A DNA stretch of 53,157 bases from Dehalococcoidia bacterium. GTDB lineage: Bacteria > Chloroflexota > Dehalococcoidia > JAUSIH01. A model generated the notes under the pieces. It searched no databases and had not been told where the DNA came from. It was given only the letters and a program-made list of their open reading frames with translations. The position numbers and the translations under genes were made by a program. The stretch is from contig JAUSIH010000109.1 of NCBI GenBank assembly GCA_030648205.1, positions 1 to 53,157 on the forward strand, read 5' to 3'. Positions 1 through 53,157 of the stretch are shown here, piece by piece (within the stretch, counting starts at the first letter, position 1; each line of letters opens with the position of its first letter).

Positions 1-1851
1 CCGGGCATTGACGACTGGCAGTTCGTCAATCGCGGCTCGTACATCGCGCCCGGCGGCCACTGCGCCGGCCAGGCTCTCACCGCCCTCTGGTACTACGTGA
101 ACAAGCCGGACGGCAAGGAAGTGAAACTGTATGACCGCTATGACAACAATCGTCTCTCCCCCGCTACGCCGGAGATATGGCAGGACGACAGCTACGGCTA
201 TCGTTTCGCCTCGGTCATTCAGAAGGACATTAATTGGGACAGCTTCGCGAACAAGCTCCAGGAAAACCTGGCTGGCGTGGATGACGAGTTGACCTTCAAG
301 GCGTTCGCCTACTCCATGCAGCTCACCGGCGAGCCGCAGGAGGTCGGCCTCTTTTCCAGCAAGGGCGGCGGGCACGACATGATTGGCTACCGTATCAAGG
401 ACAACCAGATATACATCGCCGACCCCAACTATCCGGGCAACAACGACCGGCGCATCGACTTTGTGAACGGCAAGTTCAAGCCGTACAACTCGGGGGCGAA
501 CAAAAAGGAGATCGACGCGGGCAATGGCACGGCCTATGAGACCATCCAGTACGCCGCCAAGACGTTCACCGTGGACTGGAGCCTCATCGCGCGCCGCTGG
601 GCTGAGGTCAAGAGCGGCGCCATCGGCAACGACCGCTTCCCGAAGTACACCCTGGGCTACGTTGACAAGGACGGCAAGGTGCAGCCTCTGAATGACGGTG
701 CTGTTATAAGCGTCAACCCAGTGAGAGTCGGCCCACGCGAAGGCGGTTTCGGGCAGGTCGTCTATCGCGATGGGCAAAAGCTCAATCCGGATGCCTCGTC
801 GCGGCTCACCCTCGTACCCGGCGAGAACAAACTGGGGTTTGCTATCTACGGCAAGGTCAACGAGAAGTGGGAATACGTGGACTTCCGGTACGTCACGGTC
901 CGTTATCAAACCGGAGACATCCAACCACCTATCGCTAGACTGCCCGGTAACATCTACCTGGGCGCCTATCCCTATCAAAAAGAGGCCGAGATGACACACG
1001 GGCTCTATCTAATCACCCCGAACGATGGGAAATCCCGGCAGATAAGCCCGCGGGCTATTCAAGGCGTGGCCATCTCCCCAGACGGCACCAAGCTGGCAGC
1101 AGGGATGCTGGCGGAGACCGGGCGAGGCCCAGGAGACCCGCAGCTTGCCATCTTCGACGCCAAGGACCCCGCCTACAAATCGCTGCGAAGCGTCTTCGAG
1201 GTGCGCCCCGGCAAAGGTCCAGAGCAACTGACCAACCCGACCTGGGCCAGGGACAGCCTCACCTTAGCGGTAAGCCGCACCACCGACTTGCACCTGTACC
1301 AGTATTCCCCGGACAAGTCTAAGGACAAGACTTCCTTCTGGGCCATTTGGGAGGGAAACTATCCGGCCTGGTCTCCCACCGACAACCGCCTGGTGATAGG
1401 GGGAATCTCCGGCAATGGCCTATATCTGGTGGACGACGTCATGAAGGGCGCCTACCAGTTTGACCCCAAGTACGAGATATGGAGTCAGCAGGCCGAACAA
1501 CAAGGGTTCAGGAGCCTGCGGCCGGGTGCCGTCACCAAGATCGCGGGCGCCCCAAACAACGCGCGCAAACCCAAATGGTCGCCCGACGGGAAGAACATCC
1601 TGTTCATATCCGAAGGAGCCTTATGGACGATACCGGCATCTGGCGGCGCGCCGGCGCGCGTCAGTCCGGAGGGCTGGAAGATCGGTGCGGCGACGTATTC
1701 GCCGGATGCCAACTACATCGCGGTCGTGCGGGCAGAGGCCCCTGCCAATGGCGGCGTGTGGGTGCTCAAGCCCAATGGCAGCGAGCCCAGGCAACTGGTC
1801 AAGGCAGATTTCTCTGTCTACGGTGGTGTCGATCTGGCCTGGGGGCCTTAG
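1..1851 (+). CDS. Peptidase-like domain plus TolB-type beta-propeller protein (5' partial)
   Basis: The reading frame is open to the left edge, so the start and any signal peptide are missing; 616 residues are visible. The first ~160 residues look like a papain/C39-type cysteine peptidase fold: a G-G-H-C-A-G-Q segment (candidate nucleophile Cys), then G-G-G-H-D-M-I-G-Y (candidate His) and a downstream D-P-N-Y. From about residue 330 there are at least five propeller blades of the PD40/TolB kind, each with a signature such as ISPDGTKLA, PAWSPTDNRLV, PKWSPDGKNILF or YSPDANYIAVV. An exported or surface enzyme whose propeller binds a ligand is plausible. The frame ends at TAG 1849-1851, but protein-like sequence continues in another frame, so this stop may not be the original end. 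The peptidase assignment is from motif appearance only. Confidence 0.6.
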   Translation, partial: PGIDDWQFVNRGSYIAPGGHCAGQALTALWYYVNKPDGKEVKLYDRYDNNRLSPATPEIWQDDSYGYRFASVIQKDINWDSFANKLQENLAGVDDELTFKAFAYSMQLTGEPQEVGLFSSKGGGHDMIGYRIKDNQIYIADPNYPGNNDRRIDFVNGKFKPYNSGANKKEIDAGNGTAYETIQYAAKTFTVDWSLIARRWAEVKSGAIGNDRFPKYTLGYVDKDGKVQPLNDGAVISVNPVRVGPREGGFGQVVYRDGQKLNPDASSRLTLVPGENKLGFAIYGKVNEKWEYVDFRYVTVRYQTGDIQPPIARLPGNIYLGAYPYQKEAEMTHGLYLITPNDGKSRQISPRAIQGVAISPDGTKLAAGMLAETGRGPGDPQLAIFDAKDPAYKSLRSVFEVRPGKGPEQLTNPTWARDSLTLAVSRTTDLHLYQYSPDKSKDKTSFWAIWEGNYPAWSPTDNRLVIGGISGNGLYLVDDVMKGAYQFDPKYEIWSQQAEQQGFRSLRPGAVTKIAGAPNNARKPKWSPDGKNILFISEGALWTIPASGGAPARVSPEGWKIGAATYSPDANYIAVVRAEAPANGGVWVLKPNGSEPRQLVKADFSVYGGVDLAWGP

Positions 1852-2250
1852 GGCGCTTCACCTGGACGGAGCCGCCCACCAGCCTGCCCGTGGGCCAGAC
1901 GTTCAAGGGGACGCTTTCGACTCAGGACGCGGGGTCCGTGTACAACCAAAAGACCTGGGTGGAGTTTCCGAGCGGGAGCGTGAGTATCCAGATGATGTTC
2001 GGGACGGAACCCGTGAGAGGTGCTTTCGCGTCTGCGGGCGCGGGCCGCAGGGGGAGTGTGACCGGCGATCCAGCGTTCACGCCCACGGCACCCATGTCGT
2101 ACGAGTTCCCCGTTCCGGGAGGGCGGGTGGACGGCCCGCCGCTCAGTATTCGGGTCGCAGGCGAGCGGGCTGCCGACCCCCGGCGGTACCTTTAACGAGA
2201 CGCGCATGCAAGGCAATTTGGTCTACACGTACGAGCTGCGGGTGCAATAG
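1851..2250 (+). pseudogene. Frameshifted C-terminal domain of the preceding gene
   Basis: Directly after TAG 1849-1851, the -1 frame (codons from 1851) reads as ordinary protein: GRFTWTEPPTSLPVGQTF and onward to about 2120. The original frame then becomes protein-like again (TPGGTFNETRMQGNLVYTY) and stops at TAG 2248-2250, just before a strong terminator at 2267. Two compensating frameshifts would fuse about 130 extra residues, probably a beta-sandwich domain, to the propeller protein. The cause may be real decay or two sequencing/assembly indels; one lies at a GGGGG run (1841-1845). I recognise no family for this domain. Confidence 0.5.
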
Positions 2251-2266
2251 ACGGTACCGCGGGAAC

Positions 2267-2300
2267 AAAAGAGGCGGGGCCGCCGCGCCCCGCCTCTTTT
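2267..2300 (+). terminator. Rho-independent terminator
   Basis: A perfect 14-bp inverted repeat (AAAAGAGGCGGGGC at 2267-2280 and its complement at 2287-2300, ending in TTTT) encloses a 6-nt loop. It lies 16 nt after TAG 2248-2250, which supports that stop as the true end of the frameshifted gene. The A run on the 5' side means it could also act on the opposite strand. Confidence 0.85.
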
Positions 2301-2403
2301 GCGTCTGTGGGTGAGCCGGCGGTGCGCTCACCGGCAAGCTGAGACATCACCTGCTTGGCACATCGTCGCGCCCCGATCCATCGGGGGCGTGTAGCAAGGA
2401 CAC

Positions 2404-2432
2404 TTGACACCGCGTGAACGGGCGGACATAAT
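2404..2432 (+). promoter_or_regulatory. Sigma-70-type promoter for the first UGSC operon
   Basis: TTGACA at 2404-2409 and CATAAT at 2427-2432 are separated by 17 bp. Transcription would begin near 2440, about 57 nt before the ATG at 2497. Because the -35 box lies inside the longest possible upstream extension of the reading frame, starts before 2497 are unlikely. Confidence 0.6.
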
Positions 2433-2496
2433 GCCGTCCGTTGGGACTGCGCTCGATCGCATGTGGCAACCGCGAGCACTCGGCGAAGGAGGAAGC

Positions 2497-3072
2497 ATGA
2501 CCCCTGAGACAGTCGTTCCGCGCACCATCTACTGCTTGAATCCCACGGGCGTGGTCAAGAAGACAGCACGGCCTGTATCCGCCCGCCCGGCCGACCTCAG
2601 GGGAAAGGCCATTGGCGTCCTGTGGAACACAAAGCCCAATGCCGATGTCCTGATGACGGAGATGGCGAGCCTCGTCGCCGCGCGCTACCCCGGAGCGCGG
2701 GTCATGATGCGCAAGAAGGCGTACGTGAGCCAGTCGGCGGGCAAGGCGCTGTTCGACGAGCTGGCCCGCGAGTGCGACGTGGTCATCACCGGCTCCGGCG
2801 ACTGAGGCTCCTGCACCACGTGGAGTCTCCACGACGCGATTGAGTTGGAGAAGCGTGGGGTTCCTACCGCCCTGGTGGCGTCCACCCCCTTCGTGGACCT
2901 GGCGCGACGCAACGCAGGGTACCAGGGAATCCCTGACCTGGCGGTCGTCGAGGCGCCGCACCCCATCGGCGGCGTTGACCCGAAGGTGATCCGCCAGCGG
3001 GCGGCGGCCATGGTGGACAAAGCGCTCAGCGCCCTGGTGGCGCAGGAGCAGGCGCCCAAGTCCAGGGCGTAG
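2497..3072 (+). CDS. UGSC-motif selenoprotein (in-frame UGA at 2803-2805 read as Sec)
   Basis: Read through the UGA, this is a 191-residue protein with selenocysteine at residue 103 in the motif D-U-G-S-C-T-T-W. The start ATG has a strong Shine-Dalgarno AAGGAGGA five bases upstream. The N-terminal half has a Rossmann-like beginning (LRGKAIGVLWNTKPNADVLM); after the motif it runs on as WSLHDAIELEKRGVPTALV to TAG 3070-3072. UGSC-motif proteins are a known bacterial selenoprotein family first noticed in marine metagenome surveys; the biochemical function is, to my knowledge, unestablished. A hairpin suited to a SECIS follows the UGA, and a second copy on the minus strand (35309-35878) has the same motif and length, so a chance nonsense mutation is unlikely. 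The next gene (3139-4185) is probably co-transcribed and also has a paralogue beside the second UGSC gene. A Sec-Gly-Ser-Cys redox centre is inferred. Confidence 0.88.
2806..2833 (+). promoter_or_regulatory. Candidate bacterial SECIS element
   Basis: Immediately 3' of UGA 2803-2805, CGTGGA (2819-2824) pairs perfectly with TCCACG (2828-2833) around a GTC loop. The first loop base is a G, 20 nt after the UGA, within the spacing and loop rules reported for bacterial SECIS hairpins (a G among the first loop bases, roughly 16-37 nt from the UGA). It lies within the coding sequence, as bacterial SECIS elements must. Function is inferred from position and fold only. Confidence 0.65.
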
Positions 3073-3138
3073 CGCCGACGTTATACGACAGGGACTTCGC
3101 CGCCTGTCGCCTCGCGATTCTTGCCTGCGGAGGGCTTC

Positions 3139-4185
3139 ATGACGGAGACAATTGCATCCGAGCGCATTCCCCTTCCCGACGATGCGTCGGCTATCTTCGA
3201 CTACTACGAGGAGCGCGGCTGGACTGACGGCCTGCCCATCATCCCGCCCACGGAGGAGCGCGTCCGGCAGATGCTGGGAGGGACCCGGCTTGCGCCGGAC
3301 AAGTCGCTAGGCCAGATACCGCCCTCCAACAGCGATGTCCTGGTGGAGAAAGTAGCGGCCAACGCCGTCATGGCGGGCTGTCGCCCTGAGTACATGCCTG
3401 TGGTCCTGTCCGCCCTGGAGGCCCTTCTACATGAGCGCTGCAATCTGTACGGCTATCAGGCCACCACCTACCCGAAGGCGCCGCTGATCATCGTGAACGG
3501 GCCTGTCCGCCAGCGCATCAAGCTCAACTCCGGCTATGGGGTGTTTGGCCCCGGCTGGCGCGCCAACGCCACAATCGGCAGGGCCGTTCGCCTGTGCATG
3601 CTGAACATCGGCGGCGGCACGCCGGGGGTGATGGACAAGGACACGCACGCCCACCCGGGCAAGTACACGATGTGCATCGGTGAGAACGAGGAGAACAGCC
3701 CCTGGGAGCCGCTGCACGTGGAGCATGGGTTCAAGAAAGAGGATAGCTGCGTCACCGTCCTGCTGACGGAAGGCCCGCACAACATCAACGACCACGACAA
3801 CACGACCGGCAAGGGAGTCCTGGGCGTCTGCGCCGACACCATGTGCACCCTGGGCATGAATATTATCTTCCGGCACAACTCCGACCCCGTCCTCATGCTG
3901 GGCCCGGAGCACGCCGCCAACTGCGCCCAGGACGGCTTCAGCAAACAGGACGTGAAGAAGTTCATCTGGAACAAGGCGCGCCTGCCGCACTACAAGCTGA
4001 AGACCGGTGGCATGTACTCCTTCCGTACGTGGCCCGCCTGGTACGAGAGCCTGGACGACCACGACATGATACCGCTGTGCCCGGATGAGAACCAGATCAT
4101 CGTGATCGTGGCGGGCGGCCCCGGCAAGCAGAGCGCCTGCATTCCCCCGTTGACACGCAGCGTCACCAAGCGCATCGAGGAGTAG
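3139..4185 (+). CDS. UGSC-associated ~350-aa protein, copy 1
   Basis: A 348-residue soluble protein; the ATG at 3139 has GGAGG a few bases upstream (an upstream TTG at 3121 lacks this). It is 66 nt behind the UGSC selenoprotein and probably co-transcribed. It is clearly homologous to the minus-strand protein at 35921-36979, which also neighbours a UGSC gene. Blocks shared by both: GW-T/S-DGLP-I/V-IPPT near residue 30, VMAGC-R/K-PEY, RAN-A/G-TIGRAV, an HPG, a Cys in MCIGE/YCIAE, PWEPLHVE-R/H-GF, SCVTV, and a C-terminal VAGG-x-GK region with more Cys. There is no signal peptide, no membrane segment and no familiar cofactor motif. The conserved cysteines make it a candidate redox or thiol partner of the Sec protein. 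I cannot name the enzyme activity. Confidence 0.8.
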   Translation: MTETIASERIPLPDDASAIFDYYEERGWTDGLPIIPPTEERVRQMLGGTRLAPDKSLGQIPPSNSDVLVEKVAANAVMAGCRPEYMPVVLSALEALLHERCNLYGYQATTYPKAPLIIVNGPVRQRIKLNSGYGVFGPGWRANATIGRAVRLCMLNIGGGTPGVMDKDTHAHPGKYTMCIGENEENSPWEPLHVEHGFKKEDSCVTVLLTEGPHNINDHDNTTGKGVLGVCADTMCTLGMNIIFRHNSDPVLMLGPEHAANCAQDGFSKQDVKKFIWNKARLPHYKLKTGGMYSFRTWPAWYESLDDHDMIPLCPDENQIIVIVAGGPGKQSACIPPLTRSVTKRIEE

Positions 4186-4291
4186 ACGCGGGCCAAGGCG
4201 CCGCGCGATGAGCGCCGGTCAAGGTCGGCTCCACTGGCCCGCACACCGCCGGCGGCCGGACCCCGCCATGCGGGGCGGGGGAGGGCGCGCA

Positions 4292-4320
4292 TTGACGAGC
4301 GTGGTAAGCGCCGCTATGAT
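4292..4320 (+). promoter_or_regulatory. Sigma-70-type promoter before the thiolase-like operon
   Basis: TTGACG (4292-4297), a 17-bp spacer and TATGAT (4315-4320) lie about 70 nt before the ATG at 4389. A small CCCCGC/GCGGGG hairpin at 4261-4275, just upstream, could end transcription from the UGSC operon, though it lacks a T run. The remainder of 4186-4388 holds nothing else I recognise. Confidence 0.5.
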
Positions 4321-4388
4321 GAGGCTTCATTTCAGGTTGCCCGTGTTTCTCGCTCCCCATCCCACGCGCTTTGTGAAAGGTTGGCCAG

Positions 4389-5549
4389 ATGGTTGAGTTC
4401 ATGCGGGACAAGGCCTGCATCGTGGGCATTGGCGAGACCGCGTACTCCCGCGATTCAGGCCGCTCGGAGCTGTCACTCGCCGGGGAGGCGGTGCGCAACG
4501 CCGTGTCGGACGCGGGCCTCGCGCTGAACGACATAGACGGGATGCTCCGCTTTGAGGTGGACCGGGTGACCGAGGCGGAGCTTGCCGCGTCGCTGGGCCT
4601 GACGGGCCTCCGCTTCTTCGGTATGGCGGGGCCGCTGGGCTCCGCCGCCTGTGGTCTGGTAGCGCACGCGGCCATGGCCGTGGCCTGCGGGATGGCTGAC
4701 AACGTGGTGGTGTACCGCTCGCTCAACGGTCGCTCGGCGCAGCGCTACGGCGGCGGCGCCACAACACGCGGCGGCGGAGGAAACGCCGCCTTCTGGGAGC
4801 CGTACGGAATGCTCGTGCCCGGCCAGTGGGCGGCCCTGTCGGCCCGGCGGCACATGCAGCAGTACGGCACGACGAGCCGCCAGTTCGGCGCGGTGGCGGT
4901 GGCCCTGCGCAAGCACGCCTGCATGAACCCCCGCGCGGTCATGTACGGCAAGCCCATCACCATCGAGGACCATCAGGCGTCGCGCATCGTGCACGACCCC
5001 CTCCATTTGCTGGACTGCTGCCTGGAGACGGATGCCGCGTGCGCCGTGGTCGTGACCTCAGCCGAGCGGTCGCGCGACCGAAAGCAGCGGCCCGTGTACA
5101 TCAGGGCCGCCACGCAGCACCTGGTGAGCGGCGGCAGGCCCCGCCACACGTACAGCGATACGTCCGCCTACGAGCTGGCCGAAACGCCATCCCGCTACAT
5201 GGCGCCGCGCCTCTTTCGCATGGCCGACGTGACACCCGCGGATATTGACTGCGTCCAGTTGTACGACCCCTTCACCCCCAACGTCATCTTCGGAATGGAG
5301 GCCTACGGCTTCTGCAAGCCGGGGGAGGGTGGTCCGTTCGTCGAGGCGGGCAACATCGAAGGGCCGCGGAGCAAGGTGCCGGTGAACACGGCGGGCGGCA
5401 ACATGTCCGAGGTGTACCTGCAGGGGGTGAACCACATCATCGAGGCTGTGCGCCAGCTTCGGGGAGTCTCCACCTGCCAGGTGCCGGACTGCGAACTGGT
5501 GTTGTGTGAGAGCGGGGGCGGCCTGGGCGGCCTTATCTTGCGCCGATAG
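4389..5549 (+). CDS. Thiolase-like lipid-transfer protein (SCP2-thiolase superfamily)
   Basis: 386 residues, the usual length for the non-condensing thiolase/lipid-transfer group. It opens with CIVGIGETAYSRDSG and has the superfamily's C-terminal NTAGGNMSE and LCESGGGLGG segments. The region where true thiolases carry the acyl-accepting cysteine reads GMAGPLGSAACGLVAHAA and does not follow the ACASG pattern seen in the second copy at 16552-17703, so normal thiolysis is doubtful. It is followed 16 nt later by a DUF35 protein. Such thiolase-like/DUF35 pairs (for example Ltp2 with its DUF35 partner in steroid degradation) form complexes acting on acyl-CoA aldols. A role in acyl-CoA side-chain cleavage is inferred; the substrate is unknown. 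A second in-frame ATG at 4401 is an alternative start. Confidence 0.75.
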   Translation: MVEFMRDKACIVGIGETAYSRDSGRSELSLAGEAVRNAVSDAGLALNDIDGMLRFEVDRVTEAELAASLGLTGLRFFGMAGPLGSAACGLVAHAAMAVACGMADNVVVYRSLNGRSAQRYGGGATTRGGGGNAAFWEPYGMLVPGQWAALSARRHMQQYGTTSRQFGAVAVALRKHACMNPRAVMYGKPITIEDHQASRIVHDPLHLLDCCLETDAACAVVVTSAERSRDRKQRPVYIRAATQHLVSGGRPRHTYSDTSAYELAETPSRYMAPRLFRMADVTPADIDCVQLYDPFTPNVIFGMEAYGFCKPGEGGPFVEAGNIEGPRSKVPVNTAGGNMSEVYLQGVNHIIEAVRQLRGVSTCQVPDCELVLCESGGGLGGLILRR

Positions 5550-5565
5550 CACAGGGAGAGATGTG

Positions 5566-5976
5566 ATGCCTGACCCTCAGTTGCCCCTGCCGACGCCGAC
5601 CCTGGACAATCTGGAGTTCTGGCAGGGGGTTAAGCGTCAAGAGCTTTTGCTTCAGCGCTGCCAGGACTGCGGCAACTACACCTTTCCGCCCCGGCCGGGG
5701 TGCGTCGTGTGCGGCTCAACGCGTCGGGAGTGGGTCAGGTCCAGTGGCCGCGGGAAGGTCCATAGCTTCGTGGTGACGCATCAGGCGGTGCATCCCGCGC
5801 TACGCGGGAAGACGCCGTGGGGGATTGTTGACGTGGAGTTGGAGGAGGGCGTGCACATGATCAGCAACGTCGTCGGGTGCGCTCCCCACGATCTCCGCAT
5901 AGGGCTGCCCGTCGAGGTTGTCTTCGAGGATGTGAGCGCGGAGGTCGCCCTGCCCAAGTTCCGGGTGGTGGCGTAA
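5566..5976 (+). CDS. DUF35 OB-fold protein with zinc ribbon (partner of the thiolase-like protein)
   Basis: 136 residues. A rubredoxin-like zinc ribbon (C-Q-D-C ... C-V-V-C, residues ~35-55) is followed by an OB-fold ending in a short beta strand, the standard DUF35 layout. The ATG at 5566 follows GGGAGAG; earlier in-frame starts would lie inside the thiolase-like gene. These proteins bind acyl-CoA and pair with thiolase superfamily members, which matches the gene immediately upstream. A second DUF35/thiolase pair lies on the minus strand at 16552-18166. Confidence 0.85.
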   Translation: MPDPQLPLPTPTLDNLEFWQGVKRQELLLQRCQDCGNYTFPPRPGCVVCGSTRREWVRSSGRGKVHSFVVTHQAVHPALRGKTPWGIVDVELEEGVHMISNVVGCAPHDLRIGLPVEVVFEDVSAEVALPKFRVVA

Positions 5977-6084
5977 GGAGCCGCCCTGGCGGAAGGGGCT
6001 TCCCTATGTCCGGCTTCTCGAAGGGTGTATTCACGTAAGGCGCTGCACTGTCGGTGCGATATATCTAGCCAGGGGGTGGGGGCT

Positions 6085-7257
6085 ATGCTGAAGACATGCC
6101 TGGAAGGCGTCCGCATCGTCGAGCTGGCGCGGTATCAGGCGCTGCCGCGGGGCGGGCTGCTGCTACTTGACCTGGGCGCGGAGGTCATCAAGGTCGAGCC
6201 GCTGGAGGGGGAAGACCTGCGCCATACAGGGCCATTCGTCCATGGTGAGAGCATCCAGTTCGCCGCTTACAACCGGGGCAAGAAAAGCATCACGGTGGAC
6301 CTGCGCGCAAAGGAAGGCAAGGCGCTCCTTGCCGACCTGCTGCGCTGCTCCGACGTTCTGCTGGAGAACTTCAAGCCCGGCACGCTGGACATCATGGGGT
6401 TTCCCCAGGACGTTTTGCGGCGGCTGAACCCCACCCTTATCGTCTGCTCCGTCTCCGGGTTCGGCCAGTACGGGCCCTACAGGGAATGGCGCTCTTACGA
6501 CCCCATCATTCAGGCGATGTCGGGCATCGCGCACCAGACAGGGCGGCCATTTGACCAGCCCATCCTTGCGGAGGGGCCTATCATGGACCGGCTCACCGCC
6601 ATGCATGGCGCGGTAGGCGTACTGGCCGCGCTGCGCTGGCGGGACAGGACGGGCATGGGCCAGTTCATTGACGTCGCCATGCTGGACGCGGGCATCAGCT
6701 ACGAAGAGGTCGCGCTGGCGATGGCCCATTCAACCGGCACGGACGAATTCCTGCGCGGGGGCACTTTCATCAAGTGCGTGGACGGCTGGATCATCACCGG
6801 CTCCGCCCGCGGCGTCATGTGGAAGAAGCTGCTCGAGCTGATGGGCTTTCACGACCTGGCCCGCGACGCCGACTTCACGGCGCCCATGTGGACCAGTCCC
6901 AAGTCGGAAGAGCGCATCGAGCTGTTCCGCCTCTGGGCGGAAGACAAGCAAGTCAACGTGGTCGTGGAAACCCTCCAGGCCAACGCCGTCCCTTGCGCTC
7001 CGGTGCGGAGCATCATGGATGTGCTCCACGACCCGCACCTTAAGGCGCGGGGCGCCATGGTGGAGATGCCCGTGGGTGGAGAGGGCAAGACCATGCTGAT
7101 GCCCGGCATGATCATCAAGATGTCCGAAACGCCCACCGAGATCCGGGGCATCCCGCGTCTGGGCGAGCACAACGCCGAGATACTGGGCGGCGTCCTGGGC
7201 CTCAGCGACGCCGCTATGGCGCGGCTCCGGGAGCGGAAGGTCATCATCGGGGCATAG
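6085..7257 (+). CDS. CaiB/BaiF family CoA transferase
   Basis: A family III CoA transferase of 390 residues, full length. It starts with LEGVRIVELARYQALPRGGLLLLDLG (given here in part), then VIKVEPLEGEDLR, NRGKKSITVDLR and the region with the probable catalytic Asp in GPIMDRLTA. These enzymes move CoA between carboxylates by a ping-pong mechanism with an Asp-anhydride intermediate. It is probably the last gene of the unit with the thiolase-like and DUF35 genes, about 108 nt downstream of the latter. The substrate cannot be read from sequence. Two further family members are at 32739-35185. The ATG at 6085 is preceded by a G-rich stretch (AGGGGGTGGGGG) that may serve as the ribosome site. Confidence 0.88.
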   Translation: MLKTCLEGVRIVELARYQALPRGGLLLLDLGAEVIKVEPLEGEDLRHTGPFVHGESIQFAAYNRGKKSITVDLRAKEGKALLADLLRCSDVLLENFKPGTLDIMGFPQDVLRRLNPTLIVCSVSGFGQYGPYREWRSYDPIIQAMSGIAHQTGRPFDQPILAEGPIMDRLTAMHGAVGVLAALRWRDRTGMGQFIDVAMLDAGISYEEVALAMAHSTGTDEFLRGGTFIKCVDGWIITGSARGVMWKKLLELMGFHDLARDADFTAPMWTSPKSEERIELFRLWAEDKQVNVVVETLQANAVPCAPVRSIMDVLHDPHLKARGAMVEMPVGGEGKTMLMPGMIIKMSETPTEIRGIPRLGEHNAEILGGVLGLSDAAMARLRERKVIIGA

Positions 7258-7304
7258 CGGCAACCTCCGCGCCTGCTCCCTTCCACGGTTTCCTGCTGGT
7301 TACC

Positions 7305-7440
7305 CGTCTGTGGCCTGGCGACGCACGCGGTCATGGCCTTGCGCGCAGGCTGGCTGACAACGTGAGTAAGAGCCGTCCCCTCAACGGTCGTTCAGCCCTG
7401 CGTTGTGACGGAGACGCTCTATTGCGGCGGCGCGGGAAAC
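7305..7440 (+). pseudogene. Decayed fragment of a thiolase-like gene
   Basis: This otherwise empty stretch lines up with 4655-4790 inside the thiolase-like gene. Shared blocks in the same order include CGCACGCGG, CATGGCC, GGCTGACAACGTG, CTCAACGGTCG and GGAAACGC. The reading frame is broken by indels and a TGA within the aligned part. It looks like a remnant of a second thiolase-like copy lost by deletion, sitting between the CoA transferase and the minus-strand lipoprotein gene, whose last codons overlap it. The similarity was found by eye; a pairwise alignment would give its true limits. Confidence 0.55.
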
Positions 7441-8189
7441 GCTGGAATGGTGGGGATTCCGGGGAACGATGGGATGACGCCCGGCGGAATGCCCCCCGAG
7501 GGGAAGGTCGGGATGCCCGGAGTGGACGGAATGCCGGAGGGGATGCCCGATGGAATAGCCGGCATGGTGGGAATCGCTGACGGCGGACCCGATGGCATGG
7601 TCGGAACGCCGGGGATTGACGGAATCTGCGGTATAGCCGATATGGCCGAGATATCCGGAATCGCGGGGGTCTGGAGGTCGAACAGGCTGTCGGTGCGGAT
7701 GTTCAGGTCCAACTTGATGCCAGAGGTCATGGTACTGAGCAGCGTTACATCCGCCACGTCCAGGCCCTCCAGAGCGCTCAGGACAGGCTGGTCCTGCGTG
7801 GTGATCTGCGAAATGGTCAGATTGTCAAGAGCGGACTGTACGATACTGGGAGTCGGCGCGGCTGGCGGCGCGGGAGTCGGCGTGGCGGCGGGAACCAGAG
7901 TGGGCGACGGCTGTGGCGTGCGCGTTGGCGTCGCGGTCGGCGCGGGCGTCGGCGACGCTTGCGTCGGCGCGACCACGGGCGGAACGACCCGCGTCGGCGG
8001 GACCTGCGTGGCGACGGGTGCGGGAGTCGGCGTCGCGGCGGGAGCCGTAGTGGCCGTCGGCGCAGGCGGCTGCGTGGCGGTGGGCTGAGGCGGCGTTGGC
8101 GCCGTGCCGCCGCACGCGGCCAGAATGGCGGTGAGCGCCAGAGCCAGCGCTATCGCCGCCATGTTGCGAGCCGACCGGATTCGCGTCAT
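7419..8189 (-). CDS. Lipoprotein with Pro/Thr/Ala linker and Ile-Pro-Gly-rich tail
   Basis: 256 residues. A basic N-terminus and hydrophobic stretch end in the lipobox LAAC (Cys ~26), so export and lipid anchoring are expected. About 90 residues of Pro/Thr/Ala linker follow, then a short folded-looking part (IVQSALDNLTISQITTQDQP) and a C-terminal ~80 residues in which I-P, P-G and P-S recur (PSIPGVPTMPSGPP and similar). The tail could form an extended polyproline-like rod. It sits 15 nt behind the 847-aa secreted protein gene and is probably co-transcribed. I recognise no family. It may be a cell-surface spacer or anchor for its neighbour. Confidence 0.65.
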   Translation of the reverse strand: MTRIRSARNMAAIALALALTAILAACGGTAPTPPQPTATQPPAPTATTAPAATPTPAPVATQVPPTRVVPPVVAPTQASPTPAPTATPTRTPQPSPTLVPAATPTPAPPAAPTPSIVQSALDNLTISQITTQDQPVLSALEGLDVADVTLLSTMTSGIKLDLNIRTDSLFDLQTPAIPDISAISAIPQIPSIPGVPTMPSGPPSAIPTMPAIPSGIPSGIPSTPGIPTFPSGGIPPGVIPSFPGIPTIPAFPAPPQ

Positions 8190-8204
8190 GATCGCACCGT
8201 CATC

Positions 8205-10748
8205 CTAGGGCTGCACGTTGGGGTCGCTGGTCAGGAAGAACGCATCCAGAGTGGCCGCCGCCGACGTGGTCGTTTTCTTGTAAACGGTCATGGTGTGCTT
8301 GCTCGCCTTGAGCTGAATACCGTCCTTCACCTTGTGCCACTGGAACTCGTTGTTGCGCACCGTGTTTTCGGGGAAGTCCCCAAGCACCTGACCGCCGGTC
8401 TGGAACTGGTCAATGACCACCGTGATCGTGCGCGCGCCAGCCTGGTGCTTGCCGTCGTCCAGGTCGCGGACCCACAGGCTGAACGCGCCGTCCGCCTTTG
8501 TCGTGAACTCGTACACCAGACTCTCGCCCGCCCGGGAGAGATACCAGTCGCCCGTGCCGGTCCAGCCCTTGCGCCACGAGGGGGACTTTTCCTTCGTGGA
8601 GTCCCACGTCGTCCCCTGCGGGTACAGGGTCTTGTCCACTTCATTCTCCGCCTGAATCAGAAAGTTCTCCGTGGTCTTCGGCGCCGGAGGGGGCGGTACG
8701 TCGGGCGGCGCTTGATTCGGGTCGGAGGTGAGGAAGTAGGCGTCCAGTACGGCCGCCTTGGATGTTGAGGAGCTCTTCACTACGCTCAGGGAGATGGCGG
8801 CGCCGGGCTGCGCGTTGAGCGTCACCTGGCCCACTTTATGCCACTGGTGCTGGCTGTTGCGCACGGAATTCTCCGGCGCGTTGCGCAGCTCCGCCGAGCC
8901 GCCGTTCCAGGTGAACAGCATGTCTATGGCGCCTGAGCCGACGGGGTGCTTGCCGTCATCCCAGTCGCGCACCCAGACTTGGAAGGCAGCCGGGTTCTGG
9001 ATTTTGAAAGAGTACGTCAGCCGGTCGCCGCCGCGGGAGAGGTACCAGTCACCGGCGCCGGTCCAGCCCTTGCGCCAGGAGGGCTTGATCTCCTCCGTGG
9101 AGTCCCAGTTCGTTCCCGGCTTCGCGACGGACGCGGCGACCTCGTCCTCAGCCTGGATAAGGATGCTTTCCTTGCCCGCGTCCTTCGCCTTCAGGCCCGC
9201 CACCAGTTGTTGCAGCGCCTCCTGCTCACGCTGGATGGCGCTGAGCATATCCATGATTGGCTGAACGGGCGTGTCCGCTGTGGCCTTGTCCAGCGCGGCA
9301 ATCGCCGCGTCAATGCGCGTGATGAGGGCGCTCATCCGTTCGCGGAGCGGCGTCAGGTCGCCCGTGGACACGGGCGCGGGGACCACGCCGCCCGGAGCCG
9401 GAACGGGGCCGCCCTGTCCGGGTGTCTGGCGCAGGCGGTTGAGCTGTTCCATTACCTGGTCGAGGCCTTGCACGCCCTGCGCGATTTGCGCTCTGGCGGT
9501 GACCAGTTGCGGTCTCGCCATTTCGCGGAGCCGGACAGCGCTCATCCGCTGCTTGTCGGCGTTGCTCGCCATGGCGGCCCACTTGTTCACGAACTCATTT
9601 ATGGCGGCCTGCACACGGACGTCCGCGTCCACCGCCAGGGCGTCCGCGTTCAGGACGGCGTCAATCTTCTGCTCCATCGTCGCCCGGTCGCGCGTGATTT
9701 CGGCCAGGATCTCGTCCACCGATTTGACGGAGGGGTCGAGTTTCTTGGCGGCGTCCAGGTCGGCGCGCGCCTTTTCCAACTGCTCTTTGGCCTGGGCCAT
9801 GTTGGCGTCCGCGATGCGTGCCAGCATCTCCTTGCGCTTGGTGATGGCCTGACGCTTGAAGGCCGCGCCCTGCGGCGTGTCTGTGGTCATTACCTTCTCT
9901 ATGCGCGCGCCGGCGTTGATCATCAGAGTCTCGATCTCGCGGATGGGCTTGATCTCCTGCTCCACGATGGCCAGGACGCGGGCTTCAATGCGTTTGCTCA
10001 GGTCCTGGACTTTGCCCTGCACTATGACGTTGATCTGGTTTTCGATGTTCTTCTGGATAGCCTTCGGGTCGGATGTCGGGCCGATATTGGATAACGCTTG
10101 CTTTACAATAGTGTTGACCGAGTCCTGGATTTCCTGTTGCAGGCGCGTTTTCTCCTGGTCGCCGTACGCGCGGGCGTCCGCTTCCACCTTGGCCTGGACG
10201 CGCACGCCGAATTCTTGGAACTTGGCGTTCAGTTCGCGGACCATGCCTTGGAAGCGGTCCTGTACGCTGTTCCCGAAGCCCAGGAAATCGGTCAGGGCGC
10301 TCTGCGCGGCCTCCAGCGTGGCGGCGGCGCAGATGGCGTCCACTTTGGCCTTGCCCTCTGTCTTCAGCGCGGCGGTGTCCGGCACGGTGAGCTGTACGCC
10401 GATGCTGCCGACCTTCGCTTTCAACTCCGTCATGGCCTCACCTGTGACGTCCATGGAGGCGCTGAACCGTTCGAGTTGCCAGCGGGATGTGAGGCAGAAC
10501 ACCTCCACGAAGTCTTTGTCCGGGACAGCCTTGCGCGCTACGGCGGGGATGTCAACGCCGATGCCCTTAGGAATGGGGACGGGCGGGTGTGGGGTGGGAA
10601 GGATGGGAATGCGCGGCGTGGGGATGACCGGCGTGATCGGCGGCTGTTGCGCGCTGACCGAGGGCGCCCACCCGTCGGCGATGGGGAGCGACAGGGCGGC
10701 CACCACCAGAATGGTGAGCAGGGTCAGAAGCGAGGCACGCAATCTCAT
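8205..10748 (-). CDS. Secreted coiled-coil protein with two tandem C-terminal beta-sandwich modules
   Basis: 847 residues with an N-terminal signal peptide (hydrophobic 7-25, likely cleavage after SVSA). A Pro-rich linker and a long helical, Lys/Glu/Ala-rich central part of coiled-coil character (roughly residues 150-530) follow. Then come two ~150-residue copies of the same module (about 535-685 and 695-847). Each begins LIQAE-x-EV and contains TWDST, SWRKGWTG-x-GDWYLSR, VWVRD/LWVRD-x-DDGKH, PEN-S/T-VRN and ends LDA-Y/F-FLTSDPN. The module resembles carbohydrate-binding jelly-roll domains in layout. A cell-wall or extracellular-matrix binding role is inferred. The gene precedes the lipoprotein gene, and no catalytic domain is visible. 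Confidence 0.7.
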   Translation of the reverse strand: MRLRASLLTLLTILVVAALSLPIADGWAPSVSAQQPPITPVIPTPRIPILPTPHPPVPIPKGIGVDIPAVARKAVPDKDFVEVFCLTSRWQLERFSASMDVTGEAMTELKAKVGSIGVQLTVPDTAALKTEGKAKVDAICAAATLEAAQSALTDFLGFGNSVQDRFQGMVRELNAKFQEFGVRVQAKVEADARAYGDQEKTRLQQEIQDSVNTIVKQALSNIGPTSDPKAIQKNIENQINVIVQGKVQDLSKRIEARVLAIVEQEIKPIREIETLMINAGARIEKVMTTDTPQGAAFKRQAITKRKEMLARIADANMAQAKEQLEKARADLDAAKKLDPSVKSVDEILAEITRDRATMEQKIDAVLNADALAVDADVRVQAAINEFVNKWAAMASNADKQRMSAVRLREMARPQLVTARAQIAQGVQGLDQVMEQLNRLRQTPGQGGPVPAPGGVVPAPVSTGDLTPLRERMSALITRIDAAIAALDKATADTPVQPIMDMLSAIQREQEALQQLVAGLKAKDAGKESILIQAEDEVAASVAKPGTNWDSTEEIKPSWRKGWTGAGDWYLSRGGDRLTYSFKIQNPAAFQVWVRDWDDGKHPVGSGAIDMLFTWNGGSAELRNAPENSVRNSQHQWHKVGQVTLNAQPGAAISLSVVKSSSTSKAAVLDAYFLTSDPNQAPPDVPPPPAPKTTENFLIQAENEVDKTLYPQGTTWDSTKEKSPSWRKGWTGTGDWYLSRAGESLVYEFTTKADGAFSLWVRDLDDGKHQAGARTITVVIDQFQTGGQVLGDFPENTVRNNEFQWHKVKDGIQLKASKHTMTVYKKTTTSAAATLDAFFLTSDPNVQP

Positions 10749-10913
10749 CGTTCTCCTTAGTGTCCACGCCGGGCGTGGCGCCAGGGAGGGAGGCCGATCG
10801 TGTCTGATCGCGCGGGCCTGATTTAAGGCTAGGCGGATTCCGCCGCCCTGTCAAACACCATTGCATGCGGAGCTATCACCGCGATGTCGTCCCATCCAGA
10901 CGGCAGGTGCAGC

Positions 10914-10970
10914 TTGACAGGCCGCTTACGTTTGCTAATAATAATAGAAGTTGCAAGTGTTTGCAGCAAC
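10914..10970 (+). promoter_or_regulatory. Promoter and possible operator of the fur-znu operon
   Basis: TTGACA at 10914-10919 is followed after 16 bp by TAATAA at 10936-10941, in an AT-rich TAATAATAATAG tract. Downstream, GTTGC (10950-10954) and GCAAC (10966-10970) form an inverted repeat with an 11-nt spacer overlapping the likely transcription start. That is a reasonable place for autoregulation by the Fur-family protein encoded 10 nt later, but the dyad does not match a textbook Fur or Zur box. Confidence 0.5.
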
Positions 10971-10980
10971 GTGAGGTCGC

Positions 10981-11433
10981 ATGGATAGGCGTGATCAGGC
11001 TATCAAGGCGCTGAGGGATAAGCGGTGTCGTCTAACTCCGCAGCGCCTCATCATCCTCTCGGTGCTGGGCGAGGCGGACGGCCACCTGGACGTGCGCGAG
11101 GTGCTGGGTCGTTCTAAGAAGTCCTACCCGTACATGGACACGGCCACGGTGTATAGGACGTTGCATCTGTTCAAGGGTCTGGGCGTGGTCACGGAGGTGG
11201 CGATGGGCGACCGCCTCTGCTTTGAGCTGACCGACCCCCAGGGCAGACACCATCACATGGTGTGCCGCGCCTGCGGCGGCGCGTTCGACCTGAGTCCCAG
11301 CTATCTTGACGCATTCCGTACCGCGCTTGTCGGGGAGTTCGGCTTCACGCCGGACCTGGACAACTTCACGATTACCGGAGTGTGCGCCCGCTGCGCGCGG
11401 ACGCAACGGAGAGTGGGAAGGAAGGCCACCTAG
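10981..11433 (+). CDS. Fur-family metalloregulator, probably Zur- or Mur-like
   Basis: 150 residues: an N-terminal winged helix (LTPQRLIILSVLGEADGHLD, residues ~19-38, with DTATVYRTLHLF as recognition helix) and a C-terminal metal-binding/dimerisation domain. It carries the RHHHMVCRACG motif and a second C-A-R-C pair near the end, the usual two CxxC pairs for structural zinc. It begins an operon with a metal ABC transporter, its stop just before the substrate-binding protein start. A repressor of zinc or manganese uptake is therefore the likely role. Distinguishing Zur from Mur or Fur needs ligand-level comparison. Confidence 0.85.
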   Translation: MDRRDQAIKALRDKRCRLTPQRLIILSVLGEADGHLDVREVLGRSKKSYPYMDTATVYRTLHLFKGLGVVTEVAMGDRLCFELTDPQGRHHHMVCRACGGAFDLSPSYLDAFRTALVGEFGFTPDLDNFTITGVCARCARTQRRVGRKAT

Positions 11434-11434
11434 A

Positions 11435-12451
11435 ATGTCGCGGGCCACCATTGGCGTTGTTATAGCGTTGTCCCTGGTGCTCGTCGGCTGCGCTCCGTCC
11501 GCTCAGCATGCCGCGTCGGGAGGCCCGGCGGCGGCGCGCAAGCTCAACGTCGTCACGACGGTGGCGCCGCTCACGAGCATCGCGGAGAACATCGGCGGGT
11601 CGCGCATAGCGCTGATCGGCGTCATACCGGAGGGCAACGACTCGCATACGTTCGAGCCTGCTCCGTCCGTGGCGCGCGTGATGTCCGGTGCGGACCTCAT
11701 CATCGTGAACGGCCTGTCTCTGGAGGACCCCACGCTCCAGATGGCGAAGGCCAACAAGAAAGCGGACGCGGTCATTCTGATGCTGGGCGAAAGCACCATC
11801 ACTCGCGCCGACTGGATATTCGACTTCAGCTTCCCGGAGTCCGAAGGACACCCCAACCCGCATCTCTGGATCAATCCGATGTACGCTCTGCGGTACGCCG
11901 AGTTAGTCGAGCAGCAGCTCGCCAAGATGGACGCGGCGAACGCGGACTACTACGCCGCGAACCTGTCCCGGTTCCGGGACAAGACCATGCGACTCGACGC
12001 GGGCATCAAGGCGGTCATTCAGACAATCCCGGCGGGCCAGCGCAAGCTGCTGACCTACCACGACTCGTGGGCCTATTTCGCCAAACGCTACGGCATGGAG
12101 GTCATCGGAGCTGTCCAGCCATCGGACTTCAAGGAGCCGTCCGCACGGGAGGTCGCCCAACTCATTGACCAGATCAAGCGGGAGAAGGTGCCCGCCGTGT
12201 TCGGGTCGGATGTGTACCCCAGCAAGGTGCTGGAGCAGATAGCGCGCGAGGGCGGCGCCACGTTCGTGGACAAGCTGCGGGACGACGAGCTGCCGGGCAA
12301 GCCAGGGGAACCCTTTCACACGTACTTCGGGTTGATGCTGGAGAACATGAATAGCATGGTCTCCGCGCTTGGTGGGAACGTTGACGCGCTCAAGGGCTTT
12401 GACCCCGCTCCCGTCTTTGAAGGGCCGAGCGGCGCGGTCTATATCCGGTAG
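11435..12451 (+). CDS. Metal ABC transporter substrate-binding lipoprotein (ZnuA/MntC type)
   Basis: 338 residues in cluster A-I of metal-binding proteins. The signal sequence ends in a lipobox LVGC (Cys ~17). Probable metal ligands are the His in NDSHTFEPAPS, the His in HPNPHLWINP, the His in TYHDSWAYF and an acidic residue near the C-terminus (GSDVYPS). The start at 11435 lies 1 nt after the fur stop and is preceded by GGAAGG. There is no long His-rich loop of the ZnuA kind, so manganese is as possible as zinc. It delivers metal to the permease encoded at 13317-14183. Confidence 0.88.
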   Translation: MSRATIGVVIALSLVLVGCAPSAQHAASGGPAAARKLNVVTTVAPLTSIAENIGGSRIALIGVIPEGNDSHTFEPAPSVARVMSGADLIIVNGLSLEDPTLQMAKANKKADAVILMLGESTITRADWIFDFSFPESEGHPNPHLWINPMYALRYAELVEQQLAKMDAANADYYAANLSRFRDKTMRLDAGIKAVIQTIPAGQRKLLTYHDSWAYFAKRYGMEVIGAVQPSDFKEPSAREVAQLIDQIKREKVPAVFGSDVYPSKVLEQIAREGGATFVDKLRDDELPGKPGEPFHTYFGLMLENMNSMVSALGGNVDALKGFDPAPVFEGPSGAVYIR

Positions 12452-12460
12452 GAGAGTCCA

Positions 12461-13309
12461 GTGCTTCACCCCATTCCTCACGAGCGTACCCCGCAAAGCC
12501 CTGTCGTCGAGCTGAGGTCGCTGACCGCGGGCTATGGCGGCCAGTCCGTACTGCGCGACATAAGTCTAAGCATCTTGCCGGGCGACTTCGTCGGGCTGCT
12601 CGGGCCGAGCGGCTCCGGCAAGACGACTCTCCTGCGCACTATTCTGGGGGCCGTGGACATCTACGAGGGCGACGTGCTGGTGGACGGCGTCTCCGTGCGG
12701 CGGCGCAGGCCCCGGACGGGCTACGTGCCCCAACTGGAGACGATTGACTGGAACTTCCCGGCGACGGTGGAAGAGGTGGTGATGATGGGGCGCACCGCCG
12801 ACAACCCGTTGCTGCCCTGGTTCCGTCACGAGGACCGGGAGATTGCGCGGGAGATGATGGACCGGCTGGGCATTCTGGGCCTGGCGGGACGGCACATCCG
12901 GAAGCTTTCCGGCGGCCAGCAGCAGCGCGTCTTCCTCGCACGGGCGCTGGCCAGCAGCCCGCGTCTGCTGCTCCTGGACGAGCCGACCGCGGGAGTGGAC
13001 ATCAAGACGCGCGACGACGTCCTGCACCTGCTGCACGATCTGAATCACCAGGGCGTGACCATCCTCATGACCACGCACGAAATCAACGCCGTGGCGGCCC
13101 ATCTGCCGTGGGTGGTGTGCCTGAACGGGCGCATCGTGGCGGAAGGCCCGCCCGCCGAGGTGTTCACGTCGGCGACTCTGCAGGCCACCTACGGGGCTGA
13201 GATGCACGTGACGCAGTATGAGGGGATGACAATGGTCGCCGAGACGCCGCACCACTACGGGCGGCGGGAGCGGCGGGGCGTCGGCGAGGGCGCGGACGGC
13301 GAGAGGTAG
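12461..13309 (+). CDS. Metal ABC transporter ATP-binding protein (ZnuC/MntB type)
   Basis: 282 residues with all ABC ATPase motifs in order: Walker A GPSGSGKTT (residues ~48-56), the Q-loop in GYVPQLE, signature LSGGQQQR, Walker B LLLLDEP and the H-loop TTHE. The GTG start at 12461 is 9 nt after the preceding stop, with GGAGAG as ribosome site. The last ~25 residues are Arg/Gly/Glu-rich and probably disordered. It works with the permease directly downstream. Confidence 0.92.
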   Translation: MLHPIPHERTPQSPVVELRSLTAGYGGQSVLRDISLSILPGDFVGLLGPSGSGKTTLLRTILGAVDIYEGDVLVDGVSVRRRRPRTGYVPQLETIDWNFPATVEEVVMMGRTADNPLLPWFRHEDREIAREMMDRLGILGLAGRHIRKLSGGQQQRVFLARALASSPRLLLLDEPTAGVDIKTRDDVLHLLHDLNHQGVTILMTTHEINAVAAHLPWVVCLNGRIVAEGPPAEVFTSATLQATYGAEMHVTQYEGMTMVAETPHHYGRRERRGVGEGADGER

Positions 13310-13316
13310 GGCGGGA

Positions 13317-14183
13317 GTGTTCGAGCCTTTTCACTATGAGTTCTTCGTGCGCGGGCTGGTGGCCGCCACGCTGGTGGGCGGGCTGTGCGGCCTGCTGGGC
13401 GTGTACATCGTCCTGCGCCGCATGGCGTACATAGGCCACGGGCTGTCGCACGCCGTGTTCGGCGGCGCGGTGGTGAGCTACGTCATGGCGCTGAACTTCT
13501 ACATAGGCGCGAGCGTCTGGGGCTTCCTCTCGGCGGTGCTCATCACGCTGACCACGCGCAAGCAGAAGATAGGCGCGGACGCGGCCATCGGCATCGTCAC
13601 CACCGCGAGCTTCGCGCTCGGCGTCGCGCTCATCAGCCGGTACAAGACCTTCACGCGCAACTTCGACGCGGCGCTCTTCGGCAACATCCTGGGAGTCACG
13701 CAGGGCGACATGGCGGCGATCATCGGCGTGACGATCGCGGTAGGCGTGGTGTTCTTCGTGGGCTACAAGTACTTCCTGTTCAACACGTTCGATTCCGAGG
13801 TGGCGCGCTTCTACGGGCTGCCCACTGGCTGGGTGGACACCCTGTTCTCGCTGGTGCTGGCGGCGACGATTGTCGTGTCCATGCAGGTGCTGGGCGTGAC
13901 GCTCATCGCGGCGGCCATCGTCATCCCGCCCGTCGTTGCGCGGCTGCTCACCGACAGCTTCAGGAGCATGGTCGCGCTCTCGACGGCGCTGGGCGCGGCG
14001 TGCGGGCTGGTTGGCATCTACCTGAGCTACTACCTGGACGTGTCGTCCGGCGCGAGCGTCGTGCTCGTCGCGGCGGCGCTGTTCGTCGTGGTGCTCGCGC
14101 TGACGAGCCTGCGGCGCGGTCGGCGGCCCTCCGACGTGTCGGAGCGCCGGCCGTCCCGCGAGCACTCCGCGCCGACGGCGTAG
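13317..14183 (+). CDS. Metal ABC transporter permease (ZnuB/MntB family)
   Basis: 288 residues with about eight hydrophobic segments and the family's N-terminal [20 protein letters not shown] and [12 protein letters not shown] region. The GTG start at 13317 is 7 nt after the ATPase gene. It completes the fur-ABC uptake operon. Its last ~224 bases are also read in the antisense direction by the long reading frame of the methyltransferase at 13960-15099; the permease is the better-supported gene in this overlap because its sequence matches the family to near its end. Confidence 0.9.
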
Positions 14184-15099
14184 GCTTTTTGATTGCTTGT
14201 ATCGTGCCGTACAGCGGATACTCGCTGCGAGACCCTGACATCAGGACAGTGGCAGTGGGGCGCCAATCACGCGGAAGCTTTAGACGCTCCGAGAGGAACA
14301 TCACTTCCTCGCCTCCGTATCGTGCCTGGGCACTGTATGGAAGCCGATACACCAAACGTCGCTGCGACTGATACAGATTGTGTCGAACCGCAGCCTCATA
14401 ATCATAAGTAACTATCCAGGGCTGTTCGAGATGTACGACACGTTCGGCTAGTTGGCGATGGTCATCGATGTTGTAGTCGTTGAGATAAAGGGCTTCACCC
14501 TTCTCAATGTACGGTGGGTCAAAAAACACGAAGGTGTTCGGGCCCAATTGTGGAAGCACCCGATTTGTGAAATCAAGGGCGTCCTGTTGATAAAGTCTGA
14601 TTCGGTTCTTGTACCTTCCGATCCTTTGGATGCGCTGGATAAGTTCGGCTTTGGTAAATCTAGCGTCGATTGGCCAAGCTCCAGTTTGGTGTTTGCCGCC
14701 TATCACACCACCTGAGATGATTCCAGAGCGATTGGTGCGGTTCAAGAAGAAGGTTGCGAATCCAAGTTCCATGAGGTCGGCGGACTCTCGCTTGTCATAG
14801 ACAGCCCGCTGCCGATGCCACTCCTCCATAGTGACTTCCGTGTGCTCAATCCTCAGGCACAGCTCCCGTGTGTTATTGAGAACCGAGTGCCAGAACGCAT
14901 ACACCGGGCGGCTCAGATCGTTGATGTGGATGGTCGAGGCATACTCCTCTAGCAGTAGGGCAAGAGCCAGTGAAGCACCGCCCGCGTAAGGCTCGGCATA
15001 CTGCACGTCTCGCATCTTGTTTTCTTCGAGGAGACGCATCACGAAGGCCGCCAGTCGGCGCTTACCGCCTGGGTAACGTAAAGGTGTGTAGAACGGCAT
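13960..15099 (-). CDS. D12-class adenine-specific DNA methyltransferase (Dam-like)
   Basis: Family motifs are clear: RYPGGKRR (residues ~8-15) for S-adenosylmethionine binding, [11 protein letters not shown] (motif I), FFDPPY (motif IV, the catalytic DPPY) and a C-terminal EEVMFLSE. The product should methylate the N6 of adenine. Recognisable homology ends near residue 290-305 (about 14190). The frame then continues through ~75 residues that are only the antisense of the permease gene, so the native stop seems to have been lost, perhaps at the insertion junction. Base composition is lower in GC than the flanks. It lies 45 nt downstream of a ParB-domain gene on the same strand. No restriction endonuclease motif is visible nearby. 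No strong ribosome site precedes the ATG at 15099. Confidence 0.85.
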
Positions 15100-15144
15100 G
15101 TCCCAATTCTAATACAAACCCAAGCGGCTGGCCATACCTCTGAA

Positions 15145-16452
15145 CTACAGAGACCAGACAGCCGCGAACCACGGTTGCAGGCTATTCCAATCGGCGCGCA
15201 AGTCTGATGGGGCGGGAAACATGTACTGATTGTGAATGTAGTCGTGCATCAAGGTGATCGATGGCCCAAGGTAACTGTTCTTCTGGCAGGCTTTGTTGAC
15301 CGGCTTCGCTTGCTGCTTTATAAGCTTTTTGTGGGCGACTAGGTCGCTCGTAACACCCTGCACCTTGGTCCCGAATTGGGCTTTGTCTGGCATCGTGATG
15401 CCAGCTCGGTCGATGTAACTATCTGCGCTCAGTTCGAAAAACACCCTGAACAAGACGCTGATGGCGTTTGGATAGTTTTCGAGGCTCAGTCGTCGCAGTT
15501 CGGTTTCAATCTCCTGAATCCGTGGATCGGTGACGTTAAGGACACAATCATAGGGAATCAAGTTGTCGCGCGGCTTGATTTTTCTCGCGACGGCGGGCTT
15601 CTGAGTTCCTGCTTGGGCCGTGTTAGCGTCCGCGGCCTTGGCAACAACAATGTCTTTCGGCAACCCATTGGCATAGGCGACTCGTTGCGGCTTGTAGTAG
15701 ACCTGAGTAACCTTTGTGCCGTGGGACTCAATATCTTTGGCGATATGGAGCAACACCTTGGCAACTTGCTCATCGCTCCGCAGGAGGACAAGCTTCCCAT
15801 CCTCAAAGCCGATGCCAACCTTAGCTTGCACTGCTGTGTCATCAAGCAGGCGTTTATACGTGGTCGTGGGGATGAGACGGCGGAATTCAGGCGTGATGTC
15901 TCCGCGCTTCTCCAAAAAGTCCAACGCCTGAATGCGTATATCCAATCGTCCGCCGCGCCGAGCGTTGAAGCGGCCTCTCTCTTCTGTACCCCAACGCAAA
16001 AGCCCTGCGCCTTCACGTTCTCCCGCATGCCGCAGCTCTATCCAGTGGTCAGCTTCGGGTCGGCCCTTGAAAACCACGCATGGAATCGAGTCTAGCGGAG
16101 CCTGCTGGTACAATTGGCTCAGTTTCCGTATGGCAGTGACCACGCTCGCAGGAACGGCATCCACAAGTAACTCGGGATTCTCCAGCGCCTTGAGCACGGT
16201 TAGTCGCCGGTTGCCATCAAGAACGATGTACCGGCCCTTGTCCTTGTCGCCCCCTGCGGGCATGACCATCGTAAGTTCACTGGGGTCAAGGCGGTTGGTG
16301 AGGATGTCCTCGGCCAGCTTTTGCAACTTTCGCCCTTGGTAGCTAGCCAGCGCACGAAGGGTCTCGCGTTGCCCTTTGTTCGGCTGCGTGAGGCGGGGAT
16401 TCTCTTCATCGACAAGTAAGTCGGCGACGCGGATCGGGATTGTTTCTGGCAT
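15145..16452 (-). CDS. ParB/sulfiredoxin-fold domain protein
   Basis: 435 residues. The first ~110 form a ParB-like N-terminal domain: PIRVADLLVDEENPRL, then LAEDILTNRLDPSELTMV and YIVLDGNRRLTVLKAL, the GNRR motif being typical of ParB/Srx folds that bind nucleotides. The remaining ~320 residues are mostly helical and unrecognised. The ATG at 16452 has GGAGGT in good position, better than the GTG three codons upstream. The gene is lower in GC than its neighbours and forms a tandem pair with the adenine methyltransferase. ParB-domain proteins beside methyltransferases occur in phages, plasmids and defence loci. A nuclease, CTPase or DNA-targeting role is inferred, not shown. Confidence 0.75.
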   Translation of the reverse strand: MPETIPIRVADLLVDEENPRLTQPNKGQRETLRALASYQGRKLQKLAEDILTNRLDPSELTMVMPAGGDKDKGRYIVLDGNRRLTVLKALENPELLVDAVPASVVTAIRKLSQLYQQAPLDSIPCVVFKGRPEADHWIELRHAGEREGAGLLRWGTEERGRFNARRGGRLDIRIQALDFLEKRGDITPEFRRLIPTTTYKRLLDDTAVQAKVGIGFEDGKLVLLRSDEQVAKVLLHIAKDIESHGTKVTQVYYKPQRVAYANGLPKDIVVAKAADANTAQAGTQKPAVARKIKPRDNLIPYDCVLNVTDPRIQEIETELRRLSLENYPNAISVLFRVFFELSADSYIDRAGITMPDKAQFGTKVQGVTSDLVAHKKLIKQQAKPVNKACQKNSYLGPSITLMHDYIHNQYMFPAPSDLRADWNSLQPWFAAVWSL

Positions 16453-16551
16453 ACTTGGCACCTCCGTGTAGAGGCTTGGAGACTGCCAGGACTATAGCAT
16501 ACCTAGTCTGTTAAGTATATGTGTCCCTCCGGGCCAGTGCGGCTGTGCCGC

Positions 16552-17703
16552 CTATCGCTTCAGAATGGTAATCGCGCAGTTGCCGCCCGCGCCGAAGACG
16601 TGGCCGAGCGCCACCTTCGCGCTCTTGACCTGTCGCGGGCCGGCGTCGCCGCGAAGCTGCAGCACAAGCTCGTGGACTTGCCGCAGGTGCGACGCTCCCA
16701 CTGGCTCGCCGCAGCTCAGGATGCCGCCCGTGGTGTTCACGGGCGTCCTGCCGGTCATCTCCGTCACGCCCTCGTCCACCAGCCTGCCGCCCTCGCCGAT
16801 GGGGCAGAGGCCGAGCTGCTCCGTGAACATGATCTCGGAGAAGCAGTCGGTGTCCTGCACCTCCAGCACGTCCAGGTCTGTCGGGCCGACGCCCGCGCGC
16901 TCGTATGCTTCCTTCGCGGCGATGCCCGTCAGGGGAGGGTTGTCCGTCCGCGTGCTCCAGCTATACGCCGGGCCGCGGAACCACGGGTGCATCGTCGTGC
17001 GGTGCACGGAGGAGAGGATGGTCACGGGCTTGCGGACGCCGTGTTCCTTCGCGAACTTCCTGCTGCACACCACGGCGGCGGCGGCGCCCTCGTTGGGGGC
17101 CGCGAGCATGTACACGGTGAAGGGGTCGCACACCATCTTGGCGTTCAGCACCTCCTCGATGGTGAAGGGGGTGTGGAACATGGCATTCGGGTTGTTCATG
17201 GCGTTCTTGTGGTTCTTGACGGAGACCTTGGCGAGCTGAATGGGCGTCGTGCCGTGGTCCTCCATGTGCCTGCGCGCCAGCATCGCCCAGTAGGCGGGGT
17301 TCTGCGTCAGGCCCATGTCTATCTGCCACTTGTCGAAGATCTGGCTGGGGTCCATGAAGCCCTTCGGCATCTTCTCGGTGCCGAAGGCGAGCACGCAGTC
17401 GTACATGCCGGACGCGACGGCCATGTAGGCCTGCCGGATGGCGACGCCGCCGCTGGCGCACGCCGCCTCGACGTCGGCGATGGGGATGCTGGTCATGCCC
17501 AGGTTGTAGAGGACGCGCGACCCCGTGGTGGCGGACGCGTACATGCACGCGCAATACGCCGCCTGCACGTCTTTGTACGCGATGCCTGCGTCCTTCAGCG
17601 CCTGCGTGACCGCGTCGCGCCCGAAGTCCACGGCAGTCTTGCCGTCGAAGCGGCCGAAGGGATGGATGCCGACTCCCGCGATGACGACGTCATGTGACGA
17701 CAT
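16552..17703 (-). CDS. Thiolase family protein (acetyl-CoA acetyltransferase-like)
   Basis: 383 residues. VVIAGVGIHPFGRFDGK opens the thiolase fold; EAACASGGVAIRQAY carries a cysteine in the place of the acyl-accepting nucleophile, unlike the copy at 4389-5549. NTTGGILSCGEPVGASHLRQ and GHVFGAGGNCAITIL near the C-terminus match the catalytic loops of the superfamily. The ATG at 17703 follows AAAGGAG. Its DUF35 partner is directly upstream in transcription order (17723-18166), 19 nt away. It likely acts on a beta-keto or aldol acyl-CoA; the substrate is unknown. Confidence 0.82.
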   Translation of the reverse strand: MSSHDVVIAGVGIHPFGRFDGKTAVDFGRDAVTQALKDAGIAYKDVQAAYCACMYASATTGSRVLYNLGMTSIPIADVEAACASGGVAIRQAYMAVASGMYDCVLAFGTEKMPKGFMDPSQIFDKWQIDMGLTQNPAYWAMLARRHMEDHGTTPIQLAKVSVKNHKNAMNNPNAMFHTPFTIEEVLNAKMVCDPFTVYMLAAPNEGAAAAVVCSRKFAKEHGVRKPVTILSSVHRTTMHPWFRGPAYSWSTRTDNPPLTGIAAKEAYERAGVGPTDLDVLEVQDTDCFSEIMFTEQLGLCPIGEGGRLVDEGVTEMTGRTPVNTTGGILSCGEPVGASHLRQVHELVLQLRGDAGPRQVKSAKVALGHVFGAGGNCAITILKR

Positions 17704-17722
17704 GGCCCTTCTCCTTTGCTCG

Positions 17723-18166
17723 TTAGACCGGGCGGAACTTGTACGCGATGACCTCGTTGCCGCTGGCGTCCGTGTAGTACGGCTCCACGACAAGCTCGAC
17801 CGCCATGCCGACTCTGACCTTGTCCGGCGCGACGCCTGCCAGAGGCGCGAGCACCCGCACCTCCTCCGGCAGTTCGACGGCGGCGACGGGCGTGGGCTGG
17901 TACGGCTCCGGGCCTTTGTAGTCGCCGGGCGGATGGTAGCGCAGCACCGTGTAGCTCCACACGGTGCCGCGCCTGCTGAACGCCATGTCCTTGAGGTTGT
18001 CGCTGCCGCAGTTCTCGCAGCCGGTCCTGCGCCCGAAAAAGGTGTAGCCGCACGCGCGGCAGCGGGAACCGGCCAGCCGCACCTTGTTCAGCGGCTGGTC
18101 GAGGGAGTCGAAGAACCCCTCACGGATGGGGACGCGAGATACAGAGGGGGCGGACGATCTAACCAC
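17723..18166 (-). CDS. DUF35 OB-fold protein with zinc ribbon, second copy
   Basis: 147 residues with the zinc ribbon C-R-A-C ... C-E-N-C (residues ~35-55) followed by an OB-fold containing TVWSYTVLRYHPP. I place the start at GTG 18166, because AAGGAG lies seven bases upstream; longer frames to 18283 have no such site. It is paired with the thiolase at 16552-17703, mirroring the pair at 4389-5976. Probable acyl-CoA binding subunit of a thiolase/DUF35 complex. Confidence 0.82.
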   Translation of the reverse strand: MVRSSAPSVSRVPIREGFFDSLDQPLNKVRLAGSRCRACGYTFFGRRTGCENCGSDNLKDMAFSRRGTVWSYTVLRYHPPGDYKGPEPYQPTPVAAVELPEEVRVLAPLAGVAPDKVRVGMAVELVVEPYYTDASGNEVIAYKFRPV

Positions 18167-18245
18167 GAGCTTTACTCCTTGTCCCACAGTGCCTCCGGTA
18201 TAGACCTGGAGCAGCTTGATATGAAGCGCCGGAAGATGGTGGTTC

Positions 18246-19985
18246 TCATTGCGCAAGCCACATGACTTCCAACAGGTTGCCATTGTGCACGTAGTCGCTA
18301 ATCCCCGGAATAAAGCCTTTGACGTGGGAGTTCACTGGTATGAAGCTGTACGGCCAAACGATAGGAATGCCGATCAACTGCTCGCGAAGGACGTAAACCT
18401 CGGCTTCCTGAAGGACCTTCCGTCTTTCCGTTTCGGTCAGCGCGTACATCTGAGCATTGTTCAGTTCCTTTATGCGCTGATCGTTGTCATTTCCCGAGAA
18501 GTTGAGGCTCCCGTTGGGGATGTAGAATGTGCCAAGAACTGATCCCGGGTCCGGCGTGCTGTATCCCGGGGTGTAAACCATCGCCTGATGCTGTGCCTTG
18601 CCTCCTGTCTCCCAGAAAATGGCATCTTCCAGAACCTTCACTTTGGCTCTGATGCCCATCTGCTGGAGCTGTCCTGTCATGAAGATAGCGCCCGTTTGCG
18701 TGATGCGGTTTGTTCGAGATAGGACATCGAGGTCAAACCCATCGGGATATCCAGCGTCCGCAAGGAGCTTTTTTGCCTCGGCGAGGTCCTGGTCCTTCGG
18801 CTGTCTCCATCCGGGCCACGACGAGACCTCCTTGGCCGGAACGCCCCAATCGCCGAACAGGACAAGTTTTCCCACCTCGCCGTAACCTTCCGCTATGACT
18901 TTAATGGCAGCCTGCCGGTCCAGAGCAAGACTGATGGCTTTGCGCACGCGTATGTCGCTGAAGGGAGGGCGACGGATGTTCATGAAGAAAAAGGGGCTGA
19001 GAGGAGAAGGCGCTGGAAAGAACTGCATGTCCGGTACGCTGCTTTTGAGCAGGGCCACCTCCGAGGGAGTCAGCGTGCTAAACCCGCGCGCTGCCATATG
19101 CACCTGTCCCGTGCGCAGCGCGGCGAGCCGGGTCGAGGCATCGGGAATGATACGCAGCGAGATCGCGTCAAGATAGGGGTGGCCTTTGATAAAGTAGTCC
19201 GGGTTCTTAACGAGGTCTGCTCCCACGCTTGGCGTGTAGCTCTTGAACTTGAATGGCCCTGTTCCTACGACCTCCGTTTTCATATCGCCTTTTGCTTGCA
19301 CCAGGCGCTTTGGGTAAATAATGGCTGAATCTAGAGCCAGGACAGGAAGGGTAGGAGCCAGGGGAAATTTCAGGCGGAGCACAACAGTACGCTCATCACG
19401 TATTTGGACGCCTTCGAACCCAGGTCCCAGGACCGGCGCGGCTTTGGTGCGAAAGCCCTTGGGAGGACTCAGCAGGCGCTCCAAATTGAATGCTGCATCA
19501 TCCGCGGTGAACAAGTCCCCGTTGTGAAACTTCACGCCCTGCCGCAGGTAGAACGTGTATTCCTTGCCGTCCTGGGACATTTCCCATCTCTCCGCGAGAT
19601 CAGGAATGACCTTCGAGCTTGTTTCAGTGTCGTATTGGACAAGACGGTTATAGGCGGGGGCAGTGACTGTGTGACTATCTATGCCGATCCCCTGTTGCGC
19701 GTCCAAGTCCGCAGGGTTTCCCGCCAATACAATCGCCAATGTGCCTCCGTATCGGGGCTGAGAGGCCTGGGCTGAGGGCGTGGTTGACTTGGCCGGTTGC
19801 CCTTCAGTCGCGCGGGCTTGCGGCGACGGCGCCGGACTGCCAGCAACAGGCTGCGGCGCGCTAGTCTGGCTCGCGGGTGCGGTGGGTGCGACTGGCGCGC
19901 ATGCGCTGAGCACCAAAAGGGCGCATCCAGCCAGCGATACGAGCATGAGACCTTTATGGGTTACAAGTGAGCGAGAACTACGCAC
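18246..19985 (-). CDS. ABC transporter substrate-binding lipoprotein, family 5 (peptide/nickel type)
   Basis: 579 residues. The lipobox LSAC (Cys ~29) is followed by a Pro/Ala/Thr/Ser linker to about residue 75, then the SBP_bac_5 domain starting RYGGTLAIVL. Family landmarks include YNRLVQYD, WEMSQDGKEYTFYLRQGVKFHNGD and VRKAISLALDRQ. It would bind an oligopeptide or another small organic solute outside the membrane. No permease or ATPase gene adjoins it; the genes on either side are acyl-CoA enzymes, so its ligand may be the substrate of that pathway. The GTG start at 19985 has GGAGGT a few bases upstream. Confidence 0.85.
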   Translation of the reverse strand: MRSSRSLVTHKGLMLVSLAGCALLVLSACAPVAPTAPASQTSAPQPVAGSPAPSPQARATEGQPAKSTTPSAQASQPRYGGTLAIVLAGNPADLDAQQGIGIDSHTVTAPAYNRLVQYDTETSSKVIPDLAERWEMSQDGKEYTFYLRQGVKFHNGDLFTADDAAFNLERLLSPPKGFRTKAAPVLGPGFEGVQIRDERTVVLRLKFPLAPTLPVLALDSAIIYPKRLVQAKGDMKTEVVGTGPFKFKSYTPSVGADLVKNPDYFIKGHPYLDAISLRIIPDASTRLAALRTGQVHMAARGFSTLTPSEVALLKSSVPDMQFFPAPSPLSPFFFMNIRRPPFSDIRVRKAISLALDRQAAIKVIAEGYGEVGKLVLFGDWGVPAKEVSSWPGWRQPKDQDLAEAKKLLADAGYPDGFDLDVLSRTNRITQTGAIFMTGQLQQMGIRAKVKVLEDAIFWETGGKAQHQAMVYTPGYSTPDPGSVLGTFYIPNGSLNFSGNDNDQRIKELNNAQMYALTETERRKVLQEAEVYVLREQLIGIPIVWPYSFIPVNSHVKGFIPGISDYVHNGNLLEVMWLAQ

Positions 19986-20019
19986 TTTGCACCTCCATGC
20001 GTTTGTCAGACTTGCTGCG

Positions 20020-20048
20020 ATTGTCTACGATTATTGAGCCCTCGTCAA
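20020..20048 (-). promoter_or_regulatory. Promoter for the solute-binding protein gene
   Basis: On the minus strand, TTGACG (20043-20048) and GACAAT (20020-20025) are 17 bp apart, giving a start about 28 nt before the GTG at 19985. It lies between the MaoC-like gene and the solute-binding protein, so the latter may be expressed separately from the former. Confidence 0.4.
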
Positions 20049-20059
20049 ATGTTACGGCT

Positions 20060-21217
20060 CTATCCCTTGTACTTGGGGGGCAACGCCGCGGGCCCATGCT
20101 GGCGCGACGGCAGGCTGACCGTGGCGCGGCCCGGCGCGGTGATCTCGCCGCGCTGGTTCTCCGCCCATATCTCCAGGTCCACCAGCCGCATGCCCTTCTC
20201 CTCGTACTTGCGCGTCAGCTTGCCCTTGAGCCAGTTGGTGTCGCCGACGACGTTGAACCGCCGTATCTCGGCGTACAGCTTCCACAGGAAGGCGTCGTCG
20301 CCCATCCAGTTGGTGACCAGATTGGCCACCCACGCCATGCGCTGGGGGCCGTAGTCGTACGCGCCCGCCACGCCGATCTCGCTGGCGCGGCTCTGCTCCA
20401 TGTGCACCAGCTCCGGCACGTCAACCCGCCCCGTAGTGGAGTCCACCATGACGGCGCCCGGGTGGCGCGCGACGTACTTGTAGAAGATGCCGTGCGCCTT
20501 CATGAAGGGGGAGCCGCCGCCCATAAGCCATGCGTACATGTCGCGTATGCTGAGCGGCCCCTTGACGATAGGCTCCATCTCCTGGCCGACCTGCACGTCC
20601 TCCCAGAAGCGCGGCGTGGCGCCCCGGGGCTTCTCCACTACGGCGGCCTTGACGATGCGGTCCATCTCCTCCGGCGTGTAGGTGGCGGGCTTGATGGCCT
20701 TGTGCTTCTCCCGCCCGTGCTCGCCCGCCGACTGCCGCTCCGCGCGCGCCGTCCAGCCGATGGCCTTGGCGGAGACCTCGCCGGGGGACGTCTTGAACGT
20801 GACCTGGGAATACTGGAAGAAGATGCGTCCCGCGTGCGTGCTCTTCTTCTCCGTGATGTCGGTCATTTTGACGACAGGCGTCACGAACTCATCAAGGAAC
20901 AGAGGCCGGTAGAACTCCCAGTCGCCGCCGGAGAACCAGCCGTGAATGCCCGGCAGGCCGGCGCCGCGACCTACGAGAAAGACGCTGTAGTAGAAGCTGG
21001 GTGGTGCGATGATTCTGCCCCAGCGCGTCTTCTTCGCGTACGCCTCGTCGCGGAAGAGGGGATTGTCGTCGCCGATGCCATCGCAGAAGTGCCGGATGGT
21101 GTCACAGGATGCCTGCCTGTTGTAAAAGGGGTCCTTGGGCGTCCACTCCACGCCGATGCGCTTCCGCACATCCTGGAGCATCTGCTCGGTGATGACCGCA
21201 TGCTGACCCTGCGCCAT
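20060..21217 (-). CDS. MaoC-like acyl-CoA dehydratase/hydratase, double hot-dog
   Basis: 385 residues, long enough for two hot-dog domains. The N-terminal half (to ~170) resembles the FAS1-like MaoC N-terminal dehydratase domain: CDTIRHFCDGIGDDNPLF and TRWGRIIAPPSFYYS. The second half starts near FWEDVQVGQEM (residue ~205) and includes DMYAWLMGGG. It probably hydrates an enoyl-CoA or dehydrates a hydroxyacyl-CoA, matching the thiolase and CoA-transferase context. The ATG at 21217 has AAAGGAG upstream. The usual D-x-N-P-x-H hydratase motif is changed to DDNPLF in the first domain, so which domain is active is uncertain. Confidence 0.78.
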   Translation of the reverse strand: MAQGQHAVITEQMLQDVRKRIGVEWTPKDPFYNRQASCDTIRHFCDGIGDDNPLFRDEAYAKKTRWGRIIAPPSFYYSVFLVGRGAGLPGIHGWFSGGDWEFYRPLFLDEFVTPVVKMTDITEKKSTHAGRIFFQYSQVTFKTSPGEVSAKAIGWTARAERQSAGEHGREKHKAIKPATYTPEEMDRIVKAAVVEKPRGATPRFWEDVQVGQEMEPIVKGPLSIRDMYAWLMGGGSPFMKAHGIFYKYVARHPGAVMVDSTTGRVDVPELVHMEQSRASEIGVAGAYDYGPQRMAWVANLVTNWMGDDAFLWKLYAEIRRFNVVGDTNWLKGKLTRKYEEKGMRLVDLEIWAENQRGEITAPGRATVSLPSRQHGPAALPPKYKG

Positions 21218-21316
21218 GTATGCGCTCCTTTCCCTTGGATATTGGCCCTATCATAACCATCCTGTGCGGGGGTGACAAGGTGACACCGGGGACGGGATGC
21301 ATCCAGCCGCATGACG

Positions 21317-21487
21317 CTACCGCGCCTTCCGGTCCCTCTCCACCAGCTCCTTCTTCAGCGCCTCGATTTCGGACCGCAGCATGCTCTGCCGACGGGCCAT
21401 GAAAATGGCGTAGATGAAGAACACGACCCATATGACAAGAAACGCGGCAAAGAGGTAGACCAGGGGATTCGTTGGGGCTTCGTTCAT
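21317..21487 (-). CDS. ccmD: CcmD-like small membrane protein
   Basis: 56 residues: one transmembrane helix (LVYLFAAFLVIWVVFFIYAIF) followed by a charged helix with EIEALKKELVERD. Size, topology and position right after ccmC match CcmD, which in other bacteria holds CcmC and the haem chaperone CcmE together. The ATG at 21487 lies 1 nt after the ccmC stop. Sequence is too short for family proof; the call rests on context. Confidence 0.65.
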   Translation of the reverse strand: MNEAPTNPLVYLFAAFLVIWVVFFIYAIFMARRQSMLRSEIEALKKELVERDRKAR

Positions 21488-21488
21488 G

Positions 21489-22205
21489 CTAGACGCCTTT
21501 CTCGGCAGACAGGGCCTGCCGCATTTCCTGTACATCGGCGGACATGCGCCGCATGGCGAGCCGCTCCAGCAGGAGGTGGCCGAACAAGAAGCTGAGCGCC
21601 GCGAAGGCGATGAGGAACGTCATCGTCATCTCCGGCGTCAGCCCGAACTCGTCGCCGGGCTTCAGCAGCGGCTGCGGGTGCTGCGTCCGCCACCAGCGGA
21701 CGGAGAAGAACACGATGGGCACGTCCACGAAACCGATGATGCCGACCACGGAGGCGAAGCGCGATACGCGCGTGTCCTCCGTGCCGTAGGCCCGCAGCAT
21801 CAGGTAGCCCACGTAGATCAGCCACAGGATGAGCATGGTCGTGAGGCGCGGGTCCCACGTCCACCACACGCCCCAGATAGGGCGCGCCCAGATGGAGCCG
21901 GTCGTCAGGCTCAGGGTGGCGAAAACAACGCCCAACTCCGCGGCCGAGTGGGCCACCATGTCCCACATGCGATTGCCTTTCCAGAGGTACCCGATGCTCG
22001 CCACGAAGACGATGGCGAAGGCCACGAAGGAGAGCAGCCCGGCGGGCACGTGGAAGAAGAAGATGCGGTATACCACTCCCTGCTGGCGTTCGTTGGGCAC
22101 CCACAGAAAAACCAGGGCCAGGCTGACCAGAATGCCTATGAAGGCAAGGGCCAGGAACAGACGGCTCAGAAGCGTCGTCCGGCCCAGAAGCGTGTCTTGT
22201 GTCAT
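21489..22205 (-). CDS. ccmC: Haem exporter/handling protein CcmC
   Basis: 238 residues with about six membrane helices. The tryptophan-rich motif WGVWWTWDPRLT (residues ~110-120) is the haem-handling WWD signature, flanked by the histidines of FFFHVPAG and MVAHSAAELG. It loads haem for cytochrome c maturation. The C-terminus has an extra charged helix (MRRMSADVQEMRQAL). It is 6 nt downstream of ccmB and 1 nt upstream of ccmD. Confidence 0.92.
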   Translation of the reverse strand: MTQDTLLGRTTLLSRLFLALAFIGILVSLALVFLWVPNERQQGVVYRIFFFHVPAGLLSFVAFAIVFVASIGYLWKGNRMWDMVAHSAAELGVVFATLSLTTGSIWARPIWGVWWTWDPRLTTMLILWLIYVGYLMLRAYGTEDTRVSRFASVVGIIGFVDVPIVFFSVRWWRTQHPQPLLKPGDEFGLTPEMTMTFLIAFAALSFLFGHLLLERLAMRRMSADVQEMRQALSAEKGV

Positions 22206-22211
22206 GGCGCG

Positions 22212-22886
22212 CTACTCCTCCAGCACGTACTCAAACACCAGAGAAGATACTACAACAAAGATGACGTCGAAGGCGACCAGCACCTGCAGCCACACGCTCA
22301 CGTTGCTCCACGGTTCGCCCGCCATGACCCGCGCGGAGGCCTCCACGGCGCTGATGACCACGGGCACCACCACAGGCAGGAACAGCACGGGTAGCATGAT
22401 CTCCCGCGACCGGGTGTTGACGGCGATGGCGGAGAACACGGTGCCGACGGACGCGAACCCAAGCGTCGCGAGGAAGATGATCGGCAGGAGCCGCGGCAGG
22501 TCCAGCGGCACGTTGAACAGCACGACGAAGACGGGCAGCAGCACAATCTCCGCGGCCAGCATGAAGATAAGGACGCCCAGCATCTTGCCGAAGTAGATGG
22601 CATCTCGCGAGACCGGCGTGATCACCAGGCCCTCCAGTGAGCCTTTTTCCCGCTCGGTGGCGAAGGCGCGGTTCAGCGCCAGAATGCCCGAAAAGGAGAA
22701 GGCCGCCCACAGCACACCCGGCGCGATGCCGGCCACCGTCGCCCGGTCCGCGCGCAGCGCGAAGCTGAAGATGACCAGCGACAGGAGGGCGAAGATGAAC
22801 ACCGAAAGCAGGATGTCCTTGGTCCTCAGCTCGGTCAGGACATCTTTCCACAGAATGGTCGTTACGCCCGCTAGATAGTCCTTCAC
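22212..22886 (-). CDS. ccmB: CcmB, membrane subunit of the cytochrome c maturation ABC complex
   Basis: 224 residues with six hydrophobic segments; LWKDVLTELRTKDILLS at the N-terminus and ATEREKGSLEGLVITP (residues ~78-93) are typical CcmB features. It overlaps the ccmA gene by 4 nt, suggesting translational coupling. CcmA and CcmB form the ABC transporter that drives release of holo-CcmE in system I. Confidence 0.92.
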   Translation of the reverse strand: MKDYLAGVTTILWKDVLTELRTKDILLSVFIFALLSLVIFSFALRADRATVAGIAPGVLWAAFSFSGILALNRAFATEREKGSLEGLVITPVSRDAIYFGKMLGVLIFMLAAEIVLLPVFVVLFNVPLDLPRLLPIIFLATLGFASVGTVFSAIAVNTRSREIMLPVLFLPVVVPVVISAVEASARVMAGEPWSNVSVWLQVLVAFDVIFVVVSSLVFEYVLEE

Positions 22887-23608
22887 ACGCGCGCTCCGGC
22901 AAGCTGGGCGTATGTCCCGCGCAAGCGCTCCACGTCCAGCGCGCCTCGCGTCGCCTGATAAGCGATACGTCCGTCCACGAGGATCGCCACCCGGTCGCTC
23001 ATGCGGAGGCCGCGCTCCAGATTGTGGGTGGACATGATGACCGTGCGCCGGCCGTCGTTCAGCCGGGCCAGCAGGTCTTCCAGAAGGTTGACGGCGTGCT
23101 CGTCCAGTCCCACCTCAGGCTCGTCCAGCAGCAGCACCGATGGGTTGTGCAGCACGGCGCGGGCGATGGCCAGGCGCCGCTGCATGCCGTTCGAGAGGGT
23201 GCGCACGCGGTCGTGGAGGCGCGCCTCCAGGCCCACCTGCGCGATGACGGTGCGGATGCGCTCCGGAATGTCCGGGACGCGGTACATGCGCCCGTAGAAG
23301 GTCAGGTTCTCGTGGCAGGTCAGCTCGTCGTACAGATAGTTCTGATGGGTGACAACGCCGATGCGCCGCCGCACCTCCAGCGCCTCCTGCGGAAGGGACA
23401 GCCCCGCCACGGACACGGAGCCGCCGGTGGGCCTGAGGATGGTGGCCAGTATCTTGATAAGGGTCGTCTTGCCGGACCCGTTCGGCCCGAAAATAGCGAG
23501 GGACTCCCCCTCCTGAGCGCGCAGCTCCACGCCCCGCAAAGCTCGGCGGCCGCCGAAGTCCTTGGAGAGCTTGCGGACCTCCACCGTCGGCGGGCCGCTA
23601 TGGTCCAC
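22883..23608 (-). CDS. ccmA: CcmA, ATPase of the cytochrome c maturation complex
   Basis: 241 residues with Walker A GPNGSGKTT (residues ~39-47), signature LSNGMQRRLAIAR, Walker B VLLLDEPEVG and H-loop STHN. The signature departs from LSGGQ, common in CcmA. The start overlaps the end of the upstream gene (23598-24773) by 11 nt. It energises CcmB. Confidence 0.9.
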   Translation of the reverse strand: MDHSGPPTVEVRKLSKDFGGRRALRGVELRAQEGESLAIFGPNGSGKTTLIKILATILRPTGGSVSVAGLSLPQEALEVRRRIGVVTHQNYLYDELTCHENLTFYGRMYRVPDIPERIRTVIAQVGLEARLHDRVRTLSNGMQRRLAIARAVLHNPSVLLLDEPEVGLDEHAVNLLEDLLARLNDGRRTVIMSTHNLERGLRMSDRVAILVDGRIAYQATRGALDVERLRGTYAQLAGARV

Positions 23609-24773
23609 GGGGGGCCTCCGTCCGGGCCGCCGTGGCGCTCCCGGCTATCTCCAGGAGACGTGCTTTGCACGCGGCGCGACGAGGAGTGTACTCCTCGTCG
23701 GAGATGCGTCCTTCGGTGTGCTGGTCGTCCAGCGCGGCTATCTCGCGCAAGTACCGCTCGCGCTCCCCCTCTTCCTCTGGCCTCAGCGGGCGACGCCTCA
23801 ACCCGTACGCGACGGCGAAGCCGAGGCCGGCCACCGCCAGGCCAATGCCCCCGATGCGGATGTACTCCTGCTCGCGCGGGACCGGCAGGCCGCTCAATGT
23901 GATATCAATGACCTCGCCGCGCACCAGGTCGAAACCAACGAGACGCTGGTACCGCTGGCCGCCAATCGTGGCCAGTGGCTCCTTCGATAATCGCCGCGAC
24001 GCCAGCCCCAGGTCTTCGGAGCGAAACAGCAGTTCCACGCGCTTGACCGGGTAGAGCAGGGGTCGCCTGACGGTGTAGGTTGCATTTGTGTAGCCCACGT
24101 GGTAGGCGAACATCATCTCCTTCGTCCCCGGCGGCACTGGCTGCGTGTCGAAGATGGCTTTCCGCGTGATGAACGCCTTGTTCTTATCAAACCCCTGCAT
24201 CAGGTCCGGGGCTCCGGAGTTGTTGGGCAGGACGAAGCTCAGCGTGGTCTGTTGCCGCAACTCACTGGACTCTGTGCCGATATAGGTGCGGTTCCCTGAG
24301 TTTGTGACCTCGTAGTGTTCCAGAAGGGTGAGCAGTCCGTCCGAAACTGTAACCAGGATGCCCAGGCTGCTCACCTGGAGCGCCGCCGGACTATCGGTGG
24401 TCTCGTAGACGGTCAAGTTGAGCGGAAGCGTGCCGGACTCGGCGGGGAACGTCTTGGGGTCGGTGCTGTAGGTGATGCCTTCGAACACCGCCCTGGTCTG
24501 GTAGGAGAGAGCCGGGTCGCGGGTGAGGCCCTCGAAGCGGTACCGGCCCTGGGAGTCGGCCTTCGCCTGCCGCGTCTCCTTCTCCGCGCCGTTTTGAAGG
24601 ACGGAGAGGGTGACGGCCAGTCCGGCGATGCTTTTGCCGTCGGCGGTGCCGTTCGTGATCGTGCCCTCGACCGCCCCGCCTTGCGGGGGGTCGGCGGCCA
24701 GGGCCACGCCAGCAGGCGCGAGCAGGGCAACGGCCAGAGCTATAGCGAGGGCGGCGGTCCACACGCGCGGCAC
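23598..24773 (-). CDS. Unknown exported membrane protein within the ccm operon
   Basis: 391 residues. A signal peptide (hydrophobic 7-25, AALA end) is followed by an Ig-like domain of the carboxypeptidase-regulatory kind (VEGTITNGTADGKSIAGLAV ... GRYRFEGL), then a ~170-residue extracytoplasmic region, one membrane helix near residue 315-335 (GGIGLAVAGLGFAVAYGL) and a charged cytoplasmic tail. The tail ends with EIAALDDQHTEGRISDEEY, resembling a short SHOCT-like oligomerisation motif. I do not recognise the family. Tight packing between ccmA and the CcmI-like gene, with an 11-nt overlap, suggests a part in cytochrome assembly such as holding apocytochrome or CcmF. The GTG start at 24773 is 8 nt from the upstream stop. 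Confidence 0.65.
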   Translation of the reverse strand: MPRVWTAALAIALAVALLAPAGVALAADPPQGGAVEGTITNGTADGKSIAGLAVTLSVLQNGAEKETRQAKADSQGRYRFEGLTRDPALSYQTRAVFEGITYSTDPKTFPAESGTLPLNLTVYETTDSPAALQVSSLGILVTVSDGLLTLLEHYEVTNSGNRTYIGTESSELRQQTTLSFVLPNNSGAPDLMQGFDKNKAFITRKAIFDTQPVPPGTKEMMFAYHVGYTNATYTVRRPLLYPVKRVELLFRSEDLGLASRRLSKEPLATIGGQRYQRLVGFDLVRGEVIDITLSGLPVPREQEYIRIGGIGLAVAGLGFAVAYGLRRRPLRPEEEGERERYLREIAALDDQHTEGRISDEEYTPRRAACKARLLEIAGSATAARTEAPRGP

Positions 24774-24781
24774 GGGACTCT

Positions 24782-25147
24782 CTAGTCCGCCGAGGGGCGG
24801 GAGCGCCGATAGCGCGCCACGCCCTCCTCTATATCGGCGTCAGCTTGCCGTGTCATGCCCGCCTCCAGATCATCCAACTCCTTCAGCACCATCGCGGCCC
24901 GGAGCGTGTACTGCTCCCGGAGCGTCGTCATGTCGTTCGAGGAGAGGGTTCCCAGCTCGTGGTCTGTCTCCAGCTCTCGAATGGCCGCGTACGCCGTGTC
25001 GCGCTGGAAGCGCAGCTCCTTGCGACGGCGCTCCGCTTCGGACTCAGTTGTCGCCTGTCCGGCCCGTGCCTCCAACAGCGGATAGCCCACGAACGCGACC
25101 ACCCAGGCCAGCAGGACCAGCGCGCCCGCAGCAACGAAAGCGCTCAC
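24782..25147 (-). CDS. Small CcmI-like membrane protein
   Basis: About 121 residues from GTG 25147, which overlaps the ccmF stop (GTGA). One N-terminal transmembrane helix (AAGALVLLAWVVAFVGYPLL) is followed by a helical region with LRFQRDTAYAAIRELETDHE and LREQYTLRAAMVLKELDDLE. This is the arrangement of the N-terminal part of CcmI/CycH, the apocytochrome chaperone, but without TPR repeats. Its role in presenting apocytochrome to CcmF is inferred from context. A longer reading to 25228 would run into ccmF and has no better ribosome site. Confidence 0.6.
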   Translation of the reverse strand: MSAFVAAGALVLLAWVVAFVGYPLLEARAGQATTESEAERRRKELRFQRDTAYAAIRELETDHELGTLSSNDMTTLREQYTLRAAMVLKELDDLEAGMTRQADADIEEGVARYRRSRPSAD

Positions 25148-27099
25148 GACGGCGCCCCTGTCTCCCGGCCGGGCCACAGGGCCACGACGCCGCCCAGCAG
25201 GACAGTCAGTCCGCCGACCCATATCCACAGCACGAGCGGATTGACGAAGACGCGGAAGCTCGCCTTGTCCGCGTCATCCGCGTCCGCCAGCAGGACATAC
25301 AGGTCCTCCAGAGGAGTGGAGCGTAGGGCCACCTCGCTGACCGGCTGGTTCCAGCGGAAGTCAATGGAGCGCTGGGCCGCCAGCGTGTCAATGGGCGTTG
25401 TTGTATTGCCGTCATAGACGGTGAGGGTCGCCGTGGTGACAAGCTTGCTTCCCGTCAGTTTGTCGGATTTCCCGTCGTAGCGCAGACGGTACGTGCCCAG
25501 GCGCATCTCGTCACCTTTGGACAGGGTGGCATCCGTCGTGAGCTGGTAGAAGGACGAGCCGACGACGCCCAGGGCCACGAGCACGATGCCCAGGTGGACG
25601 ATGTACCCGCCATAGCGCGGGCGATTGGACATGATGAGCCGCGCGAAGGCCAGAGGCCAGATTTCGGCGAATGTCTGGCGGCGCAGCGCCGTGCCGCGCA
25701 CCCACTCCTGCGCGATGACTCCGACCACCAGGATGCACGCGCCGACGGCGACAACGGCGACCGGCTGTCTGACGCCAAGGAGTAGCAGCGCCCCCGCGCC
25801 CAGGAGCGCGGCGCCCAGAGGGACAGCCAAGTTGCGCGCCAGGTACGAAGGCGTCGCCTTCCGCCAGCTTATCAGCGGCGCGATGCCCATCAGGCCGACA
25901 AGGCCCAGGAAGAGCGGCCCGTTCACCTGGTTGAAGAACGGCGCGCCCACCGTCACCTTGACGCCGCGCACGGCCTCGGAAACAAGCGGGAAGAGGGTCC
26001 CCCAGAACGTGGCGAAGGCCACGGCTATAAACAGCAGGTTATTCAGAAGGAATGCGGCCTCGCGGGAGAGCGCTGACTCCAGTGTGTTTTCGCTGCGGAG
26101 CATGGGCAGGCGGTACACCAGCAGCGCGGCGCTCACGCCTACCGAGCCGAGGATGAAGCCCAGGTACAGGGGAGCAAAAGCGTTCGAGGCAAAGGAGTGG
26201 ACGGAGGATAGCACGCCGCTCCGGTCCAGGAACGTGCCCAGCATGGACAGGCCGAAAGCGGCGATAATGAGCACCATGTTCCAGACCTTGAGCATGCCCC
26301 GGCGCTTCTGGATGACGATGGAGTGGACGAATGCGGTGCCCACGAGCCAGGGCATGAGCGCGGAGTTCTCCACCGGGTCCCAGCCCCAGTAGCCGCCCCA
26401 GCCGAGCACCCCGTAGGCCCACGCGGAGCCGAGAAGCAGGCCCATGCCCGTGACCAGCCACGCCACGATGGCCCATTTGCGCACGCTGTCAATCCACTCG
26501 TTGCCGAGCCGTCCCGACGCCAGCGCGCCCACGGCGAACGCGAAGGGGATGGTCCAAGAGATGAATCCCGTCATCTGCGCGGGCGGATGGATGACCATCC
26601 AGCGCGTTTCAAGCAAGGGGTTCAGGCCCTGGCCGTCCGGAGGGACGAAGGGGAGAAGATGGAAAGGGTTTGCCGTGAACGTCATCATGGCGATGAAGAA
26701 GAGCTCGACGACGGCGATGGTGGCGATGACGTACGGCATCAGAGCCCTGTCGCGGCGCCAATGCAGGAGCACGGCCACGGCCCCGAACAGCGAGAGTGCC
26801 CACGCCAGCCACAGGAGGGACCCTTCGTTCCCCGCCCACAGCGAGGCGAACAGGTAGCTCAGAGGAAGATCGCGGCTGCTGAAGCCGGCCACGTACTTCA
26901 CCTGGAAGCTGTTGGTGACGAGCAGATACCAGAGGCTGACCGCCGCGAACGTCAATAGCAGCGTGATCGCCAGCAGGCCGTTGCGGGCGCTAACGACTAG
27001 CTCTGGCCGATTGCGGCGCGCGCCAATGATGGCCGCGGGCGCGCTATAGAGACCCAAAGCGAACGAAAGGAGGAGGGCAACGTATCCGAGGTCAGCCAC
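25144..27099 (-). CDS. ccmF: CcmF, cytochrome c haem ligation protein
   Basis: 651 residues, the usual CcmF size, with about 14-15 membrane helices. The haem-facing WWD domain reads GWGGYWGWDPVENSALMPWL (residues ~235-254); conserved flanking histidines are visible (MVIHPPAQMTG, TAFVHSIVIQKRRGM and YIVHLGIVLV). CcmF, with CcmH/I, ligates haem to the CxxCH of apocytochrome c. It is the first gene of the minus-strand ccm operon; GTG 27099 follows GGGCGGGAA. Confidence 0.93.
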   Translation of the reverse strand: MADLGYVALLLSFALGLYSAPAAIIGARRNRPELVVSARNGLLAITLLLTFAAVSLWYLLVTNSFQVKYVAGFSSRDLPLSYLFASLWAGNEGSLLWLAWALSLFGAVAVLLHWRRDRALMPYVIATIAVVELFFIAMMTFTANPFHLLPFVPPDGQGLNPLLETRWMVIHPPAQMTGFISWTIPFAFAVGALASGRLGNEWIDSVRKWAIVAWLVTGMGLLLGSAWAYGVLGWGGYWGWDPVENSALMPWLVGTAFVHSIVIQKRRGMLKVWNMVLIIAAFGLSMLGTFLDRSGVLSSVHSFASNAFAPLYLGFILGSVGVSAALLVYRLPMLRSENTLESALSREAAFLLNNLLFIAVAFATFWGTLFPLVSEAVRGVKVTVGAPFFNQVNGPLFLGLVGLMGIAPLISWRKATPSYLARNLAVPLGAALLGAGALLLLGVRQPVAVVAVGACILVVGVIAQEWVRGTALRRQTFAEIWPLAFARLIMSNRPRYGGYIVHLGIVLVALGVVGSSFYQLTTDATLSKGDEMRLGTYRLRYDGKSDKLTGSKLVTTATLTVYDGNTTTPIDTLAAQRSIDFRWNQPVSEVALRSTPLEDLYVLLADADDADKASFRVFVNPLVLWIWVGGLTVLLGGVVALWPGRETGAPS

Positions 27100-27310
27100 G
27101 GATTCCCGCCCCTTGTATCCTATGGAGAACAGAAGACCTGACGAAACGAAGCACGCTAACGAAAAGGATACACCGCGACGACGGTCTCCGCAAGCGCAGC
27201 GGGCCAGACCGGCGCCGCTGGGCCCTTCGCGGGAGTGCGGTTCCGTGCTAAGCTAGCATAAGTGACGAAGCGTCCAGGCGTTCGGAGCGCCGCCTGCCAG
27301 GGGAGGGACC

Positions 27311-27880
27311 ATGAAAGACATCAAGCCTCGGGTGCCGCCTGATCAATACGTGACCACCAAGTTCCCCGTCCTCACGTACGGCGCAACGCCGCGGATTGCA
27401 GCGAAGGACTGGCGGCTCGTGCTGTCGGGCCTGGTGGCCCGGCCCATTGAGCTGACCTGGGAGCAGTTCCAGGCGCTGCCCAGCATCAGGTGCGCCGCGG
27501 ACTTCCATTGTGTCACCGGCTGGAGCCGGCTCAACAACGAGTGGGAGGGCGTCAGCTTCAGGGAAATCGCAGGGCTGGCGCAGCCGCGGCCTGAAGCGCG
27601 CTTCGTGGCGGTGGGCTGCTACGGAGGCTACACCACCAACATGGACTTGGTGGCCCTGATGGACGATGATGTCTTGTTGGCCTGCCGGCACGACGGACTC
27701 GACCTGCCCGCGGAGCACGGCGGGCCCGTGCGCCTGATAGTGCCCAAGCGCTATGCATGGAAGAGCGCCAAATGGGTGCATGTGCTTGAGTTCCTGACCG
27801 AGGACCGGCCTGGTTTTTGGGAGACACACGGCTACCACAACGTTGCGGACCCGTGGCGGGAAGAGCGGTATTCGGGATAA
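27311..27880 (+). CDS. Molybdopterin-dependent oxidoreductase, sulfite-oxidase fold (short, MsrP/YedY-like)
   Basis: 189 residues: only the molybdopterin-binding domain of the sulfite oxidase family. FHCVTGWSRLNNEWEGV (from residue ~60) holds the cysteine that ligates molybdenum, and GGPVRLIVPKRYAWKSAKWV is a family landmark. There is no Tat signal, haem domain or dimerisation domain, so it is probably a cytoplasmic YedY-like reductase or oxidase of unknown substrate. A clear GGGGAGGGA ribosome site precedes ATG 27311. It faces the ccm operon divergently. Confidence 0.85.
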   Translation: MKDIKPRVPPDQYVTTKFPVLTYGATPRIAAKDWRLVLSGLVARPIELTWEQFQALPSIRCAADFHCVTGWSRLNNEWEGVSFREIAGLAQPRPEARFVAVGCYGGYTTNMDLVALMDDDVLLACRHDGLDLPAEHGGPVRLIVPKRYAWKSAKWVHVLEFLTEDRPGFWETHGYHNVADPWREERYSG

Positions 27881-27881
27881 C

Positions 27882-27912
27882 AAAAGGCCGCAGCCTCAAG
27901 GGGCTGCGGCCT
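27882..27912 (-). terminator. Terminator for the small zinc-ribbon gene, possibly bidirectional
   Basis: AGGCCGCAGCC (27885-27895) pairs with its complement at 27902-27912 around a 6-nt loop. On the minus strand the stem is followed by TTTTG, so it reads as a terminator for the minus-strand gene at 27950-28087. It also sits right after the plus-strand stop at 27880 and may block read-through from that side. Confidence 0.7.
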
Positions 27913-27949
27913 GGCCGCGGGCGCTTTCAGCCTGGCGCCGCGCTGCGGC

Positions 27950-28087
27950 TTACGCCTTGTTATGCGTTGGCTCCGCGGGTGTGTCCACCATGTAGCCGCA
28001 CTGGAGACACTCACGGTAAGACCCGTGTATATCCCGGTTCGCCGCCATGTCGCCCTTGCACCGGGGACATGCCTTGAAAAAGAGCAC
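27950..28087 (-). CDS. Tiny zinc-ribbon protein (45 aa)
   Basis: On the minus strand from GTG 28087 (AGGAG 9 nt upstream) to TAA 27950-27952. The peptide contains KACPRCKGDM and YRECLQCGYM, two CxxC pairs 17 residues apart that should bind one zinc, with a short disordered tail (TPAEPTHNKA). An alternative GTG at 28096 has its ribosome site too close. It ends before a good terminator and is divergent from hspR, so it looks like a genuine single-gene unit. Comparable one-zinc ribbons occur beside transcription and translation genes, but the function is unknown. Confidence 0.7.
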   Translation of the reverse strand: MLFFKACPRCKGDMAANRDIHGSYRECLQCGYMVDTPAEPTHNKA

Positions 28088-28165
28088 CGCGCTCACCTCC
28101 TGCCTCTTCCTCTGGTCCACGCCTTTGAGAGCACGCCAGAATTGATGCAGTCGAAATAATACTCT

Positions 28166-28194
28166 TTGACATGGTCTGTGTCAAGTGGTATCTT
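28166..28194 (+). promoter_or_regulatory. hspR-grpE-dnaK promoter with an overlapping HspR-type operator
   Basis: TTGACA (28166-28171), a 17-bp spacer and TATCTT (28189-28194) form a good housekeeping promoter. The -35 box is also the left arm of a perfect inverted repeat, TTGACA-N7-TGTCAA (28166-28184). HspR operators (HAIR elements) are inverted repeats of the CTTGA-type with a 7-nt spacer, so the dyad fits binding by the HspR encoded 100 nt downstream, which would cover the -35 region and block RNA polymerase. Confidence 0.65.
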
Positions 28195-28296
28195 AATCGT
28201 AGTCGTTGGCAAACATGCCGGTGGTGGGCAGGCCCTCCAAGGGCCGCCCGGCGCAAAGCATAGGGGCGGGAAAGCCGTTCCTGGCCGGGCGATTGG

Positions 28297-28671
28297 ATGT
28301 GCAGTATGGAAGAAGGTATCCGCGGCGTCTATATCATCAGCGTGGCCTCCCGGCTTCTCGCCATGCACCCGCAGACCCTGCGGAAATACGAGAGGCTCGG
28401 CCTGATAACTCCCAGCCGCACGCTGGGCATGCTCCGTTTGTACTCTGACCGGGACATGGAGCGGTTGCGGCTCATCAAGCACCTAGTAGAGAACGAAGAT
28501 CTGAACCTGGCCGGGGTGGAGTTGAGCCTTCAGATTTGGGACCGCCTCGTCACATTGCGAGAATCGCTCGCGGAGGCCGGCAATGGCAGAGACCTGCGTC
28601 GGGCGGTTGAAGAGCACTTGGATGGTATTTTTGAGCTTCTTGAGTCATCCGACGACAGCGAAGACCGATAA
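28297..28671 (+). CDS. hspR: HspR, MerR-family heat-shock repressor
   Basis: 124 residues from ATG 28297 (a second ATG at 28306 is equally possible; neither has a strong ribosome site). The MerR-type winged helix reads YIISVASRLLAMHPQTLRKY then ERLGLITPSR and RLYSDRDMERLRLI, with the coiled-coil helix after residue 75. The H-P-Q-T-L-R-K-Y-E motif is characteristic of HspR. It heads the grpE-dnaK operon and probably represses it with DnaK as co-repressor, as shown in actinobacteria. Confidence 0.88.
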   Translation: MCSMEEGIRGVYIISVASRLLAMHPQTLRKYERLGLITPSRTLGMLRLYSDRDMERLRLIKHLVENEDLNLAGVELSLQIWDRLVTLRESLAEAGNGRDLRRAVEEHLDGIFELLESSDDSEDR

Positions 28672-28686
28672 CTACGAAGGAGCCTT

Positions 28687-29274
28687 ATGACTGCCAGTGA
28701 CCCGGGACAGCAAGAGCAGGAGGCCGCCGCCGCGGGGAGGCAGACGCAGTCTCCGGAAGGCGCAGCGTCGCCCACGGTGGAAAGCGTGCTGCGCGACAGG
28801 GATGAGCTAAAGAACATCCTTCTGCGCACTCAGGCTGATTTTAGCAACTATCGCAAGCGCATGGAGCAGGAGAGGGAGGAGGCGCGGCGCATGGTCGCTG
28901 CGGGAATCCTCGTCGTCTTGCTCCCTGCGCTGGACGATCTGGACAGGACCATGGCCAACATGCCCCCGGCGGTGGCGCAATCTCCCTGGGGCGAAGGCCT
29001 GGGCCTGGCGCAACGGAAGTTACAGAGCGTCCTGGAGGGCGCAGGGCTGAAGCCCATCGAGGCGGGGGGCAAGGCGTTCGACCCGTGGGAGCACGAGGCC
29101 GTCATGTATGATGAGACGGGAGAGCACGCGGAGGGGAAAGTAGTCCAGGTCGTGCGAGCCGGTTACAAACTGCAGGGGCGGGTGCTTCGGCCTGCCCAGG
29201 TTGTCGTCGCCCGGAGGCCGGAAAAAGCGGAGGCGCCCGCGCCTGACACTCGTAACGAGACCAAAGGAGGCTAG
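28687..29274 (+). CDS. grpE: GrpE, nucleotide-exchange factor of DnaK
   Basis: 195 residues: a disordered Gln/Glu/Ala-rich N-terminus (to ~35), a long helix with [20 protein letters not shown], and the C-terminal beta domain with [13 protein letters not shown] and [16 protein letters not shown], all GrpE hallmarks. The ATG at 28687 follows GAAGGAG, 15 nt after hspR. It lies 8 nt before dnaK. Confidence 0.93.
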
Positions 29275-29282
29275 CAATATTT

Positions 29283-31217
29283 ATGGCAAAGGTTATTGGC
29301 ATTGATCTCGGCACCACCCTCTCCGTCGTGGCCGTTGTAGAGGGGGGCGAGCCGAACGTTATCGAAAACGCGGAGGGGGCCCGTCTGACCCCGTCCGTCG
29401 TCGCCGTCAATCCCAAGACGGGGGAGCGGTACGTGGGCCTTCTGGCAAGGCGTCAGGCTATCACCAACCCGGAGAACACCGTTTTCTCCGTGAAGCGCCT
29501 CATGGGCCGCAAGTACGACGACCGCGAGGTGCAGGAGGCGATGAAGCGGCTGCCTTACAAAGTGGTGAAGGCCGCCAACGGCGACGCGCATGTGGTGATG
29601 GGCGACCGGGCGTACTCGCCGCCGGAGGTCTCGGCCATGGTCCTGCAGAAGCTGAAGGCGGACGCCGAAGCCAGGCTGGGGGAGAAGATTACGCAGGCGG
29701 TCATCACCGTTCCCGCGTATTTCAACGACGCCCAGCGACAGGCCACAAAGGACGCGGGCAAGATTGCCGGCCTGGAGGTCCTGCGCATCATCAACGAGCC
29801 GACCGCCTCGGCTCTGGCGTTCGGGCTGGACAAGAAAAAGAAGAAGGACATGACGGTTGCCGTCTTCGACCTGGGCGGCGGCACATTCGATGTCTCCGTC
29901 CTCACCATCGGCGAGGGCGTCTTCGAGGTCAAGTCCACATCCGGCGATACGTATCTGGGCGGCGACGACTTCGACCAGAAGATCATGGACTGGCTGGTGG
30001 ACGAGTTCCGACGGGAGAGCGGCATAGACCTGCGCAAGGACCGGATGGCCCTGCAGCGCCTCAAGGAGGCGGGTGAGAAGGCCAAGATCGAGAAGTCCTC
30101 ACAGGCGCAGACGGAGATAAACCTGCCCATCATCACAGCCGACGCCAGAGGGCCCAAGCACCTCGTCAAGGACCTGAGCCGCGCCAAGCTGGAGCAGCTC
30201 TGCGCCGACCTGATTGAGCGGCTGGAGCAGCCGTGCCGCCGCGCTCTGGAGGACGCCAAGCTCCAACCTCATCAGATTGACGAGGCCATCCTCGTGGGCG
30301 GCATGAGCCGGATGCCCGCCGTCCAGCGGAAGGCGGCGGAGATATTCGGCAAGGAGCCGAGCAAGTCGGTCAACCCGGACGAGGCGGTTGCCCAGGGCGC
30401 CGCCATCCAGGCGGCCGTGCTCAAAGGTGATGTAAAGGATATCCTGCTGCTGGACGTGACGCCGCTCACTCTGGGCGTGGAGACCCTGGGCGGCGTGGTG
30501 ACAGCCCTCATCCCGCGCAACTCCACGGTCCCGACGTCCAAGTCCGAGACGTTTACGACGGCAGCCGACGGGCAGCCCAGCGTGGAGATCCACATCGTGC
30601 AGGGGGAACGGCCCCTGGCGCGGGAGACCAAGTCCTTGGCCCGCTTCATTCTGGACGGCATTCTGCCGGCGCCGCGGGGCGTGCCGAAGGTTGAGGTCAC
30701 CTTTGACATAGACGCGAACGGCATTTTGAACGTGCGGGCGCGGGACACGGGCACGGGGCGTGAACAGAAGGTGATCGTCCAGCCCTCCTCTGGTCTTTCC
30801 AAGGACCAGATTGAGAACATGGTCAAGGAGGCCGAGACGCATGCGGATGCGGACAAGCGCCAGCGCGAGGAGGTGGAGGCCATCAACCAGGCCGACTCGC
30901 TGGCCTACAGCGCCGAGAAGCTGCTGCGCGAGCAGGGCGACAAGGTGCCCGCCCACCTGAAAGCGGACCTTGAGAAACAGGTCAGCGAGGTGAAGCAGGC
31001 CGTACAGGCCAAAGACGCCGCCAAAGCGCGGCAGGCTTCGGCGACGCTGTCCGCGACGCTGCAGCAGGTCGGACAGGCCGTGTACAGCCAGGCGCAGGGA
31101 CAGGCGGGGGCCGGCCCGGCGGGCTCGGGCGGTCCGGAGAAGCCGCCGAAGGGCGGCCCTGCGGGACCTGGCGAGTCCGGGTCCGGCGCCGTGGAGGGTG
31201 AGTTCCGAGAGGTCTAG
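29283..31217 (+). CDS. dnaK: DnaK, Hsp70 chaperone
   Basis: 644 residues, full length. ATPase domain landmarks are [11 protein letters not shown] (residues 6-16), [40 protein letters not shown] and [11 protein letters not shown]. The substrate domain includes [17 protein letters not shown] and the C-terminus is Gly/Pro-rich ending EGEFREV. The first loop has L-S where many DnaKs have N-S (GTTLSVV), a variant also seen in second DnaK copies. The gene is followed by a terminator; no dnaJ is present, so the co-chaperone must be encoded elsewhere. Confidence 0.96.
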
Positions 31218-31232
31218 ATCAATAGCGCGAAA

Positions 31233-31275
31233 GGTGGCGTCCGTAGTCAAACGAACCTGCGGGCGCCACTTTTTT
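31233..31275 (+). terminator. Terminator of the hspR-grpE-dnaK operon
   Basis: GTGGCGTCCG (31234-31243) pairs with CGGGCGCCAC (31260-31269), with one G-U pair, around a 16-nt loop, followed by six T residues. It starts 16 nt after the dnaK stop. Confidence 0.8.
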
Positions 31276-31378
31276 GCGCGGAAAAGGCTGGGCAATCACC
31301 CAAGCGGTCTCCATCTATTTACCAAAAGGGTCTTAAACATCTTTTAATAAACTGGCCCGCGATAGATGTGCAAATGGC

Positions 31379-31407
31379 TTGACAACCATAGGCATTGGTG
31401 CTAAAAC
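31379..31407 (+). promoter_or_regulatory. Strong promoter of an unassigned transcription unit
   Basis: TTGACA (31379-31384), 17 bp and TAAAAC (31402-31407), in an AT-rich context after the dnaK terminator. No large gene follows; the unit runs into two terminators at 31551 and 31722, so it appears to make a short RNA. Confidence 0.55.
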
Positions 31408-31413
31408 AGACTC

Positions 31414-31589
31414 AAACCAAGTATATATGAAACGCCTAGAAACGCCGCAGTCGGTGGCCTTGAAACATCCCGCGAGGGAGGGTTTACCCCGTACCTTTTG
31501 TGGGAAGAAGGCGCGTAGTCTGGGTGGCCTCAACGTAGCGCGCAGCAGATATGGAAGGGTGTAACTTGAAACCCCTTCCATTATTTTTT
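31414..31589 (+). ncRNA. Candidate structured small RNA or leader (~175 nt)
   Basis: The stretch between the promoter at 31379 and the intrinsic terminator at 31551-31589 has no credible reading frame but has RNA-like features. There is a TCCC-GCGA-GGGA hairpin with a GNRA tetraloop (about 31468-31479), a repeated GGTGGCCT (31454 and 31523 regions), and the terminator itself. I could not match it to 6S RNA, RNase P, SRP RNA, tmRNA or a riboswitch class I know. It might be an independent small RNA, or an attenuating leader for the 12-codon frame downstream. The 5' end is inferred from the promoter. Confidence 0.4.
31551..31589 (+). terminator. First terminator of the short transcription unit
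   Basis: ATGGAAGGG (31551-31559) and CCCTTCCAT (31573-31581) form a 9-bp stem with a 13-nt loop, followed by TATTTTTT. Transcripts from 31379 would end here unless read through. Confidence 0.75.
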
Positions 31590-31664
31590 GCCTGCGAAAA
31601 GACGCTTGTTCCGCCCCACCGGGGGTTTGTTGCGGAAGCCCGCAGAAAGGGGGTGACACGAAAG

Positions 31665-31703
31665 ATGTTTGCTAAGAAGGGCGGCGCCAAGCCCAAGAAG
31701 TAA
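31665..31703 (+). CDS. Possible 12-residue Lys-rich peptide
   Basis: ATG 31665 to TAA 31701-31703 encodes MFAKKGGAKPKK. AAAGGGGG lies 11-14 nt upstream. The frame is directly followed by one of the strongest terminators in the window (31722-31759) and preceded by another (31551-31589), so if it is translated it has its own short message. A basic peptide this small could bind RNA or membranes, but chance cannot be excluded without conservation data. Confidence 0.3.
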   Translation: MFAKKGGAKPKK

Positions 31704-31721
31704 GCGCTCGGCAACGAACGC

Positions 31722-31759
31722 AAAAGCGGAGGCCCCTTACACAAGGGGCCTCCGCTTTT
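31722..31759 (+). terminator. Very strong bidirectional terminator
   Basis: A perfect 17-bp stem: AAAAGCGGAGGCCCCTT (31722-31738) and its complement (31743-31759) around ACAC. It has T residues on the 3' side and A residues on the 5' side, so it can work on both strands. It closes the unit begun at 31379. Confidence 0.88.
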
Positions 31760-31819
31760 CATGTCGGAAACGCCTCGTATGCATGGCCGACAATTCCAAG
31801 TGTTGGAGGCCGTCTGCGG

Positions 31820-31825
31820 TATAAT
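31820..31825 (+). promoter_or_regulatory. Consensus -10 box before the 31885 gene
   Basis: TATAAT in a GCGGTATAATGCGG context, 60 nt before the coding start. The -35 region is weak (TTCCAA at 31795-31800), so an activator or another feature may help. This is the only perfect -10 hexamer I noted in an intergenic region. Confidence 0.45.
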
Positions 31826-31884
31826 GCGGGTGTAGGACTCTTAACGCAGAACTTCTCTCCACACACTACACTCAGGAGGTTATG

Positions 31885-32199
31885 ATGGTCCCTGTTCAGA
31901 GGGTTAGCAAGGCTCAGGCGCAGCAATGGCTCGGCACTGTGCCGGGAGACAAGGTCTTCTATTGCGTCAACGGCGAGGTTTACAACAACCTGCGCGACCT
32001 GAAGTCCGCTCTGGAGCGAATGCAGGACGGCCACTTCGTCTATCATGTCAATCCGGAGAAGAACGACTTCGGCAACTGGATCAGGGATGTCATAGGCGAC
32101 CAGAAGCTGGCCCAGGACATCCGTGGGTGCAAGACGCGGATTGAGGCCCTCGTCGTCGTAGATGGCCGGGTTGGCTTCCTGACCAAGCGCCTCAAATAG
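31885..32199 (+). CDS. Small conserved-looking protein, DUF5752-like
   Basis: 104 residues from ATG 31885, which sits five bases after AGGAGG; an ATG one codon earlier is too close to that site. Segments such as VFYCVNGEVYNNLRDLKSAL and the region ending DFGNWIRDVIGDQKLAQDI recall the DUF5752 family of small proteins of unknown role. No signal peptide, membrane segment or metal motif. It ends 1 nt before the convergent uspA gene. The family label is tentative. Confidence 0.6.
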   Translation: MVPVQRVSKAQAQQWLGTVPGDKVFYCVNGEVYNNLRDLKSALERMQDGHFVYHVNPEKNDFGNWIRDVIGDQKLAQDIRGCKTRIEALVVVDGRVGFLTKRLK

Positions 32200-32200
32200 C

Positions 32201-32665
32201 CTAAGCCTGGTCCTCCCCGACGCCGCGAATGACCAGGACAGGCACTCGCGCCCGGTGGGTCACATTGTCGCTGACGCTGCCCAGGAAGATGCCCGCGATG
32301 TGGCCCATGCCACTGCTTCCGACAGCGATCAGGTCGTACTTCTCCTTCTCGGCGATGGAGCAGATGAGCTCGGCGGGGCGTCCGTGTTCCATGCGGGTCT
32401 TGGGCTGGACGCCAGCGGCGGAAAGCCGCTCCTGCGTCATCTGAAGGGCTTTCTCTCCCACTTTCTCCAACTCTTCCGGGAAGATAGCGGCGGGGGAGAC
32501 CGTCATGCCGAGACCCGCCGCCGCCACCGTCGCAATGTAGCTGGTGTCCACCACGTGGATGACGGTGACTTCCGCGTCCGCTATCTTTTTGGTGAGAGCC
32601 GCGGTGTAGTCAGCGGCGTTGAGAGCGTAGACAGAGCCGTCGGTTGCCAGCAAGATTCGGAACAT
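32201..32665 (-). CDS. Universal stress protein, UspA family
   Basis: 154 residues. It begins RILLATDGSVYALNAADY and ends with the ATP-binding pattern G-S-S-G-M-G-H-I-x5-G-S-V-S (residues ~126-140), the G-2x-G-9x-G(S/T) motif of the nucleotide-binding USP subgroup. Likely a cytoplasmic dimer linked to stress or energy state. ATG 32665 has GAGGAAG upstream. It is separate from the CoA transferases that follow on the same strand. Confidence 0.9.
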   Translation of the reverse strand: MFRILLATDGSVYALNAADYTAALTKKIADAEVTVIHVVDTSYIATVAAAGLGMTVSPAAIFPEELEKVGEKALQMTQERLSAAGVQPKTRMEHGRPAELICSIAEKEKYDLIAVGSSGMGHIAGIFLGSVSDNVTHRARVPVLVIRGVGEDQA

Positions 32666-32738
32666 GGCATCTTCCTCCTGTGCTTCTTTCGTGCATCCAT
32701 GGCCTGGCCGGGAAGCGTCTCAAAGGTCTATCCAACTC

Positions 32739-33968
32739 TTAGGAAATGACCTTGGCGTGCGTCAGCCGTTCCACATCGTCCGCGTCCATGCCGAGCATCT
32801 CCTGGAAAACGTATGTGTTGTGCTGGCCGAGCATGGGGATGGCCCGCTCGCGGCTGTCGGCGGGCGCATCCGGCAGGTGCCACTGCGGCCCGGCGGCGAC
32901 CCGAGTGCCGCCCTCTCCCGTACTATAGGGGGCATAGAAGCCGCGCTCGCGCACATGTGGGTCCTCAGCGAGGTCGCGGGCGTCGAAGGTGGGAATGGCC
33001 GCGACGCCGACCTCCTGGAGCGTCGTCATCACCTGGCGTGCTGTCCGCTCCCTGGTCCACTGGGCCACGAGTGCGTCCAGCAGCGGCTCGTGGCGCTTGC
33101 GGGCGTAGGCATCGGCGAAGCGCGGGTCCTCGGCCCACTCCGTGTGTCCGGTGACGCGGCAGAAGGCCTGCCACTCCTCCTCGCCGCCGACCGCGATGCT
33201 CACCCATCGGTCGGTCCCCTGGCATGGGTAGCAGTTGTGCGGGGCCACGCTGTCATCCCTGTTGCCGCGCCGGGCGGGCGTGCGGCCCGTCATCTGGGGC
33301 TCTAGCATAGTGTGGCCCACCAGGCTGGTGATGGCGTCCACAAAGCTGACGTCAATGAACTGACCCTTCCCCGTGCGCTGGCGATGCCGCAGCGCCGCAA
33401 GGATGGGAAAGGCGCAGGCGGTGCCCACCCGAAGGTCAATGGACATGCGCATTTCCGTGGGCGGCCCGTCCTCGTAGCCGGTAAGGTGGGAGAGGCCCGC
33501 CATCGCGCTGAAGATGGGCGCGAAGCCGCCGAAGTGGCGGTAGGGTCCCTGTGCGCCGCAGGCCGAGGCGGAGGCAAGGATGATGTCCGGGCGGAGGCGT
33601 CGAAGGACACCGTAGCCCAGACCCATCTTGTCCAGCACTCCGGGCCGGTAGTTTTCGACGACGACGTCACAGAGCGGGATAATGCTTTTGGAAAGCTGAA
33701 TGGCGTCTGGATTCCGCAGGTCCAGCGTCGCACTGCGCTTGTAGATGTTGAGCTGGTCCAACACCCAGGGGAGCGCCGACCGTCCGCGAAGAAGACGTAT
33801 GCGCTCCAGTGTGTCGAGCTTGATCACGTCGGCGCCCAGGAACGCGAGATGCTGGGTGCAGTACGGCCCGGCGCCCATCTGCGTCAAGTCCAGGACGCGC
33901 ACGCCGGTGAGCGGCAGACGCGTTGCTTCCTGGCGGCGAGTGGGCTGAAGCGTAGGGGTCATTTGCAT
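32739..33968 (-). CDS. CaiB/BaiF family CoA transferase, second copy
   Basis: 409 residues: LTGVRVLDLTQMGAGPYCTQ at the N-terminus, YKRSATLDLRNPDA, VVENYRPGVLDKMGLGY and the candidate catalytic Asp in MSIDLRVG. Full-length family III CoA transferase; transfers CoA between acids, substrate unknown. It starts 5 nt after the stop of the next CoA transferase (33974-35185), so the two are co-transcribed and may form a heteromeric enzyme or act in sequence. Confidence 0.88.
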   Translation of the reverse strand: MQMTPTLQPTRRQEATRLPLTGVRVLDLTQMGAGPYCTQHLAFLGADVIKLDTLERIRLLRGRSALPWVLDQLNIYKRSATLDLRNPDAIQLSKSIIPLCDVVVENYRPGVLDKMGLGYGVLRRLRPDIILASASACGAQGPYRHFGGFAPIFSAMAGLSHLTGYEDGPPTEMRMSIDLRVGTACAFPILAALRHRQRTGKGQFIDVSFVDAITSLVGHTMLEPQMTGRTPARRGNRDDSVAPHNCYPCQGTDRWVSIAVGGEEEWQAFCRVTGHTEWAEDPRFADAYARKRHEPLLDALVAQWTRERTARQVMTTLQEVGVAAIPTFDARDLAEDPHVRERGFYAPYSTGEGGTRVAAGPQWHLPDAPADSRERAIPMLGQHNTYVFQEMLGMDADDVERLTHAKVIS

Positions 33969-33973
33969 CGTGT

Positions 33974-35185
33974 TCAGATGACGCCCGCGCGGCGCAGGTC
34001 GGCGAGCTCCGCGGGCGGCAGGCCAAGCTCGCGGCAGAAGATGTGGGCGTTATGCTCGCCCAGGCGCGGCGCGGGCCGCTCATAGCGGGCGGGCGTAGCC
34101 GAGAGCTTCCAAGGCGCCGAGGGGTACTTGTAAAGCCCCGCATCCGGGTGGCTGACCTCTGCGAAGTAGCCACCCGCCTGGAGCTGCGGCGACGCCAAGA
34201 CGTCCGCCGGGTCGTTCACGGCGCCCGCCGGACAGCCGTGGGACTGGAGGCGCTCCATGACCTCACGCTTGGTCTGGGACATGGACCACGTTTCAAAGTT
34301 CGCCCGTAGCTCTTTGTCGTTCTCCAGCCGCCCTTTGTAATAGGCGAACCGCTTGTCGGTCGCCCATGCGGGGCTGCCCAGCGCGCGGACACAAGCGTCC
34401 CAGTGGTGGTTGAAGTTGACGTTGATCTCCACGTAGCCGTCATTGCACCGTAAGGTGCTGCCCAGGCGCTGCCCACGATCGGCGCGGGACTCCAACTTGC
34501 CTCCGTTCTGCCATCTGGTCAGGTCCAGCCCGGTTAGGGCCATCAGCACCTCTTGTCGGGAGATGTCCACGTGCTGGCCGCGTCCGCTGACAGTGCGGTC
34601 GTACAGAGCGGCGACGGTGGCGATACCCGCCGCCAGGCCGCTGTCATAGTCGCCCAGGAAAGCGCCGCCGCCGTGGACAGGCGGACGGCTCAGCCACTCG
34701 GCGCCGCCGGGGAGGAAGTAGCCCTCGCCGCTGGCGTGGAAGGTGTTCAGGGGGTAGGCCTTGAAGTTGGCGTAAGGCCCGGTCTGTCCGAATGGGGTGA
34801 CGGACGTGACGATGATCTGGTCGTTGACGGCGCTGAGGGCCGTGTAGTCCAGGTCCAGGCGCCGCGCCTCGTGAGGCGACCTGTCTTCCAGCACCACGTC
34901 GGCCCGGCGGACCAGGTCGGCCAGGAGGCGGCGGCCCGTGGGCTTATCCACGTCCAGGGTCACGCCGCGCTTGTTCAGGTTTGCGTAAAGAAAGAGGCCG
35001 CTCTTCTCCGGGTGCGGTATATCGTCGGGGAACGGGCCGTAGCGGCGCGCCGTATCGCCCTTGCCTGGCCGCTCTACCTTGACCACGTCCGCGCCCATGT
35101 CAGCCAGAAGGCGGCCACAGTACGGCCCGGCCACCATTTCGCACAGCTCCAGAACACGGACGCCTTCCAGCGCCATTTCGGGCAC
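33974..35185 (-). CDS. CaiB/BaiF family CoA transferase, third copy
   Basis: 403 residues with LEGVRVLELCEMVAGPYCGR, VVKVERPGKGDTARR, LNKRGVTLDVDKPTGRRLL and the probable catalytic Asp in FLGDYDSGLAAG. It lies 123 nt behind the second UGSC selenoprotein gene on the same strand and directly precedes the other CoA transferase. The tandem arrangement suggests a joint role in activating a carboxylic acid as its CoA ester. Confidence 0.88.
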   Translation of the reverse strand: MPEMALEGVRVLELCEMVAGPYCGRLLADMGADVVKVERPGKGDTARRYGPFPDDIPHPEKSGLFLYANLNKRGVTLDVDKPTGRRLLADLVRRADVVLEDRSPHEARRLDLDYTALSAVNDQIIVTSVTPFGQTGPYANFKAYPLNTFHASGEGYFLPGGAEWLSRPPVHGGGAFLGDYDSGLAAGIATVAALYDRTVSGRGQHVDISRQEVLMALTGLDLTRWQNGGKLESRADRGQRLGSTLRCNDGYVEINVNFNHHWDACVRALGSPAWATDKRFAYYKGRLENDKELRANFETWSMSQTKREVMERLQSHGCPAGAVNDPADVLASPQLQAGGYFAEVSHPDAGLYKYPSAPWKLSATPARYERPAPRLGEHNAHIFCRELGLPPAELADLRRAGVI

Positions 35186-35308
35186 CTGGGCCTCCTTGAT
35201 TGGGCGCGGGCCGACCTCTGCGCGCGCCGCCCCCTCAGATACGCTCAGGAAAACCTCACCATCCCCGTGATGGCGGGCCGAAGATAGAGGCGGGTAATAC
35301 TCGACAGC

Positions 35309-35878
35309 CTAGCTGGGCGCGGGCACCTTCTTCGCGGGGGCGATTATGCCCTCCACGGACTTCTCGAAGAGGTACTGCAGCTTCTTGCGGTTCAGCTCCT
35401 CGGGGTCCGTGGGCTTGGGGTACTCGACGACGGCGAACTTCATGCTGGGAACGCCCAGGAGCTTCGCCTGGCGCTCCGCGGCCTCAGCGAACGAGTGGTA
35501 GGCGATCATCACAGAGGGAATCCCCCGCTTCTCCAGGACTGCTGTGTCGTGCGTACAGCCCGACGTGCAGGAGCCTCAGCCACCTATGCCGACGATGACG
35601 GCGTCGCACTGGTTCGCCACCTGCTCCATCAGCTCCTTGGGAGACGGACGGGACAGGATGGGCTTCGGGTAGTAAACGGCCTTGGATCCCGGGTACGTCT
35701 TCTCGATGAGGCTCTGGATGCCCTTCATGAAGTAGTCCGACCCGGACAGCCCGTCGTCAATGATGCCGATGGTCTTGCCCTCAATGCGGTCAATGCGCCG
35801 GGCCAGCTCCGTCTGCTTGACGGCGCGGGCCTTTCCTTCCGGGTTCAGGACAATCAGCCTGGCCTGGGTTGTAGTCAT
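35309..35878 (-). CDS. UGSC-motif selenoprotein, second copy (in-frame UGA at 35576-35578)
   Basis: Read through the UGA, this is 189 residues with Sec at position 101 in G-G-U-G-S-C-T-S-G-C. Upstream are IDRIEGKTIGIIDDGLSGSD and AVIVGIGG; downstream HDTAVLEKRGIPSVMIAYHS continues the same frame to 35309. The ATG at 35878 has GAGGAGGAAG just upstream. The layout matches the first UGSC gene (Sec at 103 of 191), and both share EKRG(V/I)P after the motif. An extra Cys four residues after the motif Cys (S-G-C) distinguishes this copy. It follows its ~350-aa partner by 42 nt in one transcription unit. Function unknown; a selenol/thiol redox or nucleophilic centre is inferred. Confidence 0.88.
35539..35570 (-). 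promoter_or_regulatory. Candidate bacterial SECIS element of the second UGSC gene
   Basis: In the mRNA after the UGA, CUGC (+6 to +9) pairs with GCAG (+34 to +37) and GUCG (+12 to +15) with CGAC (+27 to +30). This gives a two-stage hairpin with an 11-nt apical loop that begins GG at +16. Loop position and the leading G residues fit bacterial SECIS rules, at the short end of the spacing range. Confidence 0.6.
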
Positions 35879-35920
35879 GACTTCCTCCTCAATGTCTCCC
35901 TTGAGACAAATTGATGGCCT

Positions 35921-36979
35921 CTAGCGTCGGGGCTCCTTAATCTCTTTTGTGATGGCGAAGCCGCCGAGGGCGCCCCAGCCGGGACAGGCGACGCAGAACT
36001 TGCCCGCGCCGCCCGCGACGACGATGTGGAGGTCGTCCGGCTTCACCGCGATGGGGATGCGCTGCTCGTCGTAGCCGTAGTTCACCCACTTGGGGAACGT
36101 CTTCTCCACGTACGCTATCTGAATGCCGGTGCGCTTGAGATGGCCCAGTGTGATGCCGGAGTTGTACCAGATGTATTCCTTGATCGTCTTCTTGGTGTAG
36201 CCTGCCTCCGCGAGGATGGCGGCGTTCGTAGGATTGATGCCCAGGAGCGTCTCGCCCATGACGTCGTAGTAGTTGGGGCCGGTGCCGCTCAGGTGGTCCG
36301 TGATGCGGGCGAGAACCTCGTGCGCCAGCCCGAAGCAGATGATGCTGTGCGGCGGCTCCGCGCCGAACACGGTGACGCAGCTCTGCTCCGGTTTGAAGCC
36401 GCGCTCCACGTGCAGCGGCTCCCACGGGTTGTTATCTGGGTCCTCCGCGATGCAGTAGCTCCACTGGCCGGGATGAGCGAATGTGGACTTGTCCGGCTCG
36501 CCGGGGAAGCTCCCGCCGATGTTCCACTGGATGAGTTTGACCGCGCGTCCGATGGTGCCGTTGGCGCGATTCCCCGAGCCGAAGACGCGGGTGCCCCAGT
36601 TCATGCCCAGCTTCTTGGCGATAGGCCCGCTGACGATAACCAGAGGCTCGTTCATGTGGGTGGTCGTCTGGACGCCGTTCAGGTTGAATGCGGGCTCCAG
36701 CATGGCCTCCAGCGCGGCGACGACCACGGGGAAGTACTCCGGCTTGCATCCGGCCATGACGCACTGGATGGCGAGCTTCTCGATGGTGGCCTCTCCGTAC
36801 TTGGGCGGGACGTCGCCGAGCGTCTCCTCGGGCTTGCGGCCAATGTAGTCAACAAACTGCTGGACGCGATCCAGTGTGGGCGGGATGACCGGCAGGCCAT
36901 CGCTCCAGCCGCGCTCGAATGCGGCCTCCACCCATTCATGGTAGCCGCCTAGCTCAATGCGTTCCGAGGTCAGGGTCAC
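35921..36979 (-). CDS. UGSC-associated ~350-aa protein, copy 2
   Basis: 352 residues, homologous along its whole length to the protein at 3139-4185. The shared blocks include GW-S-DGLPVIPPT (residues ~24-34), CVMAGCKPEYFPVV, RANGTIGRAVKL, NNPWEPLHVERGF and SCVTV. The C-terminal region reads VAGGAGKFCVACPGWG, adding a C-V-A-C pair not seen in copy 1. No known cofactor motif. The GTG start at 36979 has AAAGGGGG upstream. It is the first gene after a good promoter and precedes its UGSC gene, the reverse of the order at the first locus. Confidence 0.8.
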   Translation of the reverse strand: MTLTSERIELGGYHEWVEAAFERGWSDGLPVIPPTLDRVQQFVDYIGRKPEETLGDVPPKYGEATIEKLAIQCVMAGCKPEYFPVVVAALEAMLEPAFNLNGVQTTTHMNEPLVIVSGPIAKKLGMNWGTRVFGSGNRANGTIGRAVKLIQWNIGGSFPGEPDKSTFAHPGQWSYCIAEDPDNNPWEPLHVERGFKPEQSCVTVFGAEPPHSIICFGLAHEVLARITDHLSGTGPNYYDVMGETLLGINPTNAAILAEAGYTKKTIKEYIWYNSGITLGHLKRTGIQIAYVEKTFPKWVNYGYDEQRIPIAVKPDDLHIVVAGGAGKFCVACPGWGALGGFAITKEIKEPRR

Positions 36980-37014
36980 GACGGGCCCCCTTTCTAGCTT
37001 TATTTATCGTCCGG

Positions 37015-37043
37015 AATGTAGCACCTGAGTACGAGATTGTCAA
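37015..37043 (-). promoter_or_regulatory. Promoter of the second UGSC operon
   Basis: On the minus strand, TTGACA (37038-37043) and TACATT (37015-37020) are exactly 17 bp apart, about 36 nt before GTG 36979. It probably drives the partner, the UGSC gene and perhaps the two CoA transferases. Confidence 0.6.
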
Positions 37044-37127
37044 TAGAGCCGAACATGCTTCCCCCTGGTGTCGCATGTGGGGTACAATGGCGCTGCCGTA
37101 CGATCACTGGTCTCGTGCTGAGGGTTG

Positions 37128-37397
37128 ATGCAGCCTGACGATGGTGGCCGCGCCGAACAGGAGGCGCTGGTCGAGGGCCTGGTCCATCTGGCGGACATGC
37201 TGGAGGTGGCCGATCCGCGTCGCGGCATGGCCGGTAGCGAAAGTGGCGGCGGCCACCTCACGCTGGCGGACTGGCGCGCCCGTTGCCGGGGTCTGCTGGA
37301 GCGGCTCTCCCGCGCCCGGCCCGCCCTCCCGCTGCCAGAGCAGCGCGCCGCGCTGGACGAGGCCCTGGGACGCATCCGACACCTGCTGGACAGCTAG
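37128..37397 (+). CDS. Hypothetical small helical protein
   Basis: 89 residues from ATG 37128, with GAGGG just upstream; a TACAAT box lies at 37083-37088. The predicted product is Arg/Leu/Ala-rich and helical (EALVEGLVHLADMLEV and ERLSRARPALPLPEQRAALD), with no motif I know. It lies between divergent and convergent genes and has codon use like its neighbours. It could be a small regulatory or structural protein, or a chance frame in GC-rich DNA. Confidence 0.4.
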   Translation: MQPDDGGRAEQEALVEGLVHLADMLEVADPRRGMAGSESGGGHLTLADWRARCRGLLERLSRARPALPLPEQRAALDEALGRIRHLLDS

Positions 37398-37407
37398 ACT
37401 AAGGGCG

Positions 37408-37803
37408 CTAGGGCTTTGTGTAGCCCTCCTGCACCGGGACCTGGTCCGCCAGGTCAAGGGGTGGTATGGATATGCTGAGGGCGATGGCCCCGTCATCGGA
37501 CCGGATGCCGTGGGCCGCCCGAACGGGTACGCGCGCGGTCTGGTGCTCCTTGAGCTTCGTCACCTTGCCGCCGATGGAGACCTCCGCCGTGCCCTTCAGG
37601 ATGAAATAGACCTGACTGCACTTGCTATGGTAGTGGAGGTTGACCTCCTTGTCGCCGTCCAGTCGCAGTACGCGCAGGCTGCAATCGGGCATTTCGACGT
37701 AGGAGATGACCCCGTAGGCGCCCAGGCTTGGGTTGGCCTTAGCCCTGGTTGTAGTCTTCCGGGACGTGCCTTTCGGTCGTGTCGTGCGCGCCGTCCTTGC
37801 CAT
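37408..37803 (-). CDS. Cupin-domain protein
   Basis: 131 residues from ATG 37803 (GAGGGA upstream). A Lys/Arg/Thr-rich, probably disordered N-terminus of ~30 residues is followed by one cupin barrel: VNLHYHSKCSQVYFILKG holds the first motif's His residues and Glu/Gln position, and the second motif lies around HQTARVPVRAAHGI. It may bind a metal ion and act as an isomerase, dioxygenase or small-molecule sensor. The basic N-terminal tail is unusual for a stand-alone cupin and could bind nucleic acid. Confidence 0.8.
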   Translation of the reverse strand: MARTARTTRPKGTSRKTTTRAKANPSLGAYGVISYVEMPDCSLRVLRLDGDKEVNLHYHSKCSQVYFILKGTAEVSIGGKVTKLKEHQTARVPVRAAHGIRSDDGAIALSISIPPLDLADQVPVQEGYTKP

Positions 37804-37972
37804 GATTATTCCCTCGGTAGTATATTTGGCCGGATGACTCTGGTTACAGTATAGGCCAAGAGTGCGCGAAGGGAAAGAGGCCACGCGGACGCGCCGCGAA
37901 GCTGTTCAGGCCCGGGACGCGCCCGCCAGATCAGGCTGAAGACAGACGCGGAGAGCGCGAGAGGGCGGGAGA

Positions 37973-39472
37973 ATGCGGCTGGAGTTCACCCAGGGCGAGA
38001 ACCACAAGTGGTGGGTGCTCGGCACCGTGTCCATCGGCGTGTTCATGGCGGTGCTGGACTCCAACATCGTCAATATTGCGTTGCCCAGCGTCATGACCTC
38101 ATTCCGCACGGACCTGATCACGGTGGAGTGGGTCGTCCTGGCGTACCTGCTGACCATCAGTGTCATGCTCCTCCCCATGGGCAGGTTGGCGGATATAGTG
38201 GGCCGCAAGAAAGTCTATCGGGCCGGTTTTGGGGTGTTCATCCTTGGGTCGGCGCTGTGCGGCGTCGCGCCGGGAGTGGGGTGGCTGATCGCGGCGCGGA
38301 TGATACAGGCACTGGGGGCGTCCATGACCATGGCCAATGGCTTGGCTATCACGACCGCCATCTTTCCGGCCCGTCAGCGCGGCCAGGCGCTGGGCCTTAA
38401 TAGCACCACGGTGGCCGTGGGCGCCACCCTTGGCCCGACGCTGGGAGGCCTGCTTGTGGACGCCCTGGGATGGCGCTCCATATTCTATCTGAACCTGCCC
38501 GTGGGTCTGATTGGGATGGCGATGGCCCACCTGGTGCTCCGCGAGGAACTGGTGACTACCACGGGTGACAAGCGGCCATCCTTCGACTGGCCTGGGGCGG
38601 TAACGTCAGCGGTGACTCTTGGAGCGTTCATTCTCACCATGTCACGGGCCGAGGTGTGGGGATGGGCGGCGCTCCCCACGCTGGCGCTTCTCTCCACCGC
38701 CATTGTGTTCTTTGTAGCGTTCATCGTGGTGGAGAGACGCAGTGCGGACGCGATGATTGACCTTGCGTTCTTCAGGAACCGCGCATTCGCGGCAGGGGTC
38801 GGCGCCTCGTTGCTGACCTTTCTAGCCATGTCGTCCAACCAGTTCCTGATGCCCTTCTTCCTGCAGACGGTGCAGGGCTATCAGGCCCGGCAGGCGGGAC
38901 TGATGATCACTCCGGTGGCCGTCATGCTCGCGGTCATGGGCCCTATCAGCGGGAGGCTGTCGGACCGCTTTGGAGCACGGGCCTTCTCGTCCATTGGCCT
39001 GGGTATCGTAGGACTGGCCCTGCTGTGGCTGTCCTTTATCCCTCGGGATGCCAGCTACGTCCAGGTTTTGGTGGCCCTGGCCATGGTGGGCGCGGGCATT
39101 GGGCTGTTCCAGTCGCCGAACAATAGCTCGGTGTTGAGCACGGTGCCGCGGGCGTCCTACGGGACGACGGCCGCTTTCTTGAATCTTACCCGCAACACCG
39201 GGCAGGTGACCGGTATTGCGGTGGCGGGCACCATCGTTACGATTGTCATGGGGGGAGCGATGGAGTCGCTAGCCTCCGGAGCGCCTGCCTCCGCATCCCA
39301 GGTCCAACCCTTTCTAGACGGCATGCACGCCGCTTACCTGGCTGGCGCGGCGTTTGCGTTCGCGGGCTGCCTGGCGTCTCTGGTGCGTGGGCCGCGACTC
39401 GCTCCCGTTGAGGACGCGCCGGCGCTGGGCGGGTCACCGGTCGTCGGCAGTCGGCCTTCGCGTCCATGCTAG
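37973..39472 (+). CDS. MFS drug exporter, DHA2 (EmrB/QacA) family
   Basis: 499 residues with about 14 membrane helices. WVLGTVSIGVFMAVLDSNIV (first helix with the DHA2 motif D1: L-D-x-T/S-I-V-N) and GRLADIVGRKKVY (motif A) are visible, and GPTLGGLLVDALGWRSIFYL is the motif C region. It exports lipophilic compounds by proton antiport. GGCGGGAG precedes ATG 37973. It faces the cupin gene divergently. No regulator gene adjoins it. Confidence 0.92.
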   Translation: MRLEFTQGENHKWWVLGTVSIGVFMAVLDSNIVNIALPSVMTSFRTDLITVEWVVLAYLLTISVMLLPMGRLADIVGRKKVYRAGFGVFILGSALCGVAPGVGWLIAARMIQALGASMTMANGLAITTAIFPARQRGQALGLNSTTVAVGATLGPTLGGLLVDALGWRSIFYLNLPVGLIGMAMAHLVLREELVTTTGDKRPSFDWPGAVTSAVTLGAFILTMSRAEVWGWAALPTLALLSTAIVFFVAFIVVERRSADAMIDLAFFRNRAFAAGVGASLLTFLAMSSNQFLMPFFLQTVQGYQARQAGLMITPVAVMLAVMGPISGRLSDRFGARAFSSIGLGIVGLALLWLSFIPRDASYVQVLVALAMVGAGIGLFQSPNNSSVLSTVPRASYGTTAAFLNLTRNTGQVTGIAVAGTIVTIVMGGAMESLASGAPASASQVQPFLDGMHAAYLAGAAFAFAGCLASLVRGPRLAPVEDAPALGGSPVVGSRPSRPC

Positions 39473-39504
39473 GGGACTTCGCGGTCTACTGGTCGAAGAT
39501 ACCT

Positions 39505-39533
39505 TTGCCGATGTTGGGCTGACCGTGTAGAAT
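39505..39533 (+). promoter_or_regulatory. Promoter of the FrnE-like selenoprotein gene
   Basis: TTGCCG (39505-39510), a 17-bp spacer and TAGAAT (39528-39533), some 22 nt before ATG 39556. Supports translation from 39556 rather than from codons after the UGA at 39598. Confidence 0.5.
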
Positions 39534-39555
39534 AAGGCGCGGAGGGAGAACGGCA

Positions 39556-40172
39556 ATGCATGCGCTCCTTCACGTTGAGGTCTATTTAGACTACCTTTGA
39601 CCGTGGTGCTATGTGGCGGCGGTACGCTTGCGCAGCATAGTCACGGAGTTCAGCGACAGAGCGGTGGTGCACTGGCGCGGCTTCCCGCTTTTACCGGACG
39701 AACTGCCAGGCAACCACGTCAGCCCGCGCAGTGTGCAGGGGCGCGCCCGAGCGGCGGAAGCCGAGCCTGTGTGTGGTATCACGCCCTGGTCCGGCAACGG
39801 CTATCCCACGTCCAGCCTGCCTGCGCTGGAGGCCGCCCGATGCGCGGCGCGACAGGGTCCCGAAGCGTCTGACCGGTATGACATGGCCGTTTTCAGCGGC
39901 TTTTTCTGCGAAAGCAAGGACATCCGCGACCAGAACGTCCTGATGGAGATGGCGGATACCGTGGGGCTGGACGTGCTGCGCTTCGCCCGTGACATGGGGA
40001 CTGGCGAGGAACGTCAGGCGCTGCTGGAGGAGTACCACGTTGCAAAGGATGCCTACAGCAGCATGGCCCTCGCATACCGTTCGTGGTGTTAGACGGAAGC
40101 TATCCTCTGGTGGGGGCGCTTCCTGTGGATATGTACCGGCGTGCGGTCCAGCGGGCACTGAAAGAAAACTAA
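39556..40172 (+). CDS. DsbA/FrnE-like selenoprotein, U-P-W-C active site (frameshifted near its 3' end)
   Basis: From ATG 39556 (GGAGGGAGA upstream) the frame reads HVEVYLDYL, then UGA 39598-39600, then PWCYVAAVRLRSI. The FrnE branch of DsbA has C-P-W-C exactly here, so UGA replaces the first, attacking cysteine: Sec at residue 15. The product is a cytoplasmic-type DsbA fold (no signal peptide) with VVHWRGFPLLPDE and the helical insertion to about residue 165. Near 40055-40065 the frame is lost (stop at 40090-40092); the -1 frame restores the cis-Pro region and end of the fold, IPFVVLDGSYPLVGALPVD to TAA 40170-40172. This is either a genuine indel or a sequencing error. A polyketide or dithiol oxidoreductase role is known for FrnE relatives. 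It probably heads a unit with the gene at 40187. Confidence 0.8.
39601..39646 (+). promoter_or_regulatory. Candidate bacterial SECIS element of the FrnE-like gene
   Basis: Directly after UGA 39598-39600: CCGTG (39601-39605) pairs with CACGG (39642-39646), CTATG (39609-39613) with CATAG (39636-39640), GCG (39616-39618) with CGC (39631-39633) and GCG (39619-39621) with CGC (39625-39627). This leaves a GTA loop whose G is 22 nt after the UGA. A long bulged hairpin with a G-led apical loop at this distance is what SelB recognises in bacteria. Confidence 0.7.
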
Positions 40173-40186
40173 AGGGAGGAACACTT

Positions 40187-40549
40187 ATGCCAGTCGTCCG
40201 TATCTCCATCATGCGACCTGTGCCGGGCCGTCGGCAGGAGGTAGAGCGGCTCCTTCAGGAGCTGGAGGCGTGGGTCTCCCAGCAGCCGGGGTATCTCTTT
40301 GGCATCCAGATGAGCAGCTTTGACCACCAGGGAGAGGTCGGTCGGATCGCGGTGTACAACAGCCGTGAGGACGCCAACCGGATGGCGACCATGGACCATA
40401 CGGTGGCCATCCGCTCCCGGCTTCATGACGCTATCATGGCCGGCCACACGGAGTCCATGTTTGAGGTTACATCCGCGTCCAAGGCGCTGAATATACCGGG
40501 TGTCCCCGTCAGCCTGGCCAAAGCGAAGGCGGTCAACAAGAAGGGCTAG
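40187..40549 (+). CDS. Antibiotic-biosynthesis-monooxygenase (ABM) fold protein
   Basis: 120 residues from ATG 40187 (GGGAGGA upstream). PVVRISIMRPVPGRRQEVER and QQPGYLFGIQMSSFDHQGEV follow the dimeric ferredoxin-like ABM pattern: beta-strand, helix with E-x-x-L, then a G-Y/F-strand. Such small proteins act as cofactor-free oxygenases, haem-degrading enzymes or simply sensors; activity cannot be told. It follows the FrnE-like gene by 14 nt, so the two are probably co-transcribed. Its TAG shares CTAG with the stop of the convergent MocA-like gene. Confidence 0.7.
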   Translation: MPVVRISIMRPVPGRRQEVERLLQELEAWVSQQPGYLFGIQMSSFDHQGEVGRIAVYNSREDANRMATMDHTVAIRSRLHDAIMAGHTESMFEVTSASKALNIPGVPVSLAKAKAVNKKG

Positions 40550-41172
40550 GGCTGGTTCGGCGGACGGGCCTCTGGCCCGCCGTACTGTTCCATCGCGTCC
40601 TGGTACTCCTGGGGCGTATTGATGTCCAGGAGCACTTCCGGCGTTTCGAAGGGGACGAGCCGCAGCTCAGCCCGGTGCCGTTGCGTCACCTCACGGAGGC
40701 CCTGCTTCGCCTCCGTTATCGCCCGCATCTCGTCCAGCAGGCTGCGCGCGAAGATGGCCGGGTGTCCGCCGCGACCCTGATATTCCGGGGCCACGATGGC
40801 GGACGGGCGCTGCTCGAACTCCTCCACCAGCCGTCGCAGAATGTCCGCGCGACGTGGCTGGTCCACCGCCAGCACCATGATGCCAGCGCATGCGGGTGAC
40901 AGGCGCCGCAGCCCCGCCTTGATGGACGTCGTTCTGCCTTGGCGATAGTCGGGATTGACTACTACTGTGACCTCCGGTCCGTTCTGGACCTCGGGCAAGA
41001 GGCGGTCGGCATCGTGCCCCAGCACGACGATGATCTCACTGACGCCCGCCTGCAGAAGCTGGCGTATCTGGTACTGAAGCAGGAAGGTGCCCTTCCAGCG
41101 GAGCAAGGCCTTGGCGGCGCCCATGCGGCGGGACTCGCCGGCGGCCAGGAGCAGTGCGGCGACGGCGGCCAT
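40546..41172 (-). CDS. Molybdenum cofactor cytidylyltransferase-like protein (MocA family)
   Basis: 208 residues from ATG 41172. The nucleotidyltransferase start AALLLAAGESRRMG-x-x-K, then VNPDYRQGRTTSIKAGL, VLAVDQPR and GRGGHPAIF are MocA/MobA-like signatures; the R-x-x-S/T-I-K-A-G pattern fits MocA, which makes the cytosine dinucleotide form of the molybdenum cofactor. It is 7 nt downstream of an XdhC-family gene, the standard maturation pair for molybdenum hydroxylases of the xanthine dehydrogenase family. No such hydroxylase is in the window. Confidence 0.82.
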   Translation of the reverse strand: MAAVAALLLAAGESRRMGAAKALLRWKGTFLLQYQIRQLLQAGVSEIIVVLGHDADRLLPEVQNGPEVTVVVNPDYRQGRTTSIKAGLRRLSPACAGIMVLAVDQPRRADILRRLVEEFEQRPSAIVAPEYQGRGGHPAIFARSLLDEMRAITEAKQGLREVTQRHRAELRLVPFETPEVLLDINTPQEYQDAMEQYGGPEARPPNQP

Positions 41173-41179
41173 GTGAGGG

Positions 41180-42346
41180 CTAGGGCGCTGCGGATGGGAC
41201 TTGCGCGCCCGCATGGCTCAGCACATCCTCGTTGGACGTCGAGCCGTGGGACGCCAGTTCGGCGGCTTTCTGGAGCAACTTCTCAGGCAGCATCATCGGC
41301 TGGCCGCTGCCTCCGTAGCGCTCCATAAGCATCTCCGCGAGGATGCTCATGGCAATCTCGCGGGGCGTGCGCGCGCCGATGTGCAGGCCCACGGGGGCAT
41401 GGACATGCCGCAGCCGCTCCATCGAAATGCCCTCGCGCAGGAGGTGGCGGTAGATGAGCAGTACCTTGCGCTGGCTGCCCACCAGTCCGACGTAGCGTGC
41501 GGGGGAGAGCACCGCCGCGCGCAGGGCGTCGTCGTCGTGCTTGTGCCCGCGTGTCGCCACCACCACGTACATGCCCGGGGTGATGCGCACCTTCTGGAAG
41601 GCGCTGGCGTAATCGTCCACAACAAGGGCCACGGCGTTGGGGAAGCGCTCGCGGCTCGCGAACTGAGGCCGGTCGTCAATGATGATGAAGCGGAAGCCCA
41701 GCATCTGGCCCAGCTCGTAGAGCGCCAGGGCGATATGTCCGCCCCCGACGACAAGGACGGTGGGCGGAGACGTGAACGCCTCCACGAGCACGTGTGTGCC
41801 GTCTTGGGCTGTGACAATCTCTGATGTGCCCCGGTGCAGGTGGGCGCGCCCCGTGTCCGCGGCCATGTCGTCGAGCGTGGCGCTGCCCAGGCTGCCCGCG
41901 CGGACGCCGTTCTCGCGCACCAGCATGTACGCGCCCGGCGAGGGGCCAGAGACGGCGGTGGCCATCACGACGCTGCCACTGTCCTCGTAGGCGCCGACTA
42001 TCGCGCGGGCGACGGGTAGGAACTCAGGCCGGGCGGACGTCGGGTCAATAAAGATGTCCATGGAGCCGCCGCAGACCATGCCGGACTGCGCGGCCAGGTC
42101 GTCCGAAAGGTGGAACGTGCTCAGCTCAGGGCCGCCGCCTCGCTGCATCAGGTCGCGGCATCGCGCCCAGACCTCCGCTTCCACGCATCCCCCGCCCAGG
42201 GTGCCGACGATTGTGCCGTCAGGCCGCACCAGCAGCATGGCGCCGGGCTTCTGCGGCGTGGACCCGCGCGTGCGGACCACCCGCGCCAGGACGAAGGGTC
42301 GCCCCTGCTCCAGCAGGGCCACGGCCTCCTTGAACACCGCGTGCAT
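41180..42346 (-). CDS. XdhC/CoxI family molybdenum hydroxylase maturation factor
   Basis: 388 residues. N-terminal XdhC_CoxI domain with VRTRGSTPQKPGAMLLV and GTLGGGCVEAEV; C-terminal Rossmann domain with VLVVGGGHIALAL (NAD-type GGGH) and YVGLVGSQRK followed by HAPVGLHIGARTPREIAMSI. These proteins help insert the sulfurated (or selenium-containing) molybdenum cofactor. The Cys in GMVCGGSMD is conserved in the family. Paired with the MocA-like gene; 1 nt downstream of the kinase-like gene. Confidence 0.9.
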   Translation of the reverse strand: MHAVFKEAVALLEQGRPFVLARVVRTRGSTPQKPGAMLLVRPDGTIVGTLGGGCVEAEVWARCRDLMQRGGGPELSTFHLSDDLAAQSGMVCGGSMDIFIDPTSARPEFLPVARAIVGAYEDSGSVVMATAVSGPSPGAYMLVRENGVRAGSLGSATLDDMAADTGRAHLHRGTSEIVTAQDGTHVLVEAFTSPPTVLVVGGGHIALALYELGQMLGFRFIIIDDRPQFASRERFPNAVALVVDDYASAFQKVRITPGMYVVVATRGHKHDDDALRAAVLSPARYVGLVGSQRKVLLIYRHLLREGISMERLRHVHAPVGLHIGARTPREIAMSILAEMLMERYGGSGQPMMLPEKLLQKAAELASHGSTSNEDVLSHAGAQVPSAAP

Positions 42347-42347
42347 C

Positions 42348-43061
42348 TTACGTCTTCAACGTTTGCATCTTGCGCGCCGCTTCAACCACAAGGTTCGCAA
42401 GAAAGTCCAGCGGAAGCTGGGCTGTGTTGAAGACCATATGGTACAGCGAGGGGTCATTCGCGTCCACTTTGAAGTACTTGTGGAAGTAGGCGAGGCGGGC
42501 TGCTTCCGTGTCCCGCGCATGCTTCTCGGCGGTGGTGACGTCCATCTTCAGGCGTTCCATGGTCCTCTTGATCCGCTGCTCAATTGGGGCAACCGTGTCC
42601 ACATGGAGGGCACCCGGCCACCCCTGAAGCGCGACTACGCCGCCGCGACCCAGGATGACGGCGTTGCCGGTGCCGGCGATATCCCGCAGTACCGCTCGAT
42701 GCACCTCGATGAAGTGCTTGTCGTCCAGCTCCTGAGCCCGCGTGATGGTGGGCACTGATGCCTCTGGATAAGTGCGGGTCAGGAGAAGCTCAATGCCGGT
42801 GGGGCCGAGGAAGGGGTCGCCCGCGGCGCCCGCCGCCGCGGACTTTTCCAGGAAGTTCGTTAAGAAACGGACCACCCGGTCCCGTGCGCGGACGGGCACC
42901 GAGTGCTTCTCTTCGACGGCCTCGACAGTGGCCCCCAGGCGGTGCGCCGCCTGCTTGATGATGGCCTGATCGTAGTACTCAGCGCCCAGCGCGGTGGCCG
43001 CCATGAGGCCTATCTCTCGTCCGCCGCTGCCGATCTGCCCGTCAATAGTGATGATTGGCAT
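42348..43061 (-). CDS. Cytidylate kinase-like protein
   Basis: 237 residues. PIITIDGQIGSGGREIGLM carries the P-loop (G-Q-I-G-S-G-G-R-E) of the AAK6/cytidylate-kinase-like family, and VILGRGGVVALQ and R-D-T-E-A-A-R-L-A-Y-F follow the family pattern. It is likely a P-loop kinase acting on a nucleotide or a regulator, not housekeeping Cmk. I choose ATG 43061, which has GGAGGT at suitable distance, over the GTG at 43070. It probably leads the kinase-XdhC-MocA unit. Confidence 0.75.
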   Translation of the reverse strand: MPIITIDGQIGSGGREIGLMAATALGAEYYDQAIIKQAAHRLGATVEAVEEKHSVPVRARDRVVRFLTNFLEKSAAAGAAGDPFLGPTGIELLLTRTYPEASVPTITRAQELDDKHFIEVHRAVLRDIAGTGNAVILGRGGVVALQGWPGALHVDTVAPIEQRIKRTMERLKMDVTTAEKHARDTEAARLAYFHKYFKVDANDPSLYHMVFNTAQLPLDFLANLVVEAARKMQTLKT

Positions 43062-43179
43062 CTCAGTCACCTCCGTGGGGGGGACCCACCCGCTAGTTTA
43101 AGTTGGCCGCCTTGACCGTGTGCCTCCAGGCTACGACAGGGTTGCGCGGGAAAGGTAAGTGGTCTAGGAGCGGTAGTAC

Positions 43180-43626
43180 CTAGTGCGCCACGCGCGTCCG
43201 CTCCATTTCCTGGACCTTCCGGATGTTCTCGGCCTCAGTCGGGTCAGGGTTTGCCGTGAACCAGGCGTCCAGTATCTCCTTGGCCACCGCCTCGGAGGTG
43301 TGCCGGAGGCTCATGCAGAGGATGTTGGCGTCGTTCCAACGCCGGGCGCCGGACGCCGTCACGGCGTCCCCGCACAGGGCGGCTCGAATGCCCGTGATCT
43401 TGTTTGCGGCGATGCTGACGCCCGTTCCCGTCCAGCAGAAGAGGACACCCTGGTCGCATTGGCCCTGGGCGACTGCCTCGCCGACGTGGCGCGCCACGTC
43501 AGGCCACTGGGGGTTCACGCCAGCGAGCGCCCCGAAGAGCAGCACCTGATGGCCGCGGCGCCGTAGCTCGGCCACGACGGCCTCGGCAAGAGGGGTGCAC
43601 TCATCGCTACCAACTGCGAGCCGCAT
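43180..43626 (-). CDS. RpiB/LacA/LacB family sugar-phosphate isomerase-like protein
   Basis: 148 residues from ATG 43626 (GCGGGAG upstream). The family core WTGTGVSIAANKITGIRAAL (residues ~65-84), preceded by a Cys as in RpiB, and ARRWNDANILCMSLR are clear. The start RLAVGSDECTPLAEAVV deviates from the usual G-S-D-H-A-G, the His being replaced. Ribose-5-phosphate isomerase activity is the default guess, but the altered first motif means another substrate is possible. Confidence 0.82.
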   Translation of the reverse strand: MRLAVGSDECTPLAEAVVAELRRRGHQVLLFGALAGVNPQWPDVARHVGEAVAQGQCDQGVLFCWTGTGVSIAANKITGIRAALCGDAVTASGARRWNDANILCMSLRHTSEAVAKEILDAWFTANPDPTEAENIRKVQEMERTRVAH

Positions 43627-43679
43627 ACTCCCGCCATCCAAGAGATTATGTTAATGTTAGCGGAAGGCGATAGGGCTGT

Positions 43680-44606
43680 CTAGCTGGCCCGCGGATGGGC
43701 CTTATCGTATTCGCCGCGGACGAAGTCGGTGGTAAGTTGAGTATAGACTTGAGTCGTCGAGATGTTGGCGTGGCCCAGAAGCTCCTGTACTTCCCGAAGG
43801 TTTGACCCACCCTGGAGCATGTGCGTCGCAAAGCTGTGACGCAGCGTGTGCGGGGTGACGTCCCCCTGAATGTTGGCAGCCTTGGCGTAGTTCTTCAGGA
43901 TAAGCCAAAAGCCCTGGCGTGTCAGCCTGTCACCTCGGCGGTTGAGGAAAAGGGCCTGCTCGTTGGCGTCCTGCCTCAACAGGTCGGGCCGCGCATCTTC
44001 AACGTAGTGCTTCAGCACGTCCACCGCCTGGTCGTGGATGGGGATGATGCGCTCCTTGCGTCCTTTGCCCAGGCAGCGCACCTGCCCCTGTCCGCTTTGG
44101 GTGGCTACGTCCGGCAGGTTCAGCGAGACGAGCTCGGAGACCCGCATCCCTGAGGCGTACAGGAGTTCGAGCATGGCCTGGTCCCGTTTCGCTTCCGGGG
44201 TGTTGCGCTTGGCGGGCTGCTGCAGCAGGAGCGCGACCGCCTCAGGGGAGATGGGCTTGGGCAGTGAGCGGCCCACCTTGGGCGCACTGAGTTCTTCCGT
44301 GGGGTCAGCCTTGACGATTCCCTCCTCCAGCAGGAAGGCGAAGAACGACTTGACCGCGGCCACTTTGCGCGCGACCGTCGTCGGCGCGTAGCCCCGTTCG
44401 TTGCGCAGATGGATGATGTATTCGGACAGGGTGGCGCGGTCCACGGCCTCCCATCTCACGGCGCCGTCCGTGGAGTTCTTGTGGGCGGCCATGAAGTCGG
44501 CAAGCTGAGTCAGGTCATTCTGGTAGGCGGCTGTGGTGTTGCCGGAGAAGTCCTTTTCGACCATGAGGTGATCGAGGAATGCGTCAACGCGCTCTCTCAT
44601 TGTCAT
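43680..44606 (-). CDS. Tyrosine recombinase, XerC/XerD type
   Basis: 308 residues with the SAM-like N-terminal domain (DHLMVEKDFSGNTTAAYQND) and the catalytic domain bearing all six residues: Arg in ASGMRVSELVSL, Lys in GKGRKERIIPI, His and Arg in HTLRHSFATHML, His in LGHANISTTQVY and the Tyr nucleophile of VYTQL. Size and sequence fit chromosomal dimer-resolving Xer proteins. No cognate attachment site or integrated element is visible beside it, so a housekeeping role is more likely than a phage integrase. Confidence 0.88.
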   Translation of the reverse strand: MTMRERVDAFLDHLMVEKDFSGNTTAAYQNDLTQLADFMAAHKNSTDGAVRWEAVDRATLSEYIIHLRNERGYAPTTVARKVAAVKSFFAFLLEEGIVKADPTEELSAPKVGRSLPKPISPEAVALLLQQPAKRNTPEAKRDQAMLELLYASGMRVSELVSLNLPDVATQSGQGQVRCLGKGRKERIIPIHDQAVDVLKHYVEDARPDLLRQDANEQALFLNRRGDRLTRQGFWLILKNYAKAANIQGDVTPHTLRHSFATHMLQGGSNLREVQELLGHANISTTQVYTQLTTDFVRGEYDKAHPRAS

Positions 44607-44748
44607 AGTACATCAACCTCGCGGGCCCAAGGCCAGCTTTACAGAACGTTAGTGGTTAACTGGCCCTATTCTACCACACGATTTCTTTTCGTCCAGTAGG
44701 CCGCGGGGTACTTTTGTACTCTATTTTGTCGGTGGCCACGTCTGTTTC

Positions 44749-44778
44749 TTGACGCTAGCTACGCGTGGTAGTTACAAT
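44749..44778 (+). promoter_or_regulatory. Promoter of the ccdA-tlpA operon
   Basis: TTGACG (44749-44754) and TACAAT (44773-44778) separated by 18 bp. It places the transcript start near 44785 and rules out coding starts upstream. The stretch 44607-44748 also contains GGCCAG/CTGGCC (about 44631-44665) as a loose inverted repeat and nothing else I recognise. Confidence 0.55.
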
Positions 44779-44874
44779 AAATGTCTGGAACCTTCGCGGC
44801 GCGCATCAAAAAAGCAGAGCGTGTCTCCAGGAATGCGCGCTGGCGAGCGGACCAGGCGGCAGAGGCAGAGGCCC

Positions 44875-45600
44875 GTGGACACTCAAAGCATAACCCTTCT
44901 CATAGCTTTTGGGGCGGGAGTCCTGTCCTTCCTCTCGCCGTGCAGCCTCCCGCTGGTGCCCGTGTACCTGGCGCACTTGGCGGGCGTCGGCGCCTCCGCG
45001 GACGCTGCTCAGGGCCGCCAGAAGGTGGCCTTCTTCCATTCACTGGCGTTCGTCCTTGGCTTCTCTGTTCTGTTCGTCTCGCTGGGAGCGTCCATAGGGT
45101 TGCTGGGTTCCGTGCTCTCGTCCTACATGCCGCTGCTTCGGCGGGTTGCCGGCGTACTGCTGGTGGTGCTGGGCCTTCATGTTATGGGAGTGTTCCGCAT
45201 CCCTTTTCTCTACTATGACAAGCGATTCTCTTATGTGGGAAGCTCCCGGCCCAGCTATTGGCGCTCGCTTATGATCGGTGGCGCGTTCGCCGCGGGCTGG
45301 ACGCCCTGCGTAGGCCCCATTCTGGCGGGCATCTTCACGCTGGCCTGGACCACCCAGACGGCGGCCCAGGGGGCGCTGCTGCTGGCCGTTTACTCCGCGG
45401 GCCTCGGTCTGCCTTTTCTGCTTGCGGGGCTGGGCGTAAGCCGGCTGATGGGGTTCTTCCGCAAGATGAACCGCTATCTGCGCCCCGTGGAGATTGTGAG
45501 CGGCGCGCTGGTGGTGGGCGTTGGCGTCCTGGTCTTCTTCAACGCGTTAGTCTTCCTGAACCAGTATTTTGATTTCTTTGGCCTGGGCAGCGGCATCTAA
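44875..45600 (+). CDS. ccdA: CcdA/DsbD-like membrane thiol-electron transporter
   Basis: 241 residues from GTG 44875 (AGAGG upstream), the start being chosen because sequence before it is non-homologous and close to the promoter. Six hydrophobic segments; GVLSFLSPCSLPLVPVY and AFAAGWTPCVGPILAGI place the two transport cysteines in helices 1 and 4, the CcdA hallmarks. It carries electrons from cytoplasmic thioredoxin across the membrane, here probably to the TlpA-like lipoprotein directly downstream, for keeping apocytochrome c haem-binding cysteines reduced. This fits the ccm operon at 21317-27099. Confidence 0.9.
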   Translation: MDTQSITLLIAFGAGVLSFLSPCSLPLVPVYLAHLAGVGASADAAQGRQKVAFFHSLAFVLGFSVLFVSLGASIGLLGSVLSSYMPLLRRVAGVLLVVLGLHVMGVFRIPFLYYDKRFSYVGSSRPSYWRSLMIGGAFAAGWTPCVGPILAGIFTLAWTTQTAAQGALLLAVYSAGLGLPFLLAGLGVSRLMGFFRKMNRYLRPVEIVSGALVVGVGVLVFFNALVFLNQYFDFFGLGSGI

Positions 45601-45610
45601 GGAGAAGTTC

Positions 45611-46162
45611 ATGCGGATCCACCGAATCCACTCTCTGTTCGCGGTCATTGCGATAGCAAGTCTGCTTGTCGCGAGCTGTGTCCCCGCTGAGGGAGCAGCC
45701 GGAGAGGCAGGCTCTCTGCCGGAGGCGCCAAAGGTGGGCTTTCTAGCGCCGGACTTTTTGTTGCAGAGCCTGGACGGGCGGACCGTGCGGATGAGCGACT
45801 ATCGGGGCAGCAAGCCCGTGCTGCTGAACTTCTGGGCGACCTGGTGCGGGCCGTGTCAGATTGAGATGCCGCACATGCAAAAAGCCTGGCAGACCGTGGG
45901 CGGGCGGGACAAGGTGGAGATGCTGATGGTGGACGTAGGCGAAACGCCGGAGAAGGCTAAGGGGTTTCTGTCCAGATACGGGTACACGTTTACCGCAGTG
46001 GTGGACGGTGATCAGAGCGTCAGCGGCGGCAAGTATAACGTGTTCGGCCTGCCCACCACTTTCCTCATTGACAGGAAGGGCGTCATTCGCTCCATGAAGA
46101 TAGGCCCCTTTGTCTCCGAGGAGGACGTGGTGGCGCAGCTTCAGGCGATCATCAACTTCTAG
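45611..46162 (+). CDS. TlpA/ResA-like thioredoxin lipoprotein
   Basis: 183 residues. The lipobox LVASC (Cys ~19) predicts an outward-facing lipoprotein; then APDFLLQSLDGRTVRMSDY and the active site FWATWCGPCQIEMPH (CxxC at ~80-83), with cis-Pro in FGLPTTFLID. It should reduce apocytochrome c thiols outside the membrane using electrons from CcdA. ATG 45611 follows AAGGAGAAG. Its stop shares CTAG with the convergent recJ stop. Confidence 0.92.
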   Translation: MRIHRIHSLFAVIAIASLLVASCVPAEGAAGEAGSLPEAPKVGFLAPDFLLQSLDGRTVRMSDYRGSKPVLLNFWATWCGPCQIEMPHMQKAWQTVGGRDKVEMLMVDVGETPEKAKGFLSRYGYTFTAVVDGDQSVSGGKYNVFGLPTTFLIDRKGVIRSMKIGPFVSEEDVVAQLQAIINF

Positions 46163-47856
46163 CGCCCCGGACCCGCGAGGGCCACGTCCAGCACCTTCAG
46201 CTTGAGCGTCGTTTCGCCGTTCCATGTGTCCAGAAGCAGGGTGTAGGCCGCGTCCACGCAATCGCCGGAGCGCACCGAGATGTCTCCCAGACCGAAGGCG
46301 ATTCCGCTCCAGATAGCGCCGTTGTGCCTGAGCGACATGCTCAGGTGTTTGCCGCCATTGCCCACGGGCCTGCATGCGGCGACCCGTGCGCCCCGAGCTA
46401 CGAACGTTGGCTGAGGGTTGCCGACGCCAAACGGCGCCATGCGCTGAATGTCCACCCAGGGCGGGCCGACCAGGGCCGACGGCCCCGCCTCGGCGTCAAC
46501 GTCCAGAACGGGACGCAGGTCCACGCCCGCGAGTTGCCGCGCCGCGATGTCCACCAGACGCTCTCTCAATGTCCCCAGCTTGGCGCTTTCGATGGTGAAG
46601 CCCGCTGCCTGAGCGTGGCCGCCAAACTGCACGAACAAGTCCTTGCACTCCGTGAGCGCCGCAACGATATTGAACTCGGGGATGCTGCGGCAGCTCCCAC
46701 GGCTTAGTTGGTCGCCCGCCGACACCACGACCGCGGGACGCCCGTACCCGTCCACCAGGCGGCTGGCCACAAGCCCGACGATACCCGGCGGAAACTCGGC
46801 GCCCTGCACCATGAGGAGCGGCGCCAGCCCCCGTTGGGCCACCTGCTCCTCCGCGCGGGCCGCCAGCTCTTCGGTGAGGCGCTTGCGCTCGCCGTTGAGC
46901 ATGTCCAGCTCCGCGGCGATCTGCCGTGCCTCGTCCGCCGAGGGCGTGACAAGCAGGCGATAGCTTGCGCTGGCGTGGTCCATGCGGCTCGCCGCGTTGA
47001 TGCGCGGGGCGAGGGCGTAGCTCACGGTCTGCACATCAACGGCGCCAGGCTTGACGCCGCTTTGCGCCAGCAACGCGCGCAGGCCGGGCTTTTGCGTCTG
47101 GTTCAGTTCGGCAAGCCCGCGCGTCACCAGGTAGCGGTTCTCGCGGAGGAGTGGCGATAGGTCAGCGATAGTCCCGACCGCGACCAGGTCCAACAGGTCT
47201 TCGCGCTCCGGTTGTCCCGCCGCCTGGTAGAGCGCCTGGGCGACCTTGTAGGAGACCCCGACACTCGCCAGGTCCGACGGCGGATACCGGGAGTCGGTCC
47301 GGCGCGGGTTGACGACGGCCAAGGCGGGCGGCAGGCTCGGCGGCACGGTGTGGTGGTCGGTGATGATGACGTCCATGCCCATGCTTACCGCCTGCGCCAC
47401 CTCGGCGACATTGCTGACGCCGCAGTCCGTTGTGACCACTAGACGGCAACCGGCCCGCCGCAGCGTCTCCAGCGCGGCCACGTTCAGGCCGTGGCCCTCG
47501 CTCACGCGGTCGGGGATGTAGGGCACGATGCGCCCGCCGAGGCCCTCCAGCGCCAGGGCGAGCACGGCGGCGGACGTGACGCCGTCGCAGTCGAAGTCGC
47601 CGAACACGCCGATGGCTTCGCCGGAGCGCGTCGCCTTCAGCAGGCGTGCGACCGCGAGGTCAATGTCCGGCAGGAGCGACGGGTCGGCTTGAAGCTCTGG
47701 CCCGGGCGCCAGGAAAGCATCCGCCTCGGCCCTGCCGCGCATGCCTCGATTGTGGAGCAGCCGGACGAGGACGGGCGAGAGTCCCGCCAGGGCGGCCCTC
47801 TCGTTGGGCGGGACGGGAGGCGGGACGCGCCAGCGGTACTTCATCGCGTGGCCCAT
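46159..47856 (-). CDS. recJ: RecJ single-strand-specific exonuclease
   Basis: 565 residues, standard RecJ size. DHH motifs in order: IGVFGDFDCDGVTSAAVLAL (motif I, metal-binding Asp residues), TTDCGVSN, ITDHHTVP (DHH) and VNPRR; the DHHA1 domain includes QFGGHAQAAGFTI. It is a 5'-3' exonuclease for recombination and mismatch repair. Start at ATG 47856 or 47844; neither has a clear ribosome site. It is 4 nt downstream of the threonine deaminase gene. Confidence 0.92.
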   Translation of the reverse strand: MGHAMKYRWRVPPPVPPNERAALAGLSPVLVRLLHNRGMRGRAEADAFLAPGPELQADPSLLPDIDLAVARLLKATRSGEAIGVFGDFDCDGVTSAAVLALALEGLGGRIVPYIPDRVSEGHGLNVAALETLRRAGCRLVVTTDCGVSNVAEVAQAVSMGMDVIITDHHTVPPSLPPALAVVNPRRTDSRYPPSDLASVGVSYKVAQALYQAAGQPEREDLLDLVAVGTIADLSPLLRENRYLVTRGLAELNQTQKPGLRALLAQSGVKPGAVDVQTVSYALAPRINAASRMDHASASYRLLVTPSADEARQIAAELDMLNGERKRLTEELAARAEEQVAQRGLAPLLMVQGAEFPPGIVGLVASRLVDGYGRPAVVVSAGDQLSRGSCRSIPEFNIVAALTECKDLFVQFGGHAQAAGFTIESAKLGTLRERLVDIAARQLAGVDLRPVLDVDAEAGPSALVGPPWVDIQRMAPFGVGNPQPTFVARGARVAACRPVGNGGKHLSMSLRHNGAIWSGIAFGLGDISVRSGDCVDAAYTLLLDTWNGETTLKLKVLDVALAGPGR

Positions 47857-47860
47857 GCGC

Positions 47861-49120
47861 TTACGTAATCCCTTGCCGCGCCTGGAATGCGCGCACAGGC
47901 ACAGCGGAGTCCGGCAGCCCGGCGACGGCCTCGTAGCCCGACGCCGTCAGTCGCTCCAGCACCTGCTGGATGTGGTCCGGGCCGCGTGTCTCCACGGAGA
48001 CCTGCACCTCCACCTGATCGATGGCAAGGTGGAGTCCGCGCCGGAGGTGGCTTACGTCCTGCACGTTTCCCTCCGCCACGGCGATGGCGTTCAGCAGGCG
48101 GGCAAGTTGCCCTGGCCTGTCGAGCAAGACCACGTGCAGCATGAGATAGCGCCCCGCGTGGGCCAGGCCGTGCTCCACCACTCGGTCAATGACCGTGGGG
48201 TCTATGTTGCCGCCTGAGAGGACGGCGACCGCCTTCTGACGCCCGCCTCCCGCCTTGCCCGCCAGTAGCGCGGCTAACGCCACGGCGCCTGCCCCTTCCA
48301 CTACTTGCTTGCAGCGCTCCAGCAGCAGGAGAATGGCCCGGGTGATATCCTCCTCGTCCACAGTCACTACGTCGTCCACGTATTGCCGGATTAGCTCCAG
48401 GGGGAGCTGTCCGGGACGGCCCACGGCGATTCCGTCCGCGACGGTGGGCCTGGGCCTGACAGCCACCCTCCGGCCTTTGCGGAGCGACTCGACGCAGGCG
48501 GGGGCAGCGGCCGCCTGGACGCCGACCACGCGCACCCGCGGCGCCATTGCCTTCACCGCGACCGCTATGCCTGCAATGAGGCCGCCGCCACCCACGGGCA
48601 CGACGATAGTCCCTACGTCGGGGGCGTCCTCCAGTATTTCCAGCCCAATCGTGCCCTGCCCGGCGATGACCTGCGCGTCGTCGAAGGGGTGCACCAGGAC
48701 CAGGCGTCGTTCGTCGGCGAGCGTCTTCGCGCGGCGCTGCGCATCGTCGTAGCTGTCCCCGGCCAGCTCCATCTGCGCGCCGTAGCCGCGGGTGGCCTCC
48801 ACTTTGGCGAGCGAGGCGCGCCGGGGCATGACGATGACGCAGGGTATGCCCATGCGACTGGCTGCGAGGGCGACCCCCTGGGCATGGTTCCCCGCGCTGG
48901 CCGCGATAACTCCGCGCCTGCGCTCGGCGGGCGAGAGCTGCGCGATGCGGTTGGCCGCGCCGCGGAGCTTGAAGGAGCCGGTGCGCTGAAGGTTCTCCGC
49001 CTTGAGCAGGACAGCAGCGCCCGCCATGACGCTGAGAGTCGCGGACGTGAGCAGGGGAGTGTGGTGGACCAGGCTCGATATGCGCTGGCGGGCCTGCTCA
49101 ATGTCGCTGCGAGTGACCAT
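47861..49120 (-). CDS. ilvA: Threonine ammonia-lyase (biosynthetic/catabolic type with ACT domain)
   Basis: 419 residues from ATG 49120. The PLP lysine is in AENLQRTGSFKLRGA (residues ~50-64), the phosphate loop in VPVGGGGLIAGI, and a C-terminal ~80-residue ACT-like domain follows (YLMLHVVLLDRPGQLARLLN). It deaminates threonine to 2-oxobutyrate for isoleucine synthesis, or acts in catabolism. One ACT domain resembles the TdcB-like class; allostery by amino acids is likely. Confidence 0.88.
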   Translation of the reverse strand: MVTRSDIEQARQRISSLVHHTPLLTSATLSVMAGAAVLLKAENLQRTGSFKLRGAANRIAQLSPAERRRGVIAASAGNHAQGVALAASRMGIPCVIVMPRRASLAKVEATRGYGAQMELAGDSYDDAQRRAKTLADERRLVLVHPFDDAQVIAGQGTIGLEILEDAPDVGTIVVPVGGGGLIAGIAVAVKAMAPRVRVVGVQAAAAPACVESLRKGRRVAVRPRPTVADGIAVGRPGQLPLELIRQYVDDVVTVDEEDITRAILLLLERCKQVVEGAGAVALAALLAGKAGGGRQKAVAVLSGGNIDPTVIDRVVEHGLAHAGRYLMLHVVLLDRPGQLARLLNAIAVAEGNVQDVSHLRRGLHLAIDQVEVQVSVETRGPDHIQQVLERLTASGYEAVAGLPDSAVPVRAFQARQGIT

Positions 49121-49197
49121 CGTGTCGGTGTCCCGCCTCCTTCGCAATTGAGGCCACGATAGACGGCGGAGTGGCGGGTGTCAAGGGCGACGCTCAG

Positions 49198-49305
49198 TGT
49201 CATTCCGATGGAGTCCATCCCTGGAAGGGCGACCGAGGAATCTCTCTAGTCGTGGGCGCTGCGGCGGAGATTCCTCGCCCTTCTCCGGAAGGACTCGGAA
49301 TGACA
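49198..49305. repeat. Palindromic intergenic repeat (REP/MITE-like, ~108 bp)
   Basis: TGTCATTCCGA (49198-49208) is the exact inverse complement of TCGGAATGACA (49295-49305). Inside, CGAGGAATCTC (about 49233-49243) pairs with GAGATTCCTCG (49267-49277), so most of the element folds into one long hairpin. TCATTCCGA...GAGGAATCT palindromes recur between genes of several Chloroflexota and other bacteria as I remember them; I cannot count copies from one window. It carries no gene. Confidence 0.75.
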
Positions 49306-49316
49306 GGGGGTGTGCA

Positions 49317-49401
49317 GAGGGGCGAAGCCCCTCGCCGGAGGGTGTGGGAGGTGTCCTCCCACAATCTCTACTCTATTCTCCCCCTTCCCCGCGGAAGGGG
49401 G
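49317..49401. repeat. Row of three perfect hairpins beside the palindromic repeat
   Basis: GAGGGGC-GAA-GCCCCTC (49317-49333), GTGGGAG-GTGTC-CTCCCAC (49344-49362) and CCCCCTTCC-CCGC-GGAAGGGGG (49380-49401) stand one after another. Together with the repeat at 49198 they fill the whole gap between threonine deaminase and queF. They may be part of the same mobile repeat unit or act as terminators; none has a T run. Confidence 0.6.
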
Positions 49402-49493
49402 AATAAGGGGGATGGCCGTCGGACTGACGTTGCATCTCGACGGGCATGCGGCCTATCATAAGGCGTTTGCAGGAGAACCCGAGGAGATACCCT

Positions 49494-49922
49494 ATGTGTC
49501 CTGAGACAGACATCGGAGACAAGTACTCGGCCCGCCGCTACGACGCGGCGGACGTGAGCGCCATTGACGCGGCGGTCCTGGAGCGTCTGCCCTTCGAGTA
49601 CCCGGAGTCGGCCACCATGGTGAGCTACGACACGGACGAGTTCACGTCGGTCTGCCCGTGGACGGGCCTGCCGGACTTCGGCAAGCTGGTCATCACCTAC
49701 GAGCCGCGAAAGTGGCTGGTGGAACTGAAGTCGCTGAAGTACTACCTGACCTCCTACCGCAACGTGGGCATTCTCCAGGAGCACGCCGTCAATCGCATCC
49801 TGAACGACCTGGTGAAGCTGCTAAGGCCGCGTTCGATGCGCGTGGAGGCGTGGTTCAACCAGCGCGGCGGGCTGGGCACGCGCGCGGCGGCTGAGCACAA
49901 GGGGCGCGCGACCGCTCGCTGA
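49494..49922 (+). CDS. queF: QueF, preQ0 reductase (NADPH-dependent)
   Basis: 142 residues, the short unimodular form. [18 protein letters not shown] contains the cysteine that forms the thioimide with preQ0, and [15 protein letters not shown] is the QueF motif (E-L/x-K-S-L-K-x-Y). It reduces 7-cyano-7-deazaguanine to preQ1 in queuosine synthesis. ATG 49494 has GAGGAGA upstream. The last ~10 residues are Arg/Ala-rich. No other queuosine gene is in the window. Confidence 0.92.
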
Positions 49923-50031
49923 CAGGCGCTCAACCGCGGACGGGGCCGCGGTTGACACGCACATACGCCTCTGCTAGCATCGGGGCGGCTTTCAGCCCTT
50001 CCCGGCATAGCCGCCCGCAAGGAGGTTTCCC

Positions 50032-50262
50032 GTGCCGACGAAGCCACCATCCGCCCTTAGGAAAGCCCGCGACATCCAGGTCGTCGTCAACGAGCAGCGC
50101 TGCCGCTCATGCGGCATCTGCATTGACCTCTGCCCGGAGAAGGTGTTCATCGCGGAGAAGCCCCTGCTTAAGGCCAGGGTTGTGGACCTGCCCGCCTGCA
50201 CCGGCTGCCGCCTCTGCGAGTGGCTGTGCACAGACTGGGCTATCAACGTGGTGGTGAAATAG
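50032..50262 (+). CDS. korD: Ferredoxin-like delta subunit of 2-oxoacid:ferredoxin oxidoreductase
   Basis: 76 residues from GTG 50032 with AAGGAGGT upstream. Two 4Fe-4S motifs, CRSCGICIDLCP and CTGCRLCEWLC, separated by ~30 residues. It starts the D-A-B-C operon and passes electrons from the TPP centre to ferredoxin. Confidence 0.88.
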   Translation: MPTKPPSALRKARDIQVVVNEQRCRSCGICIDLCPEKVFIAEKPLLKARVVDLPACTGCRLCEWLCTDWAINVVVK

Positions 50263-50263
50263 C

Positions 50264-51424
50264 ATGACCGCGACAATAACAGCGACAGCAAAAGCGACAC
50301 GCAGGCTGCTCATGGGCAACGAGGCCATCTGCGAAGGGGCCATCGCGGCGGGCGTCCGGTTCTACGCAGGCTATCCCATCACGCCCGCGACCGAGATCGC
50401 CGAGTACATGTCCCGCCGTATGCCGGAAGTCGCGGGCAAGTACGTCCAGATGGAGGATGAGGTGGGGAGCATCTACGCCATCATGGGAGCGTCCGGCGCG
50501 GGCGCTCGCGCCATGACCGCCACATCCGGCCCAGGCATCGGCCTGATGCAGGAGGGGATCGGCTCCGCGGCGGCGATGGAGATACCGCTGGTCGTCGTCG
50601 TGGTGTCGCGGCCCGGCCCGGGCGCGGGCGACGCCACCGGTTCCGGCCAGTGCGACGTGATGCAGGCGCGCTACGGCCCCAACGGCGACAACGCCGTCAT
50701 CGCGCTCACGCCCTCGACGGTGGCGGAGTCGTTCTGGCTCACCGTCAAGGCGGTGAACCTGGCGGAGCGCTTCCGCACGCCCGTCATTTTGTTGACCGAG
50801 GGCCTGCTCGGCCACATGCGGGAGGTGATTGACCTGCCCGACTACAGCAAAATAGAGCGTATCGAGCGGCCCCGGCCCAGCGGCCCGCCTGAGAAGTACG
50901 AGACGTACGCCTTGCACAAGATAGACGAGATATCGCCGATGGCGGACTTCGGCTCGAAGTACCGCAGCGTGCTGCACTACGTACCCAACCACAACTACGC
51001 CGGGCGCACCGGCCAGGACGCGCTCAAGTTCACGCTGAACCACTTCCACGCCAAGATAGAGTCGCGCCGCGACGAGATCATCATGACGGAGAGCCTGCAC
51101 ACGGACGACGCGGAGGTGCTCTTCGTCGCGTACGGCACGCAGGCGCGCTCGGCGCACGAGGCGATGAACAGGCTGCGCGCGCGGGGCAAGAAGGCGGGAA
51201 TGCTCCGGCTTATCACGCTATGGCCCTTCCCGTACGAGGAAGTGAAGCAGGCGGCGCGCGCGGCGAAGGTCGTTCTGGTGCCGGAGATGAACACCGGCCA
51301 GGTGCAAGGCGAGGTGCTCAAGGCGCTGCGCCGCCATCCCGCCGAAGTCCTGGGCGTGAACCATCTGCATAGCGACCCGATTACGCCCGAGGAGATACTG
51401 GACAAGCTGACAGGGGTGCTGTAG
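50264..51424 (+). CDS. korA: 2-oxoacid:ferredoxin oxidoreductase alpha subunit (KorA-like)
   Basis: 386 residues. LLMGNEAICEGAIAAGVRFY and YPITPATEIAEYMS mark the pyrimidine-binding domain, and the C-terminal domain includes KKAGMLRLITLWPFPYEE and NHLHSDPITPEEIL. Subunit composition suggests 2-oxoglutarate oxidoreductase, though other 2-oxoacids are possible. It begins 1 nt after korD. Confidence 0.88.
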   Translation: MTATITATAKATRRLLMGNEAICEGAIAAGVRFYAGYPITPATEIAEYMSRRMPEVAGKYVQMEDEVGSIYAIMGASGAGARAMTATSGPGIGLMQEGIGSAAAMEIPLVVVVVSRPGPGAGDATGSGQCDVMQARYGPNGDNAVIALTPSTVAESFWLTVKAVNLAERFRTPVILLTEGLLGHMREVIDLPDYSKIERIERPRPSGPPEKYETYALHKIDEISPMADFGSKYRSVLHYVPNHNYAGRTGQDALKFTLNHFHAKIESRRDEIIMTESLHTDDAEVLFVAYGTQARSAHEAMNRLRARGKKAGMLRLITLWPFPYEEVKQAARAAKVVLVPEMNTGQVQGEVLKALRRHPAEVLGVNHLHSDPITPEEILDKLTGVL

Positions 51425-51426
51425 CC

Positions 51427-52287
51427 ATGACGACCGTGCGGAAGACCTACAAGCCGCTCCCGATGGAGCACTACATAGAGAACTACGCCATCATGCCGGC
51501 GGTGGACGACCACTTCCGCTACTGTCCCGGCTGCGGACTGGGGCTGGCGCAGAGCGCCGTCGTCCGGGCATTCGACTACCTGAAGCTGGACCCAAGCAAG
51601 ATTGTGACGGTAAGCGGCAGCGGGTGCTACGCGGTCATGGGGCAGTACATCAAAGCGCACCAGTTCCACGGGCCGCACGGCGCGGGCGCCGCGGCGGCCA
51701 CGGGCATCAAGCTCGCCAACCCGGAGCTGACTGTCATCTGCCTCCAGGGCGACGGCGACGCCGTGTCCATCGGCGCGGGGCACTTCGTGCATGGGGCGCG
51801 GCGTAATATTGACATAACAGTCATCGTCTTCAACAACTTTGTGTTCGGCGAGACGGGCGGCCAGGGCGGGCCGACGACGCCCCTCGGCTCGAAGACGGAG
51901 ACGTCGCCCTACGGCATGATCGAGAACTCCTTTGATATATGCCAGCTCGCCATCGGCGCGGGCGCGACGTACGTGGCGCGCAGCACGGTGTACCACGCGT
52001 GGCACCTGACCAAGTGCGTCGCCAACGCCATCGCGCACAAGGGCTTCTCGGTGGTGGAGGTGCTCCAGAACTGCCACGAGCTGTGGGGCAGGCGGAACGG
52101 CATGCCGCAGGCGAGCCAGATGCTCAACTGGTACCGCGACGACTCGATTACGGTGGCGCAGGCGAAGGAGATGTCGCCGGAGCAGGTGAAGGGCAAGTTC
52201 GTCATCGGCGAGTTCGTGCGCAGCGACAAGCCGGAGATCGGCGAGGAGTACGCGAAACTCATCGCACGCGTGCAGAAGAAGGGGTAA
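51427..52287 (+). CDS. korB: 2-oxoacid:ferredoxin oxidoreductase beta subunit (KorB-like)
   Basis: 286 residues. YCPGCGLGLAQSAVV and the TPP/Mg motif GDGDAVSIGAGHF with NNFVFGETGGQ are diagnostic. The beta subunit binds thiamine diphosphate and, in this family, a 4Fe-4S cluster through the N-terminal cysteines. Begins 2 nt after korA. Confidence 0.9.
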   Translation: MTTVRKTYKPLPMEHYIENYAIMPAVDDHFRYCPGCGLGLAQSAVVRAFDYLKLDPSKIVTVSGSGCYAVMGQYIKAHQFHGPHGAGAAAATGIKLANPELTVICLQGDGDAVSIGAGHFVHGARRNIDITVIVFNNFVFGETGGQGGPTTPLGSKTETSPYGMIENSFDICQLAIGAGATYVARSTVYHAWHLTKCVANAIAHKGFSVVEVLQNCHELWGRRNGMPQASQMLNWYRDDSITVAQAKEMSPEQVKGKFVIGEFVRSDKPEIGEEYAKLIARVQKKG

Positions 52288-52290
52288 GCG

Positions 52291-52821
52291 ATGAGAAAAG
52301 ACATTCGGTTCAGCGGCATCGGCGGGCAGGGCGTCGTCCTTGCGAGCCATGTCCTCGCGGAGGCGGCGGGCGTCTATCAGGGGCTGCACGCCGTCCAGAC
52401 GCAGTTCTACGGCTACGCCATCCGCGGCGGCCCCTCCACCGGCGATGTCATTATCGCGTCAGAGCCGGTCACGTACCCGTGGGTGCAGCGCGCGGACGTG
52501 TTCGTGGCGATGGCCCAGTCGGCGCTGGACACGGGCTGGAAGGACGTGAGGCCGGACGGGCTGGTCATCGTGGACTCGGTCTATGTGACGCAGCTACCGG
52601 CGGGCCTGAAGGCGAAGTCGTACGTCGCGCCCATCACGCTGCTCTCCGACGAGGCGGGCACGCGCAAGGCGATCAACATCGTGATGCTGGGCGTGTTCAC
52701 GAAGCTCACCGGCGTCGTGACCTACGAGGCGCTGGAGAAAGCGGTGCTGGCGCGCGTGCCGAAGGGCACGGAGAAGGTGAACCTGAAGGCGCTGCAGCTT
52801 GGCTATGGCGTCGATCCCTAA
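52291..52821 (+). CDS. korC: 2-oxoacid:ferredoxin oxidoreductase gamma subunit (KorC-like)
   Basis: 176 residues with RFSGIGGQGVVLASHVLAEA at the N-terminus, the gamma-subunit CoA-binding signature, and YGYAIRGGPSTGDVIIA. Begins 3 nt after korB and completes the operon. The complex oxidatively decarboxylates a 2-oxoacid to acyl-CoA, or runs in reverse for CO2 fixation. Confidence 0.9.
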   Translation: MRKDIRFSGIGGQGVVLASHVLAEAAGVYQGLHAVQTQFYGYAIRGGPSTGDVIIASEPVTYPWVQRADVFVAMAQSALDTGWKDVRPDGLVIVDSVYVTQLPAGLKAKSYVAPITLLSDEAGTRKAINIVMLGVFTKLTGVVTYEALEKAVLARVPKGTEKVNLKALQLGYGVDP

Positions 52822-52957
52822 GCTAGAGGTCAAGCGGACGGCGGCGAGGAAGCAAGTTGTCTGGACAATCTAACTTTGATAGTGTTACTCAAACCGCAAT
52901 GCCCACCGCTGTAACTGCAGGGGTAGGCGTTCTTTACACTACGTCTGAATCTTGGCA

Positions 52958-52974
52958 ATGCCGCGTAACGGCAT
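52958..52974 (-). terminator. Small hairpin after the abortive-infection-like gene
   Basis: ATGCCG (52958-52963) and CGGCAT (52969-52974) with a 5-nt loop, 10 nt beyond the minus-strand stop. There is no T run, so it is weak as a terminator. The rest of 52822-52983 shows nothing else I recognise. Confidence 0.35.
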
Positions 52975-52983
52975 CTTGCGGGC

Positions 52984-53157
52984 TCATGGTTGTTTAGTCT
53001 CCTTCCAAGTTTTTACAAGGAAAAGTGCTATAGCTCCTGCTAGGATGACTGCTAGCTCTGCATGTCTGTCATCGGGGACTGGAGAGTTCATGCCTTTGCC
53101 ATGTGCATCGCTCAACTTGTTCCTCATAGCGCCTACACCCTCAACAATAGCGATGCA
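52984..53157 (-). CDS. Abortive-infection-like protein, C-terminal fragment (cut by the window edge)
   Basis: Minus strand, stop TGA at 52984-52986, open to the right edge; 57 residues are visible. The sequence (AMRNKLSDAHGKGMNSPVP then RHAELAVILAGAIALFLVK) has the R-N-K-x-x-D-A-H-G and R-H-A-E-L-A-V-x-x-A-G pattern of the Abi C-terminal domain found in phage-defence proteins. Base composition is lower in GC than the kor operon beside it, so a transferred defence gene or island may begin here. The rest of the gene lies outside the window. Confidence 0.65.
   Translation of the reverse strand, partial: CIAIVEGVGAMRNKLSDAHGKGMNSPVPDDRHAELAVILAGAIALFLVKTWKETKQP

Follow-up and report, generated by a model that had tools for sequence, protein, structure and literature searches.

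UGSC proteins, together with a second protein encoded beside them, may represent an unrecognised class of selenocysteine-dependent reductive enzymes. On this tentative reading they are distant kin of the glycine and proline reductases and act with a partner of new fold. Within single genomes they would have diversified into dozens to over a hundred modules, each specific for a substrate, which would make these the largest selenoproteomes known in bacteria. Since the metagenome surveys of the 2000s, UGSC has stood as a selenoprotein family without an assigned function. The gene at issue lies in a window of 53,157 nucleotides, the whole stretch of DNA analysed, from a Dehalococcoidia bacterium (GenBank assembly GCA_030648205.1, contig JAUSIH010000109.1). 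The genome that holds the window (G000) measures 2.69 Mb in 120 contigs and is 95.12% complete with 0.95% contamination.

The focal gene occupies positions 2497-3072 of the forward strand. Its frame opens with the ATG at 2497, reads M...ITGSGD-U-GSCTTW...SRA* and ends with a TAG at 3070-3072. The product has 191 residues, and residue 103, encoded by the UGA at 2803-2805, would be selenocysteine (Sec). This read-through product matches both PF24696 (9.5e-55, 185.8 bits against a cut-off of 25) and NF041046 (147.4 bits against a cut-off of 125), the curated profiles of the UGSC family. Both matches run from residue 14 to residue 181 and thus span the UGA, and the [U/C]-G-x-C active-site motif is present. 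PF24696 is the sole Pfam family found in the protein, so it holds no PF07355 (GRDB) domain. Judged from its sequence, the gene almost certainly encodes a UGSC-family selenoprotein.

Expression signals stand upstream of the frame. A putative sigma-70-like promoter, TTGACA-17-CATAAT, is located at 2404-2432 (+). A consensus scan finds it with 11 of 12 matches, which is not proof of function, and the shuffled region yields a mean of 0.2 promoter-like sites. The ribosome-binding site AGGAGG follows at 2487-2492 (+), 4 nt 5' of the ATG. A preliminary description of this DNA had read a single gene broken by the UGA and continuing as D-U-G-S-C-T-T-W, with a good promoter and ribosome site, and had named it from its UGSC motif; all of this holds at the coordinates given here. 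It had also predicted that gene callers would split the gene into two fragments, and the table-11 list of open reading frames indeed gives 2404-2805 and 2845-3072.

Evidence that the UGA is decoded as selenocysteine can be provided by homologues and by the decoding machinery, the two checks that the preliminary description had proposed. Both bear the reading out. In 13 related loci of other genomes the codon at this site is UGA in 10 and Cys in 3. Homologues of the Sec type are found in Entotheonella, delta- and betaproteobacteria, Chloroflexi, Methylomirabilota and an Acidovorax plasmid; those of the Cys type are found in actinobacterial MAGs, haloarchaea, Roseovarius, Arthrobacter and Variovorax. 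Plasmids of Natrinema, Roseovarius, Arthrobacter and Variovorax carry the CGSC form, as do the actinobacterial MAGs. The conjugative IncP plasmid p2-T1 of Acidovorax sp. T1 (L166, 5920-7452) encodes a UGSC protein fused to the partner, with an in-frame UGA, and the public annotation halts there to give a 97-aa hypothetical protein. UGSC loci also occur in MAG records (L076, L077, L079) that bear the names Bordetella parapertussis and Bifidobacterium breve, titles that look mis-assigned. As for the machinery, the genome contains SelA (564 bits), SelB (351 bits), SelD (366 bits) and one tRNA-Sec with anticodon UCA. A selenoprotein is also encoded by selD (L009, G000 C53:41321-42244), which has one in-frame TGA (...LARCAGUAAKF...).

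The same genome holds 46 PF24696 matches, 41 of them with exactly one TGA, and in 41 of 41 cases it stands at the U position of U-G-[S/A/G/V]-C. The other four or five copies are divergent without the motif or cut at contig ends. So many in-frame UGAs in one family could also arise if UGA had been reassigned to an ordinary amino acid, or if the genes were pseudogenes. The counts reject both readings in practice and leave them exceedingly improbable. The 41 genes contain a single UGA apiece, and it invariably falls at the motif; no copy that retains the motif has Cys there; the protein sequence 3' of the UGA is conserved among the paralogues; and the Sec machinery is complete. Moreover, UGA must still be a stop codon in this genome, because 6 of the 41 UGSC genes end in it. 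Together with the Sec/Cys exchange, these observations support the decoding of UGA 2803 as selenocysteine, read through in a real gene.

A bacterial gene of this kind should carry a SECIS stem-loop just after the UGA, and the preliminary description had pointed to CGTGGA-GTC-TCCACG with its loop 20 nt past the codon. The hairpin is there. Its apical stem-loop covers 2819-2833 (+), with CGTGGA at 2819-2824, GTC at 2825-2827 and TCCACG at 2828-2833, the stem starting 14 nt past the UGA. Support for it is comparative. Over the 41 paralogues, 86% of cells in the five-pair stem (2819-2823 with 2829-2833) can pair, compared with 73% after column shuffling and 28-54% when the register is slid. The covariation score is 0.338 against 0.149 in shuffles, of which 0 of 500 reach it, and double-sided changes number 21 against 6.9. 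Pair 21-27, for instance, swaps between GC (25 paralogues) and CG (12). Of 11 Sec homologues in other organisms, 10 have the complete set of five pairs and one has four, and in most Sec homologues of other phyla the first or second loop base is G. Since seven Cys homologues retain 2-5 of the pairs, coding constraint explains part of the pairing. Neither single-sequence energy nor Rfam adds to this support: the minimum-energy fold of the focal sequence prefers an overlapping competing helix and its stability is not unusual, while Rfam finds nothing in the window at gathering score, and its SECIS_1 model is silent in the genome and likewise in all 14 controls.

The paralogues are strongly diverged, and the 40 copies aligned show 25-37% identity to the focal one. 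A second UGSC selenoprotein gene lies in the window itself at 35309-35878 (-), with its UGA at 35578-35576, and its partner gene lies upstream at 35921-36979 (-). CoA-transferase III-type genes (32742-35185) are found downstream of it. Elsewhere in the genome, three fusions of UGSC and partner lack the UGxC motif (L060:4934-5350 (-), L047:1739-2233 (-) and L061:4969-5487 (-)) and are possibly non-catalytic or re-purposed.

Such a radiation is rare within the class. In a survey of 393 same-class genomes, where eight candidates per genome were scored, the family was found in 136, nearly always in few copies. Two genomes are outliers: G000 has 50 candidates, G027 has 207. G027 is a 5.0 Mb genome in many contigs, 96% complete and with an estimated contamination of 7%. 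At least 150 of its PF24696 matches were scored and almost all have one TGA. In about 600 kb of its sequence there are 125 UGSC domains, 120 with TGA at the motif, so this portion gives a count of at least 120 verified UGSC genes with UGA. A few G027 genes have two UGAs, as in UGTUT. The stem after the UGA is weaker in G027 and still best at register 0, with at least 4 pairs in 72 of 120 genes. In most copies (loci L104-L143) UGSC and partner form one fused gene, and orphan SBP5 genes lie between the copies. In a tree of 163 sequences the copies of the two genomes are intermixed (19 changes against 36 expected with shuffled labels), and there are also G027-only clades of up to 21 copies, most of them fused. 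The family therefore combines old subfamilies with lineage-specific amplification.

High copy numbers can also result from mixed strains in metagenome bins, and both genomes are in many contigs, with the contamination estimated for G027 as an added concern. That explanation was rejected as very improbable. Contamination is low in G000; near-full-length G027 copies have a mean pairwise identity of 31%, with just two whose nearest copy exceeds 90%; tandem copies sit together on individual contigs as long as 359 kb; and SelA is single copy in both genomes.

Nearly every UGSC gene is accompanied by the same second gene. For the focal gene this partner lies at 3139-4185 (+) and encodes about 348 aa from its ATG. 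A partner of this 344-aa class is found no more than 400 nt away in the same orientation, or fused, for 40 of the 41 UGSC genes in G000 (24 downstream, 10 upstream, 6 fused). Partners also lie near 117 of 125 UGSC domains in G027, and relatives of the partner lie beside UGSC at 6 of 6 plasmid loci and at 12 of 13 loci in other phyla; at the thirteenth the contig is cut just upstream. A fusion of UGSC with an unknown domain, 'Unknown_1', is already recorded in the 2008 ocean metagenome survey (PMC2398784), and it is presumably the same partner. Given this constancy, UGSC probably works together with its partner.

The partner itself resembles nothing that was searched. Across 49 partner proteins, counted from window position 3151, the residues D26, G27, P29, P33, M74, C77, G117, P118, N139, R144, E178, W185 and G322 are invariant. 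Pfam assigns these 49 proteins to no family, including no pyruvoyl subunit (GrdE/PrdA). The AlphaFold2 model is confident (pLDDT 91.7, pTM 0.92), and a PDB fold search with it gives no match at E<=0.001. The best match, fumarate hydratase, has an E of 0.009 and a TM-score of 0.29 and is not credible as a relative. A PDB sequence search with the partner profile found nothing credible, and comparison with the GrdB/PrdB and UGSC profiles found no relation.

A fold can be predicted for UGSC with similar confidence (mean pLDDT 95.7, pTM 0.89). The AlphaFold2 model has the element order b-a-b-a-b-(Sec94)-a-b-a-b-a, with Sec94 between the strand 86-92 and the helix 95-110. PDB matches to the model are generic Rossmann- or flavodoxin-like folds with TM-scores below 0.5, and there is no thioredoxin among the 50 matches listed. 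The predicted fold is Rossmann-like, not thioredoxin.

A more specific relationship is suggested by profile comparison. An hhalign profile of GrdB/PrdB-like proteins from the same class aligns to UGSC with a probability of 94.4% (E 9e-8), Sec on Sec; the reverse direction gives 72% (E 4e-6), and eight shuffled controls and one reversed control give at most 0.6%. The alignment runs through the helix and strand that follow Sec and contains about 60 well-aligned columns. UGSC and the C-terminal Sec domain of GrdB/PrdB thus appear to be distant homologues. Profile searches miss this catalytic half because PF07355 ends just before the Sec codon; in G000, PF07355 is absent at the threshold used. A PDB sequence search with the UGSC profile and GrdB/PrdB relatives found nothing credible. 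The GrdB/PrdB-like genes of same-class genomes (L084, L089, L091) also contain an in-frame UGA.

The genomic neighbourhood points to imported substrates. Among 101 neighbours of the 41 UGSC genes, the commonest families are SBP_bac_5 (15), ABC permeases (11), CoA-transferase III (10) and MFS (8). SBP_bac_5 genes are about fourfold denser near UGSC genes than away from them (18 in 321 kb against 6 in 443 kb, p=0.001). MFS genes are somewhat enriched (p=0.013, five genes) and permeases weakly (p=0.053). CoA-transferase III was discarded as a linked gene, being equally dense away from UGSC genes. The G027 portion has 111 SBP5 genes alongside its 125 UGSC domains, usually in a row on the same strand, in a region where 72% of random positions are near an SBP5 gene. 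Elsewhere in the window, at 10981-12451 (+), a gene for a Fur-family regulator precedes one for a zinc/manganese ABC transporter substrate-binding protein.

Some Cys homologues in other organisms have a thioredoxin reductase gene as a neighbour. The Arthrobacter locus runs ComA-like, TrxB, TrxA, partner, UGSC; that of Roseovarius runs partner, UGSC, TrxB; and in Variovorax a TrxB-like enzyme and a tripartite-transporter binding protein precede a fused UGSC-partner gene. Loci of other organisms also hold catabolic genes, among them lyases, CoA enzymes and an aminotransferase. No trxB relative was found near the G000 copies, and the sole trxA-like match in their surroundings lies by the single UGSC(U) gene that lacks a partner. 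Genes annotated as phosphosulfolactate synthase (ComA-like) lie near UGSC in a haloarchaeon (L167:3497-3964) and in Arthrobacter (L169:2669-3457). Their presence in two unrelated organisms possibly hints at a link to sulfonate or sulfite.

With trxA and trxB adjoining some homologues and a UxxC motif in the protein, UGSC might be a general thiol-disulfide or peroxide-type redox protein of thioredoxin-like character, with the partner incidental or its reductase. In the 2008 GOS paper (PMC2398784) a thioredoxin-like fold is termed 'likely'. This reading is unlikely: the confident model is a Rossmann-like b-a-b-a-b-a-b-a-b-a, 40-120 diverged copies beside substrate-binding proteins would be unusual for such proteins, and a near-obligate partner is left without explanation. 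Alternatively, the pair may handle or detoxify metals or metalloids, for example by cleaving organometals, rather than reduce carbon substrates. Sec-x-x-Cys is able to bind soft metals, and the partner offers one invariant Cys (C77) along with the invariant D26, N139, R144, E178 and W185. The neighbours, however, are transporters of the peptide type here and catabolic genes in other organisms; no metal-resistance gene is prominent in the neighbour families shown; and 40-120 diverged copies suit many substrates better than a few metals. A metal system is accordingly the less plausible of these two alternatives and quite improbable.

The preferred explanation, which on balance is probable, is that Sec-decoded UGSC and its partner form a two-part, thioredoxin-fed reductase acting on imported small molecules. 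SelB, tRNA-Sec and the SECIS hairpin would decode UGA 2803, and the UGSC protein would join the product of 3139-4185 in one enzyme. Its Sec-x-x-Cys site would lie where a helix begins, within the Rossmann-like domain that is related to the C-terminal Sec domain of GrdB/PrdB, and the partner would bind the imported molecule. In GrdB/PrdB, the action of Sec as a nucleophile on an activated carbon is established chemistry. By analogy, the selenolate of UGSC may attack an activated carbon beside a carbonyl and displace a leaving group, an amine or other, a step proposed with some reserve. The Cys at +3 could then resolve the intermediate as a selenenyl sulfide, and thioredoxin with thioredoxin reductase, the presumed electron donor in the G000 organism, would restore the enzyme. 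The roughly 40 UGSC-partner pairs in G000 would presumably serve one substrate or class each, many of them near a peptide-type substrate-binding protein. The chemistry need not equal that of glycine reductase, because PF07355 is absent from G000 and the partner is unlike the pyruvoyl subunit.

Part of this picture is already known, namely the UGSC family, its motif, the Sec/Cys exchange and a fusion. The literature searched, with Haft and Tolstoy 2025 on selenoprotein neighbourhoods standing outside the comparison, contains no mention of these UGSC copy numbers, of a kinship with GrdB/PrdB, of a Rossmann-like fold or of links to transporters and thioredoxin. The scale of the family and its mechanistic link therefore appear new. 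The GrdB/PrdB link, the constant partner and the thioredoxin and transporter neighbours together give UGSC a testable enzyme hypothesis. Since each such gene traps gene callers, UGSC-rich genomes may be widely mis-annotated. Selenocysteine is costly and rare, and the copy numbers are striking. One family accounts for 41 genes in 2.7 Mb and for at least 120 in G027, while the largest published bacterial selenoprotein sets comprise 57 genes in the Olavius delta-1 symbiont and 63 in a Methylomirabilota MAG (2026 review, PMC13188914). The G027 UGSC count is about twice that maximum.

Compared with these two selenoprotein-rich bacteria (PMC13188914), G000 and G027 have a very large selenoproteome in common, but here a single family by itself contributes 41 and at least 120 genes. 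The focal gene shares with the described UGSC family (PF24696/NF041046) the profile cut-offs, the UGSC motif, Sec or Cys at the site and fusion to a second domain. Beyond that description lie the numbers of Sec paralogues per genome, a near-obligate partner across phyla, the predicted fold and a GrdB/PrdB relative. Thioredoxin-like UxxC selenoproteins have the UxxC motif in common with UGSC, a few members of which stand beside thioredoxin reductase, yet differ from it in fold, which is Rossmann-like in the AlphaFold2 model of UGSC. The closest comparison is with GrdB/PrdB. In both, Sec follows a hydrophobic strand and is usually followed by x-x-C, and the next helix carries E-x-x-G-[hydrophobic]-P before another hydrophobic strand. 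The grd operons have a thioredoxin system alongside, as some UGSC members do. Unlike GrdB/PrdB, UGSC has no PF07355 and no recognisable pyruvoyl partner; it has another second subunit and is mainly linked to transporters.
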